From assembly GCF_002075085.1 (NCBI RefSeq), contig NZ_LKAS01000002.1, forward strand, positions 34,202 through 98,201: DNA of 64,000 nt, given 5' to 3'. The position numbers and the translations under genes were made by a program. The notes beneath the pieces were generated by a model. It was not told where the DNA came from. It did not search any database and saw only the letters and a list, made by a program, of their open reading frames with translations. Positions 1 to 64,000 of the stretch are shown in pieces. How positions within the stretch are numbered: position 1 is the first letter of the stretch; each line of letters opens with the position of its first letter. The DNA comes from a bacterium endosymbiont of Pedicinus badii. GTDB taxonomy: Bacteria > Pseudomonadota > Gammaproteobacteria > Enterobacterales > Enterobacteriaceae.

Positions 1-1965
1 CGAAAGAAATAGGAACTTCTTTTTTCGGATACTCTTCATTCATACCTAATAAATATACAACTTTAAAAGAAATAGATCTCATTGCAATAAAGGAACAAAA
101 ATTAATTGCAGAAAAATCAAACTTTTGTTCTATTTTTTTTTTATGTATCTCAAGTAAGTATTCTTCTTTTAGAATTTCTAAAGAAATTTTTTTTTCGTAC
201 TTTGATTTTTTTATATCCTCCAGTATACTATTCCAACATTTTTGTAAAAGAAAAAATTCTTTTTGACTATTTTTGTTATCTATGTAAAAAAAATCTATAG
301 ATATTTTCTTTACAAAATTTTTCCAAAATACTATATTTTTTGCAGAATTAGTTACTTTTTTCCAAAATATAATTTTTTCTAAAAAATGAATAAAGTTCCC
401 TATTAGAATTTGTTTTTTTTGTATTTTATAATAAAAAGTATTATTCCAAATTCTTTTTTTTCCAAAACAGTATTCCATAAAAAATCTTTCTTTTTTAATT
501 TTACAATAATTTAAATACTCTTTAAAATAACTTTTTCTATTCCATTTATTATGTTTTTTTGTTTCTATTTCAGATACTAAAAAATATTTTTTTAAAAAAA
601 ATATATCTTTAATCTGTATTTTAAATTTTTTTCTTACTATTTTGTATTCTAATAAAGAAAAAACTTTATCTAAAGATAAATAGCTGCTATTAAATTCTAG
701 AAATTTTAAAAAAACTAAAAATATTAACTTAGAGTGTTTTTTTTTTATTTTTGAAATGCAAAAAGATATGTTTGTATCTCTATTAAAATTTAAAAATACA
801 AATTGAATAAAAGGTTTGTACTTTTCTATATCCTTTACTACTACCAAAATATCCTTTGGAAAAATTTTTTTTTTGCACATCATATTTAGTATATTATTTT
901 TTAGTACTTCTACTTCCGTTAGAATATTACAACAAGAGAATATTGATATGGAAAAATCGTTTTTTTTAATTTTTCTTATGCTATTTTTTTTATTATTCTC
1001 AAAATTCTTACAGTACAGTATATCTTGTTGAATTGTTTGTAAAATATTTGTACTCTTTTTTAAGATGAAAAAATTTTTTTCTAAAATTTCCTTTTTTTCA
1101 TATATTATAGATACAATAGATTTTATAATTTTCCCTAAAGAAAATAATAAAGAATTTTCAAATTTTTTATGAGAAAAAATTAAATTTTTTTTCTTATTTT
1201 TTGTTTCATTTTTTATGCTTTGCCAATATTCTAGACAAGGATTTTTTAAAAAGAAATATAAATTAGTATGATTTCTAAGAGAATAAAAAATTTCTAAAAA
1301 AATTGGAGGAATTGGAAAAATATTAAAAAAAAAATCCTTTTAGGAAGATTCAATATTCTTTCCTTTTTTTCCAAAAATTTTATACTTCTTATATACATAC
1401 TTGATCTATCCCAAAAATGTGGATTACTATTTAAACTTTCTTTACAAATTTTTCTCCAAAGATACGATTGCCATTCCTCTGTTTTTTTATCTTTTATTTC
1501 AAAAATGCATTTATTCATATTCCATAGATACATCCAATCTGGTCTATAAATTAAATATTCATCAAATAATTCAGATACCTTTTGTGAAAATTGAAAGTAT
1601 TTTCTTACATTTTTTTTATCTTTTAAATAGTTTTTAATAGAGTAGAATTTTTTATTGCGAACTAAATTGGGTAAAATTCTCATTATTCTCCAAGCAATTT
1701 CTCTTCTATTAAAAGTATTTTTTAGAGAAATTTTAGGAAAAATTTTTGATACTATTTTCCAAATAAAAGTAGAAGGAAGAAAAAACTTTAGATTTGCAGA
1801 AATTCCTGTCTTTTCTGCTAAAAATATTTTAATCCAATGTGCTATATTCATGTTTTGCACGATAATTATTTCTTCATCTAATGGATTTTCTTTTTTATTA
1901 TTTAGGAAACAAGAAAGTAGTATTAAAAGTGCATCAAATTCATTAGAATTATACAAATTAAACAT
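1..1965 (-). CDS. recC: RecC, exonuclease V subunit; frame-interrupted, 3' end beyond the window
   Basis: RecC is the Chi-recognising subunit of the RecBCD helicase-nuclease for double-strand break repair. The N-terminal part (1965 down to about 1335) aligns closely with E. coli RecC, for example VQNMNIAHWIKIFLAEKTGI and the LFDEYLIYRPDW segment. At a run of ten T (minus strand; 1325-1334) the frame shifts and the match continues without any stop to base 2 (I checked every codon), with segments such as NPCLEYW, FPKDILVVVKDIEKYKPFIQ and FIAMRSISFKVVYLLGMNEE. Without a shift the product ends at about 225 residues. The ATG at 1965 matches the family start; a GTG lies two codons upstream at 1971. 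The gene follows thyA immediately, with the E. coli ppdA-ppdC genes between them lost. Either a slippage-rescued gene or an early pseudogene. Confidence 0.85.
1325..1334 (-). repeat. T10 homopolymer at the recC frame break
   Basis: Ten A on the plus strand (T10 in the recC sense strand). The frame upstream starts codons at positions divisible by 3 and the frame downstream is one off. T11 or T8 would restore one continuous recC frame. Confidence 0.9.
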
Positions 1966-1971
1966 TGTCAC

Positions 1972-2771
1972 CTATACAGATACTATAGCTTTAATAGATG
2001 GGTATGGATTATATCCTATAAAATCAAAATCATCTAAAACATATTGAAATAAAGATTTTGGTTTTCTTTTAATTACAAGTTTCGGTAACCTTCTAGGTTT
2101 TCTTCTTAATTGAATTTTAACTTGTTTTAGATGATTTAAGTAAATATGTATGTCTCCACCACTCCAAATCAAATCTCCTACATCTAAATCACATTGTTGT
2201 GCAAACATGTGTGTTAGTAGTGCGTAACTAGCTATATTAAAAGGTAGTCCTAAAAATACATCACAAGATCTCTGGTACATATGACAAGAAAGCTGATTAT
2301 TTTTTCCTACATAAAATTGAAAAAGAACATGACAAGGAGGTATACACATTTTAGAAATATCAGATACATTCCAAGAAGAAATTAATATTCTTCTAGAATT
2401 TTTTTCTTCTTTTAAAATTTTTAAAGCTTCTGAAATTTGATCGATAGTTTTATTTTTTTTATACGAACGCCATTTTCTCCATTGTTTTCCGTAAATAGGT
2501 CCTAAATTTCCATTTTTGTCTTCCCATGCATTCCATATAGAAACGTTTTTTTTTTTAAGTATTTAGTATTAGTATCTCCATTTAAAAACCAAAGTAATTC
2601 GCATATTATTGCTTTAGTATTGCATTTTTTTGTTGTAAGTAGAGGAAATCCTATTTTTAGATCAAATCGCATCTGATATCCAAATATTGAAATTGTTCCA
2701 GTTTTTGTTCTATCTTCTTTTAGTATTCCAGTTTTTTGAATTTTTTTTACTAAATTAAGGTATTGTTGCAT
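1972..2771 (-). CDS. thyA: Thymidylate synthase ThyA, frame-interrupted at a poly-A run
   Basis: ThyA methylates dUMP to dTMP using methylenetetrahydrofolate. Codons from 2771 encode a good N-terminus ([28 protein letters not shown]) up to an A11 run (2546-2556), after which this frame gives an unrelated tail and stops near 2502. Shifting at the run restores a continuous match: [24 protein letters not shown], then [11 protein letters not shown] with the catalytic Cys, [18 protein letters not shown], and the conserved C-terminus ending at the TAG at 1972. Joined length is about 264 residues, as in E. coli. The N-terminal fragment alone (89 residues) lacks the catalytic Cys, so dTMP synthesis would need slippage or frameshifting. 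The start overlaps the end of lgt by 17 bases; E. coli lgt and thyA also adjoin. Confidence 0.9.
2546..2556 (-). repeat. A11 homopolymer at the thyA frame break
   Basis: Eleven T on the plus strand, A11 in the thyA sense strand. After TTA, A11 gives Lys-Lys-Lys-Thr and a wrong frame. A12 or A9 gives the conserved Asn-Val-Ser-Ile-Trp continuation. Confidence 0.9.
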
Positions 2772-3618
2772 TTTTTTTCCTATTTATAGCAATGTAGATG
2801 CAAATTCCAAAAAAAATCATTAGTATTGATAGTATTTGACCCATGCTTAAAAAATTTAAAAAAACTCCTAAATTTTCATCTGGTTCTCTAAAAATCTCTG
2901 CTAAAAATCTAAATATTCCATAAGTAAACAAAAAAATACTAGAAATTATTCCAGAAGAAAATTTTTTTTTAGATAAAAATAATAAAATTAAATATAGTAA
3001 TAGACCTTCTAAAAGCATTTCATAGATTTGAGATGGATGTCTAGGAAGCATTCCGTATTTTTTAAATGTTTCTATAAATTCTGGATTGTTACGTAAAAAT
3101 ACTTGATCTTGTGCACGACTATTTGGAAAAAGCATGCACCAAGAAAATTTTGTACATACTCTACCCCAAAGTTCTCCATTTATAAAATTTCCTATTCTTC
3201 CAAAGAAAATTCCTATAGGAGACAATTGAGATACTAAATCTGAAATTTTAAAAAATTTTTTCTTCATTCTATAAGAATAAATTTTTAAAGATATAATTGT
3301 TCCAATTAATCCTCCATGAAATGACATTCCTCCTTTCCAAATAAAAAAAATTTCTTTTGGATTTTTTATAAAAAAATCTGCTTCATAAATAAAAACATAT
3401 CCTATTCTTCCTCCAATTATAATTCCTAAAAAAATATAGTACAAAAAATCTATAATTTCTTCTTTTTTAAGAAAAAAATTTTTTTTTTTAGATTTATTAA
3501 CAATAATTAGCATAACAATTAGAAAACTTAAAAAATACATAAATCCGTACCAATAAAAAGAAATACCTCCTATAGAAAATATTTCTTTTTTAAAATTTGG
3601 AAAATGTAGATATTGCAT
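2755..3618 (-). CDS. lgt: Prolipoprotein diacylglyceryl transferase
   Basis: Lgt transfers diacylglycerol from phosphatidylglycerol to the lipobox cysteine of prolipoproteins in the inner membrane, the first step of lipoprotein maturation. The 287-residue protein (E. coli 291) is hydrophobic with several membrane segments. It carries the conserved [11 protein letters not shown] segment (about residues 95-106) with the essential His, the signature [14 protein letters not shown] (about 141-154) and RHPSQIYE in the C-terminal half. It is upstream of thyA and overlaps it. A lipoprotein candidate in the window is MltC. Codon use matches the neighbours. Confidence 0.96.
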
Positions 3619-3634
3619 AAATATACTATCAAAG

Positions 3635-5128
3635 TTAACTATTTTTTGTTTTTAAAATAGGAAATAAGATAACATCTTTTATACTTTCAGAATTTGTTAG
3701 TAGCATTACCAATCTATCTATTCCTATTCCCATTCCTGCTGTTGGAGGCATACCGTATTCTAGAGATTCTATATATTCTTTGTCATAAAATTCTTTCTCA
3801 TTTTTATATTTTTTTTCTTGTAGTTGTTGTAAGAAATTTTTTGACTGCTCTTCTGGATCGTTGAGTTCAGAAAATCCATTTGCAATTTCCATACCGTGTA
3901 CAAACAATTCAAATCTTTCAGAAAAATTCAAATTTTTTTTATTTTTTTTAGATAATGGAGAAATATCTGAAGGATAATCGGTAATAAAAGTAGGTTGAAT
4001 AATGTTTTTTTCTATTTTCTTTTCAAAAATTTTCAGTTGTAGAGTTCCTAAATTCCAATGGTTTTCTACTGCAATATTTAAGGAAATTGCTATTTTTTTT
4101 AATTCTTTAAAATTTTTTAAATTTTCTTTTGTAATACTTGGAATTTTTTTTAGTATGATATTTTGTAGAGATATTTTTTCGAATGGTTTCTGAAAATCTA
4201 TTTCTTTTTCTTTATATAGTATTTTTTTTTTTCTAAATATTGAATTTAGTATAAAATGGAAAAATTTTTCTGTAAATTTCATCAAATACTTATAACTTGC
4301 ATAAGCTACGTATAACTCCATCATAGTAAATTCTGGATTATGTCTAGAAGATATTCCTTCATTTCTAAAATTCTTACTAATTTCAAATATTTTTTCAAAA
4401 CCACCTACTATAAGTCTTTTTAAATAAAGTTCTGGTGCAATTCTTAAATATAATTTTAAATTTAAAGAATTATGATATGTAATAAAAGGCTTTGCAGAAG
4501 CACCTCCAGGTATTTTTTGCATCATAGGAGTCTCTACTTCTATGAAATTTTTAAAGTGCATAAAATCCCTAATTTTTTGAATAATTTTAGATCTTGTATA
4601 GAATACTTCTTTAGATTTTCTATTTAAAATTAAGTCTAGATACCTTTTTCTATATTTAATTTCTTTATCTGCAATTCCATAGAAATTTTTTGGAATAGGA
4701 TGTAAAGATTTTGCTAAAATTTGAATTTTTTTACAATATATAGATAACTCTCCTGTTCTTGTTTTAAAAACTTTTCCTTTTATTCCTATAATATCTCCTA
4801 TATCTATATATTTTTTAAGAATTTCGTATCGAAAATTTTTTATAAAATCTTTTTTACAATATACTTGTATTTCTTCTTTTTCATCTAGTATGGTTAAGAA
4901 AATTACTTTTCCTATATCTCTTTTAGATAAAATTCTTCCAGATATGCAAAAAATTTTTTTATTCTTTTCTGTTTCTATTTTTTTTTTTTCTTGAAAAATT
5001 TTTTTAATTTCTTTAGCAGAAGAGTTTTTTTCAAAATTTTGAAAAATACATTTTTCTTTTTTAAAAAAAGAAAGTTTTTCTTTTCTCATTCCGTATTCTA
5101 AATTTTTATTATATTCTACAATTTTCAT
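3635..5128 (-). CDS. lysS: Lysyl-tRNA synthetase (class II)
   Basis: Charges tRNA-Lys with lysine. The protein is 497 residues (E. coli LysS 505). It has an N-terminal OB-fold anticodon-binding domain (about residues 55-155: ISGRILSKRDIGKVIFLTI and similar) followed by the class II core with FRNEGISSRHNPEFTMMELY (motif 2, about 253-272) and GMGIGIDRLVMLL near the C-terminus (motif 3). The N-terminus is Lys-rich and diverged. It lies six bases downstream of prfB in the same direction, as in the E. coli prfB-lysS operon, so the two are very probably co-transcribed. A lysine-rich AT-biased proteome makes this enzyme indispensable. Confidence 0.97.
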   Translation of the reverse strand: MKIVEYNKNLEYGMRKEKLSFFKKEKCIFQNFEKNSSAKEIKKIFQEKKKIETEKNKKIFCISGRILSKRDIGKVIFLTILDEKEEIQVYCKKDFIKNFRYEILKKYIDIGDIIGIKGKVFKTRTGELSIYCKKIQILAKSLHPIPKNFYGIADKEIKYRKRYLDLILNRKSKEVFYTRSKIIQKIRDFMHFKNFIEVETPMMQKIPGGASAKPFITYHNSLNLKLYLRIAPELYLKRLIVGGFEKIFEISKNFRNEGISSRHNPEFTMMELYVAYASYKYLMKFTEKFFHFILNSIFRKKKILYKEKEIDFQKPFEKISLQNIILKKIPSITKENLKNFKELKKIAISLNIAVENHWNLGTLQLKIFEKKIEKNIIQPTFITDYPSDISPLSKKNKKNLNFSERFELFVHGMEIANGFSELNDPEEQSKNFLQQLQEKKYKNEKEFYDKEYIESLEYGMPPTAGMGIGIDRLVMLLTNSESIKDVILFPILKTKNS

Positions 5129-5133
5129 AAAAT

Positions 5134-6177
5134 TTACAATCCCATTTTTAGGCTTTCTCTAATAAATTGATCAATTTTTCCAGAAAGAACTTTATTTACT
5201 TCTCTAATTTCTAATTTAGTTCTTAAATCTTTTATCCTAGAATCGTCTAGTATGTAAGAACGTATTTGATTTCCCCAAGCAATTTCAGACTTAGAATTAT
5301 CTATTGCTTTTTTTTTCATTTTTTTCTTTTTTCTATAAAAACTATGAATTTTTGCTACTAATTGCTTCATTGCAGATTTTCTATTAGAATGCTGAGATCT
5401 ACTATTTTGGCATTGGGTTACTATATTAGTCGGTATATGTCTAATTCTAACTGCGGATTCTGTTCTATTAACATGTTGTCCTCCAGCTCCAGAAGATCTA
5501 TAAAAATCAATTTTTAAATCGGAATTATTAATTTTTATTTTATTTTCGCACTGTATTTCTGGATATACAAAAATGGAACTAAATGAAGTGTGTCTTTTAT
5601 GATTTGTATTAAAAGGACTTTTTCTAACTAATCTATGTATTCCAGTTTCTGTTCTCAACCAACCATAAGAATATTTTCCTTTGATTTTTATTGTAGCAGA
5701 TTTTATTCCTGAAGACTCTCCTTTGGAAATGTAAATAATTTTTTTAGTATAGTTATGCAATGAGCACCATTGTAGATACATTCTTAATAATATAGATGAC
5801 CAATCTTGAGCTTCTAATCCTCCAGATCCAGATTGAATATCTAAATAACAATTCATAGTATCATATTTTTTTCTAAACATTTGAGATAATTCCAATTTTT
5901 TGAGTTTTTTTTCTAAAATTTTCAATTCTAAAAAAATGTCCAAAAAAAGAGTATTTTCTTTTTCTAAAATAGCCATTTTCAATATCTCTTCTAGATCTAA
6001 TAGCTCTTTTTTTAATAAAAGAAATTTTTTTCTAAAATTTTGATTATTGCTTGTATAAATTTTTTGAAAATAGTTTTTTTTTTCTGTGTTTTCATGAAAT
6101 TTTAAAAAAACTTCTATACTATTTTTTATTTTTTTTATATCATTTAAATAATTTATTAGAGATTTTTCATTTTGCAT
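5134..6177 (-). CDS. prfB: Peptide chain release factor 2, uninterrupted frame
   Basis: RF2 terminates translation at UGA and UAA. The 347-residue protein has the SPF stop-codon recognition tripeptide (187-189 in VRKSPFN) and the GGQ hydrolysis motif (232-234 in GAGGQHVNR). In E. coli and most bacteria the gene has an in-frame UGA near codon 26 that requires a +1 programmed frameshift for autoregulation. Here the aligned stretch ([12 protein letters not shown], about residues 23-34) is read straight through with codons GTT TTT TTA AAA TTT CAT and no UGA, so the autoregulation is gone. The start at 6177 gives an N-terminus that aligns with E. coli from the first helix. It heads the prfB-lysS operon. 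Confidence 0.96.
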
Positions 6178-6239
6178 ATTTTACTTACGAAAAGTACTTT
6201 AAAATTATTAGTTTATAGAAAGAAACAAAAATATTATAT

Positions 6240-7214
6240 ATGAAAAATAATCTAGAAAAAGAAAATTTTATTATTCAAAGCAAAAATTTGCATTTAAGAT
6301 GTATAGAATTTAAAAATTTACAGATAATTAAAACATTTGGGAAAGATTGTATAAAATACTTACAAAGTCAATTTTCTTGTAATATTGAATATTTTAAAAA
6401 TTTAAAGTACAAAATTTGTACTCACTGTAATAATTCAGGAAAACTAATTACTGATCTTTCAATTATTCTTTTTAAGAATAGTGTATTTTATATTTTAAGA
6501 AAGGAATTATTTGAAACACACATTAAAGAATTAAAAAAATACTCTATTTTTTCAGATATAAAATTTGAAAAAGAGAATAAACAATATATTTTTGGATTAG
6601 TAGGAAAAAAATCAAAAATAATTATAAAAAATTTTTTTAACATTTTTCATTTCAGAAAGAAAATCATAAAAAAAAGAGAAAATTTTTTAGTACTTTTTAA
6701 AAAGCCTAAAGAACGATTTCTTTTAATTTTAGAAAGAAAAACTTCTTTAAAATTTAAAGAATTTTTAAGTAGTAAAAAAATTATTTTATCTAAAGAAGTA
6801 CAGTGGGATTCTTTAAATATTGAATGTGGATACCCTATAATAAAGAAAAATACTTCTATTTTCTTTTCTCCTCATGAATTAAATTTTTCTAAATTAGGAT
6901 CTATCAGTTATAAAAAAGGATGCTATTTAGGACAAGAACAAATTTCTAAAATAAGGCATAAAAAAATTTTTAAAAAATCTTTATACTGGTTATACGGATA
7001 CTCAAAAATATTACCTAATCCAAAAGATATACTGCAAGTACAAGTGAAAAAGGGAATTTGGAAAAATTGTGGACATGTACTTTTTTCTTGTAAAAAAAAT
7101 AAAAAAATTACTTGGATACAAGCAGTATTAAAAAATATTTCTTATAAAAAAAAATTTATCTATTTTCCAAAGGAAAAAAATAGCATTTTTTTTATAAAAA
7201 AAAAATTCTCTTAA
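6240..7214 (+). CDS. ygfZ: Folate-binding YgfZ, Fe-S / tRNA-modification protein
   Basis: YgfZ is a folate-dependent protein related to the glycine cleavage T-protein. It supports certain Fe-S enzymes such as the tRNA methylthiotransferase MiaB. The 324-residue protein (E. coli 326) carries the diagnostic motif KGCYLGQE at residues 226-233, whose Cys is the functional residue, and FGKDCIKYLQSQFSCNI near residue 33, corresponding to the family's G-x-D-x3-L-Q-x-Q segment. Elsewhere it is strongly diverged and Lys/Phe-rich. It is divergently oriented from prfB (62-base gap) and convergent with ubiI (four-base gap). The E. coli neighbourhood (ygfZ near prfB-lysS and ubiHI) is conserved. Confidence 0.93.
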   Translation: MKNNLEKENFIIQSKNLHLRCIEFKNLQIIKTFGKDCIKYLQSQFSCNIEYFKNLKYKICTHCNNSGKLITDLSIILFKNSVFYILRKELFETHIKELKKYSIFSDIKFEKENKQYIFGLVGKKSKIIIKNFFNIFHFRKKIIKKRENFLVLFKKPKERFLLILERKTSLKFKEFLSSKKIILSKEVQWDSLNIECGYPIIKKNTSIFFSPHELNFSKLGSISYKKGCYLGQEQISKIRHKKIFKKSLYWLYGYSKILPNPKDILQVQVKKGIWKNCGHVLFSCKKNKKITWIQAVLKNISYKKKFIYFPKEKNSIFFIKKKFS

Positions 7215-7218
7215 TTTT

Positions 7219-8364
7219 TTATTTAGAAATCAAATCAATTAAAATTTCTTTAAATTTGGGAAAATAATTTAAAATACTGATAGAAAGATTTCTTATTCTT
7301 TTATGAAAAAAATTATTTGATAAAAAGAAAAAATACAAAAATTCTATAGAAAAAAAAAGTAAGTATGATTTTTTTTTTAAGAAATTTTCTATCTTATTTT
7401 CATTAGTATGCAAATACTGTTTTTTTTTTATCTTTTTAAAAAATTGAAATAAAATTTTAGCTTCATGAATTCCTGCATTTAAATTTTGTCCGGCAAGAGG
7501 ATGTAAACAATGTGCACAATTTCCTATAAAAAAAACACGTTTCTTAAAAAATTTTTTTATTATAAAAGTGTTTATTTCATTAAATTGTATTTTTTTCTGT
7601 ATTTTGCATACTCCTAATTTTGAATCGAAAAAATTATTTACTAAATTTTCTAATTTTCTTTTTGTTATTTTTTTGTATTTTTTATTTTTTTGGTACCTTT
7701 CTGAAAGTATTATAAAACCTCTTTTTTCATTTTTTTTAGGAAGAAAAGCAAGTATTTTATTATTTCTAAATACTTGCAAGGCAGATTTTTTATGATTTTT
7801 TGTAATTTGAATATTTGCACAAACGATAAAATATCTGTTAGTAAAGAAAGGTAGAATATTATTCCTATTCGTAAAAAATTTTTCTTTTTCTGTACAAATT
7901 AGAAATTTTGTTCTAATTTTTTCTTTTTTTGCAAGAGAAATATACAAAAAATTTTTTCTTTTAACTTCCGTAATACTGCTATTCCAAAATATTACTATTT
8001 TTTTTTTAATGCTTTCTAACAAATTTTTCTTGAGAGAATTTTTTTCTAATATATATCCTATTTTTGTAAAAAAATCGTTTTTTTTTTCAAATTTTATTTT
8101 TTCAAATTTAAATTTTTTGAAAATTAGTATTTTTTTGTAGTAATTAATTAATTTATTAGGAAAATTTTTGAAAATTTCTAAATATTCTAAAAAATTTTTA
8201 CTAGATTCATTTAAAGATACAAAAAATTGTTCTTTTTTTTCATAAAAGATCTTATTTTTTATTTTATCTAATAAACATACCTTGTATCCTAAATCAATTA
8301 AACTTTTTGCTAGACACAAACCTACTATACCAACTCCATAGATTGCAATATCAAATTTTTTCAT
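7219..8364 (-). CDS. ubiI: FAD-dependent ubiquinone hydroxylase UbiI (VisC)
   Basis: UbiI hydroxylates C5 of the octaprenylphenol ring in aerobic ubiquinone biosynthesis. The 381-residue protein has the N-terminal FAD Rossmann motif GVGIVG (residues 10-15) and the C-terminal FAD segment GNCAHCLHPLAGQNLNAG. The middle segment FDSKLGVCKIQKK resembles E. coli UbiI (FDNRLGLCKVESA) more than UbiF. The central DG motif of the family (ADG) is not visible; the equivalent reads CTEKEKF. It overlaps ubiH by ATGA (8361-8364), as part of a rpiA-ubiH-ubiI run with translational coupling. UbiF is the main alternative name, but the order ubiH-ubiI is that of E. coli. Confidence 0.85.
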   Translation of the reverse strand: MKKFDIAIYGVGIVGLCLAKSLIDLGYKVCLLDKIKNKIFYEKKEQFFVSLNESSKNFLEYLEIFKNFPNKLINYYKKILIFKKFKFEKIKFEKKNDFFTKIGYILEKNSLKKNLLESIKKKIVIFWNSSITEVKRKNFLYISLAKKEKIRTKFLICTEKEKFFTNRNNILPFFTNRYFIVCANIQITKNHKKSALQVFRNNKILAFLPKKNEKRGFIILSERYQKNKKYKKITKRKLENLVNNFFDSKLGVCKIQKKIQFNEINTFIIKKFFKKRVFFIGNCAHCLHPLAGQNLNAGIHEAKILFQFFKKIKKKQYLHTNENKIENFLKKKSYLLFFSIEFLYFFFLSNNFFHKRIRNLSISILNYFPKFKEILIDLISK

Positions 8365-9497
8365 TTTAATAAAAAATACATAATTCTTTTTATAAAAGTT
8401 TTTTGTAAAAATTTTATTTTTCTAATAAGTAAAAAAACAGTTTTTTTTAAAAAAATAAAACTATTACTTTTTGAAAGAAAAAATTTTTCTAAAATTTCTA
8501 CAAAATTTATAATTTTTTTTCTCTCTTGATTTCTGTACTTAGTATATTGGTACAAATCAATATATTTTATAGACCTATTTTTTTTTATAATTTTTGATAT
8601 TATTTTAATGATACAATAAGTATCTCTTAAATTTAAATTAAATCCTTGTGCACATATTGGATGAAATATTTGTGCAGCATTACCAATGAAAATAGAATTA
8701 TTGTAGAATACATTTTTTGTAAAATGCATATTTAGAGTATAGCACCTATTTTTTTTTATTCTTAGTATTTTTCCTAAAATAGGTTTTGTATATTTTTTTA
8801 TTTTTAAAAAATTTTTCTTTTTAGAAAAATTTTTTTTTTCATATTTTATGCTTTTAAACCATATTAAAGAATACAAAAATTTTTTTTTGGGAATAAGAGT
8901 CATTAATCCAAAATCTCCAAAATGCTCATAAGAAGTATAATAATTTGGATTTTTAACATACACTTCAAATGTATAAGCTTTATTAAAGTACTTTTTTTTT
9001 TGTATTTCTAAGAGTGATTCATCAAAAAAAAAATTTTTTTCAGTATATACAACTAAATCAATTTTAATTTTTTTTTTATTTTTTAAGAAAATTATATTAT
9101 TTTTTTTTTCTTTTATTTTAGAAATATTAGAAAAATCAATAATTTTTATATTTGAACATTTTTTGGTAATTTTTAAAAGTTTATTTTTAAATTTTTTGAG
9201 ATTAATTGAATAACCAATTTTGATGCAATCAGGATGAGAATAAGAAAAAGATACAGAATTTTGGTACGAAAAAACTATTTTTTTTATAGGAAAAGAATAT
9301 TTTTTGATATGATTCCATATTTTTAGAGATACTAATCTTTTGTAACTTTTATAAGAAATAGCTATTGTCTTACTTTCATCCTTTTCTTTATTCTTTCTAA
9401 TAAGTAAAAAGATTTTTGCTTTTTTTTTTGAAAATTTTCTTATTCCTATAGAAAATATATAGGAAATTATACTATCACCAATAACTGCGATTTTCAT
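8361..9497 (-). CDS. ubiH: FAD-dependent ubiquinone hydroxylase UbiH, eroded FAD motif
   Basis: UbiH hydroxylates C1 in ubiquinone biosynthesis. The 378-residue protein matches E. coli UbiH in the C-terminal half: LMTLIPKKKFLYSLIWF, LGKILRIKKNRCYTL, and the FAD segment GNAAQIFHPICAQGFNLNLRD (quoted in part; about residues 272-290). The N-terminal nucleotide-binding turn that should read GxGxxG is GDSIIS (residues 7-12), so two of three glycines are gone, and the central DG motif is also unclear (YTEKNFF). The frame is fully open, so selection for a product probably remains, but FAD binding may be weakened. It overlaps rpiA (9494-9497) and ubiI by four bases each. Confidence 0.85.
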   Translation of the reverse strand: MKIAVIGDSIISYIFSIGIRKFSKKKAKIFLLIRKNKEKDESKTIAISYKSYKRLVSLKIWNHIKKYSFPIKKIVFSYQNSVSFSYSHPDCIKIGYSINLKKFKNKLLKITKKCSNIKIIDFSNISKIKEKKNNIIFLKNKKKIKIDLVVYTEKNFFFDESLLEIQKKKYFNKAYTFEVYVKNPNYYTSYEHFGDFGLMTLIPKKKFLYSLIWFKSIKYEKKNFSKKKNFLKIKKYTKPILGKILRIKKNRCYTLNMHFTKNVFYNNSIFIGNAAQIFHPICAQGFNLNLRDTYCIIKIISKIIKKNRSIKYIDLYQYTKYRNQERKKIINFVEILEKFFLSKSNSFIFLKKTVFLLIRKIKFLQKTFIKRIMYFLLK

Positions 9498-10165
9498 GTA
9501 ATTTTTTTGCTTTTTATAATTTTAATAGTTTGATTTTTTTTACCTACTATTAACAAATCTGCTTTTTTGATAGAAAAAATACCATTTGTTACTACTCCAG
9601 GTATACAATTGATTTTTTTTTCTAAACTTTCTGGATTAGAAATTTTCAAATTGTATATATCTACTATAATATTTCCATTTTCGGTAAAAAAGTTTTTTCT
9701 GTGTATAGGAATACCTCCTATTTTTTTAATTTCTTTACAAAATAAAGGATACGATATTGGTATAATTTCTACAGGTATAGGAAATTTTTTAAATTTTTTT
9801 ACTAACTTTTTTTCTTCCACAATGCAAATAAATTTTTTTGAACAATATGATACTATTTTTTCTGCTGTTAAAGCACCTCCTCCTCCTTTAATCATTTCTA
9901 AATTTTTATTCACTTCATCCGCACTGTCAATGTAAACATCAATTTTTTCTACAAAATTACAGTCAAATATAGGTATCTTAATTTTTTTAATTTGTAGCAA
10001 AGAATGCATAGAAGTAGATACAATTCCTACAATTTTGTGTCTAATACATTGAATTTGTTGAATAAAATAAGATACAGTTTTTCCTGTTCCTATTCCTAAA
10101 ATTGATCCTTTAGGTATATACTTTATTGCCTCAATTCCTATTTTTTTTAAAATTTCTTTATTCAT
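9494..10165 (-). CDS. rpiA: Ribose-5-phosphate isomerase A
   Basis: Interconverts ribose 5-phosphate and ribulose 5-phosphate in the pentose phosphate pathway, supplying ribose for nucleotides. The 223-residue protein (E. coli 219) has the phosphate-binding GIGTGKTVSYFI (about residues 24-35), VDIYNLKISNPE and the catalytic segments DVYIDSADEVN and MIKGGGGALTAEKIV (about 78-105) with the conserved Asp, Glu and Lys. It is first in the rpiA-ubiH-ubiI run; the stop overlaps the ubiH start. Confidence 0.97.
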   Translation of the reverse strand: MNKEILKKIGIEAIKYIPKGSILGIGTGKTVSYFIQQIQCIRHKIVGIVSTSMHSLLQIKKIKIPIFDCNFVEKIDVYIDSADEVNKNLEMIKGGGGALTAEKIVSYCSKKFICIVEEKKLVKKFKKFPIPVEIIPISYPLFCKEIKKIGGIPIHRKNFFTENGNIIVDIYNLKISNPESLEKKINCIPGVVTNGIFSIKKADLLIVGKKNQTIKIIKSKKIT

Positions 10166-10211
10166 ATTTATTTTTGATACTTATAGAAAAATTTTAGACT
10201 AAAATAAAAAT

Positions 10212-11288
10212 TTATAAAAAATTTTCAGAATTGCAAATTCTGAATATAGATTTTAACTTTGAGATAACACATTTTTGCGAATTTCTAATCCAGGATCTTG
10301 GATCATAGAACTTTTTATTCGGTAAGTATTTTCCTTTAGGATTTCCTATTTGAGAATGAAGAAAATCTTTATACTTTTTATAAAAATTTAGTACTCCTAT
10401 CCAAGAGCTCCATTGTATGTCTGTATCAAAATTAATTTTTACAACTCCATATTCTATACATTCTTTTATTTTTTCTTCTTCAGTTCCAGAACCTCCATGA
10501 AATACGAAATTTATAGGATTTTTTGGAACAAAATTTTTCTTAGATACATATTTTTGAGATTCGTACAATATTTTAGGTTTTAGCTTAATATTTTCTTTTT
10601 TGTATACTCCATGTACGTTTCCAAAAGAAGCAGCAATTGTAAAATTTTTTCCTATTTTGTTAAGTTCCTTATAAGCATAAAATACCTCTTTAGGATTAGT
10701 GTAAAGGAGCTCATTCTTTATATTACTATTATCTACTCCATCTTCTTCTCCTCCAGTGCATCCAATTTCTATTTCTAAATTTATATCTAATTTCTTTGTA
10801 ATTTTCAGATATTTTTTACTAATAGATATATTGTTTTTTAGTTTTTCTTTTGAAAGATCAAGCATATGAGAAGAAAAAATTGGTTTTTTATATAAAGAAT
10901 AGTATTTTTTTTCTTCTTCAAGAATTTTATTTAACCAATATATTATTTTTTTATTACAATGATCCGTGTTAATTATAACAGGTATTTTATAGTACTTAGA
11001 TAAATTTATTATATGCATAGCTCCAGAAATTGCTCCTATAATTGGAGCGTATTTATTATTTTTATAGAAATAGTTTCCTGCTATAAAGGATGAGCCTCCG
11101 TAAGAAAATTGAATAATTACTGGAGATCTTCTTTCTGCAGAAGCTTCCATAACTGCATTAATTGAATCAGTATTGATGCAATTGATAGCAGGTATTGCAA
11201 ATTTTTTTTCTTTTGCAAATGAAAAAATGTTTTCTAAATCTCTTCCTACTACTACTCCAGGTTTTACAAATTGTGAAATTTTTAGCAT
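10212..11288 (-). CDS. fbaA: Class II fructose-bisphosphate aldolase
   Basis: Cleaves fructose 1,6-bisphosphate to dihydroxyacetone phosphate and glyceraldehyde 3-phosphate. The enzyme is Zn-dependent, 358 residues (E. coli FbaA 359). The zinc and substrate motifs are visible: FAIPAINCINTDSINAVMEA (residues 34-53), VIINTDHCNKK with the zinc His, EIEIGCTGGEEDGVDN with the zinc Glu, GNVHGVYK and VFHGGSGTEEEK. It lies 24 bases after pgk in the same direction, the order of the E. coli epd-pgk-fbaA operon; epd is absent. Confident family call. Confidence 0.98.
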   Translation of the reverse strand: MLKISQFVKPGVVVGRDLENIFSFAKEKKFAIPAINCINTDSINAVMEASAERRSPVIIQFSYGGSSFIAGNYFYKNNKYAPIIGAISGAMHIINLSKYYKIPVIINTDHCNKKIIYWLNKILEEEKKYYSLYKKPIFSSHMLDLSKEKLKNNISISKKYLKITKKLDINLEIEIGCTGGEEDGVDNSNIKNELLYTNPKEVFYAYKELNKIGKNFTIAASFGNVHGVYKKENIKLKPKILYESQKYVSKKNFVPKNPINFVFHGGSGTEEEKIKECIEYGVVKINFDTDIQWSSWIGVLNFYKKYKDFLHSQIGNPKGKYLPNKKFYDPRSWIRNSQKCVISKLKSIFRICNSENFL

Positions 11289-11312
11289 TTTTCTCTCTAC
11301 TTATAGTTTTAA

Positions 11313-12464
11313 TTATTTTTTTAGTATTTCGATACAAGGTATTTTTTTTCCTTCTATAAATTTTAAAAACGAACCTCCTCCTGTCGAAACATAAGAAAAA
11401 TTTTCTAAAGAAAAATTTAGTGTTTTTAGTGTAGCTATTGTATCTCCTCCTCCTAGTAAAGAAAATGCTCCACTATCAATAATATACTGAATAATTTTTT
11501 TAGTTCCTTCCGAAAATCCTTGTATTTCACATACTCCCATTGGTCCATTCCAAATAATAGTTTTTGCTTGTAGAATTAGTTTCTTAAAAATTTTTATTGA
11601 TTGATTTCCTATATCAAGAATTTTTTCTTTATTTTCAATTTCATAGATTTTTTTATTAAAAATTTGACTTTTTTTACTAGAATTTAGTACTTTTACATCT
11701 ATTGGATAGTAAATTTTTTTTGTATTAAAAAATTTTTTTGCTTTTTCTATGTAGGAAGGTTCGTATAAAGAATTTCCAATACTACAATTTTTTGCTGCTA
11801 TAAAAGTATTTGCTATTCCTCCACCTACAATAATATTATTAGATATTTTTAGTAAGTTTTTTATAATAGAAAATTTTGTGGATAATTTAGCTCCTCCTAG
11901 TATAGATACTATAGGTTTTTTAGGATTTAACAAAGCTTTTTGTATATTTAAAATTTCCTTTTCTAATAGAATTCCTCCACAAGAAATAGGAACAAATTTA
12001 CTAATTCCATAATTGGAAGATTGTTTTCTATGAGCAACACCAAATGCATCCATTACAAAAATATCGCATAAAGAAGCATATTTTTTTGAAAGTAGAATTT
12101 CATTATTCTTTTCTCCTTTATTAAATCTAACGTTCTCTAATAAAAAAATTCCTTTTTGATCAAAATTTTCTTTTTTAGATAAATCCTTCTTTAAAAATAC
12201 AGGAAAATTTAGTAATTTTTGCAGTAATTTTGCAATTGGATATAAAGAATATTTTTCTTCATAAAGTCCTTCTTTAGGTCTTCCTAAATGAGAAGCTAGT
12301 ATGATATTAGCATTTTTTTTTAACGCAAATTGTATTGTAGGAAGTGCCGATTTAATACGAAAATCAGATAATATTTTTCCAGAGTGTATAGGAACATTTA
12401 AATCTGATCTAATAAATAAAGTTTTATTTTGTATGTCTATATCTTTTATAGTGAGTATTTTCAT
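11313..12464 (-). CDS. pgk: Phosphoglycerate kinase
   Basis: Transfers the phosphoryl group of 1,3-bisphosphoglycerate to ADP, the first ATP-yielding step of glycolysis. It has 383 residues (E. coli 387). Family signatures: FIRSDLNVPIHSGKILSDFR (residues 18-37), HLGRPKEG (near 59-66), FLLENVRFNKGEKNNE, VMDAFGVAHRKQSS, SILGGAKLSTK with the conserved Lys, and the C-terminal GGGDTIATL and STGGGSFLKFIEG. Upstream of fbaA, probably co-transcribed; speB lies upstream with a 36-base gap in the same direction. Confidence 0.98.
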   Translation of the reverse strand: MKILTIKDIDIQNKTLFIRSDLNVPIHSGKILSDFRIKSALPTIQFALKKNANIILASHLGRPKEGLYEEKYSLYPIAKLLQKLLNFPVFLKKDLSKKENFDQKGIFLLENVRFNKGEKNNEILLSKKYASLCDIFVMDAFGVAHRKQSSNYGISKFVPISCGGILLEKEILNIQKALLNPKKPIVSILGGAKLSTKFSIIKNLLKISNNIIVGGGIANTFIAAKNCSIGNSLYEPSYIEKAKKFFNTKKIYYPIDVKVLNSSKKSQIFNKKIYEIENKEKILDIGNQSIKIFKKLILQAKTIIWNGPMGVCEIQGFSEGTKKIIQYIIDSGAFSLLGGGDTIATLKTLNFSLENFSYVSTGGGSFLKFIEGKKIPCIEILKK

Positions 12465-12500
12465 ATTTGTACGAAAGTATATATTAAATGGTTAAATTTT

Positions 12501-13427
12501 TTATCGAAAATTATAAAATCGAAAAGCTTGTATATACAACATTTCTAAAGCTATAGTTGCTGCAAGTAAAGATGTGATCTCTGCATAATCGTAAGGAGGG
12601 GAAACTTCAACAATGTCCATTCCTATTATATTGATATTTTTCAATTTTCTAATTATTTGTAAAACTTTATTACTACTTATTCCTCCTACTACAGGAGTAC
12701 CTGTACCTGGAGCATAAGAAGGATCAACACAATCTATATCAAAAGTTAAATAAACGAATGAATCTTTAACAGTTTTTATAATTATATCAGAAATTTTCTT
12801 TATGCTTGTGTTATTTATGTAATCTGAATCTAAAGTTAGAAAATCATTTTTTTCGTATTCAGTTCGAACTCCAATTCTTATGCAATTCTTTTCTTCTATT
12901 AAGTCTTCTTTTTTGGCCTGCAGAAAAATTGTTCCATGATCGAATAAATTATTTGTTTCATAATCATCAGAATGAGCATCAAATTGAATAATAGAAATTT
13001 TTCCAAAAAATTTTTTATAAGCTCTTAATATAGGCAAAGTAATGAAGTGATCTCCTCCAAAAGTGAGCATTTTTTTTTTATTTTTTAATAAATTTTCGGA
13101 GTGTTTTTGTAAAATATTGCAAAAAGATTCTATGTTGCCACAAGGAAATTCTAAATCACCGTAATCTACAACTCGTAGATATTTTCTGAAATTAAAATTC
13201 CAAGGCCATCTTTTTTCTTCCCAAAATAAATTACTAGATATTTTTCTAATATGCGTAGGAGCTAACTTACTTCCTGATCTTCCAGAACTAGCCATATCAA
13301 AAGGAACACCAGTTACTACGAAATCTGAAGAAGAATTGTAAGCATTTGATACAATTGGAAACTTCAAAAATCCAAAAGAATTTGAAACCAAAGAAGAATT
13401 TTTTTGATTTTTAAATAAAATTTTCAT
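12501..13427 (-). CDS. speB: Agmatinase (agmatine ureohydrolase)
   Basis: Hydrolyses agmatine to putrescine and urea, the second step of the arginine decarboxylase route to polyamines. The 308-residue protein (E. coli 306) has the ureohydrolase manganese motifs GGDHFITLP (about residues 124-132), QFDAHSDDYE (about 148-157) and TFDIDCVDPSYAPGTGTP (about 231-248), with all expected Asp and His ligands. It follows speA by 17 bases, as in the E. coli speAB operon. Agmatine made by SpeA would be its substrate. Confidence 0.97.
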   Translation of the reverse strand: MKILFKNQKNSSLVSNSFGFLKFPIVSNAYNSSSDFVVTGVPFDMASSGRSGSKLAPTHIRKISSNLFWEEKRWPWNFNFRKYLRVVDYGDLEFPCGNIESFCNILQKHSENLLKNKKKMLTFGGDHFITLPILRAYKKFFGKISIIQFDAHSDDYETNNLFDHGTIFLQAKKEDLIEEKNCIRIGVRTEYEKNDFLTLDSDYINNTSIKKISDIIIKTVKDSFVYLTFDIDCVDPSYAPGTGTPVVGGISSNKVLQIIRKLKNINIIGMDIVEVSPPYDYAEITSLLAATIALEMLYIQAFRFYNFR

Positions 13428-13444
13428 TATAAGATTTTTTCCAT

Positions 13445-15334
13445 TTATTCTAAATATGTACTTTTTTTTAAAAAAGATTTTATGTATCGAATGATTTTAT
13501 TTTTTTCTTCTAGATCATTCTTATTTTTTTTATTTTCAAGATTATTTATAAAGTTTTTGTAGTTTATATTTGTAAAATTTAGCATATCCGAAATTTTATC
13601 ATTTGAAGATATTTGTTTAATTTTTAGTTTTTTTCTTCTACTAATTTTAACTATAAAATTTTTAGTTTTTCCAAATAAATTATGAAAATTTCCTAAAATA
13701 TCTTGGTATGCACCTATCATAAAAAATCCTATTACAGGTGGATTATTAATATTATAGTCATACATAAGTAAAGTTTTTTTAATATTTCCATTTCCTACGT
13801 ATTTTTTGATTATACCATCAGAATCACAAGTATTATCTACCAAAATTGATCTATTAGAAAGTTTTTCATTTAATCCATGTATTGGAAGAATTGGAAAAAT
13901 TTGTTTTATACCCCAAATATCTGGTAAAGATTGAAAAATAGAAAAATTTACATGCATTTTTTCAGCTATTTCTTTTTCAATTTTTTCTTGTATTTTTCTA
14001 TTTTTAATATGCATTTTTTCAAAAATCTTAAAGATAGAATGGAAAAAATTTTTGTATATTTGATCTACTAAGTTCATGGTAAAGATGTCAATTTTTTCAT
14101 TTTTGTATTTCTTTTGTAGTTTTTGAAACCATTTTTCTATTTCATCTATCCCATCCATTAATTTTTTTTCTGTCTTAATCGATTGAATTAAATTTTTTTT
14201 CTTTTTCCAAAATAGCTTAATAATTTTTGATTGTTTATTAATACTAAGTATTTTTTTATATCTACTTCTTTCTGTAAAAGTTACTTTAGATATTAAAACT
14301 TTATGATGAGCTGTAATAGTTCTTCCAGATTCAGTAATAATTGTTGGAAATAATAATCGATTTTCTTGACAAGCATTTTTAATGTATTTCACTATACAAT
14401 TAGCATACTCTTGCATTTCGTAATTTTTGCTACTTTGATGATTCCTTATTCCAGAATAATCTACTGCTATGCCTCCTCCAACATCTATATAATGTACTTC
14501 TATTCCAAGTTTAGAAATCTCTATAAAAAATTTTACGCATTCTTTTATACTTTTTCTTATATATTTTATATCGAATATTTGCGAACCAATATGAAAATGC
14601 AAAAAGTCTAATTTTTTAAGTATTTTATTTCTTCTTAAAAACCTAACTATTTTAACAATATCTCTTATAGAAAGTCCAAATTTGTATTTATTATAAAAAC
14701 TATTTTTTTCTTCTTTATTGTATTTTTTTTCTTCTAGCAACTTTACTCTAATTCCTATATGAGGAAATAAAGAAATATCATTTATAGACTGTAATATTAG
14801 TTTAATTTCTTGAATTTTTTCAATTACTATATATACTTTGTATTTAATTTTTTTTCCAATTAAAGCTAATTTAATATATTCGGTATCTTTATTTCCATTA
14901 CATATAATTATTGTTTTTTTACTAATTGCAAAAGAATATATTGCCATTAATTCAGCTTTTGATCCACATTCTAATCCAACAGTATATTTAGTGGATAAGA
15001 TACTCTTTATTACGTAATGATTTTGATTAACTTTGATTGGATAGACAAATATATATTTTCCGAAAAAATTGTACTTTTTTTTTGCTCTTTTAAAACAATA
15101 ATTTATTAATTTGACTCTATTTTTTAAAATTTGAGGGAAAGATACTGTATAAGGATATTTTTTATTACTAATTTTAGTATTTTTTGTTAATTCAAACAAA
15201 TCAATAAAATTTTCCGTATTATTAGGATTAGGATAAACAAGAATACTTCCAAATTTGCTAATCTGATAGTATCTTTCGCCCCAATTTTTGATATTATACA
15301 TATTTTTAGAAACCTTTATTTTTCTAATTTTCAT
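13445..15334 (-). CDS. speA: Biosynthetic arginine decarboxylase
   Basis: PLP-dependent decarboxylation of arginine to agmatine. The 629-residue protein is close to the E. coli length and aligns from end to end: the PLP lysine segment FVYPIKVNQNHYVIKS (about residues 95-110), LECGSKAELMA, KFGLSIRDIVK, LHFHIGSQI, YIDVGGGIAVDYSG, ITESGRTITAHH, NFSIFQSLPDIWGI, ILVDNTCDSDG and FFMIGAYQDILGN. The C-terminus keeps the family ending TYLE. Several internal stretches are Lys/Ile-rich and diverged. Operon with speB. The upstream 209-base gap separates it from the divergent metK. Confidence 0.97.
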   Translation of the reverse strand: MKIRKIKVSKNMYNIKNWGERYYQISKFGSILVYPNPNNTENFIDLFELTKNTKISNKKYPYTVSFPQILKNRVKLINYCFKRAKKKYNFFGKYIFVYPIKVNQNHYVIKSILSTKYTVGLECGSKAELMAIYSFAISKKTIIICNGNKDTEYIKLALIGKKIKYKVYIVIEKIQEIKLILQSINDISLFPHIGIRVKLLEEKKYNKEEKNSFYNKYKFGLSIRDIVKIVRFLRRNKILKKLDFLHFHIGSQIFDIKYIRKSIKECVKFFIEISKLGIEVHYIDVGGGIAVDYSGIRNHQSSKNYEMQEYANCIVKYIKNACQENRLLFPTIITESGRTITAHHKVLISKVTFTERSRYKKILSINKQSKIIKLFWKKKKNLIQSIKTEKKLMDGIDEIEKWFQKLQKKYKNEKIDIFTMNLVDQIYKNFFHSIFKIFEKMHIKNRKIQEKIEKEIAEKMHVNFSIFQSLPDIWGIKQIFPILPIHGLNEKLSNRSILVDNTCDSDGIIKKYVGNGNIKKTLLMYDYNINNPPVIGFFMIGAYQDILGNFHNLFGKTKNFIVKISRRKKLKIKQISSNDKISDMLNFTNINYKNFINNLENKKNKNDLEEKNKIIRYIKSFLKKSTYLE

Positions 15335-15543
15335 GAATTTTATGTAAAATGTATTTTTAAAGAATTATTGTATAAATAAAAAATTTTTCTTAAAATTGCT
15401 TATTTTATAAATATAAGAATTATGAAATAAATTATAAATTTTTTTATTTTACTAAATTTTACAAAAAAATAGATGTTATATTTTAATATATATTAACAAT
15501 AAATTAATAAATAAAACATTGAAAAATTAATTAGGAAAAACAA
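15335..15543. other. Divergent intergenic region between speA and metK
   Basis: A 209-base, almost pure A/T region between divergent speA and metK start codons. It must hold both promoters. An SD-like TTAGGAAAA sits just before the metK ATG. I see no open frame, hairpin or recognisable operator such as a MetJ box that stands out from the A/T background. Confidence 0.5.
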
Positions 15544-16698
15544 ATGTCTCATAAATTATTTACCTCTGAATCTGTTTCAGAAGGTCATCCCGATAAAATT
15601 GCTGATCAAATTTCTGACACTATACTAGATGCTATTTTATCTCAAGATTCTTTTGCAAAGGTTGCTTGTGAAACTTATATTAAAACTAATATGATTTTAG
15701 TTGGAGGAGAAGTAGATACTACTGCTTCTATTAACATAGAAGATTTAGTAAAAAAAACAATTGATGAAATTCAAGATTTTCATATAGATTCAGATTTTAA
15801 TTCTAATTCTTGTGCTATACTCAATTTTTTAGGAAAACAATCTAAAGATATTGCAAGAGGAATAAAAAATAAAAACCCTTTTCAACAAGGAGCTGGAGAT
15901 CAAGGGATAGTTTTTGGATACGCAACTAATGAAACAGAATTTCTTATGCCAGCTCCTATCACATATGCCAATTTGCTAATGAAAAGACAGTCGTACACTA
16001 GAAAAAAAAAAATAATTCCATGGCTAAAACCAGACGCAAAAAGTCAAATTACATTTGTATATAAAGACGGAAAAATAATTGGAATAGATTCAGTAGTATT
16101 ATCTACTCAACATGAGAAAGATATTAAGATTACAGAAATTAGAGAAGCAGTTATGGAAGAAATTATCAAACCAGTTTTACCTAATAAATGGCTTTCGAAG
16201 TATACAAAATATTTTATTAATCCTACTGGAAGATTTGTTATTGGAGGACCTATAGGAGATTGCGGACTTACAGGAAGAAAAATAATTGTAGATACATACG
16301 GAGGAATGGCGAGACATGGAGGAGGAGCATTTTCTGGAAAAGACCCTTCTAAGGTAGATCGTTCTGCTGCATATGGAGCAAGATATATAGCAAAAAATAT
16401 AGTAGCTGCAGGCCTTGCAGATAAATGCGAAATACAAATTTCCTATGCTATAGGAGTACCAGAACCTACAGCAATAACAATAGACGGTTTTGGAACAGAA
16501 AAAATACCAAATAGTACTCTTTCTAAATTAGTAATTGAACTTTTTGATCTTAGACCGTATGGTTTAATAAAAATGCTGGATCTTTTAAAACCAATTTATA
16601 AAAAAACTTCTGTATATGGACATTTTGGAAGAAAAGAATTTTCTTGGGAAAAAACTGATAAAGCTGATTTACTTAAAAAATCAGTAAAAAATTATTAG
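15544..16698 (+). CDS. metK: S-adenosylmethionine synthetase
   Basis: Makes S-adenosylmethionine from methionine and ATP, the methyl donor and radical-SAM cofactor source for HemW and ThiH in this window. The protein has 384 residues, exactly the E. coli length, and is one of the best conserved here: [20 protein letters not shown] (residues 5-24), [15 protein letters not shown] (about 118-132) and the signature [19 protein letters not shown] (about 259-277). The C-terminus is complete. It begins a plus-strand run metK-endA-gshB-ruvX-yggS-hemW. Confidence 0.98.
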
Positions 16699-16714
16699 AA
16701 ATTTTATAAATACT

Positions 16715-17449
16715 ATGAAACATACAAAAAAAATTAAAAAAATTATACTACTTTTTTCTTTATTTTATTCTTTTTCTATTTTTTCAAAAAATTTCCTAAT
16801 TACTAAAAAAATTGCTAAAAGTATACATTATGAGAATCCAAAAACTTTTTATTGTTCTTGTAAAATAATATACCAAAATTCTAATAAATTAATTCCAGAT
16901 CTAAGTTCTTGCTCTTATAAAATAAGAAAAAACAAAGTTCGCGCTAATAGAATAGAATGGGAACATATCGTTCCAGTTTCGGTAATTAAAGAAAAATACT
17001 GTAGAAAAGAAAAAAAAGAGATTTGTTCAAAAAATAAAAAATTTCAGCAAGCGAAAAATGACCTGCATAATTTACAGCCTGTAATTGGAGAAATAAACGG
17101 AGATAGAAGAAACTATCGATATGGAGAATTAGAAAATTATACTGATTTTCAATATGGATCTTGCAAAATCAAGATAGATTTTCATAAAAAAATTATAGAA
17201 CCTTTTCAAGAAAGTAAAGGAATAGTAGCAAGAACTTATATGTACATGAATAGTATGTATGAAATAAAAATTTCAGATGAAGATATGGAAATTTATCGTA
17301 ATTGGAATAATTTGTACCCTGCAAAAGATTGGGAATGTTTAAGAAACATAAAAATATATAAAGTACAAGGAAGAATAAATAAGTATATTAGTGAATCCTG
17401 TAAGAAAAATAAAAATAAAATAAACTTTATAAAACCATGGATACAATAA
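16715..17449 (+). CDS. endA: Endonuclease I, secreted DNase
   Basis: EndA is a periplasmic, non-specific double-strand DNase. The 244-residue protein starts with a basic N-terminus and a hydrophobic signal segment (about residues 10-24) and contains RIEWEHIVPVS with the catalytic His (about residue 88-98), DLHNLQPVIGEINGDRRNYRYG (first part is the conserved metal-site region) and YMNSMYEIKISDEDMEIYRNWN-type C-terminal conservation with PAKDWE. The end overlaps the gshB start by 13 bases. Order metK-endA-gshB follows E. coli with rsmE and others lost. Retention of an exported nuclease in such a reduced genome is unexpected. Confidence 0.93.
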   Translation: MKHTKKIKKIILLFSLFYSFSIFSKNFLITKKIAKSIHYENPKTFYCSCKIIYQNSNKLIPDLSSCSYKIRKNKVRANRIEWEHIVPVSVIKEKYCRKEKKEICSKNKKFQQAKNDLHNLQPVIGEINGDRRNYRYGELENYTDFQYGSCKIKIDFHKKIIEPFQESKGIVARTYMYMNSMYEIKISDEDMEIYRNWNNLYPAKDWECLRNIKIYKVQGRINKYISESCKKNKNKINFIKPWIQ

Positions 17450-18435
17450 ATATTGGAGTTGTAATGGATAGTATCAATAAAATTAATATTTTTAAAGATA
17501 CTACGTATGCAATGCTTTTAGAAGCTCAAAAAAGAAAATATAAAATATTTTATATGGAAATTAGTGATCTTTATCTAAAAAATAATATCGCTAAATCTAA
17601 AGTAAGAATTTTATCTATAAAAAATAAAGAAAAAAAATGGTGTTTCTTTCAGAATCATGAAGATATAGAATTGCAAAATTTAGATATTATTCTAATGAGG
17701 AAAGATCCTCCAGTAAATGAAAATTTTCTAAATGCAACTTATATATTAGAGTATGCAGAAAATCAAGGAACATTAATTATCAATAAACCAAAAATTTTAA
17801 GAAATTTTAATGAAAAAATTTCTTCTAATATATTTAGAAAATATTCTCCAGAAACTATCATTAGTTGCGATTATAAAATTATAAAAGAATTTTTAGAATT
17901 TCACAAAGAAGTCATTTTAAAACCTACTGGATTTTTTGGTGGTCATTGTGTTTTTTATGTCAAAAAACAAGATCCAAATTTTTCTGTTATTTATGAAAGT
18001 ATTACAAAAAATGGAAAAAATTTTTGTATAGCACAAAAGTTTTTGCCAGAAATAAGAAAATTGGGAGATAAAAGAATTTTTTTAGTTGATGGAGAACCTA
18101 TACCTTATTGTTTTTGCAGATTTCCTAAATACGGGGAAATTCGAAGCAATCTTTCTGCAGGTGGAACTGGAAAAGTGGAATTACTTTCTGATCAAGATTG
18201 GGAAATTTCTAAATCCATAGGCCAGATTCTAAAAAAAAAAGAAATTTTTTTTGCAGGATTAGATGTGATAGGAAAGTACTTAACAGAAATAAACATAACT
18301 AGTCCTACATGTATGCAACAAATAGAAAGAGAATCTTCAATTTCTATAAAAAAAATTTTTTTTGATATACTAGAAGAAAAAATAAAAAAAAAATCCAGTA
18401 TGAAAAAAAATAAAAAAAAACGTTATTTGCTTTGA
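17437..18435 (+). CDS. gshB: Glutathione synthetase
   Basis: ATP-grasp ligase joining gamma-glutamylcysteine and glycine to glutathione. The 332-residue protein (E. coli 316) shows GVVMDSINKINIFKDTTYAM (residues 5-24), the ATP-grasp segments VILKPTGFFGGHCVFYV and KFLPEIRKLGDKRIFLVDGE, RSNLSAGGTGK and FAGLDVIGKYLTEINITSPT. The C-terminal tail after the conserved part is extended by a Lys-rich stretch (from about 18380) that overlaps the start region of ruvX. The tail length is therefore probably a by-product of gene packing. Confidence 0.96.
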   Translation: MDTINIGVVMDSINKINIFKDTTYAMLLEAQKRKYKIFYMEISDLYLKNNIAKSKVRILSIKNKEKKWCFFQNHEDIELQNLDIILMRKDPPVNENFLNATYILEYAENQGTLIINKPKILRNFNEKISSNIFRKYSPETIISCDYKIIKEFLEFHKEVILKPTGFFGGHCVFYVKKQDPNFSVIYESITKNGKNFCIAQKFLPEIRKLGDKRIFLVDGEPIPYCFCRFPKYGEIRSNLSAGGTGKVELLSDQDWEISKSIGQILKKKEIFFAGLDVIGKYLTEINITSPTCMQQIERESSISIKKIFFDILEEKIKKKSSMKKNKKKRYLL

Positions 18436-18832
18436 TTACGGAATTAAGAATATAGGAGTAGCTGTAGGACAATTTATTACTCAAACTGCTTCTCCTATAG
18501 ATTGTATTCGATGTGTTTTAGGAAATCCAGATTGGAATAAAATTTCTAAAGTTCTTGAAGAATGGAATCCATACTACATAGTTGTAGGATACCCAATAGA
18601 TATATATGGAAAACTACAAAATATTTCTATTCTTTCAAAAAATTTTGCAAAAAAAATACAAAAAAAATATAAGAAAAAAGTTTTCTTGCAAGATGAAAGA
18701 CTAACTACCGTAGAAGCTAAAAGAAACATATTAAATATGCGTAAGAAAAAATATTTTAACAAACACTATATTAATTCCTATTCTGCAGTTGTTATACTAG
18801 AAAGTTGGTTTAATGAATCTAATTTTATATGA
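18400..18832 (+). CDS. ruvX: RuvX/YqgF, pre-16S rRNA nuclease, start in another frame
   Basis: YqgF is an RNase H-fold nuclease for the 5' end of pre-16S rRNA (also named putative Holliday junction resolvase). The matching frame, from 18404 to the TGA at 18830-18832, encodes NVICFDYGIKNIGVAVGQ, PDWNKISKVLEEWNP, YYIVVGYPID, VFLQDERLTTVEAKR and SYSAVVILESWF, a full-length family match including the catalytic Asp of FDYG and Glu/Asp of DERL. There is no ATG or GTG in this frame before FDYG: a TGA at 18401-18403 is followed by lysine codons. An ATG at 18400 lies in the gshB frame and would connect if one A were missing from the A8 (18403-18410) or A9 (18412-18420) run. Otherwise the start is a rare AUA (18410) or AUU (18425). 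Stop overlaps yggS (ATGA). Confidence 0.82.
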
Positions 18833-19518
18833 ATACACAAAAAAGTAAAATTAAAAAAAATTTTTTTTCTTTAAAACGTAGAATAAAAGAAATATCTAAA
18901 AAAAATTTTTTAAGTAGTAAAAAAATTACTATTTTAGTAGTTACAAAAGGTAGATCTTTAGAGGAAATGCAATCTGTACTTAATTGCAAAAATTTTAATT
19001 TTGGAGAAAATTATGTGCAAGAGTCAATAAAAAAGATCAATTTTTTCAAAAAAGAAAAAAAAATTTCTTGGCATTTTATAGGAAATTTGCAATCAAATAA
19101 AAGTTCTTATGTAGCCAAAAATTTTGATTGGTACCATAGTTTAAATAGTTTTAAAATAGCTGATAGAATAGAAAAACAAAGACCGAATAGTATGAAACCA
19201 ATTAAAGTATTGATACAATTAAATGTAGATAAAAGAGAAAATAATTTTGGAGTTTCTGAAGAAAATGCGTTTCTTTTAGCTAATTATATAAAAAAATTTA
19301 AAAATTTAGATTTTTCCGGAATTATGGTGATGCCAAAAATAGAGAAATCTTTTACGAAACAAATAAAAAAATTTTTATATGCTAAAGAAATATTTGATAA
19401 ATTAAAAAAAGTACATCCACAGATTAGTGTACTTTCTATGGGTACTACTCAAGATATGCAATCTGCTATTATTTCTGGAAGCAATCTTATAAGGATAGGG
19501 AGTGGCATATTTGAATAA
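18829..19518 (+). CDS. yggS: PLP homeostasis protein (YggS/PLPBP family)
   Basis: Small fold-type III PLP-binding protein with no known catalytic activity; it controls PLP and amino-acid pools. The 229-residue protein (E. coli 234) has the PLP lysine in ILVVTKGRSLEEM (about residues 35-47), FGENYVQESIKK, WHFIGNLQSNK (about 83-93), LIQLNVDKRENNFG, GIMVMPK and LSMGTTQDMQSAI with SNLIRIGSGIFE at the C-terminus. The start overlaps ruvX by four bases and the end overlaps the hemW start by 17. Confidence 0.96.
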   Translation: MNTQKSKIKKNFFSLKRRIKEISKKNFLSSKKITILVVTKGRSLEEMQSVLNCKNFNFGENYVQESIKKINFFKKEKKISWHFIGNLQSNKSSYVAKNFDWYHSLNSFKIADRIEKQRPNSMKPIKVLIQLNVDKRENNFGVSEENAFLLANYIKKFKNLDFSGIMVMPKIEKSFTKQIKKFLYAKEIFDKLKKVHPQISVLSMGTTQDMQSAIISGSNLIRIGSGIFE

Positions 19519-20638
19519 TTCAAAATCAATTAGTTTGTACATACACATACCTTGGTGCAGGAAAAGATGCTACTATTGTGATTTGCATACTTATAAGCTT
19601 CAAAATTCTTTTTTACATAAAATTTATATAAAAAATCTTTTAAAAGATTTAGAACAAGATATACTTCTTTTTAATTTAAAAAAAAGTAGAATACGAACTG
19701 TATTTATTGGAGGAGGAACTCCAAGTCTCGTATCTGAAAAATTGATAAAATTTTTAATGCATGAAATATCTAAAAGAATAGAAATACAAAAAAATGCAGA
19801 AATTACTATAGAAATACATCCAAAAGACGTAAACTACAAAAAAATTTATTCATATTTGTCTTCTGGAATCAATAGAATATCTTTTGGAATGCAATCTACC
19901 TACAAAAATCAATTGAATCTCATTGATAGAAGTTATAATTTTCATATGATAAATAATTTTTTAAAGATAATTAAAGATTGCGGTTTTAAAAATATTAATT
20001 TAGATATTATGTATGCTCTCCCAAATCAAAATTTAAATTTAGCTATAGAAGATCTAAAAAATTCTATTTCTTTACAAACAAATCACATATCTTGGTATAG
20101 ATTTACCGTAAGCGAAAACACTATGAAGAAAAAGAACATTTCAGAAGATACAGCAATTGAAATATCTAATGTTGGAGAAAAATTTTTAGAAGAAAATGGT
20201 TATAAAAAATACGAAATTTCTTCTTATGCAAAAAATACTCAAAATCAATGCTTACATAATTTAAATTATTGGAATTTTGGAGATTATATAGGAATAGGAT
20301 GTGGTGCACATGGAAAAATTACAAAAAATAAAAAAATTTATAGAACGGAAAAAAATAAAGTATTGAACAAATATATGAAAAATAACTTCATAAAAAAAAT
20401 AATTACTCTACAAGAAAAAGATATAATAATAGAGTTTTTTATGAATAAATTTAGAATAAATAGTCTTATTCAAAAACAAGAATTTTTCGATAAGACTGGA
20501 ATAAATCCTAAAAAATTAAAACCATGTATTACTAAATCAATAAAAAAAAAGTATCTTATTGAAAAAAATAAATTTTGGAAAGTAACTAAAATGGGAAAAA
20601 ATTTTTTAGATAATTTACTAGAATTATTTTTAGTATAG
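19502..20638 (+). CDS. hemW: Radical SAM heme chaperone HemW
   Basis: HemW is a radical SAM protein related to HemN that binds heme and is thought to deliver it to respiratory enzymes. The 378-residue protein (E. coli 378) has the Fe-S motif C-x3-C-x2-C in PWCRKRCYYCD (about residues 18-28), FIGGGTPSLVS (SAM-binding), RISFGMQS and LDIMYALPNQ. The likely start is GTG at 19502, upstream of SLYIHIPWC, overlapping yggS by 17 bases. The 3' end overlaps the convergent trmB by nine bases. The spacing C-x3-C-x2-C and lack of the HemN-specific fourth Cys motif fit HemW rather than coproporphyrinogen dehydrogenase. Confidence 0.94.
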   Translation: MAYLNNSKSISLYIHIPWCRKRCYYCDLHTYKLQNSFLHKIYIKNLLKDLEQDILLFNLKKSRIRTVFIGGGTPSLVSEKLIKFLMHEISKRIEIQKNAEITIEIHPKDVNYKKIYSYLSSGINRISFGMQSTYKNQLNLIDRSYNFHMINNFLKIIKDCGFKNINLDIMYALPNQNLNLAIEDLKNSISLQTNHISWYRFTVSENTMKKKNISEDTAIEISNVGEKFLEENGYKKYEISSYAKNTQNQCLHNLNYWNFGDYIGIGCGAHGKITKNKKIYRTEKNKVLNKYMKNNFIKKIITLQEKDIIIEFFMNKFRINSLIQKQEFFDKTGINPKKLKPCITKSIKKKYLIEKNKFWKVTKMGKNFLDNLLELFLV

Positions 20639-21334
20639 TTTTTTATAAGATAATTCTAGTATTTTTGAATTTTGAGATTTTTTAAAAAAATATTTTGTAT
20701 TTAAATACTTTACTACTCTTGTTTTATTTTGTATTTTATGAAAATAGGAACTTTTTTTTAATATATTTTTCACTTCTTTTATATAAGAAACACTATCGCT
20801 AACCATTCTAAATTTTCCAAAATACTTTAATTTTTTAAATATTTTTTCTAAAAAATTTTTTTTAAGCATTCTTCTTTTTTTATGTTTATTTTTATTCCAA
20901 GGATCGGGAAAAAAAACAAATATTTCTTCAATAGAATTATCAGGTATCATATACTGTAGAATTGAGTATGCATCAAAATATATAATTTTTAAATTTGTAA
21001 TTTTCATTTCTTCTATTATCTGTAAGCATCGTGCGATTCCAGGAAGGTATACTTCAATTCCTAAAAAGAATTTTTTAGGAAATTTTTTTGCTAATTGCGT
21101 TATAAAAATTCCATTACCAAATCCTATTTCTAAAATAACTGAATTTTTTTGAAAAAAAATTAGAGATTTGATATATTTTTTTTTGAATTGTACTAAATTT
21201 TTGTTCCATTGTTCACAAATATATTTTCTTTGCATATTTGTTATTTTTCTTCTTCTAATAGAAGAATTTTTAATAGTTTTTTTAAAAATAAAATCTTCTT
21301 GAAATTTTTGTATTTTTTTAAATAAACTTTTCAT
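20630..21334 (-). CDS. trmB: tRNA (guanine-N7)-methyltransferase
   Basis: SAM-dependent methylation of G46 in tRNAs. Key segments are VILEIGFGNGIFITQLA (SAM-binding motif I), FLGIEVYLPGIARCLQ, MIPDNSIEEIFVFFPDPWNK with the PDPW active-site motif, KHKKRRML and MVSDSVSYIKEV. About 234 residues from the ATG at 21334 (E. coli 239). An upstream ATG at 21364 would overlap the divergent mutY start by 15 bases, so I prefer 21334. The E. coli order hemW-trmB-mutY-yggX-mltC is retained, although trmB is on the opposite strand, as in E. coli. Confidence 0.94.
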   Translation of the reverse strand: MKSLFKKIQKFQEDFIFKKTIKNSSIRRRKITNMQRKYICEQWNKNLVQFKKKYIKSLIFFQKNSVILEIGFGNGIFITQLAKKFPKKFFLGIEVYLPGIARCLQIIEEMKITNLKIIYFDAYSILQYMIPDNSIEEIFVFFPDPWNKNKHKKRRMLKKNFLEKIFKKLKYFGKFRMVSDSVSYIKEVKNILKKSSYFHKIQNKTRVVKYLNTKYFFKKSQNSKILELSYKKLY

Positions 21335-21349
21335 TCTAATAACCAATTT

Positions 21350-22384
21350 ATGAAAAAAATTCAATCAGGTGTTTTATATTGGTACAAAAAATTTGGAAGA
21401 AAAAATTTGCCATGGAAGAAAACAAAAAATCCTTACAAAATTTGGATTTCTGAAATAATGTTGCAACAAACTAGAGTAAAAACAGTAATTCCTTATTTTA
21501 AAAGATTTATTTCTTTTTTTCCAAATATTAAAAAATTATCTCAATCTTCTATTGATGAAGTATTTTTTTTGTGGAGTGGTTTAGGATACTATAAAAGAGC
21601 AAAAAATATACATGCTTCTTCCAAAATAATACAAAAAAAATATTTGGGAGTGTTTCCTAAAAAATTTTCTGAATTAATAGAGCTTCCTGGTATTGGTAAA
21701 TCAACAGCTCATGCAATACTGTCTTTTGCCTTTCAGAAGCACTATCCTATTCTAGATGCAAATGTCAAAAAGGTACTGTATAGATTTTACGATTGTACAA
21801 AATTCACAAACAAAAAAAAAATGGAAGATTTTTTTTGGCATAAAGCACAAATGAATCTTCCAAAATACGAATCTCATCATTTTAATCAAGCTATGATGGA
21901 TATAGGATCTGAACTTTGTATTAAAAAACCGAAATGTTTCTATTGTCCATTAAATCAAAGTTGTTCTTCTAATAAAAAAAAAATTTTTAGCACTATATTA
22001 AATCGTAAAAAAAAAATTAAAAAAAAAAGAATATATTTACTAATTTTAAAAAAAAATCAAAAAGTATGGTTGCAAAGAAATTCGGAAAATGAAATTTATG
22101 CAGGTTTATTTAATTTCCCAGAAATAAAAGGTACTAAAGAAATAGAAAAATACTTTGTTATATTAGATTCTTTTTCAAAAAGAATAAGTAACAAGAAGAT
22201 AAAGTTCTCTCTTATTGTTCTCAAGAAAAATAAAAAATATAAAAAATTTATTAATGATAAAAAAGGAATCTGGTATGATATTTACGAAAATGAACTCATA
22301 GGTATTTCTTCTATAGTATCTAAAATAATTTCAAATATTAAAAAAAATAAATATGAAGAGAAAAATTTTTTGTGTATTTTTTAA
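21350..22384 (+). CDS. mutY: Adenine DNA glycosylase MutY
   Basis: Removes adenine mispaired with 8-oxoguanine, preventing G:C to T:A mutation. The 344-residue protein (E. coli 350) has WISEIMLQQTRVKTVIPYF with the catalytic Glu, the helix-hairpin-helix ELPGIGKSTAHAI (about residues 106-118), LDANVKKVLYRFY with the catalytic Asp, and a C-terminal NUDIX-like domain. The Fe-S cysteines read C-IKKPK-C-FY-C-PLNQS-C, i.e. C-x5-C-x2-C-x5-C. E. coli has six residues in the first gap. Cluster geometry could be altered, or the family may tolerate it. It overlaps yggX by 32 bases. Confidence 0.95.
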   Translation: MKKIQSGVLYWYKKFGRKNLPWKKTKNPYKIWISEIMLQQTRVKTVIPYFKRFISFFPNIKKLSQSSIDEVFFLWSGLGYYKRAKNIHASSKIIQKKYLGVFPKKFSELIELPGIGKSTAHAILSFAFQKHYPILDANVKKVLYRFYDCTKFTNKKKMEDFFWHKAQMNLPKYESHHFNQAMMDIGSELCIKKPKCFYCPLNQSCSSNKKKIFSTILNRKKKIKKKRIYLLILKKNQKVWLQRNSENEIYAGLFNFPEIKGTKEIEKYFVILDSFSKRISNKKIKFSLIVLKKNKKYKKFINDKKGIWYDIYENELIGISSIVSKIISNIKKNKYEEKNFLCIF

Positions 22385-22595
22385 AGAATTTTTGGAAGGT
22401 TTACAGTATATTAATTATCCGGGAAAATTAGGAAAAAAAATTTATAAGCATATTTCTCAAAAAGCTTGGAATTTATGGATAAAAAAACAAACAATACTAA
22501 TTAATGAACATAAATTAGATATGAAAACTTTGCAAGATAGAAAATTAGTAGAAAAAAAAATGATTGCTTTTTTATTTAAAAAAAATTTTAAATAG
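22353..22595 (+). CDS. yggX: YggX, Fe(2+)-trafficking / oxidative protection protein
   Basis: Small protein implicated in iron trafficking and protecting Fe-S clusters from oxidation. The 80-residue product matches E. coli YggX (91 residues) over almost its length: KIFCVFFKEFLEGLQYINYP with the conserved Cys, GKLGKKIYKHISQKAW, KQTILINEHKLDM and RKLVEKKMIAFLF. The C-terminal eleven or so residues of the E. coli protein are missing. The gene overlaps the end of mutY by 32 bases, and mltC follows by eight bases. MutY is itself an Fe-S enzyme and the adjacency is conserved with E. coli. Confidence 0.94.
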   Translation: MKRKIFCVFFKEFLEGLQYINYPGKLGKKIYKHISQKAWNLWIKKQTILINEHKLDMKTLQDRKLVEKKMIAFLFKKNFK

Positions 22596-22603
22596 AAATT
22601 TTT

Positions 22604-23656
22604 ATGAAAATAGGAATTATTTTCTTTATTCTAGTACAAATTTTCTTTTCTTGTTCATTACAGAATAAAGGATACTTATTCAAATTTTTAAAAAATCTTA
22701 CTATTTCAGAAGAAATAAAGAATAAGTGGGGGAAAAAAGAACTTATAAGAGCAAAGTCTAAATTTTTTGTTAGATATCTAAATCCTTATACTAGAATTTA
22801 TATAGATTTAAAATCTAAAAAGTTATTTATAGAAACCATACATAAAAATAAGTATAGAGAATATTTAAAAAAAGGATTAATAGATTCTATATTGAAAAAA
22901 AAAGTAGAGTATTTTGATATTTTTACAGAAAAAGAAATGAAATATCAATTCGAAAAAAAAATTGTATTTCTTAATAAAAATCAAAATAATTTCAATAATT
23001 TTATACAATCACAGTATTTTATTGAAAAAATTGCAGATCAATTTTTGGATAGAAAAATTAGTATGAGAAAATCAGACATAAAAGTTTGGTACATAAATGT
23101 GAAAATAAAACTTTTATACATAAATGAAAAAATGGAAAATTATATGAAAATAGTAAAAAAGATTTCTAAAAAATATAGTATAGATCCTTATTTAGTGTTG
23201 GCAATGATACAAATAGAATCGAAATTTAATCCAAATGCTATTAGTGCATCACAAGCAATTGGACTAATGCAAATTATACAAAAAAGCGCTGGAAGAGAAG
23301 TATTTATACAAAAGGGAAAAAATGGATTTCCTAGTAAAAAACAACTTTTAAATCCTAGCAATAATATAGAAATAGGAGTTTCTTATTTAAGTATACTACA
23401 AAATAAATATCTTTACAGAGTAAAAAATAAAAAATCTTTACAATATTTAATAATTTGTTCGTACAATAGTGGAGTAAATAAAGTTTTAAGAATTTTTTCT
23501 AATAATATGGAACAATCAATATCTATTATCAACAATTTAGAAGAAAATGAAATATACAGCATTCTATACGAAAAACATCCTTCTACACAATCTAGAAATT
23601 ATCTCTATAAAGTAAGCTTATTGTATAATTACTATAAAAATAGTATAGTTTTTTAA
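22604..23656 (+). CDS. mltC: Membrane-bound lytic murein transglycosylase C
   Basis: Lipoprotein that cleaves peptidoglycan glycan strands to anhydro-muropeptides. The 350-residue protein (E. coli 359) has an N-terminal hydrophobic signal ending in a lipobox-like FFSC (about residues 14-17), a diverged N-domain, and a C-terminal lysozyme-like SLT domain with LAMIQIESKFNPNAIS (catalytic Glu, about residue 205), AIGLMQII and SYNSGVNKVLRIFS, then HPSTQSRNYLYKV. Convergent with pmbA with a five-base gap. With murI and mreBCD it indicates that a murein wall is still made or turned over. Confidence 0.95.
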   Translation: MKIGIIFFILVQIFFSCSLQNKGYLFKFLKNLTISEEIKNKWGKKELIRAKSKFFVRYLNPYTRIYIDLKSKKLFIETIHKNKYREYLKKGLIDSILKKKVEYFDIFTEKEMKYQFEKKIVFLNKNQNNFNNFIQSQYFIEKIADQFLDRKISMRKSDIKVWYINVKIKLLYINEKMENYMKIVKKISKKYSIDPYLVLAMIQIESKFNPNAISASQAIGLMQIIQKSAGREVFIQKGKNGFPSKKQLLNPSNNIEIGVSYLSILQNKYLYRVKNKKSLQYLIICSYNSGVNKVLRIFSNNMEQSISIINNLEENEIYSILYEKHPSTQSRNYLYKVSLLYNYYKNSIVF

Positions 23657-23661
23657 AGTTC

Positions 23662-25074
23662 TTATATTCCAGAAACTTGCATTTCAGAAATTAATACGGA
23701 ACCACATTGAATTTCGTTTTCATAATTAATGTCATTGCTGATACAAACTATATTTTGAAACATATTTTTTAAATTTCCTGATATAGCTATTTCTTTAATT
23801 GGATTTTTAATACTTCCTTTTTCAATCAAAAATCCTGAACATCCTTTAGAATAGTCTCCTGTAGTTATATTTTCTCCATCCCCCATAATTTCTGTAATTA
23901 GTATACCATTATACATTTTCTTTAGTATTTCTGAAAAACTAATATTTTTACTAAAAACTTTCCAATTATATACAGAATTGTGGTGCGCATTACTTTTTAA
24001 ATGCATTTTTCTTGCACTATAATTATCTAACAACCAATTCTTTAGTATTCCTTTATGGACAATTTTTATAGTTTTTGTAGATACTCCTTCTGAGTCGAAA
24101 GGAAAAGAAAAAATTCCATTTTTAATATGAGGTAATTCAACAATATTCATCCAATTTGGAAAAATTTTTTTTTCTAGACTTTTATATAAAAAACTAGATT
24201 TTTTATACACATTTCTTCCATGAATAGATAAATATAAAATTCTAAACAACTCACTTGATATCTCAGAAAAAAAAATAATTGGAGTTTTTCTAGTGCAAAT
24301 TTTTATAGGATTTAATTTATTTACTGCTTTCTGTGCACATTTTTTTCCTAATTCATAAGGATTTAATAGATTTGCAAATTTTCTATTTATGCTATATTGA
24401 TTAGAAAACTCCATACTATTTTTGTATTTTGCAATTGCACTACAAGAATAGGTATATAAACTACTATCATAGTTTTTTTCAATTTCGTAGTTCGCAAAAC
24501 CAGTGTTTGAAAAAAAACAACTAAATTGTATTCCTTCTGTAGAAAAAATTTTTTTATCAAATGAAAAAATTGAGTTTTCTATTTTTTTTAAAATTTCTAA
24601 AATACCAGAAATTTTTATATTTTTTGGATGAAAAATATCTAAATTTTTGGATAAAGGAATAAGTAATTGTTTTTCTGTAGGATAAAAGGAATCATCTTTA
24701 GAAGTATACTTAGAAATTTGATATGCTTGTTTTATAGATTTAAATATAGCAGCTTCATCTAAATTTCTTATGACTGTTGTTCCTTTTTTCCTAATATTTG
24801 GATATATAGAAATTTTTATGTAGTTTCTATTATGAAATTCAATATTTTCTATTTCTTTAAATCTTATTGAAATTGTACATCCAATTTTAATTTTTGAATA
24901 TATTTCTACAAATTGAGCGTACTTTTTAGATTTTTCTAAAATATATTGAACACAAGATTTAACTTTTTTTTTCTTTTTTAAAAAATCTTCTTCTGTAATA
25001 ATTCTATTTTCTTTATGCATTTTAGTTGTTTTACTAAAAATAATCTTATCAATTAATTGATTTTGTTCCACCAA
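23662..25074 (-). CDS. pmbA: PmbA/TldE, inactive subunit of the TldD/TldE protease
   Basis: TldE is the non-catalytic partner of TldD. The heterodimer degrades unfolded peptides such as the antitoxin CcdA and matures microcin B17 in E. coli. The 470-residue protein matches E. coli PmbA in STEGIQFSCFFSNTGF, VYKKSSFLYKSL, PFDSEGVSTKTIKIVHKGIL, LTEIMGDGENITTGDYSKG-type and GNLKNMFQNIVCISNDI segments. It has no zinc-binding HExxxH, as expected for TldE. It overlaps the end of tldD by 26 bases, so the two are one operon; in E. coli they are far apart. A later start is possible at MHKENR (about 25020). Confidence 0.95.
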   Translation of the reverse strand: MVEQNQLIDKIIFSKTTKMHKENRIITEEDFLKKKKKVKSCVQYILEKSKKYAQFVEIYSKIKIGCTISIRFKEIENIEFHNRNYIKISIYPNIRKKGTTVIRNLDEAAIFKSIKQAYQISKYTSKDDSFYPTEKQLLIPLSKNLDIFHPKNIKISGILEILKKIENSIFSFDKKIFSTEGIQFSCFFSNTGFANYEIEKNYDSSLYTYSCSAIAKYKNSMEFSNQYSINRKFANLLNPYELGKKCAQKAVNKLNPIKICTRKTPIIFFSEISSELFRILYLSIHGRNVYKKSSFLYKSLEKKIFPNWMNIVELPHIKNGIFSFPFDSEGVSTKTIKIVHKGILKNWLLDNYSARKMHLKSNAHHNSVYNWKVFSKNISFSEILKKMYNGILITEIMGDGENITTGDYSKGCSGFLIEKGSIKNPIKEIAISGNLKNMFQNIVCISNDINYENEIQCGSVLISEMQVSGI

Positions 25075-26506
25075 CAGTAATACTATCTATTTTTAAAGTT
25101 GGCTGTCCCACGTTAACTGGAATAATTTGTCCTTCTTTTCCGCAATTTCCTAAACCAGAATCTAAGCAAAGATCATTTCCTATCATAGAAATCTTTTTCA
25201 TAACTTCTATTCCCGTTCCAATAAGTGTTACTTTTTTAATAGGATGTTTAATTTTTCCTTTTTGTATTAGAAATGTATCAGAAGTAGAAAAAACAAAATT
25301 TCCTGAAGAAATATCAACCTGTCCTCCAGAAAAATTAGTAGCATATATTCCAAATTCGATAGTTTCAATTATTTCTTTTGGACTGAAATTTCCAGGAAGT
25401 ATATAGGTATTGGTCATTCTAGGAATTGGAATATGTGCGTAAGATTCTCTTCTTCCATTTCCTGTTGAAACAGTATTCATCAATTTTGCATTTAGCTTAT
25501 CTTGCATGTATTTTTTTAGTACTCCATTTTGTATTAAAATATTGTACTGAGATGGAGTTCCTTCATCATCTATAGTTAAAGAACCTCTATTTCCAAAAAT
25601 TGTTCCATTATCTACTACTGTGCAAATTTCAGAAGCAACTAATTTTCCTAATTTATCTGAAAAAATTGAACTTTTTTTTCTATTAAAATCTCCCTCTAAT
25701 CCATGTCCTACTGCTTCATGTAATAGAATTCCTGGCCATCCTGGTCCTAAAACAACTGGAATATTTCCTGAAGGAGCTTCTTTAGCAAATAAATTAAGTA
25801 AAGCAGATCGAACAGACTTCTCTATCCATTTATTTATTCTAGCAAAAGAAGAATTTTCTATAAAATTATCATATTTGCATCTACTTCCTAATCCAGAATA
25901 TCCTTGCTCAATTTTTCCATTTTCTTCAATCTGTACTTTAATTGTAATTAAAGTCATTGGTCTAAAATCTGTTGTTATTAATCCTTCAGAAGAAATAATA
26001 AGTATTTTATTAAATTCTGTTGTTATAGAAGCAAAAACTTCCGTAACTCTTCTATCTAATTTTCTCGCATATTTATCTATATAATTAAGTAAATTTATTT
26101 TTTCTTCTTCTTTAATAGATCTAACAGGATTAAAAGGAAGATATTTTTCCTTATTTTTTTGTACAAAAAAAGGAACTATTTTTTTAAAAGGTTTAGTACT
26201 CTTCTCTTCTACTATAGAAGATATTTCTATTCCCTTTTTTAAATTTTTGTAACTGATTTCATTAGTATAAAAAAGTCCAGTTTTTTCACCTGAAAATGAT
26301 CTTATTCCAACTCCTTCATCAAATACATAATTTCCTTTTTTAATTATTTTATTTTCTAAAATCCAACTTTCTTTATTTTTAGACTGAAAATACAGATCTG
26401 TGTATTCTATTTTTTTATTTTTTATAATTTCAAAAATTTTTTCTAAATTTATTCTACTAATCTTATTTCTTAGTAAGAAGTATTCTTCTATTCTTCTTTT
26501 GTTCAT
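25049..26506 (-). CDS. tldD: TldD, catalytic metalloprotease subunit
   Basis: Zinc metalloprotease of family M103. The 485-residue protein (E. coli 481) carries the zinc motif HEAVGH within LLHEAVGHGLEGDFNRK (about residues 257-273), preceded by IPVVLGPGWPGI, followed by TIDDEGTPSQYN and the C-terminal VDISSGNFVFSTSDTFLIQ and GNDLCLDSGLGNCGKEGQ. It directly precedes pmbA with overlap. Upstream lies the mreD 3' end with a 32-base gap, the gene order tldD-(yhdP, rng, maf lost)-mreD being that of E. coli. Confidence 0.97.
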   Translation of the reverse strand: MNKRRIEEYFLLRNKISRINLEKIFEIIKNKKIEYTDLYFQSKNKESWILENKIIKKGNYVFDEGVGIRSFSGEKTGLFYTNEISYKNLKKGIEISSIVEEKSTKPFKKIVPFFVQKNKEKYLPFNPVRSIKEEEKINLLNYIDKYARKLDRRVTEVFASITTEFNKILIISSEGLITTDFRPMTLITIKVQIEENGKIEQGYSGLGSRCKYDNFIENSSFARINKWIEKSVRSALLNLFAKEAPSGNIPVVLGPGWPGILLHEAVGHGLEGDFNRKKSSIFSDKLGKLVASEICTVVDNGTIFGNRGSLTIDDEGTPSQYNILIQNGVLKKYMQDKLNAKLMNTVSTGNGRRESYAHIPIPRMTNTYILPGNFSPKEIIETIEFGIYATNFSGGQVDISSGNFVFSTSDTFLIQKGKIKHPIKKVTLIGTGIEVMKKISMIGNDLCLDSGLGNCGKEGQIIPVNVGQPTLKIDSITVGGTKSIN

Positions 26507-26538
26507 ATTATTCCTAAGGATAATTGAATTCTTTATTT

Positions 26539-27020
26539 TTAGTAAAAAATTTTTTTTATTTTATTAATAAATTTTGATACTAAATACCAAATTATTCCAT
26601 CGTTTATTCTAAAAATAAGTATTTTCGTATCCCAAATAATATTTTTTTTTACAAAAAATTCTAAAGTAAAAACCAGTATTTTGACTATAATAGAAAAAAA
26701 AAAATAATTAAAGACTGTTTAAAAATAGAAAAGTTTTTAAAAATATTGTATTTTTTTATTAAAAAAAACGATACTATTCCAAATGCTAAAGCATGAAAAC
26801 CTAATGTATTTTCTAAAAAAAAATCTGTTAATATTCCAAGTATAAAACTAAATTCCAATTTTGCAAATTCAGGATATTTAAATATCCAATGAAAAAAAAA
26901 TAAAAGCATCCAATACGGTTGTAGAAAATACAAATCTTTTTTTGTAAGAATATGCATAAAACAAACTAAAATAAAGGAATAAAATATAGATAAATAATTT
27001 ATTTTTTTTTTTTGATACAT
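26539..27020 (-). CDS. mreD: Rod-shape protein MreD, frame-interrupted at a poly-T run
   Basis: MreD is an inner-membrane protein of the MreBCD elongasome. The first frame (27020 down to 26685, about 111 residues) gives hydrophobic helices with YFLQPYWMLLFFFHWIF and LGILTDFFLENTLGFHALAF, aligning with E. coli MreD, and stops just after a T11 run (26694-26704). In the shifted frame the protein continues for 51 codons to TAA at 26539-26541 as SIIVKILVFTLEFFVKKN and RINDGIIWYLVSKFINKI, matching the remaining E. coli segments (SLVVDIIVFWAEFLVINV; VNGVLWPWLF). Joined length is about 160 residues (E. coli 162). It ends 32 bases before tldD. Apparently functional only by slippage or frameshifting, unless the last two helices are dispensable. 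Confidence 0.87.
26694..26704 (-). repeat. T11 homopolymer at the mreD frame break
   Basis: Eleven A on the plus strand, T11 in the mreD sense strand. T12 or T9 joins the two mreD frames; T11 gives Phe-Phe-Phe-Leu-Leu-stop. Confidence 0.9.
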
Positions 27021-27041
27021 TTTATATAAAGCACTTTCATG

Positions 27042-27863
27042 TTAGTCTTCAAACTTTTTTGTATTCCAAATGAGCAATAGGTAGTCTAGACTTTTTATTT
27101 TGATAAAATATTCCGCAAAAACTGTTTTTTGCAAATTTTTTTCATTTTTTACAATTTCTATTACTTTTGCAACTGGATATCCATCTGGAAAAATTCCTCC
27201 TAGTCCTGAAGTTACTAAAACATCGTCTTTTTGAATATCAAAGTCATAGTCTAAATTTTCTAATATCATAGGACAATTTGAACCTTGTCCTAAACCAATA
27301 GTATGCAAATTGTTTCTCAAAACTTTTATAGGAATTGCATGATTTTTGTCGCAAACAAGAAGGACTGTACTACTATTTTTATTAACAAAAATAGTTTGTC
27401 CTACTATTCCCATTTCATTGATTATTGATTGTCCTAAGTATACTTGATTTTGGTATCCTTTATCTATATTAATTTGACTACTGTTTTTATTGATATTTAC
27501 AAAAATTACTTTAGTAAGCATAACTCTATTATTTTTTGAAAAAGAATTTAGTAACTTTTTTAATTGTATATTTTCTTGTTTATACTTTTTTAAAATCATG
27601 ATTTCGTGATTTTTTAAAAGAATTTTTTCTTCTAATATTTTTTTTTCTTGAATTAATTTTTCTAAAAAGTTTTTTGAAAAAGAAAAGATAAAAAAATTTT
27701 TTGGATAGTATATATATTCGTATACTGTATTTATAAAATTTACTATATAAGATTTCGTAGAGTTTAAAATATTAAATTTTGTATCTAGAAAAATAGTACA
27801 AAAAGAGATAAAAATAAGAATAAATAATTTAGATTTTAAAAAAGGATTTTTTTTAGTAAACAT
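27042..27863 (-). CDS. mreC: Rod-shape determining protein MreC
   Basis: MreC is a periplasmic scaffold of the elongasome linking MreB to penicillin-binding proteins. The 273-residue protein (E. coli 367) has one N-terminal membrane segment (about residues 12-30), a predicted Lys/Glu-rich coiled coil (about 70-105, KLIQEKKILEEKILLKNHEI), then the beta domain with NEMGIVGQTIFVNKNSSTVL, NLHTIGLGQG and DVLVTSGLGGIFPDGYPVAK. The extended Pro-rich C-terminal tail of enterobacterial MreC is missing. It is between mreB and mreD in the same direction with 17- and 21-base gaps. Confidence 0.95.
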   Translation of the reverse strand: MFTKKNPFLKSKLFILIFISFCTIFLDTKFNILNSTKSYIVNFINTVYEYIYYPKNFFIFSFSKNFLEKLIQEKKILEEKILLKNHEIMILKKYKQENIQLKKLLNSFSKNNRVMLTKVIFVNINKNSSQINIDKGYQNQVYLGQSIINEMGIVGQTIFVNKNSSTVLLVCDKNHAIPIKVLRNNLHTIGLGQGSNCPMILENLDYDFDIQKDDVLVTSGLGGIFPDGYPVAKVIEIVKNEKNLQKTVFAEYFIKIKSLDYLLLIWNTKKFED

Positions 27864-27880
27864 TTTTTTCCTTTTTTAAT

Positions 27881-29111
<1,231 letters not shown>

Positions 29112-29555
29112 ATGAAAAAAAAAATTTTACTCATAAATGGACCTAATATAAATTTAGTAGGAATTAGAGAAAAAGAAAAATATGGAGAAAAAAGTATTGA
29201 AGAAATTAATAAAAATTTAAAAAAAATTTCTAAAAAATCAAAAATTCATTTTTTGCACTTTCAGTCAAACTCAGAATGTGCAATTATAGAAAAAATTCAT
29301 AGATCTATTAATGCTATAGATTTTATTTTAATAAATCCGGCATCTTTTACACATACTAGTATAGCCATAAGAGATGCTCTATTAGCCGTTAAAATTCCAT
29401 TTTTCGAAATTCATTTTTCCAATATACATAAGTATGAAAAGTTTAGAAGATTTTCATTTTTTTCTGACATTGCTGTAGGAACTATATCTGGATTCGGAGA
29501 GATAGGATACTATTTTGCATTTGAAGCAGCAAAATATTTTTTATTAAAAAAATAA
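29112..29555 (+). CDS. aroQ: 3-dehydroquinate dehydratase, type II
   Basis: Dehydrates 3-dehydroquinate to 3-dehydroshikimate in the shikimate pathway. The 147-residue protein has the type II signature LLINGPNINLVGIREKEKYG (residues 5-24), with the active-site Tyr, the FLHFQSNSECAIIEKIH segment, ILINPASFTHTSIAIRDAL and the catalytic His in FEIHFSNIHK, and VGTISGFGEIGY. The type II enzyme is linked to accB in several gammaproteobacteria, as here (17-base gap). Whether the rest of the pathway is present cannot be told from this window. Confidence 0.97.
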   Translation: MKKKILLINGPNINLVGIREKEKYGEKSIEEINKNLKKISKKSKIHFLHFQSNSECAIIEKIHRSINAIDFILINPASFTHTSIAIRDALLAVKIPFFEIHFSNIHKYEKFRRFSFFSDIAVGTISGFGEIGYYFAFEAAKYFLLKK

Positions 29556-29572
29556 AAAAAATTGGAACTACC

Positions 29573-30019
29573 ATGAATATTCAAAAAATTGAAAAACTCA
29601 TAAAGTTGGTAAAAAAATTTGGCGTATCAAAGTTAGAAATATTTGGAAAAAATGAATCAGTTAAAATTTGTAATCAAGATTTTTCAAAAAACAAAACAAA
29701 TTTCATAACTAGTACGAAAAAAAATGAAATTCATAAATGTAAAGAAAAAATAGAAGAACATAATTATGACTATTCTATAGAAAGTAAAAATTGTATTAGA
29801 TCTCCAATGGTTGGAATATTTCATAGAAATATAGAGAGTAGGCAACCTCCTTATGTGAAAATAGGACAAAAAGTCAATGTTGGTGATATATTATGTGTTA
29901 TAGAAGCAATGAAAATTATGAATTATATAGAATCAGATCGAAAAGGAATAGTAAAAAAAATTTTTCTTACTGAAGGACAACCAGTGGAATTTAACGAGCC
30001 GATAATGATTATCGAATAA
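29573..30019 (+). CDS. accB: Biotin carboxyl carrier protein of acetyl-CoA carboxylase
   Basis: Carries the biotin that shuttles carboxyl groups in acetyl-CoA carboxylase, the first step of fatty acid synthesis. The 148-residue protein (E. coli 156) begins with [20 protein letters not shown], has a diverged hydrophilic linker, and ends in a biotinyl domain with [30 protein letters not shown] (biotin Lys in EAMKIMN) and [15 protein letters not shown]. It is followed 11 bases later by accC, as in E. coli. Needs biotin and BirA, not seen here. Confidence 0.97.
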
Positions 30020-30030
30020 AGGATAATTAT

Positions 30031-31386
30031 ATGATAAAAAAAATTGTTATAGCTAATAGAGGAGAAATTGCGTTAAGAATACTAAGAACTTGTAAAGAAA
30101 TGAATATTAAAACTGTTTCTGTATATTCCACAATAGATAGAGAATTAAAACATGTTCTTCTTTCAGATGAATCTATATGCATAGGACCACCTCGAGCAGA
30201 AAATAGTTATTTAAATATTCCTGCTATAATTTCTGCTGCTGAAGTTACTAGATCTAACGCAATACATCCAGGATACGGATTTCTTTCAGAAAATTCTAAT
30301 TTTTCTGAACAAGTAGAAAAATCTGGATTCATTTTTATAGGTCCAAATTCAAAAACTATAAAAATGATGGGAAATAAGATTTCTGCTATTAAAATTATGA
30401 AAAAATTTGGCATACCTTGCTTGCCAAACAATATTTCTAAGATTAATAAAAATGAAAAAGAAAATCTAAAAATTGCAGAAAAAATTGGATATAGTCTAAT
30501 CATTAAATCTGCTCATGGAGGAGGGGGAAAAGCAATTAAAATAGTTCATTCAAAAAAAGATCTAAAAAAATATATAAAAATTGTAAAAGAAGAATCGAAG
30601 AGATTTTTTAATAACAGAACAATATACATTGAAAAATATTTAGATTCTGCTAAGCATATAGAAATACAAATTATTTCAGATGGAAAGGGAAATGCAGTAT
30701 TTTTAGGAGATCGAGAATGTACGATACAAAGAAATCATCAAAAAATTCTAGAAGAAGCTCCTTCAAGTATAGAAGAAAGTGAAAAAGTAGAAATCGCAGA
30801 ACTTTGCAAAACAGTTTGTGTAGAAATCGGCTATAAAGGATTAGGAACCTTCGAATTTTTGTACCAAGATAAAAAGTTCTTTTTTATAGAAATGAATACA
30901 AGAATACAAGTGGAACATCCTGTTACAGAAATGATTACTGGAATAGATTTAGTAAAAGAACAAATTAAAATAGCTTCAGGAAAAAAATTGTCATTTAAAC
31001 AAAATAGTATTAGATTTTTTGGACATTCTATAGAATGCAGAATTAATGCAGAAAAACCAAATAATTTTCAACCAAGTCCTGGAAAAATAACCAGATTTCA
31101 CGCTCCAGGAGGATTAGGAATAAGATGGGATTCTCATATATATACAAACTATTCTGTACCAATTTTTTATGATTCACTAATTGGAAAACTAATTTCTTTT
31201 GGAGAAAATAGAAAAGTAGCAATCGCTAGAATGCAAAATGCTTTATCAGAATTAGTAATAGAAAATATAGAAACTAATATTAATTTACAAATGAAAATCT
31301 TAAGAAACAAAAACTTTAAAAATGGTAGAATTAGTACAAATTTTTTAAATTCAGAATTTTTAGAAAAAATAAATAAAATAACTTAA
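30031..31386 (+). CDS. accC: Biotin carboxylase subunit of acetyl-CoA carboxylase
   Basis: ATP-grasp enzyme that carboxylates biotin on AccB. The 451-residue protein (E. coli 449) has [18 protein letters not shown] (residues 6-23), [12 protein letters not shown], the glycine-rich ATP loop [59 protein letters not shown] and the C-terminal [14 protein letters not shown] clear Shine-Dalgarno AAAGGA (30018-30023) lies eight bases before the ATG, overlapping the end of accB. The carboxyltransferase genes accA and accD are elsewhere. Confidence 0.98.
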
Positions 31387-31457
31387 AATAAAAATTTATC
31401 TTTCTAAAAATTTTTAATAAAATAGTACAAAATACTAAAAAATACTAAAATATAATA

Positions 31458-32102
31458 ATGAATAATAAAAAAAAATTTAGCAAATTTATAAAAAATAAAA
31501 TTTTCTTATATCCTATAGTAGATTCCTTATTTTGGCTGGTAAAAGTTTTAGATTTTGGCATAAAATTTATACAATTTAGAATCAAAAATTTCTTTAATTA
31601 TGAAAAATTATGCTTTAGTATAGAAGCAGCAATTATACTAGGAAAAAAATATAATGCTTTTATTTTTATAAATGACTATTGGAAATTAGCTATTAAATAT
31701 CAAGCATTTGGAATTCATTTGGGACAAGAGGATATAAAATCAATAGATATCAAAAAGATACAAAAACACAATATTTGTTTTGGAATTTCTGCACATTCTA
31801 AAGATGAATTTAAAAATGCAGTTCGTTTTTCCCCTGACTATATATCTTTAGGACACGTATTTTATACAAATACAAAAATTATGAAAAATCCTCCCATAGG
31901 ATTGGAAATGGTAAAAAAAATTCAAAGAGAATTTAGTAGCAGTATACCTATAATTGCAATAGGTGGAATAAATAGTACTAATATAAAAAAAGTTCTTTCT
32001 TGTTCAATTAATGCAATTGCTATAAGTAGTTTTATTACTGAAAATCCAGTATGGAAAAAGTCTATTGTTGAATTAAGAAATAAATATCCTTTACTTTTTT
32101 AA
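31458..32102 (+). CDS. thiE: Thiamine-phosphate synthase
   Basis: Couples the pyrimidine (HMP-PP) and thiazole phosphate moieties to thiamine phosphate. The 214-residue protein (E. coli 211) shows YPIVDSLFWLVKVLDFGIKF and IQFRIKN (substrate Arg), FIFINDYWKLAIKYQAFGIH, LGQEDIKS, GISAHSKDEF, DYISLGHVFYTNTK and IAIGGINSTNIKKV (phosphate loop). First gene of the thiEFSGH cluster. ThiC, which precedes it in E. coli and makes HMP-P, is missing; the preceding gene is accC 71 bases upstream, and I see no TPP riboswitch in that gap. Confidence 0.95.
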   Translation: MNNKKKFSKFIKNKIFLYPIVDSLFWLVKVLDFGIKFIQFRIKNFFNYEKLCFSIEAAIILGKKYNAFIFINDYWKLAIKYQAFGIHLGQEDIKSIDIKKIQKHNICFGISAHSKDEFKNAVRFSPDYISLGHVFYTNTKIMKNPPIGLEMVKKIQREFSSSIPIIAIGGINSTNIKKVLSCSINAIAISSFITENPVWKKSIVELRNKYPLLF

Positions 32103-32114
32103 CCACTACGATGT

Positions 32115-32861
32115 ATGTCTAAAAATATTTTTTTAAGTCCCTCAGAATATTTGAGATACAGCAGACAAATTATTTTAAAAGAGTTTGGTATATCTGGACA
32201 AAAGAAAATCAAAGATACTACTGTACTAATTATAGGAATAGGAGGAATAGGCTGCCAATGCGCTATGCAGCTATCTTTGGTTGGTATAGGAAGAATTATA
32301 CTAGCAGATTATGATGTTGTAGAAAAGAGTAATCTTAATAGGCAATTTCTCTATAAGGAAAAAGATATTGGATTATCCAAATCCAAGACTGCTAAAGATC
32401 AACTTTTTTCTTTAAATCCAAATGTAGAGTATATTTATTTTTCGAAAAAAATTTTTGGAAAAAAATTAAAAAGTAGCATCGAAATATCTAATATAGTATT
32501 AGATTGTTCTGATGATTTAAAAACAAGGTATCTAATAAATAGATATTGCATAGAGTACAATAAAGTTTTTATTACTGGAAGTTGCATACTTTATTCAGTA
32601 CAAATTCTAGTTTTTAGAAGTTTTAAATATGGTTGCTATGCCTGCGTTTTTCCTAGGATAAAAAATAATTATACTTGTCAAAATTATGGAATATTTATTT
32701 CTTCGTCTTCTTTAGCTGGTACTTTACAAGCAATGGAAGCTATTAAAATAGCACTAAACTTTAAAGAAGAAAAAAAAAATTATCTATTTTCTTTTGATAT
32801 TAGAAAAATGAGATTCAAAAAAGCAAAAATATTTAAGGATAAATACTGTAAATTTTGCTAA
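32115..32861 (+). CDS. thiF: ThiS adenylyltransferase
   Basis: Adenylates the C-terminal glycine of ThiS (E1-like) so that sulfur can be loaded for thiazole synthesis. The 248-residue protein (E. coli 251) has YLRYSRQIILKEFGISGQKK, the nucleotide-binding VLIIGIGGIGCQCAMQLSLVG (residues about 37-57, partial), LADYDVVEKSNLNRQFLY, VLDCSDDLKTRY and zinc cysteines in YACVFP and the final YCKFC. Overlaps thiS by a few bases depending on the thiS start. Confidence 0.96.
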   Translation: MSKNIFLSPSEYLRYSRQIILKEFGISGQKKIKDTTVLIIGIGGIGCQCAMQLSLVGIGRIILADYDVVEKSNLNRQFLYKEKDIGLSKSKTAKDQLFSLNPNVEYIYFSKKIFGKKLKSSIEISNIVLDCSDDLKTRYLINRYCIEYNKVFITGSCILYSVQILVFRSFKYGCYACVFPRIKNNYTCQNYGIFISSSSLAGTLQAMEAIKIALNFKEEKKNYLFSFDIRKMRFKKAKIFKDKYCKFC

Positions 32862-32881
32862 CCAAATTTTTGTACAAAAAT

Positions 32882-33082
32882 ATGAAAATTATTGTGAATG
32901 ATAAAAATTTTTATTTAGAAAAATCTATCTCCATACTAGATTTTTTCAAATATGAGAATTTTTCTTTAATTGGTATTGCTATTTCTATTAATGGAAACAT
33001 TCTTCCAAAAAAAAAATGGAAAAAATATTTTTTAAAGAATAATGATAGAATTGAAATATTTAAGATTATCGTAGGAGGATAA
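32882..33082 (+). CDS. thiS: Sulfur carrier protein ThiS
   Basis: Ubiquitin-like sulfur carrier for thiazole formation; ThiF adenylates it and its thiocarboxylate feeds ThiG. Starting at the ATG at 32882 gives 66 residues, the E. coli length, beginning [20 protein letters not shown] and ending with the essential Gly-Gly (IIVGG). An upstream ATG at 32855 would add nine residues overlapping thiF and is less likely. The GGA GGA codons of the last two glycines also form the ribosome-binding site of thiG. Confidence 0.94.
33073..33079 (+). promoter_or_regulatory. Shine-Dalgarno for thiG within the ThiS Gly-Gly codons
   Basis: AGGAGGA is the strongest ribosome-binding site I noticed in the window. 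It sits five or six bases before a TTG start at 33085 and is formed by the last two codons of thiS. It decides the non-ATG start of thiG and suggests translational coupling. Confidence 0.8.
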
Positions 33083-33084
33083 AT

Positions 33085-33846
33085 TTGTTAAAAATAGCCA
33101 ATACTAAATTTTCTTCCAGATTATTTATAGGAACTGGAAAATTTTCTTCTTCTAAAATTATGCAAGAATCCATTTTAGCTTCCAAATCAGAAATGGTAAC
33201 TGTTTCTATTAAAAGAATAGATATAAGTAAAAAAGAAATAGATTCAGTTTTAAAAATTTTAAGTAAAATGAAAGTAAAAATACTTCCTAACACTTCTGGA
33301 GCGAAAAATGCAAAAGAAGCAATATTTTCCGCACATTTAGCAAGAGAAGCTTTGAATACTAATTGGATAAAATTAGAAATTCATCCAGAAAAAAAATATC
33401 TTTTACCAGATTCTCTAGAAACATTAATTGCAGCAGAAGTTCTTGTAAAAGAAGGATTTATAGTTTTACCTTATTGTTTTGCAGATCCAGTTGTATGTAA
33501 AAAATTGGTAGAAGTTGGATGTTCTGCAGTTATGCCAGTAGGATCACCAATTGGTTCTAATCAAGGAATAAAAACTGAATTTTTTTTAAAAATTATTTCA
33601 GAGCAAATAACAGAAGTTCCTATAATAGTAGATTCTGGAATTGGTTCTCCTGAACATATCATTCAGGCTATGAAAATAGGAATAGATGGATTTTTGGTAA
33701 ATACTGCTATTGCTACTTCATTAGATCCTGTATGTACTGCAAAATCATTTTACTATGCTATTCAATGTGGAGAATATTTTCTAAAAAAAGAAATAAAAAA
33801 ATCTACTGATATTTTTAAATTAGTAAAAGAAAAATATAAATTTTAA
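33085..33846 (+). CDS. thiG: Thiazole synthase
   Basis: Condenses deoxyxylulose 5-phosphate, dehydroglycine (from ThiH) and ThiS thiocarboxylate to thiazole phosphate. The 253-residue protein (E. coli 256) begins at TTG (33085) as [19 protein letters not shown] and shows [38 protein letters not shown] (catalytic Lys region), [29 protein letters not shown] and [15 protein letters not shown]. ThiG forms a complex with ThiH, the next gene (four-base gap). Conservation is high, which argues the pathway is in use. Confidence 0.96.
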
Positions 33847-33850
33847 AAAT

Positions 33851-34975
33851 ATGGAATCATTTTTTGAAATTTGGAAAAATCTTTCTTGGAAAAAAATCGA
33901 TTCTTCCATTAATAAAAAAACAGAAAAAGATGTACAAAAAGCTATATTTTCTGGTAGACCAAATTTTGAAGATATGCTTGCTTTACTTTCTCCTATAGCT
34001 TTAAAATACATAAAATTTTTAATTAAAAAATCTAGAGAAATTACTAAAAAGAAATTTGGAAATAACATACAAATTTTTTTACCTATGTATGTTTCTAATT
34101 TTTGTACAAATGATTGCTCGTACTGTGGATTTTCTTCGAAAAACAAAATTAGAAGAAAATTTTTAGATACAAAAGAAATTGAAAAAGAATGTAAAAAAAT
34201 TAAATCTCTTGGGATAAAAAATATTTTAGTAGTATCTGGAGAAAATAATAGAATAGTTGGAATTGAGTATTTTTTGAATACTATAAAAATAGTAAAAAAA
34301 TACTTTAGTATGATACTGTTCGAAGTACAGCCATTATCTGTCAAAGAGTATTCTGTACTTCAAAAAAATGGACTTGATGGAATACTCTTATATCAAGAAA
34401 CCTATAATTATACAGATTATAATAAGCATCATATTAAAGGAAAAAAAAAGGATTTTTTTTGGAGAATCAGTGCTCCGGAAAGAATAGGTCAATCAAATAT
34501 TAGTAAGATAGGATTAGGTATTTTATCTGGATTGTCAAAATATTGGAGAGTAGACTACTATTTTTTGTATTTGCACATTATGTATTTAAGAAAAAAATTT
34601 TGGAAATGCGAATACAGTATCTCTTTTCCAAGAATCAGACCTTTTTTTTACTCAAAAAACAAAAAAAAATTTTTAGGAATTAGTGACTTGGAACTGATAC
34701 AAGTAATATGTTCTTTCAGAATATTGTTTCCAGAAATAGAAATTAATTTGTCAACAAGAGAATCTAAAAAATTTAGAAATTTTATGATTCCAGTTTGTAT
34801 AAATAATATTAGTGTTAATTCTAAAACTTATCCAGGAGGATACACAAAAAAAAAAAAAGAGTTAGAACAATTTTCTATACAAGATAACAGAAATATTAAT
34901 CAAATAATGAAATACCTACAATCAAAAGATTTACAAATTGTTTTTAAAGATTGGGATTCTCATTTTGGAAGATGA
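33851..34975 (+). CDS. thiH: Radical SAM 2-iminoacetate synthase (tyrosine lyase)
   Basis: Cleaves tyrosine to dehydroglycine and p-cresol for ThiG. The 374-residue protein (E. coli 377) has the radical SAM motif C-x3-C-x2-C in [10 protein letters not shown] (about residues 85-94), [65 protein letters not shown] and [13 protein letters not shown]. Near the C-terminus a run of 13 A (34846-34858) encodes four lysines in frame. The last 32 bases overlap the 3' end of rpoC on the other strand. Last gene of thiEFSGH. Confidence 0.96.
34846..34858 (+). repeat. A13 homopolymer within intact thiH
   Basis: The longest mononucleotide run I noticed inside an intact gene in the window. It is in frame (Thr-Lys4-Glu). 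Polymerase slippage here would be expected to produce a fraction of truncated ThiH. Confidence 0.85.
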
Positions 34976-37900
34976 TGCTTTTATCATCTTTTTTTGTAAT
35001 CTCTGAATTATTCAGCAATTTTTTTAAATTTTTTTCTGCTACTTTAATAGAATTCTTAATATTTTTATCTTTACTTTTTTTAGTTCTATTTTTATGATAT
35101 ACGTACCCTGTTCCTGCTGGTATTAGCCTTCCTACGATAACATTTTCTTTTAGTCCTCTAAGTTCGTCTTTTTTTCCAGCTACTGCCCCTTCTGTTAGTA
35201 CTCTAGTAGTTTCTTGAAAAGAAGCAGCAGAAATAAAAGATTCAGTTGCTAAGGAAGCTTTTGTAATTCCTAGTAAATCTCTCTTATACTTTATAGTCTT
35301 TTTATTGTCTTTTTTAAGAATTTTATTAGCAATTTTAATTCTACAAAATTCTATTTGTTCTCCAGATAAAAAAGAAGAATCTCCTTCTTCTGTAATAGTT
35401 GCTTTTCTAAGCATTTGTCTTACTATTACTTCTATGTGCTTATCGTTTATTTTAACTCCTTGTAATCTATAAACTTCTTGCACTTCATTTACTATATATT
35501 CTGTAACTTCATTGATTCCTCTTAATCTTAGAATATCATGAGGAGATTCTGGACCATCTGATATAATATCTCCTTTTTCTATTCTTTCTCCTTCAAAAAC
35601 ATTAAGTTGTCTCCATTTTGGAATCATTTCTTCATAAGGTTTTTCTTTTTTTGAATTTGGTGTAATAATTAATCTTCTTTTTCCTTTTGTTTCTTTTCCA
35701 AATGATATAGTACCGCTTACTTCTGCTAAAATAGCAGGTTCCTTAGGTTTTCTAGCTTCAAAAAGATCTGCTACTCTAGGAAGTCCTCCTGTAATATCTT
35801 TTGTAACGCTTGTTTCTTGAGGAAGTCTTGCTAATGTGTCTCCTATAGAAATTTCTGAACCGTCTTCTAAATTTACTATAGCTCTTCCTGGAAGAAAGTA
35901 TTGGGCAGGAATATCTGATCCAGGTATATAAATTTCTTTATAATTTTTATCCACTATTTTTAAGGCTGGTCTTAGATCTTTACTAATTCCTGTTCTTTCA
36001 GATGTATCTAAAATTATAATAGAAGAAAGACCTGTTAGTTCATCTGTTTGTCTAACAATTGTCTGTCCATCAATCATGTCTGTAAAACAAACGAATCCAC
36101 TAACTTCTGTTACAATAGGCATTGTGTGAGGATCCCAATTAGCTATAATTTCTCCTCTAAATATTTTTTGCTTATTTCCTTTATTTAAAATTGCTCCGTA
36201 CGGAATTTTATGACTTTCTTTAGTTTTACCAAATTTATCTATAATTTTTAATTCTGTATTTCTCGAAGTAATTATTATTTTTTTTTGTTTATTGAAGACA
36301 AATTTTGCATTATTAATTACCAAAATTCCTTCATTTTTTGCTCTTATACTTGATTCTGCAGCAGCCCTAGAAGCGGCTCCTCCTATATGAAAAGTCCTCA
36401 TTGTTAATTGTGTCCCAGGTTCTCCTATAGACTGAGCAGCTATTACACCTATAGCTTCTCCTTTTTTAACTAAGTTTCCTCTAGCTAAATCTCTCCCATA
36501 ACACTTTGAGCAAACACCAAAATTGGTCTCACAAGTTACTACAGACCTCACTTTAATGCTATCTACAAAACTTTTTTCTAATAAATCGCACCATTTTTCA
36601 TTTAAAAGTGTATTTCTAGGTATTAGAATTTTTTCTTTTATATATATATCCTCTGCTACTACTCTTCCTAATACTCTTTCTCTTAATGCTTCTTTAACAT
36701 CTCCTCCTTCTATAACAGAAGTCATTTTTATTCCAGATTTTGTACTACAATCTTTTTCCGTAACTACTAAATCTTGCGCTACATCTACAAGTCTTCTTGT
36801 AAGATATCCAGAATTTGCAGTTTTTAGAGCAGTATCTGCTAATCCTTTTCTGGCCCCGTGTGTAGAAATAAAGTACTGTAAAACATTTAATCCTTCTCTA
36901 AAATTTGCAGTAATAGGAGTTTCTATAATAGATCCATCTGGACGAGCCATTAATCCACGCATTCCAGCTAATTGTCTAATTTGAGCTGCTGAACCTCTGG
37001 CTCCAGAATCTGCCATCATGAATATATTGTTAAAAGAGGAATCTTGTGCAATTTTTTTGTTTGTTAATTTATTTTTTTCTTTAGTAAAATTTTCCATCAT
37101 AGCTTGAGATATCTTTTCATTTGCTGCTGCCCAAATATCTATGACTTTATTATATCTTTCTCCAGCTGTTACTAATCCCGATTGAAATTGTTCTTGTATT
37201 TCAGCAACCTCTGATTCTGCTTCTTGTATAATTTCTGTTTTCTTTTCTGGAATAACCATATCATCAATTCCAACAGAAGCTCCAGATTTAGAAGCATAGA
37301 AAAAACCTGTGTACATAATCTTATCAGCGAAAATTACAGTTTTTTTTATTCCTAGTAGTCTGTAACAAGTGTTTATCATTTTTGAAATAGATTTTTTTCC
37401 TAAAGTTCTGTTAATTAAAGAAAAAGACAATCCTTTAGGAACAATATTCCATAATATAACTCTCCCTACTGTTGTATGTACAATTTTTAAAATTTTTTTT
37501 CTCTTTCCTGATTCTTCTATACTGTATTCTACAATTCTTGCTTGTATTTTTGCATGCAAGTCAGCTAGACCAGAATTATAAACATGTTCTGCTTCTTGAG
37601 GACCAGTAAGAATCATACCTTCTCCCTTACTATTATTGCATTTTTTTGTCATGTAATATAATCCTAGTACTACATCTTGAGAAGGAACTATAATAGGTTC
37701 TCCATTTGCAGGAGAAAGTATATTATTTGTAGACATCATAAGATTTCTTGCTTCTTTTTGTGCTTCCATAGTTAATGGTATATGCACAGCCATTTGATCT
37801 CCATCAAAATCTGCATTATATGCGGCACATACTAAAGGATGTAGCTGTATTGCTTTTCCTTCTACCAAAATTGGTTCAAAAGCTTGAATTCCTAATCTAT

Positions 37901-39197
37901 GTAATGTAGGAGCTCTATTTAGCATAATAGGATGTTCTCTAATAACCTCATCTAGTACATCCCATACTATAGGTTCTTCTTTTTCAACCATTTTTTTAGC
38001 AGATTTTATTGTTGTAGCTAGTCCTTTTTTTTCTAATTTTCCATATACAAATGGTTTAAATAATTCTAATGCCATTTTTTTTGGTAACCCGCATTGATTT
38101 AAATGAAGATAAGGACCTACTGTTATTACTGATCTTCCAGAATAATCTACTCTTTTTCCTAACAGATTTTGCCTGAACCTTCCTTGTTTTCCTTTAATCA
38201 TATCTGCTAAAGATTTTAAAGGTCTTTTATTAGATCCAGTTATAGCTCTACCTCTTCTTCCATTATCTAGTAATGCATCTACTGCTTCTTGAAGCATTCT
38301 TTTTTCATTTCTTACAATTATATCTGGAGCTGAAAGATCTAGTAGTCTTTTTAATCTATTATTTCTATTGATTACTCTTCTGTACAAATCATTCAAATCA
38401 GAAGTAGCAAACCTACCTCCATCTAATGGAACTAATGGTCTTAAATCTGGAGGTAAAACTGGCAAAACACTAAGTATCATCCATTCTGGTTTATTACCAC
38501 TTTGTAAAAATGCTTCCACTATTTTAATTCTTTTAGTTAGTTTCTTTTTTTTTGTTTCAGAACTGATTTTTTTTAAATTTTTTCTAATTTTTTTACATTC
38601 TTCTTTTAAATTTATACTTTTTAAAAGTTTTTGTATTGCTTCTGCTCCCATTTCTGCTTCAAATTCGTCTCCAAATTCTTCTAAAAAATTTAGATACTGT
38701 TCTTCAGAAAGTATTTTTCCTTTTCTTAAATTCGTAATTCCTTCTTCTATAACAACGTAAGATTCAAAATATAGTACTCTTTCTATATCTCTTAAAGGCA
38801 TGTCTAAAAGTAAACCAATCCTGGAAGGAAGAGATTTTAAAAACCATATATGTGCTGTAGGAGAAGCTAGTTCTATATGTCCCATTCTGTCTCTTCTCAC
38901 TTTTGTTTGCGTTACTTCTACTCCACACTTTTCACAAATTACTCCTCTATGTTTTAGCCTTTTGTATTTTCCACATAAGCATTCGTAGTCTTTAACTGGA
39001 CCAAATATACGAGCACAAAATAATCCATCTCTTTCTGGTTTAAAAGTTCTGTAATTTATTGTTTCTGGTTTTTTTACTTCTCCATATGACCAAGAACGAA
39101 TTATTTCTGGTGAAGCTAAAGCAATTTTAATAGCGTCGAATTCTTCTATTTTATTTTGTAATTTTAGAATTTTTTTCAAATCTTTCACAAATATCAT
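34944..39197 (-). CDS. rpoC: RNA polymerase beta' subunit
   Basis: Catalytic subunit of RNA polymerase. It has 1417 residues (E. coli 1407). The N-terminal zinc-binding [20 protein letters not shown] (about residues 71-90), the active-site magnesium loop [12 protein letters not shown] (about 460), the bridge and trigger regions ([35 protein letters not shown]), the second zinc cysteines ([13 protein letters not shown]) and [19 protein letters not shown] are all present. The C-terminal tail after the E. coli-like part is Lys/Asn-rich and extends across the thi terminator and the thiH end. The enzyme's slippage on A/T tracts is relevant for recC, thyA and mreD. It follows rpoB by 20 bases. Confidence 0.98.
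34970..34995 (+). terminator. Rho-independent terminator of the thi operon, inside rpoC
   Basis: Seven-base-pair stem AGATGAT/ATCATCT with loop GCTTTT followed by six more T (34990-34995). It begins within the thiH stop region and lies wholly within the 3' end of the rpoC coding sequence on the opposite strand, where it encodes part of the RpoC C-terminal tail. Confidence 0.7.
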
Positions 39198-39217
39198 CCA
39201 TTAAGTATTAAAAAGAT

Positions 39218-42200
39218 TTATTTTTCTTCTAAATCTATATTGATTGCTAAAGATCTAATTTCTTTTAATAAAACATTAAAAGATTCTGGCATACCTGGAT
39301 CCATTGCATGCGATTCATCAATAATATTTTTATACATTTTAGTTCTTCCGGATACATCATCTGATTTTACTGTAAGCATTTCTTGTAGTGTATGGGCAGC
39401 TCCGTAAGCTTCTAAAGCCCAAACTTCCATTTCACCAAATCTTTGTCCTCCAAATTGTGCTTTACCTCCAAGAGGTTGTTGTGTTACTAAACTATAGGAA
39501 CCAGTTGACCTAGCATGCATTTTATCATCTACTAAATGATTTAATTTTAACATATACATATATCCTACTGTTATTTTTCTTTCAAATTTTTCTCCCGTTC
39601 TACCATCAAATAAAGTAATTTGTCCAGATTGAGGTAGTTCTGCAAGACTCAAAAGTTCTTTAATTTCTTTTTCTGTAGCTCCATCAAAAACTGGAGTAGC
39701 TATCGGCATACCTTTTCTTAAATTTTTAGAAAGTTCTAATATTTCTTCATCTGTAAATTTTTTTAAATTTACCGATTGCTGTATATTTTCTCCTATATTG
39801 TACGCTTTTTGTAAAAAATTTCTTAGTTTTTGTATATTTTCTTTTTTTTTTACCATTCTATCAATTTTTATACCTATTTCTCTTGCAGCCATACCTAAAT
39901 GAGTTTCTAAAACTTGTCCTATATTCATTCTTGAAGGAACTCCTAATGGATTTAGAACTATATCTACCGGGACTCCATTTTCATCATAAGGCATATCTTC
40001 TACAGGATTTATTTTAGATATTACTCCTTTATTACCATGTCTACCAGCCATTTTATCTCCTGGCTGTATTTGTCTTTTTACTGCAAGATATACTTTAACT
40101 ACTTTTAAAACACCTGGAGCTAAATCGTCTCCTTGAACAATTTTTTTCTTTTTTTGTAAAAACTTTTTTTCAAATTTTTTTTTAAGATTTTTGTATTCTT
40201 TATAAATTTTTAAAAATTGTATTTTTTTTATTTTGCTAGAAAATTTTATTTTTTTTACATTTATTTCTTCTGGTTCTTTTTTTTGAAATTCAATTTTTTC
40301 TTCTATCAGAATTCTTTTTATTTGTTGTAGTAGACCAAATTTAAAAATCTTCATTTCTTCAGAAAGATCTTTCTTTGCCTGTTCTACTTTCATCTCTTCT
40401 ATTTCTATTGTTCTTTTATCTTTTTCTATTCCATCTCTCGTAAATATTTGTACATCTATTACTGTACCTGAAACTCCATTAGGAACTCTTAATGAAGAAT
40501 CCTTTACATCAGAAGCTTTTTCTCCAAATATCGCTCTTAGTAATTTTTCTTCTGGAGTAAGTTGTGTTTCTCCTTTAGGAGTAACTTTACCAACTAGAAT
40601 ATCTCCTCCATTAACTTCAGCTCCAATATATACTATTCCAGATTCATCCAACTTTGATAGTGCAGATTCTCCTATATTAGGTATATCCGCTGTGATTTCT
40701 TCTACACCTAATTTTGTATCTCTGGAAATACAAGAAAGTTCTTGTATATGAATAGTAGTAAATTTATCTTTTTGAACTACTTTTTCTGAAATTAGCATAG
40801 AATCTTCAAAATTGTATCCACTCCAAGGCATAAATGCAATTCTCATATTCTGACCTAAAGCTAATTCTCCTAAATCTGTACAAGGTCCATCTGCTAGTAC
40901 ATCTCCTCTTTGAATTTCATCACCTAAATTAATACAAGGTTTTTGATTAATGCAGGTATTTTGATTTGATCTAGAAAATTTTGTTAAATTGTAGATATCT
41001 ATTCCACTTTCTTGCTCTTGAATCTCATTTTGTTTGACATTGATTACAATTTTTGATGCATCTACGTATTGAACAATTCCTCCTCTTTTAGCAATTACAG
41101 TTACTCCAGAATCTATTGCTACAATTCTTTCCATTCCAGTTCCAACTAAAGGTTTATCAGTGACAATTGTAGGTACTGCTTGTCTTTGCATATTTGCTCC
41201 CATTAGTGCCCTATTTGCATCATCATGTTCTAAAAAAGGTATTAGAGAAGCTCCAACAGAGACAATTTGCTGTGTAGAAACATCCATATAATCAATTTGT
41301 TTTCTATTAAAAAGACCAGATTCACCTTTTGTTCTACAAATTATTAATTTATTTACAAAACTACCATCTTTTTTAAGATTACTATTTGCTTGAGCTATTA
41401 CAAAATTTCCTTCTTCAATTGCAGAAAGATAATGTATTTCATCAGTTACTTTACCATTTACTACTTTTCTGTACGGAGTTTCTAAAAAACCGTATTCATT
41501 AGTTCTTGCATATACAGATAAAGAATTTATTAGTCCAATATTTGGTCCTTCCGGAGTTTCTATAGGACAAACTCTTCCATAATGAGTAGGATGAACGTCT
41601 CTAACTTCAAAACCGGCTCTTTCTCTAGTCAACCCTCCAGGACCTAATGCTGAAATTCTTCTTTTATGTGTAATTTCAGATAATGGGTTATTTTGATCCA
41701 TAAATTGAGACAATTGGCTAGAACCAAAAAATTCTTTCACAGCTGCAGAAATTGGTTTTGCATTAATTATATCTTGAGGCATGATATTTTCTAAATCACC
41801 CATAGATAATCTTTCTTTAACTGCTCTTTCGACTCTTACTAGACCAATTCTAAATTGATTTTCTGCCATTTCTCCTACAGATCTAATTCTTCTATTTCCT
41901 AAATGATCTATATCGTCTATTTCTCCTTTTCCATTTCTTATATCTATAAGTCTTTTTATCACATCTATGATATCTTTTTTGTTAAGAATACCTAAACCTT
42001 CTATTTCTTTTCTAAAAAGAGATCTATTAAATTTCATTCTACCTACAGCAGATAAATCATATCTTTCTTCTGAAAAGAAAAGATTTTTAAAAAGTAACTC
42101 TGCAGCTTCTTTAGTTGGAGGTTCTCCAGGACGCATCATTCTGTAAATTTCTAATAAAGCGCTATTTTTGTCTATTGTAGAATCAATTTTTAATGTTTCA

Positions 42201-43240
42201 GATATATATGGTCCATGATCTAAATCATTAGTAAATAAAACTTCTATTTCGTTTTGTTTGGATTTTTTTAGTTTTTCTATTATTGATGCGCTAATAGTTT
42301 CATTTGCTTTTACTATAATTTTTTTTTTGTTTTTACAAAAATAATTTTTTGAAGAAACTTTTCCAAAAATATATTCATAAGGAACATGTATTTTTTTAAT
42401 TTTATCTTTTATTAGTTTTTTTATATGTCTAGCAGTGATTCTCCTTCCTTTTTCTATATAAATTTTATTTTCTACTTTAAAATCAAAAGAAGCAGTTTCT
42501 CCTCTTAACCTATCTGGCACTAAATCCATCAAAAGATAATCGTTGTATATTTTATAATGTACTTTTTGAAAGAATATTTCTAACATTTCTTCCGTACTAT
42601 AATTTAACGCTCTTAGTAAAATAGTTACAGGAAACTTTCTTCTTCTATCTATCCTAACAAAAAGATTATCTCTTGAATCAAACTCAAAATCTAGCCAAGA
42701 TCCTCTGTATGGTATTATTCTAGCGTTGTACAATAGTTTTCCTGAAGAATGTGTTTTTCCTTTATCGCTATCGAAGAAAACTCCTGGACTACGATGAAGT
42801 TGAGAAACTACGACTCTTTCTGTACCGTTTATTACAAATACTCCGTTTTCCGTCATTATTGGTATTTCACCCATGTATACTTCTTGTTCTTTTATGTTTT
42901 TTATTTTATTATTTAGTGAATCTTTTTCATAAATAACAAGTCTTAATTTTACTTTTAAAGGAACAGAATAAGTAGATCCTCTAGTTAAACATTCTTGTAC
43001 ATCAAAAATTGGATCTCCTAAAGAATAGCTTACATATTGTAATTCTGAAGATTCGTTATAGCTATTTATTGGAAAAATAGATTGAAAAGCGGCTTCTAAG
43101 CCGTGCTGTCCTTCAGGATCTTTTTCTATAAATTTTTTGAAAGAATCAATTTGAATAGCTAATAAATAAGGAATATCTAATACTTTTGGTCTTTTTCCAA
43201 AATCTTTTCTAATTCTTTTTTTTTCTGTATAAGAGTACAT
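39218..43240 (-). CDS. rpoB: RNA polymerase beta subunit
   Basis: Second-largest RNA polymerase subunit, 1340 residues (E. coli 1342). Conserved blocks include [14 protein letters not shown], the rifampicin region [20 protein letters not shown] and [75 protein letters not shown] and the C-terminal [19 protein letters not shown]. One dispensable insertion region (around 40180-40330) is Lys-rich and diverged. A hairpin separates it from rplL. Operon with rpoC. Confidence 0.98.
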
Positions 43241-43270
43241 ATTTTTATTAAAAAAATTATATAAATTTTA

Positions 43271-43293
43271 GGCTGGTTTTTTATAAACCAGCC
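43271..43293 (-). terminator. Hairpin between rplL and rpoB, likely attenuator
   Basis: Nine-base-pair perfect stem GGCTGGTTT/AAACCAGCC with a five-base loop in the 69-base rplL-rpoB gap. It stands out by its G+C pairs. The sequence after it is A/T-rich but without a clean U-tract. E. coli has a partial terminator (attenuator) in the same place, which lets L7/L12 be made in excess over RNA polymerase. Confidence 0.7.
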
Positions 43294-43309
43294 AATTAGT
43301 TTTATAGTT

Positions 43310-43690
43310 TTATCTTATTTCTACAATTGCGCCAGTTGATTCTATTAATTTTTTTAAGGAATCAGCTTCTTCTTTCTTAACTTTTTCTTTTATTAAAACA
43401 GGAGCAGATTCTACTAAATCTTTTGCTTCCTTCAGTCCTAAACCTACTATAGATCTAACTGATTTTATTACTGCAATTTTGTTTTTTCCTATATTTTGTA
43501 AAAATACACTAAATTCCGTTTTTTCTTCTTTTTCTTTTTCTGATGGTACATTATTAGTAGAAACATTTTGACTAATTATTTCTTTATAAGAAACTCCAAA
43601 TTTTTTTTCCATCATAGAAACTAATTCTAAAACTTCCATAACAGACATTTTAGATACTTCTTCTATAATTTGTTCTTTTGATATAGACAT
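43310..43690 (-). CDS. rplL: Ribosomal protein L7/L12
   Basis: Stalk protein of the 50S subunit that recruits translation GTPases. The 126-residue protein (E. coli 121) has the N-terminal dimerisation helix region [20 protein letters not shown], an acidic flexible hinge, and the C-terminal domain [40 protein letters not shown] and [15 protein letters not shown]. It follows rplJ in the same direction. Confidence 0.98.
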
Positions 43691-43752
43691 AGTAATTATA
43701 TTCCTAAAAGTGAATTTCTTGTAAGAAATAGGAAAAATAGAACATTAGATTC

Positions 43753-44247
43753 CTATAATTTTTTTTTTTTTGAAATATATGATAGAATTTTTATTAATTT
43801 TAATATGCAAGATTCTTGCAATAAAATTAATAGTATTTGAATTGCTTCTTTTTTATTAGGTAAACTTGCTAAAGTACTTATTTTTGAAGGGTGAATTATT
43901 TTTCCATCGAAAATGATACCTTTAATTTTAAAAATGATATCTTCTTTTTTTAATTTTGTAAGTACTTTCGCTGCAGAACCAGGACTGTTTTTGGAAAAAG
44001 CAACCAAAGTAGAGCTGCAAAAATTGCTTTCTAGTTGTTGAAATTTAGTATTTTTGAATGCTCTTCTTAATAAAGTGTTTTTCACAACTTGCACAAAAAC
44101 TTCAGATTTCTGACAGCATTTTCTAAAAGTGTTCATTTTTTCAGAATTAATTTTGTAAAAATCTGCTACTACTACAGAAATAGATTCATCGGCAAGTTTT
44201 TTTATTTTAGAAACGATTTTTTGTTTTTTTTTTAGGCTTAATGCCAT
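43753..44247 (-). CDS. rplJ: Ribosomal protein L10
   Basis: Base of the L7/L12 stalk, and in E. coli a translational repressor of rplJL. The 164-residue protein (E. coli 165) has the segments LSLKKKQKIVSKIKKLADES, SVVVADFYKI, FVQVVKNTLLRRAF and ALVAFSKNSPGSAAKVLTK. The C-terminal helix that holds L7/L12 is diverged and Leu/Ile-rich. Between rplA (43-base gap) and rplL (62-base gap). Confidence 0.95.
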   Translation of the reverse strand: MALSLKKKQKIVSKIKKLADESISVVVADFYKINSEKMNTFRKCCQKSEVFVQVVKNTLLRRAFKNTKFQQLESNFCSSTLVAFSKNSPGSAAKVLTKLKKEDIIFKIKGIIFDGKIIHPSKISTLASLPNKKEAIQILLILLQESCILKLIKILSYISKKKKL

Positions 44248-44290
44248 TTTTTTTCCTTTAAATTTTAAATATTATAGTAGTATAAAGAAA

Positions 44291-44986
44291 TTATATAATA
44301 TCACTCATTTCAATTTTTATTCCTGGACCCATTGTAGTACATAAACCAAAGTTTTTAATAAAATTTCCTTTTACAGAGTTTGGTTTATTTTTTTGTATTG
44401 ATTGAATAAAATATCTTATATTTTCTTCTATTTTATAACTCTCAAAGTTTATTTTTCCTATGCTTGTATGAATAATTCCATTTTTATCGTTTTTATATAG
44501 TATTTGTTTTTTTTTAAAATTTTTTAAAGATTCAAATAAATTATTTGTTAAAGTTCCAGATTTTAAATTTGGCATAAGTCCCTTTGGTCCTAGAATTTGT
44601 CCAATTTGACTGATTATAGACATAGAATCTGGTTTAGCTAGTACTAAATCAACTTGAATAGTATTATTTTTAAATAAATTTACTAAATCTTCCATACCAA
44701 CAAAATTTGCACCTATTTTTTTTAGTTCTTTTATGTTTTCTCTGGAAAAAACAGCAATTTTCTTTTTCTTTCCATTTCCATGAGGAAGTGTAGAATATCC
44801 TCTAATGTTTTGTTCTGTCTTTTTAGGATTAATATTTAATTTTATAAAAACATCGACACTTTCATTAAATTTTGAAAAAACTTTTATTTTTTCTAAAATA
44901 CATAGGGCTTGTTTTATGGTATATTTTTTTTGTTCGGAAAAAATTTTAGCAAATTCTTTTTTTTTTTTAGATAATCTTTTTTTCAT
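44291..44986 (-). CDS. rplA: Ribosomal protein L1
   Basis: L1-stalk protein of the large subunit and, in E. coli, translational repressor of the rplKA operon. The 231-residue protein (E. coli 234) shows FNESVDVFIKLNINPKKTEQ, RGYSTLPHGNGKKKKIAVFS, GANFVGMEDLVN, LGPKGLMPNLKSGTLTNNL and GIIHTSIGKINFE. It follows rplK by three bases. Compared with E. coli several stretches are Lys/Asn-rich. Confidence 0.96.
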   Translation of the reverse strand: MKKRLSKKKKEFAKIFSEQKKYTIKQALCILEKIKVFSKFNESVDVFIKLNINPKKTEQNIRGYSTLPHGNGKKKKIAVFSRENIKELKKIGANFVGMEDLVNLFKNNTIQVDLVLAKPDSMSIISQIGQILGPKGLMPNLKSGTLTNNLFESLKNFKKKQILYKNDKNGIIHTSIGKINFESYKIEENIRYFIQSIQKNKPNSVKGNFIKNFGLCTTMGPGIKIEMSDII

Positions 44987-44989
44987 TTT

Positions 44990-45412
44990 TTATTCCATTT
45001 TAAGACCCATAGAAATTGCTGTTCCTAATATAGAACGAAATATTGCTTTTTCGTCTAAACTATTCATGTCTTTTTTCTTAATTTTTACAATCTCCATTAT
45101 TTGTTGTTTTGTAATTTTTCCTACTATTTCAGTTTTAGCTTTTTTTGAACCAGAATCAATTTTTGCTATTTTTTTTAATAATATTGAGGTAGGCGTTGTT
45201 TTCGTAATAAATGAGAAAGACTTATCAGAATATATAGTTACTACTACAGGTACTGGAATAGATTTTTCTAGTTTTTTTGTAACTTCGTTAAAAGACTTAC
45301 AAAATTCCATAATATTGATTCCTTTTTGTCCTAAAGCTGGACCTACTGGAGGACTTGGATTAGCCATTCCAGCAGGAATTTGTAATTTAACATAAGATTG
45401 AATTTTTTTCAT
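44990..45412 (-). CDS. rplK: Ribosomal protein L11
   Basis: Part of the GTPase-associated centre of the 50S subunit. The 140-residue protein (E. coli 142) has [20 protein letters not shown] (residues 8-27), [41 protein letters not shown] and the C-terminal RNA-binding domain with [20 protein letters not shown]. Co-directional with nusG upstream (12-base gap) and rplA downstream. Confidence 0.98.
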
Positions 45413-45424
45413 TTTTTTATGATA

Positions 45425-45961
45425 TCAGTTTTTTTCTACTTGACTAAAATCCAGTTCTACTGGGGTTGATCTTCCAAATATTGAAACAGAAACTTTTAAT
45501 CTACTTTTTTCGTAATCTACTTCTTCAACAGTGCCATTAAAATCAGAAAAAGGACCATCGTTGACTCTTATAACTTCTCCTGGTTCAAAAAGAGTTTTTG
45601 GTATTGGTTTATTTTTTATTTGTTTTAATTTTTTAATAATAGTATCTACTTCTTTTTTACTAATTGGTATTGGATTTTCGGAAGTTCCTCCTACAAACCC
45701 TAAAACTTTTGGTATTCCCCTTACTAAATGCCAAGTATTTTCATTCATATTCATTCTAATTAGTATATATCCAGGAAAGAATTTTCTTTCACTTTTTCTT
45801 TTTTGTCCTCTTTTAATTTCAATAACTTCTTCTGTTGGAATCATAATATCGCCAAAAAATTTAGAAAAATTGTACAATTTGATTCTTTTTTGTAAGGACT
45901 CTTCTATTTTTCTTTCAAATCCTGAAAATACTTGAACTATATACCACTTTTTTTCCAGCAT
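45425..45961 (-). CDS. nusG: Transcription termination/antitermination protein NusG
   Basis: Binds RNA polymerase, reduces pausing and couples transcription with translation and Rho. The 178-residue protein (E. coli 181) has [20 protein letters not shown] (residues 5-24), [56 protein letters not shown] and a C-terminal KOW domain with [20 protein letters not shown]. Its stop is one base before the secE side gene order secE-nusG as in E. coli. Confidence 0.98.
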
Positions 45962-45962
45962 A

Positions 45963-46337
45963 TTAGATTCTAAAATTTGTTATAGTTGCTATAATTCTAA
46001 TAAGTAAATTATCTATACACCATAAAATAATTGAAATTATCATTGCTATTAAAGAAACCATAAAAGTTGTTTGTACAGTTTCTTTTAAAGAAGACCAGCA
46101 AATTTTTTTAGATTCCTGTTTTACTTCTTGCAGAAATACTACAAATTTTTTTCCTTTTTTAGTTTTTAGAAAAAAAAATAGAATTGCTAGAAAAATAGTA
46201 AAATTTACTGCAGTAAAAAAATAAATGTTTATTTTTTTCTTCAAAAATAAAAAGATAATTTCAAAAATTAGCAAAAAGAATATTAAAATCCAAGAATACT
46301 TTTCTAAATGACTTTTATGTTCTAATTTCGCATTCAT
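45963..46337 (-). CDS. secE: Preprotein translocase subunit SecE
   Basis: Small essential subunit of the SecYEG channel. The 124-residue protein (E. coli 127) is predicted to have three membrane segments, as in enterobacteria: about residues 15-32, 38-58 and 92-115. The conserved cytoplasmic hinge [20 protein letters not shown] with [15 protein letters not shown] (about 66-100) is clear. It is followed directly by nusG. Confidence 0.95.
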
Positions 46338-46363
46338 AAGAATTGAAAAATATAATAACTTTT

Positions 46364-46396
46364 AAAAAAAAATTATGAGCAAGAAATGCTCATAAT
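46364..46396 (-). terminator. Rho-independent terminator after tuf
   Basis: Ten-base-pair stem ATTATGAGCA/TGCTCATAAT with loop 46382-46386, followed in the minus direction by T8 (46364-46371). It separates tuf from secE-nusG. Confidence 0.85.
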
Positions 46397-46404
46397 TTAG
46401 AATT

Positions 46405-47589
46405 TTATTCCAAAACATCTGTGACAATTCCTGCACCAACTGTTTTTCCTCCTTCTCTAATTGCAAATCTTAATCCGCTATCCATTGCAATTGGAGAAAT
46501 AAGATTTACTTTCATTTTTATGTTATCACCAGGCATAACCATTTCTGTTCCTTCTGGAAGTTCTATAGTTCCAGTTACATCTGTAGTTCTAAAATAAAAT
46601 TGAGGTTTGTATCCTTTAAAGAACGGAGTATGGCGTCCTCCTTCTTCTTTACTTAATACGTACACTTCTGCTTCAAATCTTTTATGTGGATTAATTGCTC
46701 CTGGTTTTGATAAAATTTGACCTCTTTCTACATCTTCTCTTTTTATTCCTCTTAGTAAAATTCCTACATTGTCTCCAGCTCTACCCTCATCTAGGAGTTT
46801 TCTAAACATCTCAACTCCTGTGCAAGTAGTTTTAATAGTATTTTTGATTCCTACTATTTCAATTTCATCACCTACTTTTATTATTCCCTTTTCAATTCTT
46901 CCAGTTACCACAGTTCCTCTTCCTGAAATAGAAAATACATCTTCTATAGGCATAAGAAAAGGCTTTTCTATTGATCTTTCTGGAATAGGGATGTATTTAT
47001 CCAAGGATTCTGCTAGTTCTAAAATTTTTTTTGTCCAAATTTCTTCTCCTTCTAAAGCTTTTAATGCAGAACCTCTAATGATAGGCGTTTGTTCTCCTGG
47101 AAAATCGTACTGAGACAATAATTCTCTTACTTCCATTTCTACTAATTCAAGTAGTTCTTTGTCTTCTACCATATCGCATTTATTAATAAAAACTACAATG
47201 TAAGGAACACCAACCTGTCTGGCCAATAAAATATGTTCTCTAGTTTGCGGCATAGGTCCATCAGTTGCTGCTACTACTAAAATTGCTCCATCCATTTGAG
47301 CAGCCCCAGTAATCATATTTTTTACATAGTCTGCATGACCTGGACAATCAACGTGAGCATAATGTCGAACAGAAGTATTGTATTCTACATGAGAAGTATT
47401 TATAGTAATTCCTCTTGCTTTTTCTTCTGGAGCATTGTCAATTTGTTCGAATTCTCTAGCATCTCCACCAAAATTTTTAGCTAGTACATGAGTTATGGCT
47501 GATGTCAATGTTGTTTTTCCATGATCTACATGACCTATTGTTCCAACATTAACATGAGGCTTATTTCTTTGAAATTTTTCTTTAGACAT
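46405..47589 (-). CDS. tuf: Elongation factor Tu
   Basis: GTPase that delivers aminoacyl-tRNA to the ribosome. The 394 residues match E. coli in length and almost throughout in sequence: [14 protein letters not shown] (residues 19-32), [54 protein letters not shown] and the C-terminal [19 protein letters not shown] good Shine-Dalgarno AAGGA (47596-47600, minus) precedes the ATG. Its position after thrU-glyT-thrT identifies it as the E. coli tufB locus. Confidence 0.99.
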
Positions 47590-47670
47590 TAATTATCCTT
47601 TAACAAGAAGGTGTTATTATTTATAGTAACACAAATTTAAATTTTTATTTTGAAGAATAAATTAAAATTT

Positions 47671-47743
47671 TGCTGATAGGCAGATTCGAACTGCCGACCT
47701 CATCCTTACCAAGGATGAACTCTACCATCTGAGCTATATCAGC
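47671..47743 (-). tRNA. thrT: tRNA-Thr (anticodon GGT)
   Basis: 73 bases without encoded CCA. Acceptor GCTGATA/TATCAGC with discriminator A, D-arm AGCTCAGATGGTAGAG, anticodon loop CTTGGTA (GGT) and T-arm TTCGAAT are all present. It is the last tRNA before tuf. The E. coli gene encodes CCA; here it must be added enzymatically. Confidence 0.97.
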
Positions 47744-47746
47744 TTT

Positions 47747-47819
47747 AGCGGGCAATGGGAATCGAACCCATCTCATTAGCTTGGAAGGCTAATATAATAA
47801 ACCGATATACTATGCCCGC
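47747..47819 (-). tRNA. glyT: tRNA-Gly (anticodon TCC)
   Basis: 73 bases. Acceptor GCGGGCA/TGCCCGC, discriminator T, anticodon loop CTTCCAA giving TCC, and T-loop TTCGATT. It is three bases upstream of thrT. Confidence 0.97.
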
Positions 47820-47866
47820 ATAAATTTTGTATTATAAAACACTTGTACTGAAGAAGTAAAACTGAA

Positions 47867-47939
47867 TGTCGGTAAGAGGAATTGAACCTCTAACCTACTG
47901 ATTACAAATCAGTTGCTCTACCTGTTAAGCTATACCGAC
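47867..47939 (-). tRNA. thrU: tRNA-Thr (anticodon TGT)
   Basis: 73 bases. Acceptor GTCGGTA/TACCGAC, discriminator A, D-arm TAGCTTAACAGGTAGAGCA, anticodon loop TTTGTAA giving TGT, and T-loop TTCAATT. First of the tRNA group. In E. coli a tRNA-Tyr (tyrU) sits between this gene and glyT; the 47-base gap here (47820-47866) holds no tRNA. Confidence 0.97.
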
Positions 47940-47953
47940 TTACTATTTTGTTT

Positions 47954-47982
47954 ATAATAAATATAACAAAAAAAAATCGCAA
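47954..47982 (-). promoter_or_regulatory. Candidate sigma-70 promoter for the thrU-glyT-thrT-tuf unit
   Basis: Minus strand TTGCGA (47977-47982, 4/6 to the -35 consensus), a 17-base spacer, and TATTAT (47954-47959, 5/6 to -10), ending 14 bases before the thrU 5' end. The A/T background makes chance matches easy. Confidence 0.4.
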
Positions 47983-48076
47983 TACAAGATAATTTTAATT
48001 AAAAAATTATTTTATATTTTTAAAAGTTATTTGTATTTAAAAATTATTTTAAAAAATTAAAAATACATGGAGCATA

Positions 48077-49030
48077 ATGCAAGATAAACTTTTACAATTT
48101 TTTTCTTATTTTCAAAATGTTTCTAATAAAAAAAAATTTTTTGAATTACAAAACGTACATAAAAAAAAACTTTCTAAAAAAGAAATTTTATTTTTAAAAA
48201 ATATTAATAATCAATTGTCGATTCAAGAAGTTATTAATATCTATTTGCCTTTATCAAATTTACTAAATTTTTATATTAATTTTAACTATTTGCAGAAAAA
48301 ATATTTTAATAAAATTTTTAAAGGAATTTATAAATTTTCTCCATATATTATAGGAATTTGCGGAAGCATTGCTGTAGGAAAAAGTACTACAGCAAAAATT
48401 TTAAAAATACTTCTAAAAAGAAAAATTAAAAATTATAGAGTAGAAATAATTACTACTGATAATTTTTTATACTCGAATGAATTCCTAAAAAAAAAAAAAT
48501 TAATGAAGAAGAAAGGATTTCCTGAGACGTATAAAATAAAAGAACTAGTCAATTGCATACTAAAACTTAAATCTGGATTTCCTTATATAGATACACCATT
48601 CTATTCTAAAATGCAGTATGATATTGTTCCAAATAAAAAAATTATAATACAAAAACCTAATGTACTAATTTTAGAAGGAATTAATATACTCTATAAATAT
48701 AGGTTAAACAATAGAATAAATAAAATTTCTTTATCAGACTTGATAGATTTTTCAATTTATATAGATGCTCCAGAAAAATTTTTAAAAAACTGGTATATCA
48801 ATAGATTTATAAAAATTTGCAAAAACTCCTTTTACAATGCTGCATCTTATTTTCATAAGTATTCTTTTCTTTCTAAAAGAGAAATAAGACAAATTGCTTC
48901 TTCAATTTGGAATCAAACTAACAGAAAAAACTTACGAATCAATATACTTCCTAACAAAGAAAATGCCAGTTTAATCCTTAAAAAAAAATCTGATCATAAT
49001 ATAGAAAATATGAGAATTAAGAACAGATGA
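48077..49030 (+). CDS. coaA: Pantothenate kinase (type I)
   Basis: Phosphorylates pantothenate, the first step of CoA synthesis; CoaBC and CoaD are also in the window. The 317-residue protein (E. coli 316) has the P-loop GICGSIAVGKSTTAKIL (about residues 94-110), VEIITTDNFLYSN, GFPETYKIKELVNCILKLKS, YSKMQYDIVP, NVLILEGINIL and DFSIYIDAPEKFLKNWYINR. The C-terminus ends two bases before the convergent tRNA-Glu. SD-like GGAG is ten bases before the ATG (TGGAGCATA). Confidence 0.96.
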   Translation: MQDKLLQFFSYFQNVSNKKKFFELQNVHKKKLSKKEILFLKNINNQLSIQEVINIYLPLSNLLNFYINFNYLQKKYFNKIFKGIYKFSPYIIGICGSIAVGKSTTAKILKILLKRKIKNYRVEIITTDNFLYSNEFLKKKKLMKKKGFPETYKIKELVNCILKLKSGFPYIDTPFYSKMQYDIVPNKKIIIQKPNVLILEGINILYKYRLNNRINKISLSDLIDFSIYIDAPEKFLKNWYINRFIKICKNSFYNAASYFHKYSFLSKREIRQIASSIWNQTNRKNLRINILPNKENASLILKKKSDHNIENMRIKNR

Positions 49031-49032
49031 AA

Positions 49033-49105
49033 CGTCCCCTAGGGGATTTGAACCCCTGTTGCCGCCGTGAAAGGGCGATGTCCTAGTCCTCTAGACGAAG
49101 GGGAC
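49033..49105 (-). tRNA. gltT: tRNA-Glu (anticodon TTC)
   Basis: 73 bases. Acceptor GTCCCCT/AGGGGAC, discriminator G, anticodon loop CTTTCAC giving TTC, and T-arm TTCAAAT. Next to murI and coaA, the place where E. coli has gltT inside the rrnB operon; no rRNA is present here. Confidence 0.97.
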
Positions 49106-49164
49106 TAATTAAATTTGAGAAATTCTAATATTTATTGCTTAGACAGTCAAATAATTTTTATCGT

Positions 49165-49947
49165 TTAAATTTCTATTTTTTTAATTCGAAAAAAATTGTA
49201 CTGTTCTAAATTTTTTTTAAAAATTTTAAAATTATTAATGCTTTTAGAATACAAAAGATAATTATTAATTGTTCTTTTCTGACTATTTTTACTACCAATA
49301 AAATAAGAAGGTATTTTTTTTATAGTAGACTCCACAGAGTCTACTAGATATATTTTTTTTGAAAAAAAACTTAAAATTTCTTTTTTTAAAATATAAAAAT
49401 GCGTGCATCCTAAAATAATTGTATCTAGATTTTTTTTTCCTAAAATTGGTTTTAGAATATTAAAAATAGATTTTTTACATACTTTTTTTCCTATGAATTT
49501 CTTTTCTGACAGTACAGTCATATTATTTGCGTCTAGAACTAAAAATTTAAATATACCAGAATATTTTCTAATTTTATTTTTTACGTATCTAGAAGAATTA
49601 GTCACTTTTGTTGACAAAAGTCCTATTATTCTATTTTTAGAAAGTTTAAATGCTTTTTGAAAGTCAGGAGTTGTTCTTACAGTAGGACAAAAAAAATAAT
49701 TCTGTATTTTAAAATATGCTAATGTGCTAATTGTATTGCATGCTAATATTACTAGTCTAATTTTGTATAAAGTATTTATTTTTTGAGATATTTTTTTTAT
49801 TCTTTTTAGTAAAAATTTTTCTTTTTTTTCTCCATAAGGAAAACCTTGATTATCCAAAAAATATATATAAGATTCATTTGGAATGATTTTTCTGACTTTT
49901 TTGTATATTGATAGACCTCCAATTCCAGAATCTATTATAAAAATCAT
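49165..49947 (-). CDS. murI: Glutamate racemase
   Basis: Makes D-glutamate for peptidoglycan. The 260-residue protein (E. coli 285) has FIIDSGIGGLSIYKKVRKII (residues 2-21; catalytic Asp), YFLDNQGFPYGEKKEKF, LVILACNTISTLAYFKI with the first catalytic Cys, and TIILGCTHFYILKKEI with the second catalytic Cys and His. It starts where E. coli MurI's conserved core starts, so the N-terminal regulatory extension (UDP-MurNAc-Ala binding) is missing. Confidence 0.95.
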   Translation of the reverse strand: MIFIIDSGIGGLSIYKKVRKIIPNESYIYFLDNQGFPYGEKKEKFLLKRIKKISQKINTLYKIRLVILACNTISTLAYFKIQNYFFCPTVRTTPDFQKAFKLSKNRIIGLLSTKVTNSSRYVKNKIRKYSGIFKFLVLDANNMTVLSEKKFIGKKVCKKSIFNILKPILGKKNLDTIILGCTHFYILKKEILSFFSKKIYLVDSVESTIKKIPSYFIGSKNSQKRTINNYLLYSKSINNFKIFKKNLEQYNFFRIKKIEI

Positions 49948-49965
49948 ATTTACAAGTTTTCTATT

Positions 49966-50181
49966 TTAAATTTTAATAGTGTTGCGAAATTGTTTTTTAA
50001 ATCTACTAATTCTACTACCTTTTCCTATTGATCTTTGTTTTCCTGTATAAAAAGGATGACATTTATTACATATTTCTATAGAAAAATTTTTTTTTATAGT
50101 AGTTACTATACTAATAACATTATTACAAGAAGAACAAATTGCTTGAACAGAAAAAATTTTAGGATGAATATTTTTTTTCAT
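49966..50181 (-). CDS. rpmE: Ribosomal protein L31 (zinc-binding type)
   Basis: Large-subunit bridge protein. The 71-residue protein (E. coli 70) has MKKNIHPKIFSVQAICSSCN, zinc-ligand cysteines in CSSC and CNKCH (about residues 17-20 and 37-41), and PFYTGKQRSIGKGSRISRFK. It is on the minus strand ahead of murI, 266 bases from the divergent hslV, as in the E. coli rpmE region. Confidence 0.97.
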   Translation of the reverse strand: MKKNIHPKIFSVQAICSSCNNVISIVTTIKKNFSIEICNKCHPFYTGKQRSIGKGSRISRFKKQFRNTIKI

Positions 50182-50447
50182 ATTCTAAAGTTTAAATTAT
50201 TATTTTAAAAATTTTAAAATTTGTTTAAATTAAATGAAGAGAAAAATTCTTTTTCAATAGATTTTTTTATTTTTTTAAATATGATATCATATTTTAAAAA
50301 AATAGGAACTTTGAAATCATTTCTATTATATAAATTTAATATCTTAGAACTACTTATGAATCTTAAGTTTGAATAATATTCTCTATAATCTCTATTTTAA
50401 TTTTGTAAAATGTTAATTATCTATCTTAAAAATTTTAGGATATCAAA
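50182..50447. other. Divergent intergenic region rpmE-hslV
   Basis: 266 bases of A/T-rich sequence. A CTTTGAAAT motif at about 50308 faintly resembles a sigma-32 -35 element that would suit hslV, but no CCCCAT-like -10 follows at the right distance. No ORF or RNA gene is evident. Confidence 0.4.
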
Positions 50448-50978
50448 GTGACGACAATTTTAAGTGTTAGAAGAAACGGAAAAGTTGTAATAGGAGGAGA
50501 TGGACAAGCTACTTTAGGTAATACTATAATAAAAAAAAATGTTAAAAAAGTTCTTCGCTTATATCACGAAAAAGTAATTGCTGGATTTGCTGGAGGTACA
50601 GCAGATGCTTTTACTCTATTTGAACTTTTCGAAAAAAAATTAGAGATTCATCAAGGACATTTAGTAAAATCTGCTGTTGAACTAGCAAAGGATTGGAGAA
50701 ACAATAGAATCTTAAGAAGATTAGAAGCATTTTTAGCTGTTGCGGATAAAAATGCATCTCTAATAATAAGCGGAAGTGGAGATGTCATACAACCCGAAAA
50801 TGATTTAATTGCAATTGGTTCTGGTGGCGCATATGCACAATCTGCAGCAATCGCACTTTTAAAAAATACGAATCTAAGTGCTAGAGAAATTACTGAAAAA
50901 TCTCTTCTTATTGCTGGAGATATTTGTATTTATACAAACCATTTTTGTACTATTGAAGAACTACAATGTAAAGTATAG
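50448..50978 (+). CDS. hslV: HslV, peptidase of the HslUV protease
   Basis: Proteasome-like threonine protease working with HslU. The 176 residues equal the E. coli length. The start is GTG (50448) followed directly by the catalytic Thr: [20 protein letters not shown]. Also present are [56 protein letters not shown] and [12 protein letters not shown]. Nine bases before hslU. Substrate-selecting HslU is present, so the complex is complete. Confidence 0.98.
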
Positions 50979-50987
50979 GAAAATAAA

Positions 50988-52319
50988 ATGTCAAATATGA
51001 CTCCTCGTGAAATTGTAAATGAACTTGATGCGTATATAATAGGTCAGTATCATGCAAAAAGAGCTGTAGCAATTGCTTTAAGAAATCGTTGGAGAAGAAT
51101 GCAGTTAGATGAAGAACTTCGTCATGAAGTTACTCCAAAAAATATTTTAATGATTGGTCCAACAGGAGTTGGTAAAACAGAAATTGCAAAAAGACTAGCA
51201 AAATTAGCGAATGCTCCTTTTATTAAAGTAGAAGCAACTAAGTTTACAGAAGTTGGATATGTTGGAAAAGAAGTTGATTCTATAATTAGAGATTTAACCG
51301 ATACTTCCGTAAAAATGATGCGTTTACAATCTATGAAAGAGAATAGATATAGAGCAAAAAAATTAGCTGAAGAAAGGATATTAGATGTTTTAGTTCCTTT
51401 TACAAAAGAAAACTGGAATTCTGAAGAAGAAAAAAATTCTCTAAATATAGCAAGAAAAAAATTTAAAGAAAAATTGTATTCTGGAGAATTAAATGAAAAA
51501 GAAATAGAAATTAATCTTTCTGCTGCTCCAATGGGTATAGAGATCATGGCTCCTCCTGGAATGGAGGAAATGACAAACCAACTTCAATCGATGTTTAAAA
51601 ATTTAGCTGGACAAAAACAAAAAACTAGAAAGGTCAAAATTAAGGAAGCTATGAAACTTTTAATAGAAGAAGAAGCAGCAAAATTAGTGAATCCAGAAGA
51701 ACTAAAAGAAAAAGCAATTGAAGCTGTAGAACAAAATGGAATTGTTTTTATAGATGAAATTGATAAAATTTGTCGTAGAGGAGAAACAACAGGAATAGAT
51801 GTATCAAGAGAAGGAGTACAAAGAGATCTTCTTCCTTTAGTTGAAGGATGTACTATCTCGACTAAGCATGGTATGGTAAAAACTGATCATATTTTATTTA
51901 TTGCTTCTGGAGCATTCCAAATATCTAGTCCTTCAGATTTAATACCAGAACTGCAAGGAAGACTTCCTATAAGAGTTGAACTAAAAGCACTTACTACAGA
52001 AGATTTTGAAAGAATTTTGACAGAACCTAGTGCTTGTTTAACAGATCAGTACATAGCTTTAATGTCTACAGAAGGAGTAAAATTGCAGTTTACTAAAGAT
52101 GGAATCAAAAAAATAGCAGAAGCTGCTTGGCAAGTAAATGAAAGTACAGAAAATATAGGAGCTAGAAGACTGCATACTGTGCTAGAAAGACTAATGGAAA
52201 ATGTTTCGTACGATGCAAGTGAATGGAATGGAAAAACGGTGCTTATAGATTCTAAGTATGTAAAACATCATTTAGATGATTTAGTATTTAATGAAGACCT
52301 AAGTAGATTTATTTTATAA
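50988..52319 (+). CDS. hslU: HslU, ATPase of the HslUV protease
   Basis: AAA+ unfoldase feeding HslV. The 443 residues equal the E. coli length: [20 protein letters not shown], Walker [21 protein letters not shown] (about residues 57-76), Walker [32 protein letters not shown] and the arginine-containing [20 protein letters not shown]. The C-terminus LSRFIL matches the tail that inserts into HslV. Operon with hslV. Confidence 0.98.
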
Positions 52320-52341
52320 AATTTAGAAAAAGAGGATAAAC

Positions 52342-53085
52342 ATGGAATGGGTTAAAGGAACTGTAGTAGATGTTAAACATTGGACAGATTCTTTATTTAG
52401 TATCATCGTTCATGCACCAATTGATCCTTTTATAGCAGGACAATTTGCAAAAATCTCTTTAGAATTAGAAGGAAAAAAAGTGCAAAGAGCTTATTCTTAT
52501 GTAAACTCTCCAAAAAATAAAAACTTAGAGTTCTATTTAGTGACTGCTAAAAATGGTAAACTAAGTCAAAAATTGTATTCTTTAAAAAAATACGATAGTT
52601 TGATGATTTCTAAAAAAGCTTCTGGATCTTTTACTTTAGAGAGAATTCCAAAATTTAAAAATTTATGGATGATTTCTACAGGAACTGCAATAGGACCTTA
52701 TTTATCGATTTTAGAAACAGAAATAGGTTTAGAAAAATTTGATAATATATTTTTAGTTCATGCTGTAAGATTTTTTAAAGATTTTAGTTATTTAGAAAAA
52801 ATAGAAAAATTTAAAAAAAGATACGGGGAAAAACTTTTCTTTCAACCTATTGTAAGTAGAGAAAAAGTTCAGAATTGTTTACGAGGAAGAATACCAGATT
52901 TAATAAAAAAAGAAGTTCTACAGAAAATTACAAATTCTAAGATTCATTATAAAAATACTCATGTAATGCTTTGTGGTAACCCAAATATGGTCAAAGAAAC
53001 AGAAAAATTATTAAAAAATTCTTTTAGAATGAAAAAAAATTTTTTTAAAAATCCTGGTAATATCACAACAGAAAGGTATTGGTAA
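52342..53085 (+). CDS. fpr: Ferredoxin/flavodoxin-NADP+ reductase
   Basis: Transfers electrons from NADPH to flavodoxin or ferredoxin, including for radical SAM and Fe-S reactions. The 247-residue protein (E. coli 248) has FAD-binding RAYSYVNSPKNKNLEFYLVT (about residues 50-69), the NADP segment WMISTGTAIGPYLSIL, LVHAVRFFKDFSYL and the C-terminal aromatic ending ERYW. A good SD (AGAGGA) precedes the ATG. Then tpiA follows by 24 bases; order fpr-tpiA-pfkA follows E. coli. Confidence 0.97.
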   Translation: MEWVKGTVVDVKHWTDSLFSIIVHAPIDPFIAGQFAKISLELEGKKVQRAYSYVNSPKNKNLEFYLVTAKNGKLSQKLYSLKKYDSLMISKKASGSFTLERIPKFKNLWMISTGTAIGPYLSILETEIGLEKFDNIFLVHAVRFFKDFSYLEKIEKFKKRYGEKLFFQPIVSREKVQNCLRGRIPDLIKKEVLQKITNSKIHYKNTHVMLCGNPNMVKETEKLLKNSFRMKKNFFKNPGNITTERYW

Positions 53086-53109
53086 AATAACTCTAATTTT
53101 CTAAAATTT

Positions 53110-53850
53110 ATGAAAAAAATAATAATAGGTAATTGGAAATTAAATGGAAATACAGAAAAAATTACTATTCTAATTAAAAAAATAAAAAAAAATATTCTAT
53201 TAGAAAAAAATACTATAATTTTTTCTCCTCCAACAATATACATAGATTTAGTAAAAAAGTTAATAAGAAATAAGAAATTTTTCATTTGTGCTCAAAACGT
53301 AGATAAAAATAATTCTGGTTCTTTTACTGGAGAAACATCTCCAGAAATGCTAGTAGATATGAATGTAAAATACGTATTAATAGGACATTCAGAAAGAAGA
53401 ATACTGCACAAAGAAAGAAATTCTTTTATATCAGAAAAATTTTTTGCTGCTAAAAAAGCAGGATTAATTCCTGTACTTTGCATAGGAGAAAATTATAAAG
53501 AAAGAAAAAAAGGAATTGCAGAAAAAATTTACAAAAAACAAATAGACTGTATTTTAAAAAAATTTGGAGTTTTTTGCTTCAAAAATTCCATTATTGCTTA
53601 TGAACCAATTTGGGCAATAGGTTCAGGAAAATCAGCTTCTTATAAAGAAATACAAAAAACAGTTAAATTCATAAAAGAATATATTTCTAAATTCGATAAA
53701 AAAGTTGCAAAAGAAATAAATATTTTGTACGGGGGTTCAGTAAACTATGAAAAAGTAATTGAGTATTACGATAAAACTGAAATAAATGGAGTGCTTTTAG
53801 GAAAAGCATCTTTAGATCCAAAAGAATTTTCTAAAATTTCTATGCTATAA
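53110..53850 (+). CDS. tpiA: Triosephosphate isomerase
   Basis: Interconverts dihydroxyacetone phosphate and glyceraldehyde 3-phosphate. The 246-residue protein (E. coli 255) has GNWKLNGN (residues 7-14; catalytic Lys), CAQNVDKNNSGSFTGETSPE, VLIGHSERR (catalytic His), AYEPIWAIGSGKSAS (catalytic Glu) and LYGGSVNYEKV and GVLLGKASL. It is convergent with pfkA (six-base gap). Highly typical. Confidence 0.98.
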   Translation: MKKIIIGNWKLNGNTEKITILIKKIKKNILLEKNTIIFSPPTIYIDLVKKLIRNKKFFICAQNVDKNNSGSFTGETSPEMLVDMNVKYVLIGHSERRILHKERNSFISEKFFAAKKAGLIPVLCIGENYKERKKGIAEKIYKKQIDCILKKFGVFCFKNSIIAYEPIWAIGSGKSASYKEIQKTVKFIKEYISKFDKKVAKEINILYGGSVNYEKVIEYYDKTEINGVLLGKASLDPKEFSKISML

Positions 53851-53864
53851 TGATAACTATAGCA
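53843..53864. terminator. Possible bidirectional hairpin between tpiA and pfkA
   Basis: Seven-base-pair stem TGCTATA/TATAGCA with an eight-base loop spanning the two convergent stop codons. No long T-tract follows on either side, so this is only a candidate. Confidence 0.3.
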
Positions 53865-54822
53865 GTCTTTTAGCGGTTTCAAAAATTCCAAACTTAAAAC
53901 TTTTTTTCATTTTTTTAATTGCTTTAGATATATCATTATGAACTAACTTATTTTTTTTAATTCCTACACAATGACCTTTATATCCCTTTAGTAAAAGTTC
54001 TATAGAATAACATCCCATTCTTGAAGCCAAAATTCTATCATAAGCCACAGGAGCTCCTCCTCTTTGTATATGACCTAGTACTGTAGCTCTAGTTTCTTTC
54101 CCTGTTTTTCTTTCTATGTATTTCGCTAAACTATTGGTATCACATATATGTTCTGTAATAGCTATTATTGCATGTCTTTTACCACTAGAAAGTCCAACTT
54201 GTACTTTTTCAACTAAATCTTTAGGACTAAATTTTTTTTCTGGTATAACTATGAACTCACATCCTCCCGCTATAGCTGCAGACATAGTTAAATCTCCACA
54301 ATTTCTTCCCATAACTTCTACTATTGAAATTCTTTGATGAGATGTTGAAGTATCTCTTAGTTTGTCGATAGCTTCCACAATTGTATTCAAAGCTGTAAAA
54401 TATCCAATTGTGTAATCTGTTCCAGAAACATCATTATCAATAGTGCCAGGAATTCCTATACAAGGAAAATTCATTTCAGTTAATTTTTTAGCTCCAATAT
54501 ACGATCCATCTCCTCCTATTACGACTAAAGCATTTATATTTTTTTTTCTCATATTTTTTATAGCAACGGATCGAATTTTTTCTTTTGAAAATTCGGGAAA
54601 TCTAGCAGAACCTAAAAATGTTCCTCCTTTATTAATCATATCAGATACACTGTATCTATCTAATCTGATCATTCTATTTTGAAATAATCCTAAATATCCA
54701 TCGTATATTCCGTACATTTGTAATCCATAAGATATTCCAGATCGCACAACTCCTCTAATAGCTGCATTCATACCTGGAGAATCACCACCGCTAGTTAAAA
54801 CACCAACTGTTGTTATTTTCAT
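53857..54822 (-). CDS. pfkA: 6-phosphofructokinase I
   Basis: Phosphorylates fructose 6-phosphate with ATP, the committed step of glycolysis. The 321-residue protein (E. coli 320) has [20 protein letters not shown] (residues 7-26; ATP site), [33 protein letters not shown] with the catalytic Asp of [22 protein letters not shown] and [20 protein letters not shown]. Together with fbaA, tpiA and pgk most of upper and middle glycolysis is in this window. Confidence 0.98.
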
Positions 54823-54853
54823 ATAATTTAATTTTGTTTTTATTCGTTTTAAT

Positions 54854-55861
54854 TTAATTATTTCTAATTTTTAGATTATACATTAAAGATAATAAAGAAT
54901 TTTTAGCATTTTTTTTACGATATAAAATTTTGTATATCTGTTTTACGATAGGCATATTGATATTGTATCTTTTTGATAGTATTAGCACTTCTTTAATATT
55001 GTTGTATCCTTCTACTGTTTTTCCTAATATTCTTTTTGATTTTTTTATTGAATTTCCTTTTCCAATTAATATTCCAAAAGATCTATTTCTTGAATGATCT
55101 GTAGTACAAGTTAAAACTAAATCTCCTATCCCAGCAACTCCAAAAAAAGTTTTTTTTATCGCACCCATAGCAGTTCCTAAAGCAACCATTTCGGAAAATC
55201 CTTGAGTAATTAAAAAAGCTTTAGCATTTGATCCTAATCCAATTCCATCAGAAATTCCTGATCCTATTGCAATTATATTTTTTACTACACCGCATATTTG
55301 TACACCGATAAAATCAGAGGTTTTGTACACTAAAAAATATTTTTCAGAACATAATATTTCTTTTAAATCTTCTCTAAATTTTTTATTTTTAGAAGAAACC
55401 ACTATAGAAGTTGGTAATCCTACAGCCACTTCATGAGCAAAAGTTGGTCCGGAAATAAATGCTAAAGGAATATTCTTTCCCAGAATTTCCTCAGCTACTT
55501 CTTGTAAAAGTCTTCCAGTATTTTTTTCCAGACCTTTCGTAGCCCAAACAATTCTAGAATTTTTTTTTAAGAAAGGTTTTATTTCTTGTAAAATTCTTTT
55601 AAATTTTTGACTTGGAACAACAATAAGAATATTTTTACTAAAGGAAGCAACCATAGCAAGAGAAATTCCTATTTTTAGATTCTTAGGAAATCGAATATTA
55701 GGAAAAAAAAACTTATTTTTTCTTTCTTTTTTTAATTCTCTTAAGTATTTAGCATTTTTACTCCATAAAATAACTTCGTATCCGTTTTTTGAAAGAAATA
55801 ATGCTAAAGCTGTTCCGTATGCTCCAGTTCCAATAATACTAATTTTTTTCTCTTTTAGCAT
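54854..55861 (-). CDS. gpsA: Glycerol-3-phosphate dehydrogenase [NAD(P)+]
   Basis: Reduces dihydroxyacetone phosphate to sn-glycerol 3-phosphate for phospholipid synthesis. The 335-residue protein (E. coli 339) has the Rossmann [20 protein letters not shown] (residues 9-28), [37 protein letters not shown], the catalytic Lys region [20 protein letters not shown], and [20 protein letters not shown]. 43 bases from yibN. DHAP comes from the tpiA/fbaA reactions encoded upstream. Confidence 0.97.
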
Positions 55862-55904
55862 CTTTATAAAAAATTTATTTTATTTAGTATACAGTTTTTT
55901 AAAA

Positions 55905-56333
55905 TCATTTTTTTACGATTGGCAAATTTTCTCTTATCCATCCAGATATTCCTTCTTTTAAAATATATATTTTATCAAATCCTAATTTAAAAAGCTTTTT
56001 TGCAGGATAATACGCATAAATTTCTGTTATTCCTACTACAATAATTGGATAATTTTTAAATTTTTTTAAAAAGTTAATATTTTCTATTTTTATATTTTTT
56101 GCTTCTATATTTATACTATTAATAATATGACCGGATTTATATTCAGAAGCATTTCTCAGATCCAGAACAACTGCTTTTTTTCTGTTTATTAAATAAATTG
56201 CTTCATTTTTAGAAATTTCTTTTGCTTTAGAAAAAAATTTTTGCAATACAGTAAATATTAAAATAGAAAAAGTTATTAACCAAACTATAAGTAAAAAAAT
56301 ATGATCGATAGAAAATTGTATAATTTTTTGCAT
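55905..56333 (-). CDS. yibN: YibN, membrane-anchored rhodanese-like protein without active Cys
   Basis: E. coli YibN is a rhodanese-domain protein of poorly known role with an N-terminal anchor. The 142-residue protein has one membrane segment (about residues 8-30), then ISKNEAIYLINRKKAVVLDL (CH2A-like), YKSGHIINSINI, and LFKLGFDKIYILKEGISGWI and NLPIVKK. Where the rhodanese catalytic Cys belongs (after PIIVVGITEI) the sequence is YAYYPAKK with no Cys, so sulfur transfer is unlikely. A non-catalytic role would explain retention. E. coli secB and grxC, which lie between gpsA and yibN, are gone. Confidence 0.88.
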   Translation of the reverse strand: MQKIIQFSIDHIFLLIVWLITFSILIFTVLQKFFSKAKEISKNEAIYLINRKKAVVLDLRNASEYKSGHIINSINIEAKNIKIENINFLKKFKNYPIIVVGITEIYAYYPAKKLFKLGFDKIYILKEGISGWIRENLPIVKK

Positions 56334-56579
56334 ATTTGTTACCGTTTCGTATATGAGACATTAAATTTAAAAACTAAGATTTTTCAAGTTTTTATAGAAA
56401 TTTAAATATCTTAATAAAGAGTTTAATTTTAAACAAAATTGAAAAATATTCCTATAAATAATTACATAAATTCTATTTTTAAATATTTATTTATAAAATA
56501 CTATATAAATAATGAAAGAATTACAAAAATTTTTATATAATATTTTTATTCTTATTTTATAATTTTATCTTGTTATTTT
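56334..56579. other. Divergent intergenic region yibN-waaC
   Basis: 246 bases, almost entirely A/T. A tiny frame of about 16 codons starts at 56512 but has no recognisable similarity and is probably chance. It should contain the promoters of yibN and the waaC operon; none stands out. Confidence 0.4.
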
Positions 56580-57530
56580 ATGAAAGTTTTAATAGTAAAG
56601 ACTTCTTCTATGGGAGATATACTGCATACTTTTCCAGCTATATCAGATGCTAAAAATAGAATAGATATTTCTTTTGATTGGATAGTAGAGAAAGAATTTA
56701 TTTCTCTTGTTAAAATGAATTCTTACATAGATAATATTATTCCAATTTCTTTGAGAAATTGGAAAAGGGTTTTTTGTAATTTTAGAGAAATGATAAAATC
56801 TTTTCACTCTATTCGAAATTTAAAAAATACTAAGTATGATTTAGTAATAGATGCACAAGGTTTATTAAAAAGCGCAATAATAGCAAAATTTGCTTATGGT
56901 AGAAAAATCATTGGTTTTGACAATAACATAATTAAAGAAAAAATGGCTAGCTTTTTTTATGATAAAAAATACTATACTTCAGAAAAACATATAATTAAAA
57001 AAATAAAAGATTTATTTTCCTATGGTATAGGATACAAATCAAGAAAAAAAATTGAATACAATTTACAAATTAAAAGGAAAGAAAAAATGGAGTTATTTTT
57101 TCTATATGCAACTAGTAGAATAAATAAAAAATGTTCAGAAGATTTTTGGATATCTTTGATAAAATTAGCAAATAAAAAAAAATTTATTGTTAATTTACCT
57201 TGTTATGAAAAAAAAGATTACTATTTTGCAAAAAGATGTTTAAAAAATAATCTTTTAGTAAAAATTTTATATAGAAAATCAATTCAAGAAATTTGTCAGA
57301 AAATGGCTTCTTCTAAGGGAGTAGTATCAGTTGATACTGGTTTAGGTCATTTAGCATCAGCTATAGATTGTAATAATATTATGCTATATGGACCGACAGA
57401 TCCTAATACAGTTAATACTTGTGTAAAAAAAAATCAAAAATATTTAGTAGCAAAAAATAGAGATATGAATAATTTCTGTGCAGAATATGTTTGGAAAAAT
57501 TTTGAAAAAATTTTATATTTTAAGTATTAG
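56580..57530 (+). CDS. waaC: LPS heptosyltransferase I
   Basis: Adds the first heptose to Kdo2-lipid A in the LPS inner core. The 316-residue protein (E. coli 319) has MKVLIVKTSSMGDILHTFPA (residues 1-20), FDWIVEKEF, YDLVIDAQGLLKSAIIAKFA, ASFFYDKKYY and the C-terminal GVVSVDTGLGHLASAI with YGPTDPNTVNT. The GT-B fold and VDTGLxHL motif are typical. Twelve bases before waaA. Heptose precursor genes are not in the window. Confidence 0.95.
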   Translation: MKVLIVKTSSMGDILHTFPAISDAKNRIDISFDWIVEKEFISLVKMNSYIDNIIPISLRNWKRVFCNFREMIKSFHSIRNLKNTKYDLVIDAQGLLKSAIIAKFAYGRKIIGFDNNIIKEKMASFFYDKKYYTSEKHIIKKIKDLFSYGIGYKSRKKIEYNLQIKRKEKMELFFLYATSRINKKCSEDFWISLIKLANKKKFIVNLPCYEKKDYYFAKRCLKNNLLVKILYRKSIQEICQKMASSKGVVSVDTGLGHLASAIDCNNIMLYGPTDPNTVNTCVKKNQKYLVAKNRDMNNFCAEYVWKNFEKILYFKY

Positions 57531-57542
57531 TCAAAGAAAAAT

Positions 57543-58850
57543 ATGAAAAGAATTCTTATATTTTTTGTACTTTTTGTATACAATTTTTTTATTTATTTAG
57601 TACAACCAATAGTATTTTTATATTTTTTTCTAAAAAAAAAATGTAAATACTATGATCGAAAAAAGATCCAAGAAATTTTTTTTCCAAAAAAAAAGAAAAT
57701 AGTAAAAAATGGAATTTTATTTCATGCAGCTTCTGTAGGAGAAATAAGATCAATATATTTAATAGTAAAATATTTAATTAATAAGTATCCAAAACTTTCA
57801 ATTACAATAAGTAGTGTTACAGATTCTGGAAAAAAGCAATTTGATATGCTATTTCCAAAAAATAGAGTTTCTTTTCTTTATTTTCCGTATGATGTACTGC
57901 ATTTAATAAAAAAATTTCTTAGTTTAGTAAAACCAAGTTTAATAATTCTAGTAGAAAAAGAAATTTGGCCAAATTTGATTATGCAAGCAAAAATTAGAAA
58001 AATTCCTATAATTATAGTAAACGCTGGAATTTCAGATAAATCTTTTAAAAGATATAAAATATTTAAAATTTTTGCTAAAGAAATACTAGAGAAAATTACT
58101 TTTTTTGCAGTACAAAGCAAGTATGATGCAAATAAATTTTTTAATTTAGGTGTAGAGAAAAATAAAATTTTAGAATTTGGAAATATAAAATTTGATACAC
58201 AAATAGAAAAAAAATTAAAAAAAAAAATTGCAAATTTAAAAAAAATTTTTAGAAATCAAAGAAAAATATGGATTGCATCTAGTACTCATAGAGGAGAAGA
58301 AAAATTTTGTCTACAAGCATACCAAAAAATAAAACTATTTTTTCCTAATCTCTTACTTATTATCTTTCCAAGAAATCCTGAAAGATTTTTAGAGGTAGAA
58401 AAAATTATTTCTTCGTATAAATTAAATTATATTACTAGAAATAATATTCGGAATATCAATAAAGAAGTTGATGTAATTTTAGGCAATACTATAGGAGAAT
58501 TAATGTTATTCTATGCTATTTCAAATGTTGCATTTATAGGAGGAAGTATGAAAGATAAGTTTGGTGGTCATAATCCAATTGAAGCTGCAATAAATTCAAT
58601 TCCAATACTAGTAGGTCCTTTTTATAAAAATTTTCGAGAAATTTATGAAAATATGCATTCAAAAAAAACTATTATAATAGTCAAAGATTTAAATTCTATA
58701 GTAAAATCTATTAAAAAACTTTTACAAAACGATACATTAAGAAAAAAAATAGGAGAAAAAGCTAAATTTATAGCAAAAAACAATAAAGGAGCCTCTAAAA
58801 AAATTTTTCAAATAATATCTAGGTATTTCGAATGCAAAAAAAAATTATGA
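57543..58850 (+). CDS. waaA: Kdo transferase (3-deoxy-D-manno-octulosonic-acid transferase)
   Basis: Transfers Kdo to lipid IVA, needed for LPS. The 435-residue protein (E. coli 425) has an N-terminal membrane segment (about residues 5-30), FHAASVGEIRSIYLIVKYLI with the active Glu (about 62-80), TISSVTDSGKKQF, EKEIWPNLI, ARISDKSFKRY-type (here NAGISDKSFKRYKIF), WIASSTHRGEEKFCLQAY, IIFPRNPERF, FIGGSMKDKFGGHNPIEAA. It ends with ATGA overlap onto coaD. With waaC it shows that a deep-rough or short LPS is plausible. Confidence 0.96.
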   Translation: MKRILIFFVLFVYNFFIYLVQPIVFLYFFLKKKCKYYDRKKIQEIFFPKKKKIVKNGILFHAASVGEIRSIYLIVKYLINKYPKLSITISSVTDSGKKQFDMLFPKNRVSFLYFPYDVLHLIKKFLSLVKPSLIILVEKEIWPNLIMQAKIRKIPIIIVNAGISDKSFKRYKIFKIFAKEILEKITFFAVQSKYDANKFFNLGVEKNKILEFGNIKFDTQIEKKLKKKIANLKKIFRNQRKIWIASSTHRGEEKFCLQAYQKIKLFFPNLLLIIFPRNPERFLEVEKIISSYKLNYITRNNIRNINKEVDVILGNTIGELMLFYAISNVAFIGGSMKDKFGGHNPIEAAINSIPILVGPFYKNFREIYENMHSKKTIIIVKDLNSIVKSIKKLLQNDTLRKKIGEKAKFIAKNNKGASKKIFQIISRYFECKKKL

Positions 58851-59329
58851 ATAAAATAGGTATTTATCCAGGAACTTTTGATCCTTTTACTAATGGACAT
58901 TTATATTTATTAAAAAAATCTTTAAAAATTTTTGATACTGTAATTTTAGCTATATCTAAATATTCAAATAAAAATCTTACTTTTAGTATCTCACAAAGAA
59001 TAAAATTTGCAAAATTATCTACTACAGGAATAAAAAATATAAGTATTAAGTCTTTCAATGAATTAGTAGTAAATTTTGCTTTAAAAGAAAAATCTAACTT
59101 TTTAATTAGAGGAATAAGAGATTCATCAGATTTTGCGTATGAAATGAAAATGCTTAGAACAAATTATTCTATAAATTCAAAAATAGAAACTATCTTTATA
59201 ACTAATTATTGTAAAAATTTTATTTCTTCAAGTATGCTTAAAGAAATAGCTTTTTATAAAGGAGATATAAAAAAGTACGTTTCAAAAAAAATTATAAAAG
59301 AGATTGAAAAAAAGTTTTTAAATTACTAA
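58847..59329 (+). CDS. coaD: Phosphopantetheine adenylyltransferase
   Basis: Fourth step of CoA synthesis: 4'-phosphopantetheine + ATP to dephospho-CoA. From the ATG at 58847 the protein is 160 residues (E. coli 159) beginning [20 protein letters not shown], which keeps the family spacing to the T/HxGH motif (TNGH). An upstream ATG at 58832 would add five residues. [18 protein letters not shown] and [17 protein letters not shown] complete the match. Convergent with rpmG, overlapping by four bases. E. coli has coaD in the same waaA-coaD order. Confidence 0.96.
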
Positions 59330-59484
59330 TTTATCTTTTTTTCAAAGTATAAGATCCTTTTTCGTAGTATCGGGTTGAACTTTTTTAAAACTAATTTTTT
59401 AGATTTAATGTTTTTAGTAGTTGTATAAAAATGAGTGTTCTCTTCAGACATTAATTTTACTTTTTTTCTTTTTTTTTTAGCCAT
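59326..59484 (-). CDS. rpmG: Ribosomal protein L33
   Basis: 52-residue large-subunit protein. It reads [20 protein letters not shown], then [20 protein letters not shown] and [12 protein letters not shown], matching E. coli L33 (55 residues: [23 protein letters not shown]). Start ATG at 59484, stop TAG at 59326-59328. It lies three bases after rpmB, the usual rpmBG operon. The stop codon overlaps the end of coaD. Confidence 0.95.
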
Positions 59485-59487
59485 TTT

Positions 59488-59715
59488 TTATTTTTTTTTC
59501 TTTATTTTTTTCACAAAAAGATCAAATCCTTTTTTATCAATTATACGAATACCTTTCGTAGATACTTTAATTTTAAAAAATCTATTTTTTTCAGAAGACC
59601 AAAATTTGCGAACCTGTAAGTTAGGAAAAAATTTTCTTTTTGTAGCGTTCATAGCATGAGATCTTCTATTACCAAATAAGGGTTTTTTTTTAGTAATTAT
59701 ACAAATTTTAGACAT
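59488..59715 (-). CDS. rpmB: Ribosomal protein L28
   Basis: Large-subunit protein of 75 residues (E. coli 78) with KICIITKKKPLFGNRRSHAM, NATKRKFFPNLQVRKFWSSE, KVSTKGIRIIDKKGFD. The N-terminal Met-Ser-Lys and spacing to GNRRSHA are as in E. coli. It precedes rpmG in the rpmBG operon. The next 94 bases upstream to coaBC hold its promoter region. Confidence 0.97.
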   Translation of the reverse strand: MSKICIITKKKPLFGNRRSHAMNATKRKFFPNLQVRKFWSSEKNRFFKIKVSTKGIRIIDKKGFDLFVKKIKKKK

Positions 59716-59809
59716 TTTAAATAGTAGAATTTTTTTGTAATTATATTACAATATTTTTTTTTTATCAACTAAAATATCTTTAAGAAAAATATTATAGATT
59801 TATTACAAG

Positions 59810-61024
59810 ATGAAGATTCTATTCAAAAAAAACATTATATTAGGTATAACTGGAGGAGTTGCTGCTTATAAAACAATAGAAATTATAAAAAAATTAAAAG
59901 AAGAAGGTGCTTCTGTTAGAGTTATACTTACAAAATCCGCTAATTTATTTGTTACAAAATGTACACTTAGAGTAGTTTCTGGACTTCCTATTTTAGAAAA
60001 TTTTGTTAAAGGGAATAGCATTAGTCATATTAAATTAGCTAATTGGGCAGATCTAGTTATTTTAGCTCCTGCAACTGCTAATATAATTGCAAAACTATCT
60101 TGTGGTATTGCAGATGATTTATTAACTTTAGTTTGTTTAGCAACTTTATCTAAAATTATTATAGTTCCATCTATGAATCGAAATATGTACGTATCAAAAT
60201 CTGTTCAATATAACATAAAAAGATTAGAAAGATTTGGAATGAAAATTTTTTATCCAGAAATTGGTAGACAAGCTTGTGGTTGTTTTGGAATAGGAAGAAT
60301 GATGAATACTCAAAAAATTGTTAATTTAGTAATAAAATATTTCCATAAAAAAAATAATTACAAAAATTTAAATTTTATGATCACAGCTGGACCTACCAGA
60401 GAAATGATAGATCCAGTAAGATTTATTAGTAATTTTAGTTCTGGAAAAATGGGATTTTTTTTAGCTGAAGCTGCTTCTTGTATAAGTAAAAATGTTATTT
60501 TAATTTCTGGACCTGTAAATTTACCTACTCCTAAAAGAGTCAAAAGAATTAATGTTATTAGTGCCCTTGAAATGCAAAAAGAGGTAATGAAAAGAATAGA
60601 TAGACAAAATATTTTTATAGGATGTGCAGCAGTATCTGATTATAGAATACAGAAATTTTCTAAAGAAAAGATAAAAAAAAATTCAAACAAAATAAAGATA
60701 AATTTTATTAAAAATCCAGATATTATTAAATCTATTGGACACCTAAAAAAAAATAGACCTTATGTAGTTGGATTTGCTGCAGAAACTTGCAATATAGAAA
60801 AAAATGCAATAAAAAAAATAAAAGAAAAAAAACTAGATTTAATTTGTGCAAATAATGTTACCAACTTTAGTAAAAATTTTAGTTGCAATAAAAATGCTCT
60901 TTCTTTAATTTGGAAAAATAAAAAAAAAAATTTTCCTTATCAAAAAAAGAGTGTATTAGCGAAAAAACTAATTAAAGAAATTATAAAAAACTATGAAAAA
61001 AAAAATAGAAATTCGAATAGTTAA
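59810..61024 (+). CDS. coaBC: Bifunctional CoaBC (phosphopantothenoylcysteine synthetase/decarboxylase)
   Basis: Ligates cysteine to phosphopantothenate, then decarboxylates to 4'-phosphopantetheine; FMN-dependent. The 404 residues (E. coli 406) have the CoaC flavin domain with GITGGVAAYKTIEIIKKLKE, the family PASANT-type segment APATANIIAKLSCGIADDLL (about residues 85-104), PSMNRNMY and ACGCFGIGRM with the catalytic Cys, then the CoaB domain from ITAGPTREMIDPVRFISNFS, AAVSDYR and VGFAAET. It overlaps dut by 32 bases. CoaA and CoaD are also encoded here. Confidence 0.97.
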   Translation: MKILFKKNIILGITGGVAAYKTIEIIKKLKEEGASVRVILTKSANLFVTKCTLRVVSGLPILENFVKGNSISHIKLANWADLVILAPATANIIAKLSCGIADDLLTLVCLATLSKIIIVPSMNRNMYVSKSVQYNIKRLERFGMKIFYPEIGRQACGCFGIGRMMNTQKIVNLVIKYFHKKNNYKNLNFMITAGPTREMIDPVRFISNFSSGKMGFFLAEAASCISKNVILISGPVNLPTPKRVKRINVISALEMQKEVMKRIDRQNIFIGCAAVSDYRIQKFSKEKIKKNSNKIKINFIKNPDIIKSIGHLKKNRPYVVGFAAETCNIEKNAIKKIKEKKLDLICANNVTNFSKNFSCNKNALSLIWKNKKKNFPYQKKSVLAKKLIKEIIKNYEKKNRNSNS

Positions 61025-61454
61025 TAAATCTTTTTCCGAAGAATATATACCAAAATATGCTACTTACGGATCATCTGGTTTAGATTTATATGCTTGTATT
61101 AAAAGAAAAATAAATTTAAAAGCAAATTCTAGTTTATTAATTCCTACAGGAATTGCGATTAATATTAAAGATCGAAATATTTCTGGAATGATTCTACCTA
61201 GATCTGGAATAGGACACCATAGAGGAATTATATTAGGAAATTCTGTTGGACTAATAGATTCTGACTATCAAGGAGAAATTTTTGTTTCTCTATGGAATAG
61301 AAGTATGGTAGATTTTCTAATTCTCCCAAAAGATAGAATAGCACAAATTGTTTTTTTTCCAACGATACGCGTAGAATTTGAACTAGTTAAAAATTTTAAA
61401 GTAAAAAGCTCAAGAAATACACAAGGATTCGGCCATTCTGGAATAAGAAATTAG
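60993..61454 (+). CDS. dut: dUTPase
   Basis: Hydrolyses dUTP to dUMP and pyrophosphate, which protects DNA and supplies dUMP to ThyA. The 153-residue protein (E. coli 151) has the trimeric dUTPase motifs: YATYGSSGLDLYACI (motif 1), LPRSGIGHHRGI (motif 2), GNSVGLIDSDYQGEI (motif 3), DRIAQIVF (motif 4) and RNTQGFGHSG (motif 5). The start overlaps coaBC by 32 bases, as in a dfp-dut operon. The dUMP-using thyA is frame-interrupted, so this enzyme's dTTP connection depends on thyA rescue. Confidence 0.97.
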   Translation: MKKKIEIRIVNKSFSEEYIPKYATYGSSGLDLYACIKRKINLKANSSLLIPTGIAINIKDRNISGMILPRSGIGHHRGIILGNSVGLIDSDYQGEIFVSLWNRSMVDFLILPKDRIAQIVFFPTIRVEFELVKNFKVKSSRNTQGFGHSGIRN

Positions 61455-61455
61455 C

Positions 61456-62082
61456 ATGCTATACATTATTTCTGCTCCTAGCGGTACAGGAAAATCAACT
61501 TTAATCAAGAAACTATTGAAAAGAAAAAACCTTATTAGTATAGGGCAATCTATTTCTTATACTACAAGAAGTATGAGAAAAGGAGAAAAAAATAAAAAAA
61601 ATTACTACTTTGTTTCTTTAAAAAAGTTTCAAAATATGATAGAAAAAAAAAGATTTTTAGAATATGCAAAAGTTTTTGGAAATTATTACGGAACTGAAAA
61701 AAAAAAAATACAAAATATTTGTAGAATTTACAAAAATGTTATTTTAGATATAGATTGGAAAGGAGAAAAACAAATTAGAAAAAGCAATTGGAAAATGAAA
61801 AGTATATTTATACTACCTCCTTCTAAAAAAGAATTGATTTTTAGACTAAAAAAAAGAGACCGAGATAAAAAAAAAACAATTATATTTAGAACAAACACCA
61901 TTTCTAAAGAGATAAAAAACTATTTATTGTACGACTATTTTATTGTTAACGATGATTTAGATAAAACAGTACAAAAAATAGAAAGTATAATAGTTGCAGA
62001 AAATTTAAAAATGAAAAGAAATAGAAAATTTTGCATTAGTTTGATAGAAAAAATTTTTTCAGAAAAAATTTTTAAGATTTAA
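61456..62082 (+). CDS. gmk: Guanylate kinase
   Basis: Phosphorylates GMP to GDP. The 208-residue protein (E. coli 207) has the P-loop SAPSGTGKSTLIKKLL (about residues 6-21), SYTTRSMRKGEKNKKNYYFV, FLEYAKVFGNYYGTEKKKI, ILDIDWKGEKQIR and FILPPSKKEL. It starts one base after dut, and its 3' end overlaps the convergent polA by 24 bases. In E. coli gmk is apart from dut, so this adjacency is derived. Confidence 0.96.
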   Translation: MLYIISAPSGTGKSTLIKKLLKRKNLISIGQSISYTTRSMRKGEKNKKNYYFVSLKKFQNMIEKKRFLEYAKVFGNYYGTEKKKIQNICRIYKNVILDIDWKGEKQIRKSNWKMKSIFILPPSKKELIFRLKKRDRDKKKTIIFRTNTISKEIKNYLLYDYFIVNDDLDKTVQKIESIIVAENLKMKRNRKFCISLIEKIFSEKIFKI

Positions 62083-62919
62083 AATTTTTTCTGCACTTTT
62101 AATATTTTTTAAAATTTCTTTTTTATTTAAAAAAAAGTTTTTTAAATTTACTTTTAAATCTAAATTGGTTCTAATTTTAGCTAATTTATAGGATAAGAAA
62201 GCAGTTTTTTTGTATTCTTTAAGTATTAAAAATATTTTTTTAAGATCTACTATTTTATTTTTTTCTAAATTTTTTATTTTATAATAAATTTTTTTTAAAT
62301 TTCCTATTCTTGAAAGTAATTTAACAGCAGTAACCTTTCCTATTCCTGGAACTCCAGGAATATTATCTGCTCTGTCTCCAACCAAAGCAATATAATCTAC
62401 AAATAAATTTGGATGTATGCCAAATTTTTGTAATACTTCCTCAATTCCTAATATTTCGTCTAAATTACGATTTGTAATGAAAATATTCTTAGATATTAAT
62501 TGAATAAAATCTTTATCATTAGTACATATAAGTATTTTCCATTTTTCCTTTTCTGCTTTTTTTGCTATTGTTCCAATAACATCATCTGCTTCTACTCCTT
62601 TTTTTATAATTATTGGTATTCCAAAATTTTTTATAGTATTTAAAATAGGATAAATTTGCGTTTTTAAATTTTCTGGCATAGGATTTCTATTTCTTTTGTA
62701 CTGTTTGAATAAATTATGACGAAAATTTTTTCCTCTTGCATCAAAAATAATAGAAGCATACTTTACATAATCTTGACTAAAAATTTTTTTCATCATTTTT
62801 GTCATTCCATACTGTGCTCCTATGAATTGTCCTTCTTTGTCTTTTAAATTTGGAAACGCATAATAAGCTCTATAAAGATAAGAAAATCCATCAATTAAAA
62901 CTAATTTTTTTTGTTTCAT
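62059..62919 (-). CDS. polA: PolA remnant: 5'-3' exonuclease domain only
   Basis: E. coli DNA polymerase I has a 5'-nuclease domain (residues 1-323), a 3'-5' exonuclease and a polymerase domain. Here the 286 residues cover only the 5'-nuclease: VLIDGFSYLYRAYYAFP (residues 7-23), FDARGKNFRHNLFKQYKRNR, KGVEADDVIGTIAKKA, LICTNDKDFIQL, DYIALVGDRADNIPGVPGIG and KVTAVKLL. Metal-binding Asp residues are visible. Stop is followed at once by convergent gmk, so no Klenow part remains. Primer removal can work; gap filling would need DNA polymerase III. Buchnera has a similarly trimmed gene. Confidence 0.95.
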   Translation of the reverse strand: MKQKKLVLIDGFSYLYRAYYAFPNLKDKEGQFIGAQYGMTKMMKKIFSQDYVKYASIIFDARGKNFRHNLFKQYKRNRNPMPENLKTQIYPILNTIKNFGIPIIIKKGVEADDVIGTIAKKAEKEKWKILICTNDKDFIQLISKNIFITNRNLDEILGIEEVLQKFGIHPNLFVDYIALVGDRADNIPGVPGIGKVTAVKLLSRIGNLKKIYYKIKNLEKNKIVDLKKIFLILKEYKKTAFLSYKLAKIRTNLDLKVNLKNFFLNKKEILKNIKSAEKILNLKNFF

Positions 62920-62922
62920 AAA

Positions 62923-63570
62923 TTAATTTTTGGATAAAAGAAATTTTATTAAATTAGATAGTTGATAAATGTATTTATTTTTTGTACTAAATTCTATTTC
63001 TTCCATATTAATAATGTACTTACCCAATACTAAAATTGAAGGTATAGTTCTAATTTGTAAAACTTCAAAAATTTTTTCTTGATTTTCTAATTTTTTTTTT
63101 ATTTTTTTACTATTTCGAATTGCTTCAAAAGTTTTTCCTTTAATTCCTACTTGCAAAAAAATTTTTTTTATTTTTTTAGAAAAGTTTTTTTTATTAGAAA
63201 ATTCTAAAAAAAAAAGTTTGTCAAATATTTTTTTTTCTATATTCAATTCATTAGCTATAATCCAAGCTTTTGTTAGCTCTTTCTCTTTATACTGGTTATT
63301 AAAAATAATATGGTACTTTTTAATTTTTATAGTATCTGGTAGTTTTTTTTCCAATTCAGAAGAAACTTTGTATTCTTTATTAAATTGGTAACAGTGTTCA
63401 CAATAAAAGGAAAAAAATTCTATTATTTTTTCTTTAACTAAAATTGGTTTTTTTACACTAAAATAGTGTTTATTTTCTATAAAATCTGAACTTTGACATC
63501 TATAGAAAAAAAAAGTATTTATTAGTAGAATAGAGACTATATATAGCTTATTTCTAAAAAATTTTTGCAT
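62923..63570 (-). CDS. dsbA: Thiol:disulfide interchange protein DsbA
   Basis: Periplasmic oxidant of cysteine pairs in exported proteins. The 215-residue protein (E. coli 208) starts with a basic, hydrophobic signal segment (about residues 7-22), then FFSFYCEHCYQFNKEY with the active-site C-x-x-C (CEHC; E. coli CPHC), a helical insert and the cis-Pro region RTIPSILVLGKYIINM. A Cys at residue 25 does not form a clear lipobox. It is three bases before polA (E. coli dsbA-polA neighbourhood). Exported EndA and MltC would be possible clients. Confidence 0.92.
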   Translation of the reverse strand: MQKFFRNKLYIVSILLINTFFFYRCQSSDFIENKHYFSVKKPILVKEKIIEFFSFYCEHCYQFNKEYKVSSELEKKLPDTIKIKKYHIIFNNQYKEKELTKAWIIANELNIEKKIFDKLFFLEFSNKKNFSKKIKKIFLQVGIKGKTFEAIRNSKKIKKKLENQEKIFEVLQIRTIPSILVLGKYIINMEEIEFSTKNKYIYQLSNLIKFLLSKN

Positions 63571-63677
63571 AAAAATATCCTTTATGTAGGAACTAAATAG
63601 GTTTCTTGAAAAGAAAAATCTTATGTACTATATTATTAAATAATTTTAAATTCTTCTACAGAATTTTGTATTATTGT

Positions 63678-64000
63678 ATGATGCATAAAGATTTTCAAAT
63701 TATTGTTATAGGAGGAGGTCATGCTGGTACAGAAGCAGCTATTTCAGCTTCAAATATAGGATGTAATGTACTCTTAATAACTAATAGTATTAAAACTATA
63801 GGAGAAATGTCTTGCAATCCATCTATTGGAGGAATCGGTAAAGGACAATTAGTAAAAGAAATAGATGCATTAGGAGGAATAATGGGACTAGCTGCAGATT
63901 ACTCAGGAATTCAATTTAAAAAATTAAATTTGAGTAAAGGATATGCAGTTCATTCTACAAGAGTTCAGTCAGATAGGAAATTTTATAAAAAATTTATTAT
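63678..64000 (+). CDS. mnmG: MnmG/GidA, tRNA uridine carboxymethylaminomethyl enzyme, 5' part only
   Basis: With MnmE it makes the cmnm5 modification on wobble uridine 34 of several tRNAs, using FAD. The visible 107 residues show [20 protein letters not shown] (FAD Rossmann, residues about 8-27), [40 protein letters not shown] and [14 protein letters not shown]. The start may be ATG 63678 or ATG 63681. The gene runs past the window end. mnmG often lies next to oriC, so the origin may be close by, but I see none in the window. Confidence 0.96.

Follow-up and report, generated by a model that had tools for sequence, protein, structure and literature searches.

A split thymidylate synthase gene in the symbiont of the louse Pedicinus badii and its possible rescue by transcriptional slippage

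Frameshifts that lie in poly(A) tracts and are accompanied by transcriptional slippage have been described in the insect symbionts Buchnera and Blochmannia (Tamas et al. 2008, Wernegreen et al. 2010, as cited in PMC3017870 and PMC5009743). According to excerpts of these two citing articles, Blochmannia vafer harbors eight genes of this kind (PMC3017870), and corrected transcripts amount to 12–50% for frameshifted genes of aphid and ant symbionts (review, PMC5009743). In Buchnera, excerpts of a further study place 151 of 157 transcription insertions in A/T runs, with a frequency that rises exponentially with run length up to 11 bases, and 16 of 57 transcription deletions in homopolymers (PMC5574713). 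Pedicinus badii is a louse of monkeys, and its symbiont has been named Candidatus Puchtella sp. str. PRUG, for which passages of the literature give two contigs, 24.2% GC and a table of 47 pseudogenes (PMC9376444, PMC12175528).

The genome studied here is that of an endosymbiont of P. badii and comprises 558,122 bp in two contigs of 252,872 and 305,250 bases. The analysis started from a stretch of 64,000 nucleotides of contig NZ_LKAS01000002.1 (positions 34,202 to 98,201), called the window below; coordinates without a prefix refer to it. It contains a thyA gene that is divided between two reading frames at a run of eleven A's.

The frame break in thyA

The thyA gene is encoded on the minus strand. 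It starts at an ATG at position 2771, preceded by an AGGA ribosome site, and this start overlaps by 17 bases the end of lgt, which is intact (2755–3618, minus strand). The frame changes at an A11 run at 2546–2556 (T11 on the plus strand), at a sense offset of 215 from the ATG. Frame 1 (2502–2771, minus strand) extends from the ATG to a stop at 2502–2504 and encodes 89 residues, with 72 normal ThyA residues ahead of the run and out-of-frame sequence thereafter; it matches the ThyA profile NF002499 at positions 1–75 only. Frame 2, the -1 frame (1972–2562, minus strand), is free of stops from 2562 to the TAG at 1972–1974 over 196 codons, and the 195 residues counted from its Leu codon were designated P0001. 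It matches NF002499 at positions 72–264 of 264 and aligns with residues 73–263 of E. coli thymidylate synthase; structures of thymidylate synthases have been solved repeatedly. The codon of the catalytic Cys, at 2332–2334, is confined to frame 2, which also holds a conserved block of 11 residues. The active-site blocks (18 residues in one-letter code, and HIY), with the catalytic Cys and the active-site residues next to it, align with those of the E. coli enzyme. An earlier note on this DNA had claimed that thyA is split at this run, that its first frame yields 89 residues lacking the active-site Cys, and that its second frame reaches the TAG at 1972 with the later conserved blocks; the frames and the profile matches agree in bearing out all three claims.

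Downstream of the run, frame 2 contains its terminal stop only, and the other two frames contain 17 and 18. When the two frames are joined, the read-through scores 443.1 bits against NF002499 and covers profile positions 1–264 of 264. The curated cut-off of 405 bits is reached by this read-through only, the two pieces scoring 322.2 and 111.1 bits singly. The gene thus carries one break, located inside a long A/T run, and no second one. An Rfam search of the window returned four tRNAs and no match near thyA.

The length that the run would need can be read from related proteins. A run of twelve A's gives a loop of three residues at this place, and a run of nine gives two. ThyA sequences were extracted from 37 of 48 loci (L003–L031 and L095–L113), 11 having failed the search pattern; one of the 37, L014, has no loop motif and was excluded from the alignments and the tree, so that the alignment holds 37 sequences, 36 from relatives and that of the louse symbiont. 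Three residues separate YL/FL from the x[VI]xIW block in all 36 relatives in which the motif was scored. This matches A12, and the DNA of the louse symbiont therefore lacks one base relative to the usual form. L096, which is placed as its sister in a tree computed without support values, carries nine A's in frame at this position, which makes this loop a natural place for Lys runs.

We lean towards the explanation that transcriptional slippage, by adding one A on the A11 run, yields some full-length thyA mRNA. A single-copy thyA that is still under selection would ancestrally have had twelve A's here, one of which has since been lost. On the A11 run that is left, RNA polymerase would back up and add one A in some transcripts; these A12 transcripts would be translated into a full ThyA of 266 residues, and the others into a dead product of 89 residues. 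We infer a true A11 in the DNA, slippage at this particular run and a sufficient share of slipped transcripts.

Breaks at other A/T runs

Other genes split at A/T runs were sought in 202,202 bases, or 36% of the genome, with a scan that takes in runs of at least 8 bases and to which other indels are invisible. It gave 51 rows. The 26 from the window and the upstream stretch were judged by position against named genes, and 17 of the remaining 25 were read; most of the rows judged are gene junctions. Six run-split genes were kept, namely thyA (A11), recC (T10), mreD (T11), ftsI (A13), uppP (T9) and the membrane part of ftsK (T10), the runs being given in gene sense. For thyA, recC, mreD, ftsI and uppP, both parts match the respective family (mreD by read-through), and each of these genes is one base short.

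Two of these genes share the window with thyA, and both are on the minus strand. The first frame of recC (1294–1971) matches its profile at positions 1–213 and breaks at a T10 run at 1325–1334 (A10 on the plus strand); the second frame (2–1339) extends beyond the window into the stretch L090. The recB (1147 aa) and recD (607 aa) genes beside recC, named by position and by eye, are open. The third frame break of the window is in mreD, at a T11 run at 26694–26704 (A11 on the plus strand). The first frame (26688–27020) encodes the N-terminal part and matches profile positions 7–110 of 162; with the second frame (26542–26718) added by read-through, the MreD score rises from 62.5 to 78.3 bits and the match extends over positions 8–159 of 162.

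The remaining cases lie elsewhere in the genome. An A13 run (L123:10548–10560, equivalent to C2:250547–250559) divides ftsI, the gene for PBP3, into two parts that match positions 18–222 and 227–560 of the 588 of the FtsI profile. In uppP, the gene for undecaprenyl-diphosphatase, the split falls in a T9 run (L122:16512–16520), where the exact break was placed by eye; its parts match positions 5–72 and 77–254 of 255. A remnant of the membrane part of ftsK (L119:12503–13148) is split at a T10 run and would be brought into frame by a shift in the other direction. The second of its pieces has no FtsK profile match and was named by eye; a motor part is absent downstream, where the next frame is read as serS. 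Finally, rsmI (L122:8740–9060) appears truncated, with a match to profile positions 1–82 of 287 and no obvious long run at its end, and was not counted.

Within open frames no shorter than 80 aa, splits per run number 0/456 for runs of 8 bases, 1/209 for 9, 2/100 for 10, 2/27 for 11, 0/17 for 12, 1/6 for 13 and 0/2 for 14. A run of 11 is in itself ordinary, as the 27 A/T runs of this length in such frames of the scanned 202 kb attest: the split, and not the length of the run, is the unusual feature of thyA. In the same 202 kb, sense-T runs of at least 9 bases are broken more often (4 of 50) than sense-A runs (2 of 311).

These figures also bear on whether the break exists at all, since the assembly may have miscounted the run or the genome copies may be a mixture of A11 and A12, in which case thyA, or some of its copies, would be in frame. 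A deficit of one base could also result from a miscounted homopolymer or from deletion-prone replication. Breaks concentrate in the longest runs (5/152 at 10–14 bases vs 1/665 at 8–9), the five otherwise preserved genes all lack one base, as under-counting predicts, and such important genes as ftsI and uppP are among those split; moreover, the scanned stretches contain single ambiguous bases (1, 5 and 1 N). However, 147 of the 152 open-frame runs of 10–14 bases did not enter the set of splits, a figure in which the unsplit runs were not examined individually. Long runs without a split include the T11 run in lgt (3479–3489 on the plus strand), T11 (4222–4232) and T12 runs in lysS beside thyA, and two A13 runs in the window, at 34846–34858 in thiH and at 48487–48499 in a 317-aa frame of the PRK family. 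Related symbionts, in addition, provide published cases of slippage at frameshifts. Taken together, a miscount or a mixture of copies seems to us unlikely, if still to be reckoned with, and the following sections take the A11 run as it stands.

Whether ThyA is needed, and the state of the gene behind the break

ThyA is normally essential for the formation of dTMP unless thymidine is imported or ThyX is present. The earlier note had drawn from this that the cell needs a rescue unless ThyX or thymidine salvage stands in, and had proposed searching the rest of the genome for thyX, tdk or thymidine transporters. The first point holds for ThyX, tdk, dNK-type kinases and NupC-type carriers, none of which was found in the genome; the rescue itself is inferred. 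ThyX, dNK-type kinases and NupC-type carriers each gave 0 matches, and NupC-type carriers were the only transporters sought; NupG, Tsx, nucleotide carriers and other kinases lay outside the search. Two candidates for a bypass were discarded: the sole match to the Pfam TK family (23.3 bits) sits in the frame of recA (named by eye), and a second copy of thyA is ruled out by P0001 having a single match in the genome.

The enzymes around ThyA are retained. Both folA (166 aa) and tmk (215 aa) are intact, as is dut, encoding the dUTPase (60993–61454, plus strand), which makes dUMP, the substrate of ThyA. A second, weaker match to the dUTPase family, of 202 aa, is read as dcd.

Among 48 relatives (12 + 36), folA is intact in 25 of 25 with an intact thyA and in 7 of 23 in which thyA is absent or eroded. 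These genomes were chosen by hand and non-randomly and are related to one another, and folA also serves folate synthesis, so the table counts as supporting evidence. Its intact class includes one genome with a ThyA only 33% identical (G007), and 40 further genomes with no thyA match lay outside the sample. In one relative, at 49% completeness, thyA occupies two adjacent frames (G028:C1:991522–992090; query positions 2–144 and 146–194), perhaps as a result of a sequencing fault.

The half of thyA behind the break is well preserved. Of the 58 sites there that are invariant in the 36 other sequences, 2 have changed in that of the louse symbiont (one Pro and one Leu, presumably not among the catalytic residues), and of the 21 such sites ahead of the break, 0 have. 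The 16 relatives with a GC content below 36% have changed at 0–3 of the 58 and 0–2 of the 21 sites. Mean identity to the 19 higher-GC relatives is 0.633 before the break and 0.604 behind it, inside the ranges of the 16 low-GC relatives (0.551–0.756 and 0.571–0.744, respectively). On a fixed topology, the branch of the louse symbiont measures 0.622 before the break, as estimated from 72 columns, and 0.366 behind it, the latter value falling inside the 0.145–0.578 of the low-GC relatives. The half behind the break thus shows no sign of decay, and its rate is not raised.

Eroded pseudogenes, marked by several stops or indels and by the loss of conserved sites, look different from this gene with its one break. 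Two reduced genomes hold such dead copies of thyA (loci L114, L115, L116 and L117). In G358 it consists of two overlapping pieces at 33% identity with five and nine stops, and in G112 of two pieces at 53% and 42% identity with one stop each; folA is in pieces too in both genomes.

The kept sites and the absence of a raised rate indicate either that the half beyond frame 1 has been retained or that the break is young, and the second option leads to the possibility that the thyA frame was lost only lately, that decay is at an early stage, and that dTMP or thymidine comes from the host. Only one genome of the genus was compared, so the break is undated by sister genomes and the kept sites may only mean youth; a contig scan for ThyA gave 58 loci at 43–60% identity, with no sister strain among them. 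Loss of thyA has also occurred in other reduced relatives: among 392 genomes drawn from the family, 60 gave no match, and there are the dead copies described above. Such a recent loss is at odds with the lack of matches for tdk, dNK-type kinases and NupC-type carriers, although carriers beyond the NupC type would have escaped the search and the point is not decisive, and with the intact folA, which is likewise not decisive given its role in folate synthesis. On balance we regard it as distinctly improbable.

The proposed slippage at thyA in comparison with known systems

The preferred reading, slippage of RNA polymerase on the A11 run, draws on the position of the split in a loop, the intact flanks, the retained enzymes of the dTMP pathway, the absence of the bypasses searched for, and the like breaks elsewhere in the genome. 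A point that counts against a rescue of thyA by slippage is that no frame-restoring transcription error was detected in Buchnera, according to the excerpts of PMC5574713. A very improbable reading is that the mRNA is uniformly A11 and that ribosomes restore the frame by a -1 shift on A AAA AAA, either by themselves or in addition to slippage of the polymerase: such heptamers are slippery, they occur in the zero frame within the run and the required shift is -1, but a stretch of 111 bases that takes in the run and the sequence behind it gave no stimulatory structure in a fold model that does not include pseudoknots (z -0.09, 88 of 200 shuffles at least as good), and the Shine-Dalgarno-like GGAGA precedes the run by 18 bases and encodes the conserved GDT motif.

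One may speculate that thyA, ftsI, uppP, recC and mreD are all expressed only via miscounted A/T runs, in RNA or through run lengths that differ between the copies of a polyploid genome, so that dTMP, cell-wall and division functions would be jointly throttled by polymerase infidelity; we consider this rather unlikely.

The phenomenon as such is known, and the thyA case would be a fresh instance in another symbiont lineage and another gene. Within a literature search whose scope did not take in the source genome paper or the founding slippage papers, which makes its silence weak, no report of a frameshifted thyA from symbionts of this type came up; the papers that it returned on this subject deal, by title, with phages and phytoplasmas. 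The Puchtella papers that it returned do not contain 'thyA' in their main text, and 'frameshift' and 'slippage' are absent from those in which they were looked up. Should the A11 run be real, an obligate symbiont would rely on a stuttering polymerase for its dTMP synthesis. What has been described in Buchnera and Blochmannia would then reach a louse symbiont, with thyA and ftsI among the genes concerned, and some of the genes annotated as pseudogenes in genomes of this type would still function.

Compared with canonical ThyA proteins (NF002499, TIGR03284), that of the louse symbiont has all the blocks, spread across two frames, and its read-through stands above the curated cut-off, but it is not encoded in one frame. 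Programmed ribosomal frameshifting of the dnaX type uses an A-rich slippery heptamer and a -1 shift. The thyA run shares both, but in contrast to dnaX it comes without a downstream structure or a well-placed Shine-Dalgarno stimulator, and the product needed is the full-length rather than a truncated one. The cases in Buchnera and Blochmannia are the closest. The present one differs from them in belonging to a louse-symbiont lineage, in affecting thyA and ftsI, and in being known here from the DNA of one genome alone; it shares with them an AT-rich obligate insect symbiont as host, a single break in a long A/T run, otherwise preserved flanks of the break, and several affected genes in one genome.
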